IMG/VR virus record: IMGVR_UViG_3300042691_022274
Location: 1 to 25,529 of that record
Direction: 5' to 3' (one strand)
From: a virus
Length of the DNA: 25,529 nucleotides
In this document: piece by piece, positions 1 through 25,529 of the stretch
Layout: each line of letters begins with the position of its first letter
Numbering within the stretch: position 1 is the first letter of the stretch
Notes under the pieces: model-generated
Told to the model about the DNA's origin: nothing
What the model saw: only the letters and a program-made list of their open reading frames with translations
Databases searched by the model: none
Position numbers and translations under genes: made by a program

Positions 1-2
1 CT

Positions 3-116
3 ATCATTAGTATGTGCGTCGGTTGGGTGGTTCTTGCTTTATTTGCTGAGGGACTTTTGAGATTGGTTGGGGTTATTCCACCTTTACTTCCATTTCTTAA
101 AATTACTTTAAACTAA
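3..116 (+). CDS. C-terminal part of a small hydrophobic protein (possibly complete from 12)
   Basis: The frame is open from the window edge to a TAA at 114-116, so the gene either starts upstream or at the ATG at 12 (34 residues). The visible peptide is almost entirely hydrophobic (Val, Leu, Ile, Phe, with a PP pair and a short Lys-containing end), so it is probably a one-pass membrane peptide. Its stop overlaps the next start (TAATG at 114-118), the usual arrangement of co-translated phage genes here. I do not recognise the family and infer no function. Confidence 0.5.
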   Translation: MISMCVGWVVLALFAEGLLRLVGVIPPLLPFLKITLN

Positions 117-229
117 TGGTATCAATTACAGAAGAAGATTTGCAAAAATTAAATCAAAGAGTTTTTCAACAAAAAATGGATGAACTCTTCGAAGAACCAT
201 CAACTTACGAGGACGAAGAAGATGAGTAA
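116..229 (+). CDS. Small acidic hypothetical protein (37 aa)
   Basis: The ATG at 116 overlaps the preceding stop and the frame closes with TAA at 227-229. The product is very acidic: an amphipathic N-terminal half with the pattern EEDLQKLNQRV, then a tail rich in Glu and Asp. No membrane segment or catalytic motif is visible. It overlaps the next gene by 8 nt. Both junctions look like translational coupling, which is the main argument that this short frame is real. Function unknown. Confidence 0.5.
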   Translation: MVSITEEDLQKLNQRVFQQKMDELFEEPSTYEDEEDE

Positions 230-311
230 TACAATTTTTACAGCAATGACTATCATTGGTATTGTTGGATTGTTTATTGTATGGGGACTCAATAATGCAT
301 ATCCCCAATAA
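222..311 (+). CDS. Single-pass membrane micro-protein (29 aa)
   Basis: The frame runs from ATG at 222 to TAA at 309-311. Most of the peptide is one predicted membrane helix (roughly residues 5-23, TIIGIVGLFIVWG core) with short polar ends. Its size recalls the small single-helix subunits of photosynthetic complexes, but I cannot match it to PetN, PsbM or another known subunit. It overlaps the genes on both sides (222-229 and 295-311). Function unknown; a membrane location is the only inference. Confidence 0.45.
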   Translation: MSNTIFTAMTIIGIVGLFIVWGLNNAYPQ

Positions 312-495
312 GCAAAAGTATAATTTTGCAATGTCTGCTTTTGTGAGAATGTATGGACACGGTATTGCAAACAATATAGATATTAAACAGTTTTGCAAAG
401 AATGGTCTACTAGAACAGATAATGCACCATTACAAGGACTTGACGAAGTGGACCAATACATGTACTATGAATACAAGAACTGGAGAGGAAGATGA
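295..495 (+). CDS. Hypothetical protein (66 aa)
   Basis: A longer reading from 256 is possible, but the ATG at 295 gives the short overlap typical of this region and avoids running through most of the preceding gene. The product is a soluble-looking 66-residue protein rich in aromatic and charged residues (YGHGIANN near the middle, a Tyr/Trp-rich end). It ends in an ATGA overlap with the next start at 492. No recognised domain. The sequence is not repetitive and looks like real coding sequence, but the function is unknown. Confidence 0.5.
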   Translation: MHIPNKQKYNFAMSAFVRMYGHGIANNIDIKQFCKEWSTRTDNAPLQGLDEVDQYMYYEYKNWRGR

Positions 496-608
496 TTTTC
501 CACTTAGTTGAGACACTAGCAGCAAGTCCTTTCTTTCTTTTCTTATGTGGATGTGGGTTGACAATCATACCATTTGCTGGTATTATGTTTATACACAAAA
601 ACAAGTAA
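492..608 (+). CDS. Membrane micro-protein (38 aa)
   Basis: The ATG at 492 overlaps the upstream TGA (ATGA), a Shine-Dalgarno-like GAGGAAG lies just 5' of it, and the stop is TAA at 606-608. The peptide is a single hydrophobic stretch (about residues 10-33, with a CGCG motif) ending in HKNK, so it is probably a one-pass membrane protein with a positively charged end. The stop is immediately followed by tRNA-Pro at 609. Its coding sequence also contains a sigma-70-type promoter (558-586) that would serve the tRNA. Function unknown. Confidence 0.45.
   Translation: MIFHLVETLAASPFFLFLCGCGLTIIPFAGIMFIHKNK
558..586 (+). promoter_or_regulatory. Sigma-70-type promoter for tRNA-Pro
   Basis: TTGACA at 558-563, exactly 17 nt, then TATTAT at 581-586. 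This is a near-consensus host-type promoter lying inside the 38-aa ORF. Transcription would begin about 15-20 nt before the tRNA at 609. Confidence 0.6.
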
Positions 609-682
609 CGGAATGTAGCTCAGTTTGGTAGAGCACTCGCTTTGGGAGCGAGATGTCGCAGGTTCGAATCCTGTCATTCCGA
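609..682 (+). tRNA. tRNA-Pro (UGG)
   Basis: A full cloverleaf can be folded by eye. The acceptor CGGAATG (609-615) pairs with CATTCCG (675-681), followed by discriminator A. The anticodon stem CTCGC/GCGAG carries loop TTTGGGA (anticodon TGG), and the T-arm contains GGTTCGAATCC. No CCA is encoded. Phage tRNAs of this kind are common in cyanomyoviruses and are thought to help translate codons that the phage uses more than the host. Confidence 0.95.
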
Positions 683-700
683 CTCATAAAACTTCACTTT

Positions 701-931
701 ATGAAAATGTATCCAGAACTTTCAGATCTCCAAAAGTTTACAGTCGAAGAGTTTCAAGAAGATTTTGATAATCTAATAGAAAGAGTAGAAAATGGCGAAT
801 CATTTATTATTACTGATGGAGAAAGAAACGCAGTGATAGTTCCATATAACGAAACCATAAAGTTTGCAGTAGAATCTAAAGTGGATGCTGATGTAATACG
901 AATACATACCGACCACGAAGAAGGTTCTTGA
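701..931 (+). CDS. Phd/YefM antitoxin-like protein (76 aa)
   Basis: The open frame begins at 653, but that start lies inside the tRNA, so the ATG at 701 (or 707) is preferred. Residues 12-50 show the pattern of the Phd/YefM antitoxin fold: FTVEEF, a helix FDNLIERVENGE, then strands FIITDGERNAVIVPY. In that family this N-terminal region binds DNA. No toxin-like gene (RelE, Doc) is next to it, so it may be a solitary transcription regulator or an anti-defence antitoxin. The promoter for the next tRNA block overlaps its stop codon. Family assignment is from pattern only. Confidence 0.65.
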   Translation: MKMYPELSDLQKFTVEEFQEDFDNLIERVENGESFIITDGERNAVIVPYNETIKFAVESKVDADVIRIHTDHEEGS

Positions 932-956
932 CGAAGAGTTCCAGGTCCTCTACAAT
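928..956 (+). promoter_or_regulatory. Sigma-70-type promoter for the Ile/Ile/Met tRNA cluster
   Basis: TTGACG at 928-933, 17-nt spacer, TACAAT at 951-956. It overlaps the stop of the antitoxin-like gene and would start RNA within about 10 nt of the tRNA at 971. Confidence 0.6.
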
Positions 957-970
957 AGATCTGGTCTTAT

Positions 971-1042
971 GGGACTGTCGCCTATGGGTTAAGGCCCACT
1001 GCTTATAACGGTGTGAACTGAGTTCAAGTCTCAGCAGTCCTA
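971..1042 (+). tRNA. tRNA-Ile (UAU)
   Basis: The acceptor GGGACTG (971-977) pairs with CAGTCCT (1035-1041), with one G-U pair. The anticodon stem CACTG/CGGTG holds loop CTTATAA, read as anticodon TAT. The T-arm is CTGAG TTCAAGT CTCAG. The trinucleotide CCA follows the discriminator at 1043-1045, so this tRNA appears to encode its own 3' end. It would read the AUA codon. Confidence 0.85.
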
Positions 1043-1046
1043 CCAC

Positions 1047-1118
1047 GGGAGTATAGCTTAATGGTTAGAGCGGGCTCCTTATAAGGGCTTAGTCTGGGTT
1101 CAACTCCCAGTATTCCCA
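1047..1118 (+). tRNA. tRNA-Ile (UAU), second copy by anticodon
   Basis: The acceptor GGGAGTA (1047-1053) pairs with TATTCCC (1111-1117), then A. The anticodon stem GGCTC/GGGCT is weak (two wobble pairs) and carries the same loop CTTATAA as the previous tRNA. The T-arm is CTGGG TTCAACT CCCAG. The body differs greatly from its neighbour, so it is not a recent duplicate. The weak anticodon stem makes the anticodon reading a little less certain. Confidence 0.75.
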
Positions 1119-1120
1119 TC

Positions 1121-1193
1121 GCTCCTTTAGCAATCTGGTGAATGCAGCGAACTCATAATTCGCCCGAGGCGTGTTCGATCCACGCAAGGAGCA
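1121..1193 (+). tRNA. tRNA with CAU anticodon (Met, or Ile2)
   Basis: The acceptor GCTCCTT (1121-1127) pairs perfectly with AAGGAGC (1186-1192), then A. The anticodon stem GCGAA/TTCGC holds loop CTCATAA (anticodon CAT). The T-arm is GCGTG TTCGATC CACGC. It could be elongator tRNA-Met or a lysidine-modified tRNA-Ile2; sequence alone does not settle it. Confidence 0.85.
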
Positions 1194-1195
1194 TA

Positions 1196-1215
1196 GGACA
1201 GAAACAAATCTGTCC
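1196..1215 (+). other. Stem-loop after the tRNA cluster
   Basis: GGACAG (1196-1201), 8-nt A-rich loop, CTGTCC (1210-1215). There is no U-tract, so it is not a classical terminator. It could mark tRNA 3' processing or protect the transcript end. Confidence 0.4.
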
Positions 1216-1218
1216 ACC

Positions 1219-1247
1219 TTGACTTCTCCAAGTCAAACCCTTATAAT
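1219..1247 (+). promoter_or_regulatory. Consensus sigma-70 promoter with palindrome over the -35
   Basis: TTGACT at 1219-1224, 17-nt spacer, perfect TATAAT at 1242-1247. The -35 box forms the left arm of a perfect inverted repeat, TTGACTT-CTCC-AAGTCAA (1219-1236), which could be an operator. It lies 23 nt before the gene at 1270. Confidence 0.7.
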
Positions 1248-1269
1248 ACTAAGGTCAACATTCAAAACA

Positions 1270-1485
1270 ATGACTCTCACAGCAAAATTCAAGAAAGACG
1301 TTCAAACCCTTCGTGGTGCAGCAAACGGCGATTTCTATCTTGATGTAAAGAATCCGAAACTCTACAAAAAGGTTCGTCGTTTTTATGAGAATGAAGGTGT
1401 AGTATTCTCTGGTGATCCCCTTGATGACTATGAAATGCTTATGGAATATGTTCTTGCAGATCTTGAATCCGTTGAGGTTGCATGA
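1270..1485 (+). CDS. Hypothetical protein (71 aa)
   Basis: The frame is open from 1171, but that runs from inside tRNA-Met. The ATG at 1270, just downstream of the strong promoter at 1219-1247, is the sensible start. The product is a compact mixed-charge protein (KFKKDVQTLRG at the N-terminus, an acidic C-terminus with DDYEMLMEYV), likely cytoplasmic and partly helical. It ends in an ATGA overlap with the next gene. As the first gene behind a consensus promoter it is probably expressed early. I do not recognise the family. Confidence 0.6.
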   Translation: MTLTAKFKKDVQTLRGAANGDFYLDVKNPKLYKKVRRFYENEGVVFSGDPLDDYEMLMEYVLADLESVEVA

Positions 1486-1730
1486 CAACACGACTTCCTA
1501 AAGTCCTTTTAGAACGTGAAGGATATCGATTTGTAGAAGTTGGTATTCTTGAAATCAACGGTAAACCTGATTATCGTATGCAAAAGCAAAACGAATACAC
1601 CAAACGCTGGAATGACATTTATCTTTTTGATAATGTTCTACAATGTTCTACTGCTATGGAAGACATTGAATATGCGAAATGGTTAGACCCTGATAGGGTC
1701 CCTTGTTATGTGAGAGACGATGATGAGTAA
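1482..1730 (+). CDS. Hypothetical protein (82 aa)
   Basis: The ATG at 1482 overlaps the upstream TGA by 4 nt, so translation is probably coupled. The product is soluble-looking: an N-terminal region with alternating hydrophobics (FVEVGILEINGKPDY), several aromatics, and an acidic RDDDE end. No metal-binding or nucleotide-binding motif is seen. It sits behind the promoter at 1219-1247 with the preceding gene as a probable two-gene early unit. Function unknown. Confidence 0.6.
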   Translation: MTTRLPKVLLEREGYRFVEVGILEINGKPDYRMQKQNEYTKRWNDIYLFDNVLQCSTAMEDIEYAKWLDPDRVPCYVRDDDE

Positions 1731-1778
1731 ATAGTCACGGATGGACTTTAACAGCACTGGTCGGGAGCAAAACCCCTT

Positions 1779-2012
1779 ATGTCTAAATCTGATTTGCTTC
1801 GGTGGATTGGGAATATTCTCCTCATCATTGGTTATCAAACTATGTTATGGGGAGAATTTAAATATGGTTTAATGATAAAGGTTGTTGGAGGATTACTCAC
1901 AGTACCCTTTGCTATTAAACTTAAACTTTGGGATGTACTATTCTTATGTGCATTCTTTGGTATTACCGAGATATCAAAGTTAACCCAAATTTTCTTAGTT
2001 TCACAAAACTAA
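1779..2012 (+). CDS. Small multi-pass membrane protein (77 aa)
   Basis: The protein starts at ATG 1779 and has about three hydrophobic segments: residues 8-25 (WIGNILLIIGYQTMLWG), 30-46 (GLMIKVVGGLLTVPFAI) and 50-64 (WDVLFLCAFFGITEI). This suggests a three-helix inner-membrane protein. It does not match a photosystem subunit or a holin that I can name. The 48-nt gap before it contains no evident promoter. Function unknown; the membrane location is well supported by composition. Confidence 0.6.
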   Translation: MSKSDLLRWIGNILLIIGYQTMLWGEFKYGLMIKVVGGLLTVPFAIKLKLWDVLFLCAFFGITEISKLTQIFLVSQN

Positions 2013-2026
2013 GTGGTGGAGTCAAA

Positions 2027-2131
2027 ATGACCCCTATGAGTTTCTTGCTTCTCTCAAGAGCAAGTGGTGCGGATGGGACTCTCTCCCGCCTGGTTTCCAA
2101 TTTCCAGTCAAAGAATTGGTGGCGAGCCTGA
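2027..2131 (+). CDS. Possible short protein (34 aa), weak
   Basis: The ATG at 2027 follows a GGTGGAG stretch that could serve as a ribosome-binding site, and the frame ends just before the terminator at 2138. The 34-residue product (Ser/Arg-rich, ending NWWRA) has no recognisable feature. The other forward frame also reads open through this stretch without a start codon, so this could instead be non-coding or the remains of a longer gene. Listed with low confidence. Confidence 0.25.
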   Translation: MTPMSFLLLSRASGADGTLSRLVSNFQSKNWWRA

Positions 2132-2137
2132 ATTGCG

Positions 2138-2167
2138 AAGGTGGGTTGCATAAACCCACCTTTTTTT
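2138..2167 (+). terminator. Rho-independent terminator
   Basis: GGTGGGTT (2140-2147), loop GCATA, AACCCACC (2153-2160), flanked by AA and a run of seven T (2161-2167). It separates the small-gene region from the glycan cassette. The AT-rich TATATAATATATAC just after it (from 2166) may act as a -10 or late-like element for the cassette, but it matches no consensus well. Confidence 0.9.
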
Positions 2168-2200
2168 ATATAATATATACTAAGAGTAATTTATTCATCT

Positions 2201-3268
2201 ATGAGTGACTATAAGAAAACAGCACTTGTTCTTGGTGCTGGTGGTTTTATTGGAAGCCACATGGTAAAAAGACTGCGGGCAGAAGGGTATTGGGTCCGTG
2301 GTGTAGATCTTAAATATCCTGAATTTTCAATTTCTGAGGCAAATGAGTTTGTTCAGGGGGATTTGAGAGACGCTAATTTTGTGGAAAGAGTGCTTCAGTT
2401 TAAAGGATATCTCGGCAATTTCTATCACTTTGTAGCATCTCAATATATTGATACTTTTGATGAAATCTATCAGTTTGCTGCTGATATGGGTGGTGCAGGA
2501 TTTGTTTTTTCTGGTGAGAATGATGCTGACATTATGCATAATTCTGCAAGTATTAATTTGAATGTCCTTGAGTCTCAGAGACAGTTGAATGACTTTAAGG
2601 GAGTAAACAAAACTAAGATTTTTTACTCTAGTTCTGCTTGTATGTATCCAGAACACAATCAATTAGACCCAGATAATCCAGATTGCCGTGAAGATTCAGC
2701 ATACCCCGCAAATCCAGATTCTGAATATGGTTGGGAGAAGTTGTTCTCAGAGCGGTTGTTTTTCGCTTATAATCGTAATTATAGGATCCCTGTTCGGGTT
2801 GCTAGGTATCATAATATCTTTGGACCAGAGGGAACTTGGGAAGGAGGTAGAGAAAAAGCGCCAGCAGCAATCTGCCGTAAAGTTGCCTATCTTCCTGAGG
2901 AAGGTGGAACCATCGAAGTGTGGGGAGATGGCCTACAAACTCGTTCCTTCTTGTATATTGATGAATGCATTGAAGCAACCCGCAGATTGATGGATAGTGA
3001 TTTTATGGGACCAGTTAATATTGGTTCTGAAGAAATGGTAACTATCAATCAACTTGTTGATACTGCTGCCAAAGTTGCTGATAAAGTGGTAGGTAAAGAA
3101 CATATTTTAGATGCCCCTCTTGGAGTTCGTGGACGTAATTCAAATAATGATTTGATTCGTGAAAAACTGGGATGGGATTATTCTCAGGCACTTGAAGATG
3201 GAATTGCTAAAACTTATTCTTGGATTAAAAATCAAATTCTGAAAAAAGACTCCAAAACTTCTTCTTGA
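2201..3268 (+). CDS. GDP-mannose 3,5-epimerase (GME-like)
   Basis: This 355-residue short-chain dehydrogenase/epimerase would convert GDP-D-mannose to GDP-L-galactose (and GDP-L-gulose). It has the NAD-binding motif GAGGFIG at residues 12-18. From memory of the plant enzyme, the catalytic set C145/Y174/K178/K217 corresponds here to C147 (SSSACMYP), Y176 and K180 (YGWEK) and K219 (GREKAPAAICRK), all shifted by two. The stretches WGDGLQTRSF, PVNIGSEEMV and GVRGRNS are also typical of GME. It is the first gene of the polysaccharide cassette, and the next ORF begins 2 nt after its stop. GME fits much better than a generic GalE-type epimerase. Confidence 0.88.
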   Translation: MSDYKKTALVLGAGGFIGSHMVKRLRAEGYWVRGVDLKYPEFSISEANEFVQGDLRDANFVERVLQFKGYLGNFYHFVASQYIDTFDEIYQFAADMGGAGFVFSGENDADIMHNSASINLNVLESQRQLNDFKGVNKTKIFYSSSACMYPEHNQLDPDNPDCREDSAYPANPDSEYGWEKLFSERLFFAYNRNYRIPVRVARYHNIFGPEGTWEGGREKAPAAICRKVAYLPEEGGTIEVWGDGLQTRSFLYIDECIEATRRLMDSDFMGPVNIGSEEMVTINQLVDTAAKVADKVVGKEHILDAPLGVRGRNSNNDLIREKLGWDYSQALEDGIAKTYSWIKNQILKKDSKTSS

Positions 3269-3270
3269 TA

Positions 3271-4197
3271 ATGAAAAAAATATACCTTGTTAATACAAGT
3301 GAGTATCCGACAAAGGGTACTCACTATTTGATGAGTATGAAATTTGTGAATGGTTTTTCTTTATATGGTCTTGAAGCATATGATTTAAAAAACTTTGAAG
3401 AAATCGAAGATTCTGAAGATCAAATATTCTTGATGTGTGATAACTTTTATGATCAAAGAAGTTCTAATTGGATGGACTACTTTGATTATTTGGCAAATAA
3501 GTTTCAAAAAACTACTTGGATTTTTTGGACTTTCCATAATGTATTGAATAATCACTATAAAGAAAAAGACTTTCCATTCAAAAAGTATATTTTTACTGGA
3601 GAGTATTATAGAGATCCTGATTTTTCATATTTTGGAGAGCACTTCAGGGAATATGTAAATCATCCAAATTATGTTTCTCTTCCTTTTGCTGCCAGTATTA
3701 ATCCAAATGATATTGATTATATTCTATCCCAAAGAACTGATGAGTATGATTGTGGATTTTCGGGATGCAACTATAAGGAGGAATGGTCTCGTAAGTTAGA
3801 ACAAAAATATAATTGCTTTATTCATTATTGGCCTCCATTTCTTGATGAATCTGAACGTATCCGAAACGCTTTTCTAGGTTCTAAAATTTGTCTAGGGTTT
3901 AACTCCGACGATAATATTAAAAATGGTCTACCTACAGAAAGAGTATTTGAGGGCATTGCTTACGGTTGTGTAGTTTTAACTGATTGTGAAATGGCTGTAG
4001 ATGCAACTGATGGTGTTGCAGTTTATGTTTCGGATTATACTGACTTGGAAAAAAAAGTGGAGTATTATCTAAACAATGAAGAAGCACGTTTAGAAAAACA
4101 AAAACAAGGAAAGTTGTTTGCAAAATCTAAAGGAACATATTATAGTGTTATTGAAAACTTCTTAAAAACGATCAATAAAATTTACAATGAGTCATGA
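3271..4197 (+). CDS. Glycosyltransferase, GT1/CgeB-like
   Basis: This 308-residue protein starts at ATG 3271; an in-frame TTG at 3265 overlaps the previous stop and is a less likely start. Its C-terminal half shows the donor-binding pattern of GT-B enzymes: FLGSKICLGFNSDD, then GLPTERVFEGIAYGCVVLTD (about residues 218-240). This matches the family-1 pattern in which glycosyltransferases of the CgeB/Glyco_trans_1_2 type recognise the nucleotide sugar. The N-terminal half (acceptor side) is not recognisable. It overlaps nadE by ATGA. It probably adds one sugar to the phage-directed glycan; donor and acceptor are unknown. Confidence 0.75.
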   Translation: MKKIYLVNTSEYPTKGTHYLMSMKFVNGFSLYGLEAYDLKNFEEIEDSEDQIFLMCDNFYDQRSSNWMDYFDYLANKFQKTTWIFWTFHNVLNNHYKEKDFPFKKYIFTGEYYRDPDFSYFGEHFREYVNHPNYVSLPFAASINPNDIDYILSQRTDEYDCGFSGCNYKEEWSRKLEQKYNCFIHYWPPFLDESERIRNAFLGSKICLGFNSDDNIKNGLPTERVFEGIAYGCVVLTDCEMAVDATDGVAVYVSDYTDLEKKVEYYLNNEEARLEKQKQGKLFAKSKGTYYSVIENFLKTINKIYNES

Positions 4198-4949
4198 ATA
4201 GAATTACTGATTATAATAAGGTAAAGACTGATATTGTTAAGTGGTTGGGTGATTATGCCATAGAATATCCAACTATTAAGTCTTTTGTTGTTGGAGTTTC
4301 TGGTGGAATTGATTCTGCTGTTGTAGCAACTCTTTGTGCAGAAACCGGTCTTCCAACTTATGTTCTTTCTATGCCACTCCATTCTAGTGCTAAGAATGAT
4401 ACTTTGTCTGATGAGTATAGTTCTTTACTGGAAGATAAGTATGATAATGTTACTAAGATTAGAATTGATTTAACGAGTACATATGACCAACTCGTAAATT
4501 CTTTCGAATCAATTAATTCTCAGTTTGTTTCAAATCAATTGGCAAATGCGAATACAAAGTCTCGTATTCGCATGGTTACACTATATCAAGTTGCGGGTTC
4601 TGTAAGTGGTATTGTTGTTGGTACTGGAAACAAAGTTGAAGATTATGGTGTAGGATTTTATACTAAATATGGTGACGGTGGAGTTGATATCGCCCCTATT
4701 GCAGATCTTTATAAGACTGAAGTATGGGAACTGGGAAAATATCTTGGCGTAGACCAACGTATTATTGATGCTCCTCCAACCGACGGGCTTTGGGAGGATA
4801 GTAGATCTGATGAAGACCAAATTGGCGCTTCTTATGCAGAACTAGAAGAAGCTATGGAGTATGGTACTGGACCTGCTCTAGAAATTCTTAAGAAATTCAA
4901 CGCCCAAAATAAACATAAAATGGAACCAATACCTACATTTAAACTATGA
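4194..4949 (+). CDS. nadE: NAD(+) synthetase, ammonia-dependent type
   Basis: This 251-residue enzyme of the N-type ATP pyrophosphatase family amidates nicotinate adenine dinucleotide to NAD+. The ATP-binding P-loop SGGIDS is at residues 36-41. GTGNKVEDYG, the TKYGDGGVDIAPIADLYKTEVW block and APPTDGLW are close to the classical NadE motifs. No glutaminase domain is present, so ammonia would be the nitrogen donor. It lies between a glycosyltransferase and a UDP-glucose dehydrogenase-type gene with ATGA overlaps on both sides. That suggests it supplies NAD+ for the neighbouring NAD-dependent enzymes, or has been recruited to amidate a sugar acid. The canonical motifs favour true NAD synthesis. 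Confidence 0.88.
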   Translation: MNRITDYNKVKTDIVKWLGDYAIEYPTIKSFVVGVSGGIDSAVVATLCAETGLPTYVLSMPLHSSAKNDTLSDEYSSLLEDKYDNVTKIRIDLTSTYDQLVNSFESINSQFVSNQLANANTKSRIRMVTLYQVAGSVSGIVVGTGNKVEDYGVGFYTKYGDGGVDIAPIADLYKTEVWELGKYLGVDQRIIDAPPTDGLWEDSRSDEDQIGASYAELEEAMEYGTGPALEILKKFNAQNKHKMEPIPTFKL

Positions 4950-6109
4950 AAATTGGAGTAATCGGTGCGGGAAGACTTGGAATTTGCTTTGCTCTTCTTT
5001 GCGAACAAGCTGGATACGATGTTATTGTCTCTGACATTAGAGAAGATTATGTTCAGAATCTTAACAATAGAGAAATAGTAACAAATGAACCTGAGGTTCA
5101 AAGTCTTTTAAAGTCTTCTAAAAATTTTAGAGCAACCACGGATAATAAAGAAGTCATCCGTGAGTGTGATCTAATTTATACTTTAGTTGCAACACCCTCT
5201 CTTGAGGATGGTTCTTATGATATTTCATCTGTTTGGAATATCGTAGAAAACTTCAAAGAAGAAAGTATAACCAGTCGAAAATATTTTGTAGTTGGATGTA
5301 CTGTAAATCCTGGTGATTGTGATAATTTTAGAAAACAACTTCCAAATAACATTAAAGTTTTTTACAATCCAGAATTCATAGCACAGGGGTCCATTGTAAA
5401 TGACCTTCGCAATGCTGATATGGTTCTTTTGGGAGTTGATTCTTGGGATAATACTGATGAAAAAATCATCTCAGATATTAGAAGTTTGTATCAAAAGATT
5501 CAAACTTCAAGAGCAATCATTTGCACCATGTCTACAACAGCAGCAGAAATAACAAAGATAGCAATTAATTGTTATTTGACTACAAAAATCAGTTATGCAA
5601 ACATGCTAGGTGATGTTCTTCACCTGTCAGGATGTGGTGATGAAGTAATTGGAGTTCTTTCTGCAGTTGGAACTGACTCGCGAATTGGTAGAAAATACTT
5701 AAATTATGGTTTAGGGTATGGTGGTCCTTGTCTTCCTAGGGACAACAGAGCATTTGCTACGTTTGCAAAAAATGTTGGATTAGAGTATAATTTGGGAACA
5801 GTCACGGATGAGATTAATAACCAACATGCTAAATTTGTCTGTGATTTTTATGACAAAATAAACAAGAATAAAAACCCATTTTACTTTGATTATATTACGT
5901 ATAAAAAAGGAACAGATATTCTAACAGAAAGTCAACAATATAGACTTTGTATTGATTTACTAGATAGAGGACATAGAGTTTATATTCACAATGATACTCG
6001 TATTTTTAATGAAGTATATGATTACTTAAATGAAAAATATGATGATAGAGTTAAGTTTGTAGATAATAGCGATAACATTACAGAACCAATTTTTATTGTA
6101 AATTTATGA
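4946..6109 (+). CDS. UDP-glucose/GDP-mannose 6-dehydrogenase family enzyme
   Basis: This 387-residue enzyme would oxidise the C6 alcohol of a nucleotide sugar to a uronic acid using two NAD+. The N-terminal Rossmann motif GAGRLG is at residues 7-12. Other family marks are NPEFIAQGS (141-149), a lysine in the EITKIAINCY helix (K204), and the catalytic cysteine C262 in GYGGPCLPRD. The last ~100 residues (third domain) are more divergent. UDP-glucose is the most usual substrate of the family, but GDP-mannose is plausible given the GME upstream. ATGA overlaps on both sides place it in the core of the cassette. Confidence 0.88.
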   Translation: MKIGVIGAGRLGICFALLCEQAGYDVIVSDIREDYVQNLNNREIVTNEPEVQSLLKSSKNFRATTDNKEVIRECDLIYTLVATPSLEDGSYDISSVWNIVENFKEESITSRKYFVVGCTVNPGDCDNFRKQLPNNIKVFYNPEFIAQGSIVNDLRNADMVLLGVDSWDNTDEKIISDIRSLYQKIQTSRAIICTMSTTAAEITKIAINCYLTTKISYANMLGDVLHLSGCGDEVIGVLSAVGTDSRIGRKYLNYGLGYGGPCLPRDNRAFATFAKNVGLEYNLGTVTDEINNQHAKFVCDFYDKINKNKNPFYFDYITYKKGTDILTESQQYRLCIDLLDRGHRVYIHNDTRIFNEVYDYLNEKYDDRVKFVDNSDNITEPIFIVNL

Positions 6110-7017
6110 TTGGATACGATAGACTAGGAACAAATGGTCGATTTGGAAATCAACTTTTTCAGTATGCATCTCTTAGGGGAATAGCTGCTAACCGTGGATT
6201 TGATTGGTGTATTCCTCCAGACGAACAGCAGACTCTTGCTAATTATGGAATCCATCATCCATTTAAACTCAAAAATTTGAGAGAAAATAATATTGGATTT
6301 ATTAATGAAAGAGTAACAGTCAATGATTGTTATAGTTTCGAGAGTCTGTGTAAAAATAATCCTGATACTAAAAATGTAACAGAAAGCACTTTTGCATTTG
6401 ATGAAGACCTTTTCAATAACATTGCAGACAATACAAACGTTGATGGATTCCTACAAACTGAAAAGTATTTTCTTCATATTGAAGATGAAATTAGAGAAGA
6501 TTTTGAATTTATTGATGACATTTTAAATCCATGCCAAGAATTTATTTCATCTGTAGGGGATGTTATTTTTCTACATGTACGAAGAGGTGATAATGTTGGT
6601 AGAGAAGACTATCACCCTATTTTGAGTTTTGATTATTATAATAGAGCACTAGAGAACTTTGATTCGAATGTTAATGTTCTTGTTTGCTCTGATGACATTG
6701 AGTGGTGTCGTCAACAAGAATTTTTCTCTGATGATAGATTCTTGATGAACGATGGTGTAGAAAAATATTCTCATAAATGTCAGGAGGGTGATGGACAGTA
6801 TAGAAATTCTTTAGTTCCATACACGGACCTATGTTTAATGTCACTCTGTAACGGCGCAATTCTATCTCCAAGTAGTCTTGGTTGGTGGGGCGCTTGGCTT
6901 CAAAAGTCCAAAGATAAAACAGTTGTAGCACCGACTAATTGGTTTGGTCCTAAGTTATCTTTCAATGATACTTCAGATATTATTCCTGAAAAATGGGTTC
7001 GCATAGATGAAAATTGA
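6106..7017 (+). CDS. GT11 alpha-1,2-fucosyltransferase-like enzyme
   Basis: This 303-residue protein has the hallmarks of family GT11: the start RLGTNGRFGNQLFQYA (about residues 6-21), the donor-phosphate motif HVRRGD (157-162), and near the end SSLGWWGAWL followed by a VVAPTNWFGP block. GT11 enzymes normally transfer L-fucose from GDP-fucose. In this cassette GDP-L-galactose made by the GME gene is an attractive alternative donor. A paralogue lies at 10186. It overlaps the dehydrogenase gene by ATGA and the next gene by 11 nt. Confidence 0.88.
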   Translation: MIGYDRLGTNGRFGNQLFQYASLRGIAANRGFDWCIPPDEQQTLANYGIHHPFKLKNLRENNIGFINERVTVNDCYSFESLCKNNPDTKNVTESTFAFDEDLFNNIADNTNVDGFLQTEKYFLHIEDEIREDFEFIDDILNPCQEFISSVGDVIFLHVRRGDNVGREDYHPILSFDYYNRALENFDSNVNVLVCSDDIEWCRQQEFFSDDRFLMNDGVEKYSHKCQEGDGQYRNSLVPYTDLCLMSLCNGAILSPSSLGWWGAWLQKSKDKTVVAPTNWFGPKLSFNDTSDIIPEKWVRIDEN

Positions 7018-8575
7018 TTTATCCAAATCTACATTCATAATTCCAATCAGACTTGAAACTGATGATAGAGTGAGGAACGCAATCACCTCACTCTGTTTTT
7101 TGTTGTCAAATTTTAAAACGAACATTGTAGTAAAGGAAGTTGATTCTTCTTCGGTATTTTTAGATCAAGTTCTTCCCCAAATTGAAGAGTTTTGTGAAGA
7201 TATCTCTGATTTAAAACACATCTTCGAACAATCACAGTCTCCAGAATTTCATCGTCAAAGAATTTTAAATGACATGATAATGGAATCAACTACAGAAATT
7301 GTAGTTAACTATGATTGCGATATTCTTCTTCCAATTCAATCTTATGCGAGTGCTTATAATTTGATTCTTGATGGAAGTTCTGATGTAGTTTATCCTTATG
7401 GTGATGGAATGTATCAGAAGCAAGTATTTGCTGACGATGAATTAGTTTCTGATTTCTTGAATGACGATTTTAAATTTAGTATCCTAGAATCAAAATCTAG
7501 GAACTATGATGCTAAGTATGGTTTTTGTCAATTTTTCAATAGAAAAGTATATATTGAAGGTGGATTGGAAAATGAAAACTTTGTTTCATATGCTCCAGAA
7601 GATGTAGAAAGGTTTTATCGGTTTAATACCCTAGGTTATAAAGTTTCCAGGATAAATGATAAAGTATATCATTTGGAGCATAAGAGAACTTCAAACTCTT
7701 ACTTTACCAATCCCTATATGCAAAACAATAATGCAGAATGGGAAAAAATTAAAACTATGTCAAGAGATGATATAGTTGAGTATTATAAAAATCAGACTTA
7801 CTATATTAAAAGAATGAATTCTCAATCAAAAATTACCTATATTAATTACTCTGATGCCAATTATCAAGAGCATAGGGAGTTTTTGATTAAGCACGTCACT
7901 GATAACGAAATCTTTGATTTTACTCGAACCTTTACTAGAGAGTGGTTGGAAACTACTGACTTCTATACTCAAAATAAATCTATATTGAATAAAGATAGAT
8001 TATCTGGATACGCTCTTTGGAAACCTTTTATCCTTCTAAAGGCTTTAGATGATGTTGAATATGGTGATATTGTCGCTTACATGGATTGTGGAGATATTCC
8101 TCTAAAAGGAATCAAAGAATGTATAATCGAATATATGAAAGACTATGACCAATATTTTGTCTCTCAAAATCACACTGGAGTCAATAAGTGGTTTACTAAA
8201 AGAGACTGCTTTTACTATATGGGTTGTGATGAAGAAAAGTATTGGAATTCTATTCAACTTGAGGATGGGTTTTTAGCATTTAGAAAAACGCAAAAAAATA
8301 TTGATTTTCTAAATGAATGGTTAGAGTATTGTCGTGATGAAAGAGTTGTTACTGATATTCCAAATCAGTGTGGATTGGAAAATTTCGATGGGTTTGTAGA
8401 CCACAGACACGACCAAAGTATTGTGACAAATTTGCAACTCAAATATAATCTTCCATGTGTTATGGGTCATACTGGTGTTAGACACTACATTCAATGGAAT
8501 GTTTTAGAGCATAAAGATGGCGTAGAGTATTCTAATGGCGTTTACAATTGGGGAGAAAGTGGATGCATAGTATAG
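7007..8575 (+). CDS. Two-domain glycosyltransferase (GT-A fusion)
   Basis: This 522-residue protein appears to be two catalytic domains joined. Residues 1-270 form a GT-A domain with the metal-binding DCD at 103-105 and the pattern GGLENENF...APEDVERFYRF. This half is clearly paralogous to the separate gene at 9390. Residues 275-522 form a second domain with GYALWKPFILLKAL (334-347) and MDCGD (359-363), the arrangement seen in bacterial capsule and LPS galactosyltransferase-like proteins. It could therefore add two sugars in sequence. It overlaps its neighbours by 11 and 13 nt. Exact linkages cannot be read from sequence. Confidence 0.75.
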   Translation: MKIDLSKSTFIIPIRLETDDRVRNAITSLCFLLSNFKTNIVVKEVDSSSVFLDQVLPQIEEFCEDISDLKHIFEQSQSPEFHRQRILNDMIMESTTEIVVNYDCDILLPIQSYASAYNLILDGSSDVVYPYGDGMYQKQVFADDELVSDFLNDDFKFSILESKSRNYDAKYGFCQFFNRKVYIEGGLENENFVSYAPEDVERFYRFNTLGYKVSRINDKVYHLEHKRTSNSYFTNPYMQNNNAEWEKIKTMSRDDIVEYYKNQTYYIKRMNSQSKITYINYSDANYQEHREFLIKHVTDNEIFDFTRTFTREWLETTDFYTQNKSILNKDRLSGYALWKPFILLKALDDVEYGDIVAYMDCGDIPLKGIKECIIEYMKDYDQYFVSQNHTGVNKWFTKRDCFYYMGCDEEKYWNSIQLEDGFLAFRKTQKNIDFLNEWLEYCRDERVVTDIPNQCGLENFDGFVDHRHDQSIVTNLQLKYNLPCVMGHTGVRHYIQWNVLEHKDGVEYSNGVYNWGESGCIV

Positions 8576-9393
8576 TATTGACAGTTCATAATAAAGGGTG
8601 GTTGTTACCAAATGTTCTTAATGGTATAAAAGAAAATACTGTAGAAAATTATGAACTGGTTGTAGTTCTTGATGGATGCTCGGATGAGTCTGAATCTATA
8701 TGGCAAAATTTTGTTGATTCAAATCCTAATATAAAAACAAAAACAGTATGCACTCCTGATGTTTTTGAAACCAAGGCTAATAATGCAGGACTAAAAGAAT
8801 GTGAAGGTGATAAAGTAATCATCGTTCAAGATGATATGATTGTTAAAGAATCTGGATGGAACAAGAGACTTGAAAAACCATTTGAAGAATTTATTGATGT
8901 TTTTGGTGTCACTTCTCGTTCTGCATTTAATTATAGGATAAACCAAAATAGTATTCATATTAGAATGAATAAAGAAGATGATTTGCAAATTGATAATTGT
9001 TGGAGTGATATATTTGGATATGAATCTCATACAAACAGAGATGAAGGTTTAAGTAGAAATATTTTTGCTGTAAGAAATAATGTCTGTCGTGGTCCTTTAA
9101 TGTTGGACCATGCAGATTTAATAAAATTAAATTATTTTGATGAAGTGTTTGCTCCTCAAGACCAAGATGATGCAGACTTATGTTATAGAGCGTTTAAACA
9201 ACTTGGTAAAGTTGTAGGTGCTTATTGGATTGATTATGAGTCTGATAATACATGGGGAAGCACTCGCCCAGATGGAAGAAATCCCGCATCTTGGTTATTG
9301 AAAGCACATCATAAGAATACTAGAATCGTTTTTGAAAGGCATCAAGATATTCTTCTTGGAGAAAATCATAACCAAAATAGAGTATTAAAATGA
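8563..9393 (+). CDS. Family 2 glycosyltransferase
   Basis: An upstream ATG at 8548 is in frame, but the ATG at 8563 (276 aa) starts exactly at the conserved SIVLTVHNKG strand of GT2 enzymes and keeps a 13-nt overlap. Typical GT2 features follow: ELVVVLDGCSDES (nucleotide binding, about residues 31-43), KANNAG (71-76), and the metal-binding pair in VQDDMIV (D90, D91). A later FAPQDQDDADLCYRA block resembles the catalytic ED region. It ends in an ATGA overlap with the next gene. Donor and acceptor are not determinable. Confidence 0.85.
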   Translation: MHSIVLTVHNKGWLLPNVLNGIKENTVENYELVVVLDGCSDESESIWQNFVDSNPNIKTKTVCTPDVFETKANNAGLKECEGDKVIIVQDDMIVKESGWNKRLEKPFEEFIDVFGVTSRSAFNYRINQNSIHIRMNKEDDLQIDNCWSDIFGYESHTNRDEGLSRNIFAVRNNVCRGPLMLDHADLIKLNYFDEVFAPQDQDDADLCYRAFKQLGKVVGAYWIDYESDNTWGSTRPDGRNPASWLLKAHHKNTRIVFERHQDILLGENHNQNRVLK

Positions 9394-10184
9394 ATCTAAC
9401 ATATATTTTACCTACCAGAATTGAGTCTAATGATAGGCTTAAAAATATAATTACATCAGTCTCGTATTTACTTCACAATTTTCCAGATGCAACTGTCTTG
9501 GTAAATGAAGTAGATTCTGAGTCTGTCTTTTCTCAACAAGCATTGCCCAAGATTAGGGAACTTGTTTCTATCAATAATCTTACTCATATTTTTGAAAAGA
9601 ATGATGATCCAATTTTCCATAAAACAAAAATTTTAAATGATTCAATTATTAATGCAGATACTGATGTAATTTGTAGTCATGATATTGATGTTGTTTATTC
9701 TAAAGAGAGTCATCAAGCTGCATATGACTTAATTAGTAATGATGAAGCAGATATTGTATATCCATATGGTTGCGGTGCTTTTCAATATCAGGTTGATTAT
9801 TCTCAAGAATTATATGAAGATTTTACTAAATCTTTTGATATTTCTAAATTGACTAACAATCGCAAATTGCAAGCATCTAGCATTGGGTGGACTCAGTTTT
9901 ATTCTAAAAAAGCAGTAATATCCGGTGGATTATGGAATGAAAATTTTTTATCTTGGGGCGAAGAAGATTCTGAATTTTATTTTCGTTTTAGTTTATTTGG
10001 GTATAGAATACAGAGAGTTTTAGATTATATCTATCACTTTGAACATGAAAGAACTCACAATTCCCATTATCACAATCCAAAGTATCATGATAATCACGAT
10101 CTTTGGCAGTGGATTCGAAGACAGGATAAAGATACTTTGAAAAATTATTATTTAAGTCAAAATTATTTGAGGGAAAGAATGTAA
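9390..10184 (+). CDS. GT-A glycosyltransferase, paralogue of the 7007 N-domain
   Basis: This 264-residue protein aligns along its whole length with residues 1-270 of the fusion at 7007. Shared features are ILPTRIES near the start, EVDSESVF, IVYPYG, GGLWNENF, EEDSEFYFRF, YHFEHERT and a closing YYxxQxYxxxRM. The DxD motif is DID at 98-100. The pair clearly arose by duplication and then acquired or lost the second domain. It sits next to the second GT11 gene, as its relative sits next to the first. It probably transfers a sugar in the same glycan. Confidence 0.8.
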   Translation: MNLTYILPTRIESNDRLKNIITSVSYLLHNFPDATVLVNEVDSESVFSQQALPKIRELVSINNLTHIFEKNDDPIFHKTKILNDSIINADTDVICSHDIDVVYSKESHQAAYDLISNDEADIVYPYGCGAFQYQVDYSQELYEDFTKSFDISKLTNNRKLQASSIGWTQFYSKKAVISGGLWNENFLSWGEEDSEFYFRFSLFGYRIQRVLDYIYHFEHERTHNSHYHNPKYHDNHDLWQWIRRQDKDTLKNYYLSQNYLRERM

Positions 10185-10185
10185 A

Positions 10186-10995
10186 ATGTTAGCATTTAAT
10201 CATTTGGGTAAATTGGGGCAACTTGGAAATCAAATGTTTCAATATGCAGCTTTGCGTGGTATAGCAGCAAATAAAAATTATGAGTGGTGCATACCAAACC
10301 ATAATGAAGTAGTTGTGGATTCTTTGGGAAATAAATTAAGAATTGAATTGTTTGATTGCTTTGAACTTTGTGGTTTGAATGCAAAAAATATTTTTATATT
10401 AGACCAAGGACACGCACCTTTAGTAATCGAAAAGCAATTTCATTTTGATGCCGATTTATATAATCATTGTTCTAATGAGGTTTCTTTGTATGGATTTTTT
10501 CAGTCCGAGAAGTGGTTTTCTGCAATAGGAGAGCAGATAAGAGAGGATTTTACATTCAAACAAAATATTCTCAAACCATGTAAAGAAATTATGGAAAATA
10601 TGAAAACTCCCATATCCCTTCATATTCGGAGAGGTGATTTTCTTATAAATTCTGGGAATCACTATAATCTTGGCATGGATTATTATAAGAAAGCCCTAGA
10701 TCATTTTGATAGTAATCTGGATGTTATTGTATTTTCGGATGACCCAGAATGGTGTAGTTCTCAAGAACTATTTGTTGGCGAACGTTTTTTGATTTCTGAA
10801 AAGAATAGTAGTTATATTGATATGTGCTTGATGTCTCTTTGTAAATATCATATAATTGCAAATAGCACCTTCAGTTGGTGGGGCGCTTGGTTATCTAATA
10901 GTGAACAAGTTATTGCTCCTTCTAAGTGGTTTGGTCCAAATAATGCCGACAAAAATACAAAAGATTTATACCCAGACAAATGGATAATAATATGA
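10186..10995 (+). CDS. GT11 alpha-1,2-fucosyltransferase-like enzyme, second copy
   Basis: This 269-residue paralogue of the gene at 6106 has the same start (HLGKLGQLGNQMFQYAALRG, residues 6-25), HIRRGD at 146-151, a FSDDPEWC block, and STFSWWGAWL followed by APSKWFGP. All GT11 key regions are present, so it should be active. It is shorter than the first copy mainly in the middle. Two GT11 enzymes in one cassette suggest two fucose-like additions at different positions. Its start lies 1 nt after the previous stop. Confidence 0.88.
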   Translation: MLAFNHLGKLGQLGNQMFQYAALRGIAANKNYEWCIPNHNEVVVDSLGNKLRIELFDCFELCGLNAKNIFILDQGHAPLVIEKQFHFDADLYNHCSNEVSLYGFFQSEKWFSAIGEQIREDFTFKQNILKPCKEIMENMKTPISLHIRRGDFLINSGNHYNLGMDYYKKALDHFDSNLDVIVFSDDPEWCSSQELFVGERFLISEKNSSYIDMCLMSLCKYHIIANSTFSWWGAWLSNSEQVIAPSKWFGPNNADKNTKDLYPDKWIII

Positions 10996-11612
10996 AGTTC
11001 TCTGAAATTTTTAAAAACGAATTCTACCAAAAAATGCTATCTCCCGCAGGCAATAATCCTGTACGTAACCGAGCAGATAGTTTTCTAAAAATATTTGAAT
11101 TGTTAGAACAAAAAGATGATAAGACTTTTTATCTTGTAGAAACTGGTACAACAAGATCAGACCACGGACATCTTGCATTTGGTGATGATGGCGCATCGAC
11201 ATACATTTTCGATCAGTTCATTAATCATTATGATGGGGAAGTTAATTCTGTTGATATTAATATCAATAATGTCTCTTATTGTCGCAACCTTGTTTCCGAA
11301 AAAACAAAAGTTTTCTGCTCTGATTCCGTGAAGTTTTTGTGGAATCTCCCTAAAGATAGAAAAATTGATTTCTTATATCTGGATTCTTACGATATTGAAA
11401 AAGACAATCCTCATCCATCGCAACTTCATCATGTGAAAGAATTATGCGCCTCTATAGATAAACTCAAGAGTGGTTCTATAGTTGCCGTTGACGATCATGA
11501 TGCTTTCTTTACTGAATTTAAAATTGGTAAAGGAAATTATGTAAAAGACTTCATGGATGATATTGGAGCAACTCTTGTTTATGAGGGATATCAAATAGTG
11601 TGGGTTTTATAA
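10992..11612 (+). CDS. Class I SAM-dependent methyltransferase-like protein
   Basis: The ATG at 10992 gives the ATGA overlap typical of this cassette; an in-frame ATG at 10980 is the alternative. The 206-residue protein resembles the Methyltransf_24 group. It has a first motif FYLVETGTTRSD, a second strand with an acidic end (VNSVDI, where SAM ribose would bind), then FCSDSVKFL, a DFLYLDSYD motif and a late GSIVAVDDHD that could bind a metal. It probably O-methylates a sugar, capping or decorating the glycan made by its neighbours. The glycine-rich motif I is atypical, so the assignment is moderate. Confidence 0.7.
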   Translation: MKFSEIFKNEFYQKMLSPAGNNPVRNRADSFLKIFELLEQKDDKTFYLVETGTTRSDHGHLAFGDDGASTYIFDQFINHYDGEVNSVDININNVSYCRNLVSEKTKVFCSDSVKFLWNLPKDRKIDFLYLDSYDIEKDNPHPSQLHHVKELCASIDKLKSGSIVAVDDHDAFFTEFKIGKGNYVKDFMDDIGATLVYEGYQIVWVL

Positions 11613-11632
11613 ATGAAAAAATATAGTAATAC

Positions 11633-11640
11633 TATAAATT
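11633..11640 (+). promoter_or_regulatory. Late-type promoter motif
   Basis: TATAAATT matches the T4 late consensus TATAAATA at seven of eight positions. It lies in the largest gap of the glycan cassette, 16 nt before the start of the GT15 gene, whose AGGGG ribosome-binding site is at 11644-11648. It would allow late expression of the last two glycosyltransferases. Confidence 0.5.
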
Positions 11641-11656
11641 TGTAGGGGAAAATTTT

Positions 11657-12445
11657 ATGAATTGTATTCTTTATCTAGTTAGATCTTCCGATCAAGATGT
11701 AGATGATTTTAATAAGTCATTAAAATTGATAGAAGAAAATCTCATACCATATACTTTCAATACTGATGTCTTGGTATTTTGTGAAAAATCGTTTGATGAA
11801 TATAAATCTAAGGTTCAAACAAACTTGAACCTTAGATATGAAACTATTGAATTTAATATTCCCAATTACCCTCAAGAAATATTAGATAAAATTCCTGAGT
11901 TTTTTCCTCACCCAACTCATGGAAATGGTCCAATAGCATGGGGTGATCCTGGATTTTCAATAGGATATCGTCATATGTGTAGATTTTTCTCAGGAGAACT
12001 TTATAACAATGATGTTATAAAAGAGTATGATTATTACTTGAGACTTGATACTGATTCCTTTATTCATACTCCACTTAATTACGATATCTTTAAGTGGGCG
12101 GAAGATAATGAATGTTATTATGGATTTATTGCCCCAGCCATCCAGAAAGATAATCCAAAAGTGATTGAAGGTTTATGGGAAAAGGTAAATGAATTAATCC
12201 CCGAAAACTTTATTGAAGACGGTATGATGTTTTATACCAACTTTGAACTTGGAAAAGTATCGTGGTTCTTGACAAGTGAATATATGAGATTTTATAATGA
12301 ATTGGATAAAACTGGTGGTTTCTATACTAAGAGATGGGGTGACGCTCCAATTAAATATCTTGGTATAAATCTTCTTATGGAACAGAAACATATTATTCCT
12401 GTGAAAGGTTTTACATATCAACATGGCGCAGTTTATACGGTATAA
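11657..12445 (+). CDS. GT15-like (Kre2/Mnt1-type) mannosyltransferase
   Basis: This 262-residue protein has the pattern of family GT15, known mainly from fungal alpha-1,2-mannosyltransferases that use GDP-mannose. Visible features are GFSIGYRHMCRFFSG (about 99-113), YDYYLRLDTDS (124-134, with the acidic metal site), NYDIFKW, and a later KRWGDAPIKYLGINLL followed by YQHG. AGGGG stands 8 nt before the ATG. It is the first gene after a 44-nt gap with a late-promoter motif. A mannosyltransferase fits a cassette beginning with a GDP-mannose enzyme. Confidence 0.8.
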   Translation: MNCILYLVRSSDQDVDDFNKSLKLIEENLIPYTFNTDVLVFCEKSFDEYKSKVQTNLNLRYETIEFNIPNYPQEILDKIPEFFPHPTHGNGPIAWGDPGFSIGYRHMCRFFSGELYNNDVIKEYDYYLRLDTDSFIHTPLNYDIFKWAEDNECYYGFIAPAIQKDNPKVIEGLWEKVNELIPENFIEDGMMFYTNFELGKVSWFLTSEYMRFYNELDKTGGFYTKRWGDAPIKYLGINLLMEQKHIIPVKGFTYQHGAVYTV

Positions 12446-13242
12446 TGGATAAAAACAAATCAGCATATAAATTAAATGGAATTGGTCCGATTTATTACTT
12501 GAATCTCGATGGTCAACCAGAAAGGCGTCAGTATATGGAAGACCAATTTAAATATTGGGAAATCGAAAACTATACTCGCATTTCTGCCTATGATGGTAGA
12601 GAAGATGATTTGAGTGGCATTATTAAAGGAAGATACCCTGAGATGATGTCTTCTGGTGAAATTGGGTGCGTAACTTCTCATCTAAAAGCCATTAAACATT
12701 GGTATGAAACATCAAATAGTCCATATGCAGTCATTATGGAAGATGATTGTAATTTAGATCTTGTCAAGTTTTGGAATTTTACTTGGAATGATTTTTACTG
12801 CAGAATTCCATATGATTGGGATGTGATGCAAATAGCTATTATATGTACGGGTGACGTTCACATAAAAGTACATAAAAGATTTGTAAATGAATTTTCTACA
12901 GCTTGTTATCTTATAACTCGTCATCATGCAGAAAAACTACTTAAGTTCCATGTAAGAGATAACAAGTATAAACTTGATAATGGAGTTAAACCTCGCCCTG
13001 TTGCCGATGATTTGATTTATAATTCGGGTAATACGTATTCTCTACCACTTCTTCTTTATAGAATTGAACTGGGATCTTCTATTCATCCAGATCATATTGA
13101 TGCTTTCCATAGGGGGAATTATGAAGGCCAATATAATCATTGGAGCCAAAAAGGTTCTGATATAACAATCGATGAACTTATGGATTATAATCCTTACTTA
13201 GGTCGAGTAGTTGAAAATTCTTCATCTCAACAAAATACTTGA
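12445..13242 (+). CDS. GT25 family glycosyltransferase (LPS-type)
   Basis: This 265-residue protein matches family GT25, which includes LPS beta-galactosyltransferases. It has IYYLNLDGQPERR near the start (16-28), ISAYDGR (46-52), SSGEIGCVTSHLKAI (69-83), and YAVIMEDDCNL with the acidic triad at 99-101. A later STACYLITRHHAEKLL is also typical. It overlaps the GT15 stop (TAATG) and is the last gene of the cassette. The porin -35 box overlaps its stop codon. It probably adds galactose or a similar sugar to a lipid- or surface-linked glycan. Confidence 0.85.
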   Translation: MDKNKSAYKLNGIGPIYYLNLDGQPERRQYMEDQFKYWEIENYTRISAYDGREDDLSGIIKGRYPEMMSSGEIGCVTSHLKAIKHWYETSNSPYAVIMEDDCNLDLVKFWNFTWNDFYCRIPYDWDVMQIAIICTGDVHIKVHKRFVNEFSTACYLITRHHAEKLLKFHVRDNKYKLDNGVKPRPVADDLIYNSGNTYSLPLLLYRIELGSSIHPDHIDAFHRGNYEGQYNHWSQKGSDITIDELMDYNPYLGRVVENSSSQQNT

Positions 13243-13274
13243 CAAATCTAAAAAAAATCAGTACACTAAATAAG
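13239..13274 (+). promoter_or_regulatory. Porin promoter: sigma-70 plus late-like extension
   Basis: TTGACA at 13239-13244, 17 nt, TACACT at 13262-13267, running into TAAATAAG. The same -35/17/-10-TAAATA layout occurs before psbA and psbD. Confidence 0.7.
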
Positions 13275-13277
13275 TAC

Positions 13278-13302
13278 TTAAGAATTCAGTTGTAATTCTT
13301 AA
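13278..13302 (+). repeat. Perfect inverted repeat in porin 5' UTR
   Basis: TTAAGAATT (13278-13286), 7-nt loop, AATTCTTAA (13294-13302). It falls just inside the expected transcript and would form a 5' hairpin. It may stabilise the mRNA or serve as an operator. Confidence 0.55.
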
Positions 13303-13332
13303 CATTCGTCCTATAGTACATAAACAATTTTT

Positions 13333-14799
13333 ATGAAACTCAAACAACTGATGCTTGCACCTGTTGCTCTGGGAATGGTTGCTCCTGTTGCTGCGAATGC
13401 GGCAGACCTTAACATGGCAGCAGTCAACCAATATTCCTCTGAGCAAGTTACAAGCGTCAATCAACTTTCTGATGTGCAACCCACTGATTGGGCATATCAG
13501 GCACTCAGCAACCTTGTAGAGCGTTATGGTTGCGTTGCTGGTTATGCAAACGGCACCTTTGGTGGTAGTCGTGCAATGACCCGTTATGAGGCAGCAGCAC
13601 TTCTGAATGCTTGTCTTGACCGTGTAACTGAAAATACTGATGAACTCAAGCGTCTTGCTGATGAATTCCGCAATGAGCTCACTACTCTTCAAGGTCGTGT
13701 AGATGGACTGGAGAGCGTTGTTGGTTCTCTTGGAGCAACTCAATTCTCCACCACTACTAAACTGCGTGGTGAAACAAACTTTGTACTCGGTAATGTCGAT
13801 GGTTATCAAGCCAAAGACGGTACTGTAACCCACGCAGCATTTAATTATGATCTGCGCCTGAACCTAGATACTTCGTTTACTGGTCAAGATCTACTTCGCA
13901 CTCGTCTGCGTTCTTCTAACTTTAGTAGCAATCCTTTTGGTTCCAGCTCTTCCCTGTTCAAACTGGATAAGGCAGATAACACCACCAGTGAAGTTGGTAA
14001 CAATGTAGTTATCGACCGTCTGTTCTATCAGTTCCCTGCTTTCAATAACAAAGCAACTCTGACTGCTGGTGCTGCAGTTCGTAACACTGAGATTGCCTGG
14101 GTTCCTTCTGCTTATAAGTCTGGTATTCTTGATTTCTTTGCTGTTGCTGGTACTCCTGGTGTCTATAACAAGGCAACTGGTGCTGGTTTCGGTGTTCAGT
14201 ATGGTAAGAAAGGTCTTGTTGCTGGTGTAAACTACGTTGCTCAAAATGGTAGCGATAGTGAGACTGGTGTATTTGATGAGACTGGTGCTCTGAATACTCT
14301 TACACAAATCGGTTATCGTGGTAAGAACTACGGTGTTGCATTCGGTTATCGTTATGGTACTGAAGGCACTCGTGTTCGCACCTACAACGGTATTGATGGT
14401 GCTTCGGGTACTCTGGTCCCTGGTCAAACCTCCAACGGTTATGCTCTGAACGCATATTGGGAGCCTGAGAAGTCTGGTATTATCCCTGCTATCTCTGCTG
14501 GTTATGGTTGGAACACCGTGAGTGGAACTGCTAGCGATGCTACTGATAGTCAGTCCTGGTTCGCTGGTCTCCAGTGGGCAGATGTATTTGCTAAGGGTAA
14601 CACCGCTGGCGTTGCTGTCGGTCAGGCACCTACTGGCGAAAACCTTGAGAAGTCCACGATGCTTGAGATTTTCTATAAGTATCAAGTGTCTGATAACATC
14701 AGCGTCACCCCTGCTATCTTCTATGCTAGCGATAATCAGCGCCTTGCTGATAACTCCTCTAACTGGGGTGGTGTAGTCCAGACTACCTTCAAGTTCTGA
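13333..14799 (+). CDS. Cyanobacterial-type outer-membrane porin (SLH + OprB-like)
   Basis: This 488-residue protein has the full plan of a cyanobacterial Som/OprB porin. It has a signal peptide (residues 1-23, cleavage after VAANA) and an SLH domain at about 42-98 (LSDVQPTDWAYQAL...CVAGYANGTFGGSRAMTRYEAAALL), which anchors to peptidoglycan-linked polymer. A short coiled coil follows (about 101-132), then a long Gly/Tyr-rich beta-barrel ending in Phe, the signature of outer-membrane assembly. No frameshift is seen. The gene has its own promoter and terminator and is richer in G+C than the cassette before it, suggesting host origin. It may replace host porins, alter uptake, or mask receptors. 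Confidence 0.92.
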   Translation: MKLKQLMLAPVALGMVAPVAANAADLNMAAVNQYSSEQVTSVNQLSDVQPTDWAYQALSNLVERYGCVAGYANGTFGGSRAMTRYEAAALLNACLDRVTENTDELKRLADEFRNELTTLQGRVDGLESVVGSLGATQFSTTTKLRGETNFVLGNVDGYQAKDGTVTHAAFNYDLRLNLDTSFTGQDLLRTRLRSSNFSSNPFGSSSSLFKLDKADNTTSEVGNNVVIDRLFYQFPAFNNKATLTAGAAVRNTEIAWVPSAYKSGILDFFAVAGTPGVYNKATGAGFGVQYGKKGLVAGVNYVAQNGSDSETGVFDETGALNTLTQIGYRGKNYGVAFGYRYGTEGTRVRTYNGIDGASGTLVPGQTSNGYALNAYWEPEKSGIIPAISAGYGWNTVSGTASDATDSQSWFAGLQWADVFAKGNTAGVAVGQAPTGENLEKSTMLEIFYKYQVSDNISVTPAIFYASDNQRLADNSSNWGGVVQTTFKF

Positions 14800-14821
14800 T
14801 AATTCACTCATAAATTAAATC

Positions 14822-14847
14822 AGACCACCTTAGGGTGGTCTTTTTTT
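14822..14847 (+). terminator. Rho-independent terminator after porin
   Basis: AGACCACC (14822-14829), loop TTAG, GGTGGTCT (14834-14841), followed by a run of T to 14847. Confidence 0.9.
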
Positions 14848-14866
14848 GACTTCCTGACACAGTGAC

Positions 14867-14895
14867 TTGACACCTCTTAAGATTTCCTATATAAT
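14867..14895 (+). promoter_or_regulatory. Perfect consensus sigma-70 promoter for hli-petF unit
   Basis: TTGACA (14867-14872), 17 nt, TATAAT (14890-14895): both boxes match the bacterial consensus exactly. It lies 28 nt before the hli start and probably drives strong early expression by host RNA polymerase. Confidence 0.85.
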
Positions 14896-14923
14896 TGTGT
14901 AATAATTCGTAATAAAACGAAAA

Positions 14924-15133
14924 ATGACTGTAACCAAAAATGAGTTCGGGCAAATGAATATGTTTGCTAAAGAACCTGCAATGTATATGACCAAGGAAGA
15001 CCTTGAGCGTTATGGTATCGAACCTTATGCTGAGAAAGCTGAGCGTTTAAATGGACGCACTGCGATGATTGGATTTTTGTCGGCAATTATTTCATATGCA
15101 TTGACAGGAAAACTTTTCTTCGGGATCCTCTGA
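14924..15133 (+). CDS. hli: High-light-inducible protein
   Basis: This 69-residue, single-helix, chlorophyll-binding stress protein of the thylakoid helps protect photosystem II from excess light. The family motif ExxNGRxAMxGF is exact here (residues 40-51: ERLNGRTAMIGF) and lies in the membrane helix that ends YALTGKLFFGIL. The N-terminal ~35 residues are a soluble extension. It is the first gene behind a perfect promoter and is followed by a small membrane gene and petF. Hli proteins are standard cargo of cyanophages. Confidence 0.95.
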   Translation: MTVTKNEFGQMNMFAKEPAMYMTKEDLERYGIEPYAEKAERLNGRTAMIGFLSAIISYALTGKLFFGIL

Positions 15134-15136
15134 GGG

Positions 15137-15165
15137 TTGACAATGACTTCAATTATCTTTACAAT
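15137..15165 (+). promoter_or_regulatory. Internal sigma-70-type promoter before petF
   Basis: TTGACA (15137-15142), 17 nt, TACAAT (15160-15165). The -10 box lies within the 28-aa ORF that begins at 15143, so the RNA would lack that gene's start and serve petF onwards. Confidence 0.55.
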
Positions 15166-15229
15166 GACTTCAGTTGCCTTCTTCGTTCTGTTGGCAGCAT
15201 CCGTAGAAAAACTTTGTGAGACTTACTAA
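15143..15229 (+). CDS. Single-pass membrane micro-protein (28 aa)
   Basis: ATG 15143 to TAA 15227-15229, overlapping the petF start (TAATG). The peptide is one hydrophobic helix (residues 3-20, with a [11 protein letters not shown] core) ending in a short charged tail with one Cys. Its place between hli and petF suggests a thylakoid or inner-membrane role, but it matches no named PSI, PSII or b6f small subunit that I know. It was found by reading the gap directly; coupling to petF is the main support. Confidence 0.5.
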
Positions 15230-15522
15230 TGACCGTTTTTAATGTCACTCTCCAATCCCCTGATGGCACTGAAACTACAATTGAATGTCAAGATGACCAA
15301 TACATTCTTGAAGCAGCAGAAGAAGCAGGGGTAGATCTTCCCTCATCTTGTAAAGCAGGTGCTTGTAGTGCCTGTGCAGGTAAACTTATTTCGGGAACTG
15401 TAGACAATGAAGAACAATCGTTTCTTGATGATGACCAGATTGCTGATGGTTGGGTTCTTACTTGTGTAGCATATCCAACCAGTGATTGTGTAATTCTTAC
15501 TGAGCAGGAAGAAAACCTGTGA
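15229..15522 (+). CDS. petF: Plant-type [2Fe-2S] ferredoxin
   Basis: This 97-residue soluble electron carrier normally takes electrons from photosystem I to FNR and other reductases. The cluster ligands are C41, C46, C49 ([13 protein letters not shown]) and C79 (LTCVAYP), in the usual spacing. The acidic surface patches needed for partner docking are present. In the phage it may redirect photosynthetic electrons to phage-useful reactions such as bilin or nucleotide reduction. It overlaps a membrane micro-gene upstream and a small unknown gene downstream. Confidence 0.95.
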
Positions 15523-15788
15523 GCACTCCTGGAATGCTTGGGCAATTTTCTCTTGCCCTTCAAGAACTTGGGTGGGATGCTAATGATGAACTCTCTGTAG
15601 AGATTGGTGGTGTGGCAGTAACAGGAACTGCAACCCACCCAGATGCAAATCCCAAATGGGCAAAACCATTCGGAACAGTATCCTACCAAAACGATGCTTT
15701 CATCGTAATCAAAAACAAGTCAAGGAACCCAGTTGTTCCTTCACAACCAAATCCTGAACTTAAACAACAACATCCTTACAATGCCTGA
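15519..15788 (+). CDS. Hypothetical protein (89 aa)
   Basis: The frame starts at GTG 15519, overlapping the petF stop (GTGA), with AGGA 9 nt upstream. The ATG at 15534 has no ribosome-binding site. The product is a small beta-rich-looking protein ([14 protein letters not shown], then [18 protein letters not shown]) with a Pro/Gln-rich tail. No cysteine or cofactor motif is present. Its position right after petF, inside the redox cassette, hints at a photosynthesis-related role, but I do not recognise it. Confidence 0.6.
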
Positions 15789-15963
15789 CTTGATTGAACT
15801 GCTGACTTATTATGTAATTGTTGCTGCTCTCTTTATTGGAGCACCAGCAGTATTCTTTACAATTGTTTTTATGCCTGCCCTGATGAATACTAAGGGTGCA
15901 GTTGTTGGTTACAAAATTCACCGTGACTATGGTGAAACATCTATCTATTCTAAAGTAAAATAA
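15781..15963 (+). CDS. Small membrane protein (60 aa)
   Basis: The frame is open from 15733, but the ATG at 15781 gives the 8-nt overlap usual here and starts cleanly before the hydrophobic part. Residues 4-33 form one or two membrane segments (YYVIVAALFIGAPAVFFTIVFMPAL), followed by a polar tail with HRDYGETSIYSK. It sits between petF and the short hli gene, so a thylakoid location is likely. I cannot match it to a known photosystem subunit. Confidence 0.6.
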   Translation: MPDLIELLTYYVIVAALFIGAPAVFFTIVFMPALMNTKGAVVGYKIHRDYGETSIYSKVK

Positions 15964-15975
15964 AGGAGAAAAACA

Positions 15976-16083
15976 ATGAACGAACGCGCAGAACGTATTA
16001 ATGGTTGGGCAGCAATGATTGGTATTGTTGCCGCAATGGGTTCTTATGCCCTTACTGGTCAAATTATTCCTGGTATTTGGTGA
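15976..16083 (+). CDS. hli: Short high-light-inducible protein (35 aa)
   Basis: ATG 15976 is preceded by a strong ribosome-binding site (AAAGGAGAA). The 35-residue peptide is almost only the chlorophyll-binding helix: ERINGWAAMIGI (residues 6-17), matching ExxNGxxAMxG with W in place of the usual R, then SYALTGQIIPGIW. Such minimal hli proteins are typical of marine cyanophages. The stop overlaps an ATG at 16083, but the next gene more likely starts at 16095. It acts in the thylakoid membrane as a photoprotective protein. Confidence 0.9.
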   Translation: MNERAERINGWAAMIGIVAAMGSYALTGQIIPGIW

Positions 16084-16094
16084 TGGAGGTTAAA

Positions 16095-16622
16095 ATGCGT
16101 AAAGAACAATACGAAGTCCCACAAGTACAATTTGTATTTCGTGAGAATGGGGAATTTGTAACTCGTACCACTTCAGAACTATTCAATGGAAAGCGTGTGG
16201 TCTTGTTTAGTCTGCCTGGTGCTTTCACTCCTACTTGCAGTGCCTATCAGCTTCCTGGATTCGAAGAGAAATACGATGACTTTATTGGTAGTGGCATCGA
16301 CGCTATTTACTGCATCTCTGTTAATGATGGGTTTGTGATGAATGCCTGGGCCCAGGATCAGAACATCAAGAATGTAAAACTCATTCCAGACGGAAATGCA
16401 TATTTCACACGTTCTATGGGTATGCTCGTCAGCAAGTCTAACCTTGGTTTCGGTGATCGCTCTTGGCGTTATGCTGCGGTCGTGGATAACGGAATCATCG
16501 AAAAACTATTCGTTGAGGTGGGGCAACGGGACAACGCAGACACCGACCCTTATGAAGCGACTACTCCAGAAATGGTTCTCGATTATGTAAAATCTACAGT
16601 GCGAGAAACTGTTACTGCTTGA
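16095..16622 (+). CDS. Peroxiredoxin, Prx5-type
   Basis: The start at 16095 is set by GGAGG at 16085-16089, five nt upstream; 175 residues result. The Prx5/redoxin signature SLPGAFTPTCS carries the peroxidatic cysteine C48, and the downstream NDGFVMNAWAQDQ and GDRSWRYAAVVD blocks are typical of the subfamily. It would reduce H2O2 or alkyl peroxides with thiol donors (glutathione or glutaredoxin). As the last gene of the hli-petF unit it fits protection from the oxidative stress of continued photosynthesis in infected cells. Confidence 0.92.
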   Translation: MRKEQYEVPQVQFVFRENGEFVTRTTSELFNGKRVVLFSLPGAFTPTCSAYQLPGFEEKYDDFIGSGIDAIYCISVNDGFVMNAWAQDQNIKNVKLIPDGNAYFTRSMGMLVSKSNLGFGDRSWRYAAVVDNGIIEKLFVEVGQRDNADTDPYEATTPEMVLDYVKSTVRETVTA

Positions 16623-16630
16623 AAATAATC

Positions 16631-16657
16631 AAAGCGCCCAAAAGGGCGCTTTTTTTA
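16631..16657 (+). terminator. Rho-independent terminator after peroxiredoxin
   Basis: AAAGCGCCC (16631-16639), loop AAAA, GGGCGCTTT (16644-16652), then further T. The U-tract runs straight into the late promoter at 16656. Confidence 0.92.
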
Positions 16658-16663
16658 TAAATA
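16656..16663 (+). promoter_or_regulatory. T4-type late promoter, exact TATAAATA
   Basis: TATAAATA at 16656-16663 matches the T4 late consensus in full, 25 nt before the C39-like peptidase gene. It is the likely start of late transcription of the lysis region. Confidence 0.75.
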
Positions 16664-16687
16664 CGTTAGTGTTTATAGAGATAATCC

Positions 16688-17359
16688 ATGACCCTAGATC
16701 TTCATAACTTTTTTAAATTTTATGATGATAGTAATACGAACCATGTATCTGCGGTTCAGTGGTTAGAAGATAATCTTCCCGCTCAATTTTTAGATGATGC
16801 AGAAACAGATTGGATTGGTATGTTCAGAACCAAACCACCAACTCCTGCAGTACTTGATGTTCCATATTTCAATCAAGTAGACAACTATAGAGACGCACAA
16901 AGAACTTGTAACAGTTCATCATGTGCTATGTGTCTTGCTTTCCTCAAGCCAGGTAGCATTAAAGGTGATGATGAATATGTTAAGAAAGTATTTGCCATCG
17001 GTGATACAACCGACCATGCGGTACAGACAAAAGTTCTGTCTGGTTATGGTATTAAATCTCACTTTAGTTATAATCTTAGTTTTAGTGATATTGATAAAAG
17101 CCTTGATAGAGGTAAACCAGTTGTTATTGGCATTCTCCACAGAGGTTCTTTAACTTCGCCCACTGGTGGACACATGTGTGTTGTGATTGGTAAGACTCCA
17201 GATGGTAAAGGATACTATGTCAACGATCCATATGGTTCTCTGAACGATAACTATACTGGTCCTGTGACTAACGGTAAGAAAACGATCTATACCAAAGCAG
17301 TTCTTAAGCACCGCTGGTGTCCAGGAGGAAACGATGGGTGGGGAAGAATCTTCGACTAG
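16688..17359 (+). CDS. C39-like cysteine peptidase with shared N-terminal module
   Basis: This 223-residue protein has residues 1-42 forming a module also found at the start of the lysozyme at 17458 (LHNFFKFYD, then AVQWLEDNLP). The remainder matches the Peptidase_C39-like papain fold: VPYFNQVDNY, catalytic C79 (SSSCAMCLAFL), H162 (TGGHMCVVIG) and D180 (YYVNDPYGS). Such domains cut peptides, including peptidoglycan cross-bridges. The late promoter and the neighbouring lysozyme suggest a role in lysis or in virion-borne cell-wall penetration. Substrate uncertain. Confidence 0.8.
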   Translation: MTLDLHNFFKFYDDSNTNHVSAVQWLEDNLPAQFLDDAETDWIGMFRTKPPTPAVLDVPYFNQVDNYRDAQRTCNSSSCAMCLAFLKPGSIKGDDEYVKKVFAIGDTTDHAVQTKVLSGYGIKSHFSYNLSFSDIDKSLDRGKPVVIGILHRGSLTSPTGGHMCVVIGKTPDGKGYYVNDPYGSLNDNYTGPVTNGKKTIYTKAVLKHRWCPGGNDGWGRIFD

Positions 17360-17480
17360 ATTTAAAGCAAAAATGCTTAAAGTGATTAGAGAACTTACAA
17401 ATCATGGTAAGCATATAGAAGCAAACGAACTTTATCAACGTTATTTCGGAGACAACAATGGCAAGAATAGATCTACATAA
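17334..17480 (+). CDS. Small basic protein nested between two lytic genes (48 aa)
   Basis: ATG 17334 is preceded by a strong ribosome-binding site (AGGAGG, 6 nt upstream) and the frame ends at TAA 17478-17480. It overlaps the peptidase gene by 26 nt and the lysozyme gene by 23 nt, and fills the gap between them. The peptide is basic and probably helical (FKAKMLKVIRELTNHGKHIE, then ANELYQRYFG). No known domain. The excellent ribosome-binding site is the main reason to accept it. Confidence 0.6.
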   Translation: MGGEESSTRFKAKMLKVIRELTNHGKHIEANELYQRYFGDNNGKNRST

Positions 17481-18129
17481 CTTCTTCAAATTCTATGATG
17501 AGAAGAATCCAAACCACGTTAAAGCAGTTCAGTGGTTAGAAGATAACCTCCCAGTCAAATATCTAGAAGATAATATTGATTGGGCGGAGATCTATAGGGG
17601 AAAAAAGAATAGTGCTGCACCGGCATCCGCTCCCGCTGCTGCAGCTCCTGTAACAGGTGGTGATGATGTGCCAATGATGGGATTAAAACTCATCAAAGAG
17701 TTTGAGGGATGTCATCTCAAAGCATACCCCGATCCTCTCACAGGTGGACTCCCAATCACAATTGGTTGGGGATCAACTCGCAAGAAGGATGGTTCACACT
17801 TTAAACTTGGAGATACTCTAACTCAACAGGAAGCAGATGCACTTCTCATTGAGCAGTGTAAAAATGAGTTCCTTCCTGCACTTCGTAAAATCCCACATTG
17901 GAATGAAATGTCAGATGGAAAAAGAGGCGCTCTGCTCAGCTTTGCTTATAATCTTGGTGCCGGTTTTTACGGTGGCGATAACTTTAATACTATTACTAAA
18001 CGCCTGAAGAATAAAGAATGGGATTTAGTTCCCGATGCGCTTTATCTCTACCGCAACCCTGGTTCTAACGTAGAAGCAGGACTAGCACGTAGAAGAAAAG
18101 CAGAAGGTGAAGCTTGGAAAAAAGGTTAA
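17458..18129 (+). CDS. Phage lysozyme (GH24) with N-terminal module
   Basis: This 223-residue endolysin-like muramidase cuts the glycan strands of peptidoglycan. Residues 1-42 repeat the N-terminal module of the peptidase at 16688, followed by an Ala/Pro linker (about 52-66). The GH24 domain starts near 72 with LKLIKEFEGCHLKAYPD. Putative catalytic residues are E83, D92 and T101, corresponding to E11, D20 and T26 of T4 lysozyme. ALLSFAYNLG and GLARRRKAE are typical later motifs. No signal peptide, so it would need a holin or act from the virion. Confidence 0.92.
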   Translation: MARIDLHNFFKFYDEKNPNHVKAVQWLEDNLPVKYLEDNIDWAEIYRGKKNSAAPASAPAAAAPVTGGDDVPMMGLKLIKEFEGCHLKAYPDPLTGGLPITIGWGSTRKKDGSHFKLGDTLTQQEADALLIEQCKNEFLPALRKIPHWNEMSDGKRGALLSFAYNLGAGFYGGDNFNTITKRLKNKEWDLVPDALYLYRNPGSNVEAGLARRRKAEGEAWKKG

Positions 18130-18176
18130 CCTCACACTAGGAACAAATGGAAACACCAAACAAAAAGGAAAAATGT

Positions 18177-18494
18177 ATGAGTACTGTTATTCGTATTGCG
18201 ATTTTGGGTTGGTCTGCCGCTCTTCTTACTGCTAGTTATGCTGGGGCCCTCGCTAAGATGGACCCCACTTTTATTGCTACTGTTTTCACCGCATCTGCTG
18301 CTACCTTTGGTATTAATACATTGAAGAATAAGGGTGATGATGAAGATGAAAAAAAAGAAGAACCACGTAGAGAAGTGGTTGCAGAAGCACCACCAGAACC
18401 ACCAGCACCCGAAGTTGCTGCACCAGAACCAACCCTTGAAGAGAGAGTTGAGGCACTTGAAGAGGGTCAAGTCACACCTCGCACAGGAGCATAA
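18177..18494 (+). CDS. Candidate holin / membrane protein with acidic-proline tail
   Basis: The start at 18177 is preceded by AAGGAAAA; an in-frame ATG at 18147 would add 10 charged residues. The 105-residue product has two hydrophobic segments near the N-terminus (IRIAILGWSAALLTASYAGA and TFIATVFTASAATFGINTL), then a long charged, Pro/Glu-rich cytoplasmic-like tail. Two short helices with a charged tail, directly after a lysozyme gene, are the usual marks of a holin. No family motif confirms it. It could instead be a spanin-like or structural membrane protein. Confidence 0.5.
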   Translation: MSTVIRIAILGWSAALLTASYAGALAKMDPTFIATVFTASAATFGINTLKNKGDDEDEKKEEPRREVVAEAPPEPPAPEVAAPEPTLEERVEALEEGQVTPRTGA

Positions 18495-18610
18495 TGTCAA
18501 AGTCAGCAAACAAAGGTAAAAAAGGTAGCGCAGGTTCTGCTAATAATAAAAAGCAGAACTCTGGGAATGCCAATGCTAAAAAGGCAAAAAATGGTGGCAA
18601 GAAAAAATGA
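18494..18610 (+). CDS. Highly basic micro-protein (38 aa)
   Basis: The ATG at 18494 overlaps the upstream stop (TAATG), and AGGAG lies 5 nt before the start. Composition is extreme: almost only Lys, Gly, Asn, Ser and Ala, with a KKK end and no hydrophobic core. It is likely disordered and nucleic-acid- or membrane-binding. The ribosome-binding site and coupling support it as a real gene despite its low complexity. It overlaps the next start by ATGA. Function unknown. Confidence 0.55.
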   Translation: MSKSANKGKKGSAGSANNKKQNSGNANAKKAKNGGKKK

Positions 18611-18786
18611 TTGAATTTGTGACTTTGACTGTTGTGGGACATATGATAGTTGGTCCTGATTTATGCCAAACTGATTTTTTAGATAATAAACAAATTTACA
18701 CATTTACATACCAATGCCAAGAGAATGGAACACTCCTAAACGAGAGTGTTGGAATGCTCCCATCCACCAAATACTCAAAGCTATAG
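18607..18786 (+). CDS. Hypothetical protein (59 aa)
   Basis: The frame runs from ATG 18607 (overlap ATGA with the basic micro-gene) to TAG 18784-18786, so it overlaps the following gene (start 18714) by 73 nt. The N-terminus is moderately hydrophobic (FVTLTVVGHMIVG), followed by a polar part with two cysteines (C20 and C37) that could pair if exported. The long overlap with the next gene lowers confidence, but coupling upstream supports it. No family recognised. Confidence 0.4.
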   Translation: MIEFVTLTVVGHMIVGPDLCQTDFLDNKQIYTFTYQCQENGTLLNESVGMLPSTKYSKL

Positions 18787-18914
18787 ATAATCACACCCGT
18801 CTTTTTATGGAGACGGGTGATTTTTGGCATGAAGAACAAGCCCAGATTTTGAGAAAGTATGTAAAAGATTTGAAAGTCTGGATACATAAACAAGAAGGAT
18901 GGTGGGATGAATGA
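18714..18914 (+). CDS. Hypothetical protein, Trp-rich (66 aa)
   Basis: ATG 18714 to TGA 18912-18914, overlapping the next start by ATGA. The product is soluble, charged and rich in tryptophan (WNTPKRECWNAP, DFWHEEQAQ, VWIHKQEGWW). The middle looks helical (IHQILKAIDNHTRLF, AQILRKYVKDL). No catalytic motif. The coupled start of the secreted metallopeptidase suggests the two are made together, but I cannot assign a function. Confidence 0.6.
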   Translation: MPREWNTPKRECWNAPIHQILKAIDNHTRLFMETGDFWHEEQAQILRKYVKDLKVWIHKQEGWWDE

Positions 18915-19657
18915 AGAAAATCCTAACAACAATTGGTTTATCGTTAACCTTAACATTTCCGGCTATTGCTAGTTCTTTAGCACCAACACAACCAACAGTA
19001 AAACCATACAGTGCTGCTGCAATGGGTTGTATGATACTTCTAGAATGTACTGAGGGTGTAGAAAAACTCACAGTAGATTCTGAGTTATTAAAAGATCCAG
19101 ACTTTGATCCATTTAGAGAAGAACTAAAAAAAATTATTACTGCTCTTGATGGTGTAAATGTTCCTGTGTATGTTGCACCAGAAAGATACTTTACTCCAAG
19201 AACAGTAGGATTATATAAACCAAACTACAATCGTTTCTTTGTGAATGAAACTCTTCTCAAAGATCCAAGAGAGTTTCTTGGAACAATGAGACATGAGGGA
19301 TGGCACGTAGTTCAAGATTGTATGGGTGGTGGATTGCAAACTTCATTTATGGCACAAGTGCATCAGGATAGTGAAATTCCTGCTTGGATTATGAAGACTA
19401 CAAGACTAACTTATGAGTCTATGATGCAAAGTCGTGCAGTCCCTTGGGAAGCAGATGCTAACTGGGCAGAAGAACAATCAAATGTAACTGCTGAAAAGTT
19501 AGAGATGTGTTCCAAAGGTCCTCTGTGGGATCAAATTCGTCCAACACCAATGACTATGGATTGGTTGATTGGGTGTGGATGGATGAAACCACAAGAAGGT
19601 AAATATCCTTATTACCCAAACAAGAAAGTGGAGTATTGCACTGAAGGTAAATATTGA
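18911..19657 (+). CDS. Secreted zinc metallopeptidase-like protein (HEGWH)
   Basis: This 248-residue protein has a clear signal peptide (MKK, then LTTIGLSLTLTFPAIA, cleavage near residue 20). Residues 128-132 read HEGWH, fitting the HExxH zinc motif, inside RHEGWHVVQDC. A possible third ligand is E180 in PWEADANWAEE, as in gluzincin-type enzymes. Several cysteines (C40, C46, C137, C220-region) could form disulfides outside the cytoplasm. It lies in the lysis region and overlaps both neighbours, suggesting that it acts on periplasmic or envelope proteins late in infection. Peptidase activity is inferred from the motif. Confidence 0.65.
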   Translation: MKKILTTIGLSLTLTFPAIASSLAPTQPTVKPYSAAAMGCMILLECTEGVEKLTVDSELLKDPDFDPFREELKKIITALDGVNVPVYVAPERYFTPRTVGLYKPNYNRFFVNETLLKDPREFLGTMRHEGWHVVQDCMGGGLQTSFMAQVHQDSEIPAWIMKTTRLTYESMMQSRAVPWEADANWAEEQSNVTAEKLEMCSKGPLWDQIRPTPMTMDWLIGCGWMKPQEGKYPYYPNKKVEYCTEGKY

Positions 19658-19806
19658 TGGAATTGCCTTGGGGAGTGATTACAATATTAGGTTGTGGTCT
19701 TATTTTTACTTTATATGTGATTTACTACATATTACGATTAGCACACGAGGAAATGAAAGATGAAAAATTTAGCAATCATTCTATCAACGACAAGTCTTCT
19801 CATTAG
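19657..19806 (+). CDS. Single-pass membrane micro-protein (49 aa)
   Basis: ATG 19657 overlaps the metallopeptidase stop (TGATG) and the frame ends at TAG 19804-19806, overlapping the next gene by 47 nt. Residues 5-27 are one membrane helix (WGVITILGCGLIFTLYVIYYIL), and the rest is a charged soluble tail with HEEMKDEKF. An Rz/spanin-like role near the lysis genes is conceivable but unsupported. The frame could also be partly spurious because of the long overlap. Confidence 0.45.
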   Translation: MELPWGVITILGCGLIFTLYVIYYILRLAHEEMKDEKFSNHSINDKSSH

Positions 19807-19972
19807 TGGAGCACTTTGTTATGGTGCTTATGTGACTTATAAGAAAGCAGAAGCAATCCTCAACAATCCAGAACAGTTTGTTGGTAAGGTTGTTGAAAAT
19901 CAAGTCAATAAAGCATTTGAGAAACTACCTATTCCTAAACTAAATACAGGGAGTATTAAGTTTCCTTTCTAA
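19760..19972 (+). CDS. Small membrane-anchored protein (70 aa)
   Basis: ATG 19760 has GAGGAAATGAAAG upstream as ribosome-binding site. The first ~25 residues are a signal-anchor (AIILSTTSLLISGALCYGAY). The rest is amphipathic (KKAEAILNNPEQFVGKVVENQV) and ends in KFPF. It looks like an inner-membrane protein with a periplasmic or cytoplasmic helix. Its stop overlaps the SNase start (TAATG). No known family. Confidence 0.6.
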   Translation: MKNLAIILSTTSLLISGALCYGAYVTYKKAEAILNNPEQFVGKVVENQVNKAFEKLPIPKLNTGSIKFPF

Positions 19973-20412
19973 TGGCAGACAAAGATCCGTACATTTATAG
20001 AATCAAGTCAGTTCTTAAAGTCGTAGATGGTGATACTATTGACGCTGCTATTGATCTTGGTTTTGATATCTCCCTTACTAAGCGAATTCGTCTTGCTGGT
20101 GTCGATACCCCAGAGAGCAGAACAACTGATCTCAAAGAGAAAACACTTGGTCTTGAAGTTAAAGAATGGCTCAAGAAAAAGTTAGAAGGTCAGGAAGATA
20201 TTATTGTTAAAACAGAACTCCCAGATTCTACCGAAAAGTACGGAAGAATTCTGGGACATTTGTTTATTGGTGATAAGGAAGTATCCGCAGTCAATAAAAA
20301 GAAATCAGTCAATCAAATGATGATTGATGAGGGATTTGCTTGGGAATATTCTGGTGGCACAAAGAAAAAAGATTTTGCTTTACTGGAATCAAAAAGACAA
20401 GCGAGCAGATAA
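19972..20412 (+). CDS. Staphylococcal-nuclease-like (SNase/thermonuclease) protein
   Basis: This 146-residue protein has the OB-fold of SNase. The motifs VVDGDTID (D21), RIRLAGVDTPES (R40, D45, E48) and KYGRILGHLF (R92) correspond to D21, R35, D40, E43 and R87 of the Staphylococcus enzyme, so it should be an active Ca-dependent nuclease of DNA/RNA. No signal peptide is seen, so it may act on host DNA or RNA inside the cell, recycling nucleotides. Its end overlaps the convergent minus-strand gene by 24 nt. Confidence 0.9.
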   Translation: MADKDPYIYRIKSVLKVVDGDTIDAAIDLGFDISLTKRIRLAGVDTPESRTTDLKEKTLGLEVKEWLKKKLEGQEDIIVKTELPDSTEKYGRILGHLFIGDKEVSAVNKKKSVNQMMIDEGFAWEYSGGTKKKDFALLESKRQASR

Positions 20413-21273
20413 TTTTTTAGCAATTTTCTTAGGAGCGGCATAGAGAGATTTAAATCTTTCTTGCCCCTCTTTTGTGAATTTATCTTTTACTGGTTCGTCG
20501 ATAATAACTTTATTTTCTATTTCATATAAAGTATTCTTTTCAATTTCATCACGAATATACTGTTCCACATTATCTGTTTGTGCAACTAGTCTTGTTCCCT
20601 CCGCAGAGTATTCGAAGATATCAATGTGACCTGCTTCTGCCATTACATAATGTAGAACAGGTTTGACCTGTTTGATTTTAATTTTGAACTTATTCTTTGT
20701 TGCTTCTTTTATAAATGGTTCTGCAGCGTTCTTTAATATATTGAGAACCGCTGATGATGCCATTGTCGCAGCAGTTGTGACTACTGCGACAGCACCAGCC
20801 GTAGCAACAAGAGAAGGATCAGGTAAATTAATATCGACTCCATAAGCAGTAAAAGTAGGTTGTGGTTTATCTGCTGGAACTTCTGATATTGGAGTAGGAA
20901 CAGGAGTTTGAGTAGGGGGGGTTTGAACGACTTGAGGCAGTTGAGGAGGGGGGGTAGTATCTGGAAGACCTCTGGTTTTTTGTTGCTCTTCTGCTGCTTG
21001 TTTTTGACGCTCTGCATTTACTGCAGCATCAAACTCTGCTTGAGTTGGAACATTAATAACTGGATACTTGATTGCAGTATTTGGAACATCAACAACAGGA
21101 ACTTCCAATCCACGAACAACAGGTTGCTCAACACCACGAACATTTGGTCTATCTATAGTTGAAATTACAGATGGACCAGATATTCGATTGATGTTTGCAT
21201 TTGGGACATTAATCGGATTATTTCCGATTATAGGTCTTAGATTTGGATTATCAATTAGTTGTATTGGTTCCAT
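20389..21273 (-). CDS. Pro/Val-rich protein with membrane segment (294 aa)
   Basis: Read on the minus strand from ATG 21273 (GAGG lies 9 nt upstream; upstream ATG 21282 and TTG 21288 are alternatives). The first ~100 residues are Asn/Val/Pro-rich repeats (PNVRGVEQPVVRGLEVPVVDVPN). A Pro/Thr linker follows (PPPQLPQVVQTPP), then an Ala-rich helix (about 158-180, AGAVAVVTTAATMASSAVL) that may cross the membrane, then a charged helical domain. It is the last gene of a four-gene minus-strand unit with secreted partners, and may anchor them. No family recognised. Confidence 0.7.
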   Translation of the reverse strand: MEPIQLIDNPNLRPIIGNNPINVPNANINRISGPSVISTIDRPNVRGVEQPVVRGLEVPVVDVPNTAIKYPVINVPTQAEFDAAVNAERQKQAAEEQQKTRGLPDTTPPPQLPQVVQTPPTQTPVPTPISEVPADKPQPTFTAYGVDINLPDPSLVATAGAVAVVTTAATMASSAVLNILKNAAEPFIKEATKNKFKIKIKQVKPVLHYVMAEAGHIDIFEYSAEGTRLVAQTDNVEQYIRDEIEKNTLYEIENKVIIDEPVKDKFTKEGQERFKSLYAAPKKIAKKLSARLSF

Positions 21274-21835
21274 TGACCACATCCTCAACTCTTGGGTATT
21301 TCACAACAACATCGGCACAAACTTTGTAGTAAGGACTATCTGGATGGAACATCACTCCATTCTTATATGCTTCACCACATTTAATTAATCTAACAAGCTC
21401 AAAATCTAATCTTGCTTTATCGGTCTCTGCTTGCTGTCTAGCAATTTCAGTCTCTGCTCTTCTTCTACATAAGTTCATTAGATTTCTATCTAATGGGATA
21501 TTAAATCCTGCAGAAAGTCCCCAGTTTCCACTGCTGGATGCAAAAGATTCTGGGTCCTCACTTGAATTGTTGCCACTCATAGCAAATGGGGAGAATGAAA
21601 ATGTTGCACCTTGGCAACTTACTCCACCACCATAAGTGTTGAGGGCATATGGTCCTTGAAGAACTTGAACTGCTTGGTTCGTTACATTTCCTGTAGCACT
21701 TGCACTTGGTCCAGCAATGTTCGTATTGCTAGGTGCAGGAGCACTTTGAGCAAATGCAGTCCCTGTCGAAATTACTGCGTAAAGACAGAGATTGATGTAG
21801 TGGTTGATTCTGTTTCTGTAGTTCTGTCTATCCAT
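21251..21835 (-). CDS. Secreted protein (194 aa) of the minus-strand unit
   Basis: The start at 21835 lies 64 nt inside the preceding gene. A signal peptide follows a charged N-terminus (LCLYAVISTGTAFA, cleavage near AFA-QS, residue 29). The mature part begins with low-complexity Ser/Asn/Ala and carries GGGVSCQGATFSFSPF, a variant of the motif shared with the two proteins encoded upstream. Later comes GNWGLSAGFNIPLDR, then a helical segment (ETEIARQQAETDKARLDFEL) and several cysteines. It looks like an exported or outer-membrane-associated protein. Function unknown. Confidence 0.7.
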   Translation of the reverse strand: MDRQNYRNRINHYINLCLYAVISTGTAFAQSAPAPSNTNIAGPSASATGNVTNQAVQVLQGPYALNTYGGGVSCQGATFSFSPFAMSGNNSSEDPESFASSSGNWGLSAGFNIPLDRNLMNLCRRRAETEIARQQAETDKARLDFELVRLIKCGEAYKNGVMFHPDSPYYKVCADVVVKYPRVEDVVNGTNTTN

Positions 21836-22137
21836 GTTTCTTTGGCCACTCCAGGTCCGAGATAGGTTTCGCTGAACTGGAATGGAGCACCTTGCGTCAT
21901 AATCGAATAACCAGCACCCCTTTGAGGATTTCCAGGAATGTTGATGTTCGTACCAGTTACAGTATAAGATTCGCCAGTAGTATATTCAACTTGACGAATT
22001 GCTTCTACAATTCTTGTTGTAGATTCTGTGGTTGCATTGATTGTACCTCTAGTAAAATTAGGCACAACACTCTCAGCATAAACGGGAGTACAAATGACTC
22101 CCGTTGCTAAAAGCAAAGCGGGAGTTAAATGTCTCAT
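21772..22137 (-). CDS. Secreted beta-type protein (121 aa), paralogue of 22134 gene
   Basis: The ATG at 22137 overlaps the upstream stop (ATGA). A signal peptide is clear (LTPALLLATGVICTPVYA, cleavage near residue 21). The mature part is Thr/Ser/Gly-rich and shares an ordered set of motifs with the next-encoded neighbour: YTVTGTNI, then GAGYSI, then GAPFQFSETY. These look like short beta-strands of a small exported fold. No enzymatic residues stand out. It is the second gene of the minus-strand unit. Confidence 0.7.
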   Translation of the reverse strand: MRHLTPALLLATGVICTPVYAESVVPNFTRGTINATTESTTRIVEAIRQVEYTTGESYTVTGTNINIPGNPQRGAGYSIMTQGAPFQFSETYLGPGVAKETWIDRTTETESTTTSISVFTQ

Positions 22138-22595
22138 TTGAATACACTTAACTCAATGGATCTTTGAGCAGTAGCACTTGTTCCTGCACCACCAGCAGTA
22201 ACAGTAGGAACACCAGTTGGGGAAAGAGTACCTGCAAGAGTTCCTTTCTCACCACCAACTTGAGTTACACTATCTCCATAGAGATTTGGTGTTCCAATCA
22301 CACCATTTGTAACTGTTTGAGTAGTAACGGGAGTGTCAGCAGCATTGATACTTTCTGAGAAAGTAAATGCTTGACCTGGAGTATTGATATCGTAGGTTCC
22401 AGCACCACCTACACCACCAAAGGATGTGGATTGGATATTGGTTCCTGATGCGGAATATGAAGCACCGATTCGGGTTGATTGAACTGCAGCACCATCAACT
22501 TTCAATTGTACGGAGTCAGTGATTTTTGATGTGATTTCAGCAGCATTAACTGGGATAGCGAAGAATAACGAAAAGGCTAATAGAAGTCTTTTCAT
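22134..22595 (-). CDS. Secreted beta-type protein (153 aa), first of the minus-strand unit
   Basis: ATG 22595 is preceded on the minus strand by AAAAGAAA. Signal peptide: KRLLLAFSLFFAIPVNA, cleavage near residue 19. The mature part is Gly/Thr/Ser-rich with YSASGTNI, GAGTYDI and GQAFTFSESI, matching the gene at 21772. A long Gly/Thr stretch follows (VGGEKGTLAGTLSPTGVP). The composition recalls fibrous or adhesive exported proteins, but no family is recognised. No good promoter was found for this strand; only a poor late-like CTAAATAC lies upstream. Confidence 0.7.
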   Translation of the reverse strand: MKRLLLAFSLFFAIPVNAAEITSKITDSVQLKVDGAAVQSTRIGASYSASGTNIQSTSFGGVGGAGTYDINTPGQAFTFSESINAADTPVTTQTVTNGVIGTPNLYGDSVTQVGGEKGTLAGTLSPTGVPTVTAGGAGTSATAQRSIELSVFK

Positions 22596-22642
22596 TTTCT
22601 TTTATTGTGAATGAACACTGGAAGTATTTAGCAGAAAGGGCT

Positions 22643-22676
22643 TGACAGGCGTAACAGACCGTAGTATGATAAATAG
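22643..22676 (+). promoter_or_regulatory. psbA promoter: sigma-70 plus late-like extension
   Basis: TTGACA (22643-22648), 17 nt, TATGAT (22666-22671) continuing into AAATAGG. The overlapping GATAAATA (22669-22676) matches the T4 late motif at seven of eight positions. Transcription would start near 22678. Confidence 0.75.
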
Positions 22677-22677
22677 G

Positions 22678-22837
22678 TAAACAAATGTTACGGATTCCTC
22701 ATAATTCGTTACATTGCAACTCCCATTAACCGAGACCTATGGGGAGTATAAAGTACGTCTCTCATATCCCGCCTGAGGGTGGCGGGAGCATAGTAACTCC
22801 ACCATTTCCCTGATGGTCTTACTACTCTTTTAAACAA
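22678..22837 (+). promoter_or_regulatory. Structured psbA leader RNA
   Basis: This is about 160 nt of untranslated leader with three hairpins: ACTCCCAT (22719-22726) with ATGGGGAGT (22739-22747, one bulge); CCCGCC (22768-22773) with GGCGGG (22781-22786); ACCAT (22801-22805) with ATGGT (22813-22817). There is no Shine-Dalgarno sequence before the psbA ATG. PhotoRC RNA motifs are known upstream of psbA in marine cyanobacteria and phages, and this may be one. Confidence 0.5.
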
Positions 22838-24175
22838 ATGACTGCTACAATTTCACGTCAACGACAATCAAATACTTGGGAACAATTCTGCAACTGGGTT
22901 ACTTCAACCGATAATCGTCTGTATGTCGGTTGGTTCGGAGTCCTTATGATTCCTTGCCTACTTGCTGCTACAACTTGTTTCATCATCGCCTTCATCGGTG
23001 CTCCTCCTGTGGACATTGATGGTATCCGTGAACCCGTTGCTGGTTCACTTATGTATGGAAACAACATCATCTCTGGTGCTGTTATCCCTTCGTCCAATGC
23101 TATTGGACTGCACTTTTACCCAATTTGGGAAGCTGCTTCTCTGGATGAGTGGCTATATAATGGAGGACCTTTCCAACTGGTCGTCTTCCACTTTCTGATC
23201 GGTATCTATGCTTATATGGGTCGTGAGTGGGAACTTTCCTATCGTCTTGGAATGCGTCCTTGGATCTGTGTTGCTTACAGCGCACCTGTTGCTGCTGCTT
23301 CTGCAGTGTTCCTGGTGTATCCTTTTGGTCAAGGTTCTTTCTCTGATGCGATGCCCCTGGGTATCTCTGGTACTTTCAACTACATGCTTGTGTTCCAGGC
23401 AGAACATAACATTCTGATGCACCCCTTCCACATGCTTGGAGTTGCTGGTGTCTTCGGTGGTTCACTGTTCTCTGCGATGCACGGTTCTCTGGTTACTTCT
23501 TCACTGGTTCGTGAAACCACCGAGAATGAGTCACAGAACTACGGTTATAAGTTCGGACAAGAAGAAGAGACATACAACATCGTTGCTGCTCACGGTTATT
23601 TCGGACGCCTTATTTTCCAATATGCTTCCTTTAATAACTCACGTTCGCTGCACTTCTTCCTTGCTGCCTGGCCTGTTGTAGGCATCTGGTTCACCGCTCT
23701 TGGTGTTTCTACGATGGCTTTTAATCTCAACGGTCTGAATTTTAACCAGAGTATTCTGGATAGTCAGAGCCGTGTTGTTAATACCTGGGCTGATGTACTT
23801 AACCGTGCTGGTCTGGGCATGGAGGTAATGCACGAAAGGAACGCTAGATTTGTTGGTGTTCTTGCCTAGTAATAGGCATTAGTAAAATCGGGTTAAACGG
23901 GGAAACTCTCTATGAGACAATCCCGTACCAAGTCAGAAAGGGTTTAAGTTTTCTGAAAGGTCTAACGACTAGGTAGTGAGTCCCAACAATAATCTACCCA
24001 CGAATGCCCGACTCCTTAATAAACATAAGGATGAAGAGATAGTCTGAACTTACTGGCGACAGTAAGAAGTAGAGGATAAAGAACCACTACGATAACACAA
24101 TTGCACAACTTCCCACTTGACCTTGCTGCCGCAGAAGCAACTCCTGTTGCTCTAACTGCTCCCGCAATCGGTTGA
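22838..24175 (+). CDS. psbA: Photosystem II D1 protein (split by an intron)
   Basis: D1 is the core reaction-centre protein of photosystem II that is damaged by light. Phage copies keep photosynthesis running during infection. Exon 1 is 22838-23845 (336 codons) and exon 2 is 24104-24175 ([20 protein letters not shown] to Gly). Together they give 359 residues, the normal length. Joining restores RNA-HNFPLD at the conserved C-terminus, with the metal-cluster region intact. Read without splicing, the frame stops at 23867-23869 with a false seven-residue tail. It has five membrane helices. The promoter and leader lie upstream and a terminator follows. Confidence 0.97.
23846..24103 (+). other. Group I intron in psbA (258 nt)
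   Basis: The 5' exon ends in T (GCT) and the intron ends in G (ATTG), as group I splicing requires. Conserved core pieces are visible: CTAACGACTAGG (R-like) and AAGAGATAGTC (S-like), with a P/Q-like ATCGGG...AAACGGGGAAAC earlier. The intron contains no ORF. The homing endonucleases are encoded downstream of the gene. Confidence 0.9.
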
Positions 24176-24182
24176 TAAAACG

Positions 24183-24209
24183 AGAGACCCTTTACGGGTC
24201 TCTTTTTTT
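24183..24209 (+). terminator. Rho-independent terminator after psbA
   Basis: AGAGACCC (24183-24190), loop TTTAC, GGGTCTCT (24196-24203), T-run to 24209. Confidence 0.92.
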
Positions 24210-24220
24210 ATGGTATAATG

Positions 24221-24228
24221 TATAAATA
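24221..24228 (+). promoter_or_regulatory. T4-type late promoter, exact TATAAATA
   Basis: TATAAATA at 24221-24228, 26 nt before the GIY-YIG-like gene. A TATAAT (24214-24219) lies just upstream without a good -35. Late transcription of the homing endonuclease genes is the simplest reading. Confidence 0.7.
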
Positions 24229-24254
24229 GTTATGGAAAGTTATGAGCAACCTTT

Positions 24255-24842
24255 ATGGATTTGCACCAACTAGTAATATCTGAATGTGATAGAAGAGGAT
24301 TGGAACTAATTCATCTTCCCGAAAAACTTGTTCGTCGTTCTGCTGATGTGATTGTAAGTTGTCCCTGCACAGGTCAACGAAATATGAGTATAAGAAACTT
24401 TATTGTTACTTATGAAAAAGGTGGAGAAGCATTCTGTTGTAAGAGGAAATCAAAAGTTGGAAAAAATAATCCTGCATTTGGAAAACCAACTTGGAATGCT
24501 GGAACTGTTGGTGTATCAAAGAGTTATGGATTTTTTGGTTTTAAGGAAGAATGGGCAGACAGAGAAGATTACCTTTATTTTATAGAAACAATCTATGGAA
24601 CTTATAAGATAGGTAGGTCTTTTCACGGAATAAAATATAGGTTCACAGAAACTGTAAAAGAACTTGGTGAATGGAAAGCATCTCATAAGGAGGTATTTGA
24701 TTGTGAAAGATATATCCTAGATACATACAAACATCATCAAAATAAAATTGATGGTATAATAGGTGGTTCAGAGCATTTTGTAAAAGAACTACCGATACAA
24801 GAAGTTATAGATTACGCAAATCTGAAATTAAAAACTAATTGA
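24255..24842 (+). CDS. GIY-YIG-like homing endonuclease
   Basis: This 195-residue protein has residues 106-130 matching the GIY-YIG/T5orf172-type pattern (YLYFIETIYGTYKIGRSF, R129). A glutamate in CERYILDTY (E151) would be the metal ligand. Residues 69-82 (GKNNPAFGKPTWNAG) match the DNA-binding NUMOD3 motif. Cys pairs at C36/C38 and C61/C62 may bind zinc. It stands directly downstream of the intron-containing psbA and probably helps the intron or itself spread into empty psbA alleles. A 13-codon ORF (24242-24283) overlaps its start. Confidence 0.75.
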   Translation: MDLHQLVISECDRRGLELIHLPEKLVRRSADVIVSCPCTGQRNMSIRNFIVTYEKGGEAFCCKRKSKVGKNNPAFGKPTWNAGTVGVSKSYGFFGFKEEWADREDYLYFIETIYGTYKIGRSFHGIKYRFTETVKELGEWKASHKEVFDCERYILDTYKHHQNKIDGIIGGSEHFVKELPIQEVIDYANLKLKTN

Positions 24843-24844
24843 TT

Positions 24845-25351
24845 ATGAAAGAAGAATGGAAAAACATTGTAGTTGATGGAAAAGTTTATGAAGGATATTC
24901 TGTATCAAATTATGGGAATATAGTTACTCATAAAAAACAATGTGGAGGAAATATTGGTTGGATTTTTGACCCCAATTTTAGAAAGATTAAAAAAGCAAGA
25001 AAACAAAATAGGGGAATGAGTATATCTTTGACTTTTCCGAAAGGTTTTTTTGATTATGAATATAGATTAACTGCATCCAGTAAAAATAGCATTACAAGAG
25101 ATAGAAGAGTTCATCAATTGGTAATGGAAACTTTTTGTCCCATTGATGAAAATCCGCCAGTTCCAATTGAAGAATGGGAAAGAACTCCTGAAAGTATAAA
25201 ACAAATAGTAAGAGAGTGTATCTATATAAACCATAAAGACCACGACTTTACGAATAATAGATTGGATAATCTGGAATATGTTACTCCAAGACAAAACACT
25301 AGAAAAGCAGTTGAGCATTATGGAAAGCATCATTGGTGCTATAAGAACTAA
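24845..25351 (+). CDS. HNH homing endonuclease (NUMOD4-HNH)
   Basis: The start is ATG 24845; an in-frame TTG at 24839 overlaps the previous stop. The 168-residue protein begins with a NUMOD4 motif (EWKNIVVDG...YEGYSVSNYGNI) and has HNH residues in RRVHQLV (H90) and YINHKDHDFTNNRLDNLEYVT (N129, H130, then the N/L/E block). This is the plan of phage free-standing homing nucleases. In S-PM2 a free-standing nuclease, F-CphI, encoded next to psbA targets the intron insertion site; this may be a relative. The psbD promoter begins 6 nt after it. Confidence 0.85.
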   Translation: MKEEWKNIVVDGKVYEGYSVSNYGNIVTHKKQCGGNIGWIFDPNFRKIKKARKQNRGMSISLTFPKGFFDYEYRLTASSKNSITRDRRVHQLVMETFCPIDENPPVPIEEWERTPESIKQIVRECIYINHKDHDFTNNRLDNLEYVTPRQNTRKAVEHYGKHHWCYKN

Positions 25352-25357
25352 TACTCA

Positions 25358-25393
25358 TTGACTTCTTTTGTAAACTAATGTAAACTAAATATG
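25358..25393 (+). promoter_or_regulatory. psbD promoter: sigma-70 plus late-like extension
   Basis: TTGACT (25358-25363), 17 nt, TAAACT (25381-25386) running into AAATATG. It has the same composite layout as the psbA and porin promoters. Confidence 0.6.
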
Positions 25394-25411
25394 AGAAATA
25401 CATGGGAGGTT

Positions 25412-25529
25412 ATGACTTCTTCAACACTTTCACAACCAATTCAACAACGAGGATGGTTCGATGTCTTGGATGACTGGCTTAAACGAGATCGCTTTGTATT
25501 TGTGGGTTGGTCTGGATTACTACTTTTTC
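25412..25529 (+). CDS. psbD: Photosystem II D2 protein, 5' part
   Basis: The window ends 39 codons into the gene. The ATG at 25412 follows GGAGG by only 2 nt; an in-frame ATG at 25391 (seven codons earlier) is the alternative start. The peptide reads [20 protein letters not shown] after a short variable start, the unmistakable N-terminus of D2, followed by the first membrane segment (SGLLLF). D2 pairs with D1 in the photosystem II reaction centre, so the phage supplies both core subunits. Confidence 0.96.

Follow-up and report, generated by a model that had tools for sequence, protein, structure and literature searches.

A host-derived porin of freshwater T4-like cyanophages: a candidate outer membrane pore and wall tether without the Yfr1 site of its host relatives

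Background

Work on the accessory genes of cyanophages has so far dealt mainly with photosynthesis, carbon, and phosphate. The presence of a cyanobacterial porin gene in a 25.5-kb virus record (hereafter the window, meaning the whole stretch of DNA analyzed) raises the question of what a phage might gain from making an outer membrane protein of its host. The gene content of the window is that of T4-like cyanophages, with high-light, ferredoxin, peroxiredoxin-like, and two endolysin-like genes as well as psbA. The explanation preferred here, to which a probability of roughly 0.5 is assigned from sequence evidence, is that the gene, transcribed from a promoter of the phage and not subject to the host small RNA (sRNA) Yfr1, provides a replacement outer membrane pore that also serves as a peptidoglycan tether. 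The phage porin suggests that the outer membrane is among the resources that lytic phages take into their own hands.

Results and Discussion

Architecture and predicted fold of the porin

The porin gene occupies positions 13333-14799 on the plus strand and is an intact open reading frame of 488 amino acids with an ATG start. Its description in an earlier note as a complete Som/OprB porin is borne out by profile searches, in which the best curated family was the NCBIfam 'iron uptake porin' (por_somb, NF033921; 3.1e-85). The match aligns residues 39-488 with the entire profile (1-485 of 485) at 286.6 bits, above the curated cut-off of 100, which places the protein in the full-length Som (SLH-OprB) family; Pfam matches to OprB (4.9e-12) and SLH (1e-7) were also found. 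The layout is that of Som-type porins, comprising a signal peptide (residues about 1-23, assigned by inspection), a single N-terminal SLH domain (residues 42-88, Pfam SLH), a helical stalk of 53 residues (residues 84-136), and an OprB barrel that ends in an aromatic residue, Phe488. The stalk and the barrel (residues 141-487, predicted to have 16 strands) were delimited in an AlphaFold2 model built from an alignment of 45 sequences (mean pLDDT 75.9), which is weak at residues 1-82, where confidence is mostly low. Foldseek matched the model to OprB (4gey), to OmpF/OmpC, and to the tether-porin OmpM1 (8bys/8bym; E about 5e-11), and the SLH domain and stalk of OmpM also match the window porin in sequence (1.6e-16). 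The modeled protein thus has the predicted OmpM-type combination of SLH domain, stalk, and 16-strand porin. Among the phage porins, conservation of the pore-side loop L3 (0.89) equals that of the strands while the outer loops L1, L7, and L8 vary, a pattern that favors a working channel over a mere decoy.

A short SLH form in the same slot

Other phages, including S-CREM1, S-PM2, and the sources of many IMG/VR contigs, carry a short form of 279-292 amino acids in the same slot, with an SLH domain and a small barrel ending in Phe. The short-form model has 8 strands (mean pLDDT 63.9) and matches Ail, OmpW, OmpA, and OmpX. Similarity between the long and short forms stops after the SLH-stalk part, while some of them share leaders and position. 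Exactly one form was present in each of 21 of 21 large phage records, all of which had been found through one form or the other. Host genomes searched with the short form returned mostly ordinary Som porins, matched in the SLH part only. Existing annotations of the short form ('putative S-layer protein' in S-PM2, NC_006820, 123116-123955; 'iron uptake porin' in S-CREM1, OP535465, 159277-160155) fit poorly with an SLH domain joined to an 8-strand barrel. Judging from the model, the 'S-layer protein' of S-PM2 is more likely a small outer membrane barrel with a wall tether.

The existence of two forms bears on several potential explanations of the phage porin. SLH/OprB proteins of Synechocystis act in both iron uptake and outer membrane stability (PMC8707739), and OmpM of Veillonella is both tether and channel (PMC10628300). 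The suggestion in the earlier note that the porin raises nutrient influx is compatible with the conserved L3 and with relatives of the porin that either conduct inorganic ions or support iron uptake (PMC8707739, PMC10628300). Its pure version, in which the phage raises the uptake of iron or inorganic ions and the tether is incidental, is nevertheless considered unlikely. The best curated family is named for iron uptake, the homologue Slr1908 supports iron uptake in Synechocystis (PMC8707739), and dark infection raises host porin transcripts (PMC5082946), all of which agree with it, as does the conservation of L3 among phages; however, the name 'iron uptake porin' is inherited from annotation, and other phages have the predicted 8-strand barrel in this slot. 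Such a small barrel probably conducts little, and pore supply cannot then be what the two forms have in common, a point that also weighs against the preferred explanation.

The opposite simplification, in which the SLH domain and stalk keep the envelope stable up to lysis with the barrel as a mere anchor, appears more doubtful still. The SLH domain and stalk are the sole part common to the otherwise mutually exclusive forms (21 of 21 records), and Synechocystis hypervesiculates when an SLH porin is lost (PMC8707739), both of which speak for a tether. Constraint on the SLH domain and stalk of the long form does not exceed that on the barrel, however; the barrel is constrained at least as much, and L3 is kept. 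We infer that the need common to both forms would be a wall-tied outer membrane protein, to which the long form adds a pore.

Occurrence and origin

Among 50,697 phage records, the long porin was found only in S-SRM01 (71% identity), while relatives were found on 332 IMG/VR stretches with the window porin as query and on 505 with that of S-SRM01, in sets that overlap. The long-form lineage is common in environmental contigs and nearly absent from culture collections (one isolate); neither the paper on S-SRM01 (PMC8557907) nor that on S-CREM1 mentions porins in its text. Host contamination of the viral contigs was rejected, since many copies lie among phage genes, the longest records extend to 284 kb, and S-SRM01 was obtained as an isolate. 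A host origin was likewise rejected for a 64%-identical porin on a contig filed in a Microbacteriaceae metagenome-assembled genome (CALGUV010000018.1), where genes for a ribonucleotide reductase, a high-light protein, and a protein resembling a late sigma factor flank the porin; this is a cyanophage contig, and its porin is the deepest-branching one from a phage.

The earlier note had proposed a phylogeny against host Som porins as a check. In such a tree, where the phage side consisted of 15 representatives (83% identity clusters) and the mis-binned contig, the phage porins form a single clade (UFBoot 100, SH-aLRT 99) that was present in all 200 bootstrap trees and is nested inside the porins of freshwater Cyanobium/Synechococcus, which shows a single capture from freshwater picocyanobacteria. 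Porins were found in 287 of 300 sampled genomes of the host family, and those of the nearest hosts are about 55-62% identical to the window porin. A recent host-to-phage transfer was rejected because no porin in the 300 genomes exceeds 62% identity and because third-position GC content (GC3) has ameliorated. GC3 is 0.36 in the window porin and 0.34 on average in the phage porins versus 0.70-0.86 in host porins, which indicates long residence of the gene in phages. Values of dN/dS between 0.11 and 0.22 in 13 pairwise comparisons indicate that the phage porin is under purifying selection. With phage copies nested among host homologues and maintained by selection, the gene is a candidate auxiliary metabolic gene of host origin. 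The host-derived phage porin is real and widespread, and phage-carried host genes are a known kind; what stands out here is the loss of a host sRNA site and the exchangeable short form.

Promoter, terminator, and neighboring genes

The earlier note had placed the porin between a promoter and a terminator of its own, and both recur among its relatives. The promoter (TTGACA-N17-TACACT, positions 13239-13267, plus strand) is a good match to the sigma-70 consensus, and the glycosyltransferase gene before it ends in a stop codon (13240-13242) that shares bases with the -35 box. A promoter of the form TTGACN-N16/18-TANNNT lies within 200 nt upstream of 145 of 160 phage copies, compared to 269 of 3260 random segments (8%). 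Overlapping the -10 box, ACTAAATAA (13264-13272, plus strand) resembles a T4-type late promoter, and both early and late expression of the porin are possible on this resemblance. Downstream lies an intrinsic terminator (14822-14849, plus strand) with a good match, consisting of a hairpin with an 8-bp stem and a 4-nt loop (14822-14841) followed by a T run; a terminator is found within 120 nt downstream of 114 of 157 related phage porin genes. The combination of conserved promoter and terminator, signal peptide, purifying selection, and a single clade across many phages makes it highly improbable that the protein is a virion component or that the gene is a neutral passenger, even though its surroundings are variable and contain many tRNAs and accessory genes.

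The upstream neighbor (12445-13242, plus strand) encodes a family 25 glycosyltransferase (GT25) and is the last gene of a glycan cassette. The earlier note had set the base composition of the porin apart from that of the glycan genes, and the difference is real (GC 0.466 for the porin versus 0.32-0.34 for the glycosyltransferases), but the porin matches the phage psbA gene of the window (0.465), and it is the AT-rich glycan block that is the outlier. A partnership with the glycan cassette had also been suggested. Such a partnership is only partly supported. Among 135 phage loci, a sample biased toward the window, 64 have a GT25 homologue directly upstream of the porin, which makes it a recurrent rather than an obligatory neighbor; 55 of the 135 long-form loci (and 55 of 111 short-form loci) have a tRNA no more than 600 nt upstream.

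These neighbors are relevant to the idea that the phage remodels the cell surface, with the phage protein displacing or masking a host outer membrane protein that serves as a receptor, so that later phages are shut out, possibly with the help of the glycan cassette. Superinfection exclusion by a phage porin is possible, and a protective role has been proposed for the SLH protein of S-PM2 (PMC2984593). The recurrence of GT25, the outer-membrane-like character of both forms, the variable L1, L7, and L8 of the long form, and the E. coli precedent connecting a phage-borne porin with control of host porins (ipeX, PMC12197685) all fit this idea. On the other hand, L3 is as conserved as the strands, dN/dS of 0.1-0.2 gives no sign of diversifying selection, and the glycan neighbor is missing in about half of the loci, so that surface remodeling is judged rather unlikely as the main function. 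We also know of no receptor role of Som/OprB porins for these phages, which counts against it.

The gene following the terminator (14924-15133, plus strand) encodes a high-light-inducible protein and has its own promoter (14867-14895, TTGACA-N17-TATAAT), which matches the consensus at 12 of 12 positions; high-light genes are often found downstream of both the long and the short form. The first residues of this protein match the Psb34 model NF033486, below cut-off. Elsewhere in the window, a PhotoRC-II RNA (RF01717) was found at 22709-22801, and the open reading frame of psbA (22838-23869) extends into a group I intron (RF00028, 23836-24066) and terminates there, its final residues being unlike the D1 C-terminus; a homing endonuclease-like open reading frame follows at 24255. 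A wcaG RNA motif (RF01761, 104.9 bits; 2036-2133) precedes the epimerase gene at the start of the glycan cassette, and the motif also precedes the glycan genes of S-SRM01.

A structured leader shared by phage porins

Between promoter and start codon, the window leader contains a stem-loop, TTAAGAATTC...GTAATTCTTAA (13280-13302, plus strand). Folding is retained across relatives: over 64 distinct phage leaders, whose hairpin sequences differ, the mean folding z-score was -2.77 versus -0.33 for the control; the window leader alone scores -1.21. The stem-loop is followed by a box, CGTCCTATAGTAC (13304-13316, plus strand), with the consensus [TC]GTC[CG]T[AT]TAG, which in phage porin leaders reads TGTCGTTTAG or TGTCCTATAG and usually lies 24-30 nt before the ATG. 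The box occurs 137 times in 3.28 Mb of phage loci. Of these occurrences, 107 are at this position upstream of a long porin gene, and about 20 of the remaining ones precede short SLH genes; counted by distinct leaders, it is present in 79 of 116 long-form and 10 of 69 short-form leaders. The two forms are found behind two shared leader types, one with the sigma-70 promoter and the box and the other with the end of a tRNA, then a hairpin and CTAAATA, a motif that recurs in the leaders of both forms. In some phages the box starts an MSFST or MSYRT reading, either in-frame or out-of-frame. An upstream ATG (MSFST.../MSYRT...) as the general true start was rejected, as the nucleotides are conserved and the frame is not.

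Loss of the Yfr1 pairing site

In Prochlorococcus MED4, porin mRNAs are among the targets of Yfr1, and in Nostoc this sRNA represses them (PMC6778093, PMC6974561). The sequence GTGTGAGGA, which is the complement of the conserved Yfr1 motif, was found before the start codon of host porin genes in 79 of 117 cases exactly and in 94 of 117 with at most one mismatch (0.46 expected by shuffling), counts that include several genes without the site whose starts were mis-chosen. It lies mostly 11-17 nt before the start codon, and the nearest host relatives (up to 62% identity) carry it too. Before phage porins, GTGTGAGGA was found in 0 of 163 copies with at most one mismatch allowed. Hosts do encode the sRNA, as Rfam RF01116 (Yfr1) matches 5 of 5 host genomes tested and yfr1 lies directly upstream of trxA in 7 of 7 checked. 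A phage Yfr1, or its motif acting as a counter-sRNA, was rejected as a candidate, since none was found among 15 phage records.

Predicted pairing follows the same division. The median duplex energy with the single-stranded segment of Yfr1 was -19.0 kcal/mol for host leaders versus -2.6 kcal/mol for phage porin leaders, compared to -4.3 kcal/mol for shuffled phage leaders and -1.8 kcal/mol for the window. Other phage genes give -7.2 kcal/mol, from which the 107 distinct porin leaders differ with p = 7.5e-14, a value that is overstated because the leaders share ancestry and are not independent observations. The window porin has no Yfr1-complementary site at its start codon, which sets it apart from a Yfr1-regulated porin mRNA, and a comparison of leaders demonstrates that the known pairing site is gone from the phage porin genes sampled. 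The host porin 3' regions often hold CTCCTCACAC, the Yfr1 motif on the coding strand, about 25-70 nt past the stop codon (for example, loci L292, L296, and L313), and these are possibly 3'-UTR sRNAs of the Yfr10 kind acting on porins.

Escape from Yfr1 may have been under selection. However, a Shine-Dalgarno sequence is present in only 10 of 34 window genes and 15 of 44 S-SRM01 genes, and because phage genes are often without one, loss of GTGTGAGGA may be a by-product of a phage-style leader. It is tentatively proposed, at somewhat less than even odds, that cyanophages evade the host's envelope sRNA through a porin free of the site and a private structured leader, uncoupling porin output from Yfr1, with the 8-strand tether protein playing the same part in related phages. 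With matched host and phage leaders at hand, one can ask directly whether it benefits a phage when a gene it has captured escapes the small RNAs of the host. The earlier note mentions neither the missing Yfr1 site nor the private structured leader nor the exchangeable short form.

Proposed function

A replacement pore and tether would unite these observations as follows. A freshwater T4-like cyanophage lineage would have captured a host Som porin once. The gene would now form a transcription unit by itself, with a promoter, a structured leader, and a terminator that belong to the phage. The signal peptide would direct secretion of the porin, which would fold as a 16-strand outer membrane pore, while the SLH domain and stalk would hold the outer membrane to the wall polymer. 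As host envelope synthesis declines, the phage porin may sustain the supply of pore and tether in the infected cell, and with the pairing site lost, the porin-repressing host sRNA would be unable to act at the start codon. At the level of sequence, the architecture, single origin, purifying selection, conserved promoter, leader structure, and terminator, and the presence of the Yfr1 site in hosts and not in phages are established. Export, pore and tether activity, and a benefit to the phage are what we infer from them.

Comparison with known systems

The closest known counterpart is gp283 of S-SRM01 ('porin', NC_070963), which is 71% identical to the window porin over its full length and has its own leader with the same kind of leader box; it differs in having a tRNA array upstream and a Dps-like gene downstream, and it is called a porin in its annotation only. 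Host Som/OprB SLH porins (NF033921; Slr1908 and the SomA/SomB type) share the full-length domain match and the architecture with the window porin but, unlike the phage copies, have a Yfr1 site over the ribosome-binding site and a high GC3 (0.70-0.86). The short proteins of S-PM2 and S-CREM1 are similar in their SLH domain, short helical part, and barrel with terminal Phe, with a predicted 8 strands instead of 16. OmpM of Veillonella (8bym, 8bys) has the same succession of SLH domain, helical stalk, and 16-strand porin, and combines tether and channel activity, as predicted for the window porin; in contrast, OmpM is cellular, distant in sequence (only the SLH domain and stalk align), and binds a different wall modification. 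Porins are also carried and expressed by lambdoid phages of E. coli, namely Lc of PA-2 and NmpC of DLP12, which are linked to RNA-based porin regulation; unlike the window porin, these belong to temperate phages, have no SLH tether, and form an unrelated barrel. The link to RNA control also differs between the two groups: with E. coli ipeX a phage RNA acts on a host porin (PMC12197685), whereas in the cyanophage porin it is the site for a host RNA that has been lost.

Follow-up and report, generated by a model that had tools for sequence, protein, structure and literature searches.

The two neighbouring wall lysins encoded in the DNA analysed here, a stretch of 25.5 kb (25,529 nucleotides; hereafter the window), begin with a common module, and this module recurs beside at least five unrelated catalytic domains in other Synechococcus phages. 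We lean towards the view that the two proteins are soluble endolysins making complementary cuts, each equipped with a shuffled helical wall-targeting domain of Synechococcus phages. The window is a fragment of a Synechococcus T4-like virus, whose closest isolates are DSL-LC02 and DSL-LC03 (Kyanoviridae).

Both lysin reading frames, at positions 16688-17359 and 17458-18129, encode proteins of 223 amino acids (aa). The initial annotation, made from the DNA letters, had claimed that they share an N-terminal module while their catalytic domains are unrelated, and both observations held. The module spans about 50 residues, and 64% of 47 aligned aa are identical between its two copies (E 7.8e-20); copy A lies at 16688..16840 (aa 1-51 of the first protein, profile match E 2.1e-19) and copy B at 17458..17607 (aa 1-50 of the second, E 1.9e-22), and these and the other features of the locus described below are on the plus strand. 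The first protein continues with a C39-like cysteine peptidase domain (16853..17356; PF13529, Peptidase_C39_2, 2.5e-14), in which C74, H162 and D180 are invariant in 37 homologues and, read by motif, would form the catalytic triad. The top Foldseek matches of its model were C39/papain-fold peptidases (E 5e-6), with the pseudomurein endoisopeptidase PeiR at rank 6. In the second protein, an Ala/Pro-rich linker seen in the translation (17608..17676) leads to a GH24 phage lysozyme domain (17677..18126; PF00959, Phage_lysozyme, 1e-21), where E83, D92 and T101 are invariant in 12 homologues and appear by motif to be the Glu/Asp/Thr set of the T4-lysozyme type.

No hydrophobic segment was found in either enzyme, and a canonical holin-released endolysin pair is therefore the simplest reading. 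We infer the endolysin role from the enzyme families, from the lysis annotation in PHROG and from the failure to find such proteins in two virion proteomes (see below). Directly 3' of the GH24 gene, in the window (18147..18494; PF20048, 2.7e-16) as in most loci of its clade, lies a gene for a DUF6450 protein with two hydrophobic segments, which is a possible holin or membrane partner. In this scheme, the C39-type endopeptidase would cut the peptide part of the wall and the GH24 muramidase the glycan part, and the module would keep each enzyme, once released, attached to the peptidoglycan of picocyanobacteria or to a wall-linked polymer.

For the module itself, no match was found in Pfam, NCBIfam or PDB, nor any to a known wall-binding domain in sequence or structure; a Pfam EF-hand match (0.12) and the PDB sequence-profile matches were discarded as chance. 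Modelled alone with AlphaFold2, it is predicted to be a compact helical bundle (pLDDT 89.2, pTM 0.60) with the same helices as in the model of the full-length C39 protein (residues 5-10, 17-29, 32-35 and 41-47). Foldseek and VIA-align searches of PDB returned nothing for the module, 52 residues being short for Foldseek. Against BFVD, and without sequence prompting from lysins, the only standouts in Foldseek were known carriers, namely the ACG-2014f lysozyme (TM 0.84) and C7F4E4 (0.77); the latter, with 408 aa, has the same length as the P-SS2 lysin and is probably that protein. When Kyanoviridae modules alone went into a profile, it retrieved with E values between 1e-4 and 1e-10 the modules of Autographiviridae, S-CREM2, S-H34 and P-SS2, and the top non-lysin ORF among 11,667 appeared at E 13. 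The module subfamilies have a pattern in common (Y-Y, H-Q, A, L-E, W/F, Y-R), of which the terminal Y-R is conserved ahead of the linker. As the divergent 'TDAAKYY' subfamily was brought in by profile iteration, it is linked to the others through the iterated profile and this residue pattern. PHROGs do not split the module out from the enzymes, and no description of it was found in a literature search that covered few subscription journals; we rate it an apparently undescribed accessory domain within the known kind of modular lysins.

Searching phage records with the module alone revealed that many other Synechococcus phage lysins carry it, so it is no oddity of one locus, and every module-bearing gene examined was a wall lysin. 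Its partners are GH24, C39, GH73, YkuD and GH19 domains (the last assigned from matches to PHROG endolysins/chitinases and from weakly scoring Pfam GH19 matches), arranged in twelve or more domain orders across Kyanoviridae, Autographiviridae, several siphoviruses and the S-EIV1 lineage. In most of these orders the module (MOD) comes first: MOD-C39, which is solitary in S-SZBM1, S-CBP2 and S-SRP02 and followed by a module-less GH24 in S-PM2, S-SRM01 and S-CAM7; MOD-GH24 (MedDCM S39-C11 and, with a divergent module, S-CRM01); MOD-GH19 (P60, S-CBP42, S-B28, MedDCM S38-C3, MedDCM S31-C1, and S-CREM2, where it follows a module-less C39); MOD-GH73; MOD-C39-GH24 (fused, in ACG-2014f); MOD-GH73-C39 (S-EIV1, S-CBS1); MOD-GH24-C39; MOD-C39-GH19 (S-H34, ME01); and MOD-YkuD-GH19. 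It is internal in GH73-MOD-C39 (P-SS2, S-CRES2), in the fused GH24-MOD-C39 (S-CREM1, S-CBS2) and in YkuD-MOD-GH19 (B23), and C-terminal, in a divergent form (E 2e-5), in the GH24-MOD order of a second S-EIV1 protein (L499; S-EIV1 73000-75200). One locus bears two tandem copies before a GH19-like domain (L347, 1345-2151). A signal or export role of the module is excluded by the internal and C-terminal copies and by the absence of a hydrophobic segment. The two-gene order of the window was seen in 144 module-seeded loci on IMG/VR contigs, although such counts, obtained from searches seeded with lysins or modules, do not give frequencies; complete phage records gave one profile match each, or two where two lysins bear the module.

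Several of these genes are irregular. In S-CRM01 (L088, 2801-4110), the GH24 gene stops early and its C-terminal part lies in the next, overlapping gene, which runs into YkuD; this looks like a frameshift (real, programmed or due to sequencing) splitting a MOD-GH24-YkuD gene. The 'putative lysin' of S-PM2 (L084, 3662-4172) is annotated with 73 aa, while the open GH24 frame begins far upstream, and S-CAM7 (L090, 4002-4220) has the same short annotation; start-site mis-annotation is likely in both. The lysin frame is also interrupted in two relatives (L018 and L063).

The host range of the module is narrow. Among 50,697 phage records, credible matches came only from Synechococcus or Prochlorococcus phages or uncultured marine phages: in six single-query tblastn searches these alone appeared at E<=1, and matches outside cyanophages appeared only at E 6-8. 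Used by itself as a control query, the GH24 domain matched 660 records, of which some 585 were not Synechococcus; the C39 domain was, like the module, confined to cyanophages (108 records). The module profile found no match in P-SSM2, P-SSP7, Syn5 or Ma-LMM01, so the module is common rather than universal and is not needed for cyanobacterial lysis generally. A scan of bacterial and archaeal genomes gave a single match, a cyanophage MOD-GH24 gene on a contig of a Euryarchaeota MAG (L173, VGTM01000161.1), which is probably a phage contig binned there by contamination. For S-SRP02, a homologue in Cyanobium FACHB-13342 has been reported (PMC8790148).

The initial annotation had named three possible destinations for the module: peptidoglycan, the virion, or the other enzyme. 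Peptidoglycan targeting appears to fit best, judging from the shuffling of the domain and from its host range. A module that moves among unrelated hydrolases, occupies N-terminal, internal or C-terminal positions, is sometimes repeated, and tracks the host rather than the phage family behaves as a targeting domain would. It should be noted, however, that it is missing from some GH24 and C39 lysins (34 adjacent GH24 enzymes, the C39 of S-CREM2), and that the wall-binding domains of Gram-positive systems are usually C-terminal, unlike a module placed ahead of the enzyme. Going one step further, the module may represent an undescribed wall-binding family that is peculiar to picocyanobacterial phages, binds something present in the Synechococcus wall but not in other bacteria, and was repeatedly acquired by unrelated lysins; we give this proposal slightly less than an even chance. 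If it is true, the target of the module would offer a fresh way into the picocyanobacterial envelope, about which little is known. Lysins built from modules, with wall-binding domains that can be exchanged, are familiar above all from Gram-positive phages; here, in phages of Gram-negative-type picocyanobacteria, one unnamed domain sits on at least five enzyme classes in several phage families. It could provide a single name under which to annotate many cyanophage lysins now called 'hypothetical' or given a wrong start, and a short reagent for probing the Synechococcus wall.

Among known systems, N-terminal domains of the PG_binding_1 type, found in Gram-negative phage endolysins such as KZ144, likewise place a small helical domain before the catalytic one; the module differs in having no PF01471 match, in being confined to cyanophages in the searched records and in occurring also at internal and C-terminal positions. 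Small, mobile and sometimes repeated helical lysin domains typify wall-binding modules such as CW_7, which by analogy may suggest a similar role here. The CW_7/Cpl-7 repeats (PF08230) are helical bundles of 37-43 aa, sometimes in tandem, found with several unrelated lysin catalytic domains (PMC5705596). Their helices have 9, 9 and 13 residues, whereas those predicted for the module have 6, 13, 4 and 7, and CW_7 usually forms C-terminal repeats, while the module is usually a single N-terminal or internal copy. The PF08230 profile did not match the module at E<=10, E<=1 or E<=0.05, and no CW_7 chain was among the 60 PDB matches listed. PhaLP records cyanophage endolysins with two enzymatic domains (EAD-EAD, n = 40; PMC8310338), which are probably of one family with the lysins described here in which C39 is fused to GH24 or GH73; it covers catalytic-domain architectures, and no account of the common module or of the split two-gene form was found in it. 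PHROGs treat whole proteins: phrog_3617, the fused ACG-2014f form, has no function assigned, and phrog_10051 includes MOD-C39 behind another domain.

The trees indicate that modules reached GH24 enzymes on at least two occasions, and not from the same source. In the GH24 tree, the clade of the window (12 rows, 100/100) is nested among module-less GH24 enzymes (96/82), and a separate second clade bears a different module subfamily. In the module tree, whose 55 columns are few for 77 rows, the GH24 module of the window is placed within the freshwater C39 modules (99/98), far from the remaining GH24 modules (100/99). The presence of GH24 modules in two distant subfamilies excludes one retained ancestral module, although parsimony counts do not distinguish gain from loss. 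The first acquisition was probably a copy from the adjacent C39 gene. The module offers a case of one domain gained independently by a second enzyme.

Such copying, seen at least twice beside a module-bearing C39, might also be expected of a docking or oligomerisation domain that joins the lysins to each other or to another phage or host lysis protein, and it is in accordance with this idea that the module is a helical bundle and that both neighbouring enzymes bear it in the window clade. We nevertheless find docking rather unlikely. In 37 loci the module-bearing C39 adjoins a GH24 without a module, which argues against obligatory pairing; many phages have a single module copy, and the modules of the second clade are from distant subfamilies. 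The suggestion that the module pairs the two lysins is thus hard to sustain. Less probable still is that the module acts within its own protein, as a regulator or stability domain that holds the lysin in an inactive or a folded state before it is released. The module mostly stands immediately before the catalytic domain, with its conserved Y-R at the junction, but the same module accompanies five folds that are unrelated, also lies between domains and in one case C-terminally, and in the GH24 protein a flexible linker joins it to the enzyme.

Between the two lysin genes lies an ORF for a basic protein of 48 aa (17334..17480; pI 9.6), which had been described initially as nested. The ORF, its basic product and its overlap with both genes were confirmed, but it bridges them instead, sharing 26 nt with the 3' end of the C39 gene and 23 nt with the 5' end of the GH24 gene. 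The ribosome-binding site that had been called excellent is AGGAGG (17323..17328), standing 5 nt 5' of the ATG, within P-G-G codons of the C39 gene. The 48-aa frame is the sole forward frame open in all 38 distinct 98-nt gaps, where its pN/pS is 0.235 against a column-shuffled mean of 0.81 (minimum 0.52), and the lysin-gene gap lengths (98, 101, 107 and 110) all differ by multiples of 3. Of the 47 distinct loci that have the small ORF, 43 carry AGGAGG, as against none of the 21 that lack it, though PGG is encoded in both groups (Fisher 7e-14, the loci not being independent). Taken together, these patterns point to a genuine small phage gene under purifying selection, and to a case of an overlapping gene whose ribosome-binding site is kept via the codon choice of its neighbour.

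This selection, the co-location and overlap with both lysin genes, and the Shine-Dalgarno maintained inside C39 codons would suit a dedicated partner or inhibitor of both lysins, as initially proposed. We find this improbable, however. The ORF is missing from many close relatives that have both enzymes, their lysin genes lying 11-19 nt apart; in DSL-LC02 an unrelated 127-aa protein takes its place; and a 36-aa relative sits amid unrelated small genes, away from lysins, in one genome (G002), with no relative in 13 other phage records. The gene is thus dispensable, and it is by position alone that it is tied to lysin function. In another relative (L160), an insert of about 1.2 kb separates the two lysin genes.

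Lysins do occur in virions of phages, and the module might accordingly direct the enzymes there as entry lysins. We regard this as very improbable, since module-bearing lysins went undetected in two published virion proteomes: although S-CREM2 virions hold two other endolysins (ORF165 and ORF174), ORF168-170 are absent from that proteome of 52 proteins, listed down to one peptide (PMC10665884, Table 3), P-SS2 ORF098 gave 0 peptides in three replicates (PMC2784084, Table 2), and S-CREM1 lists no lysis protein, in a shallow set of 14, all these proteomes being from related phages other than that of the window.

Elsewhere in the window, translations and the annotation of neighbours reveal the usual host-derived cyanophage genes: an SLH-type porin-like gene (13333-14799), ferredoxin (15229-15522), peroxiredoxin (16096-16622) and psbA (22838-23869).
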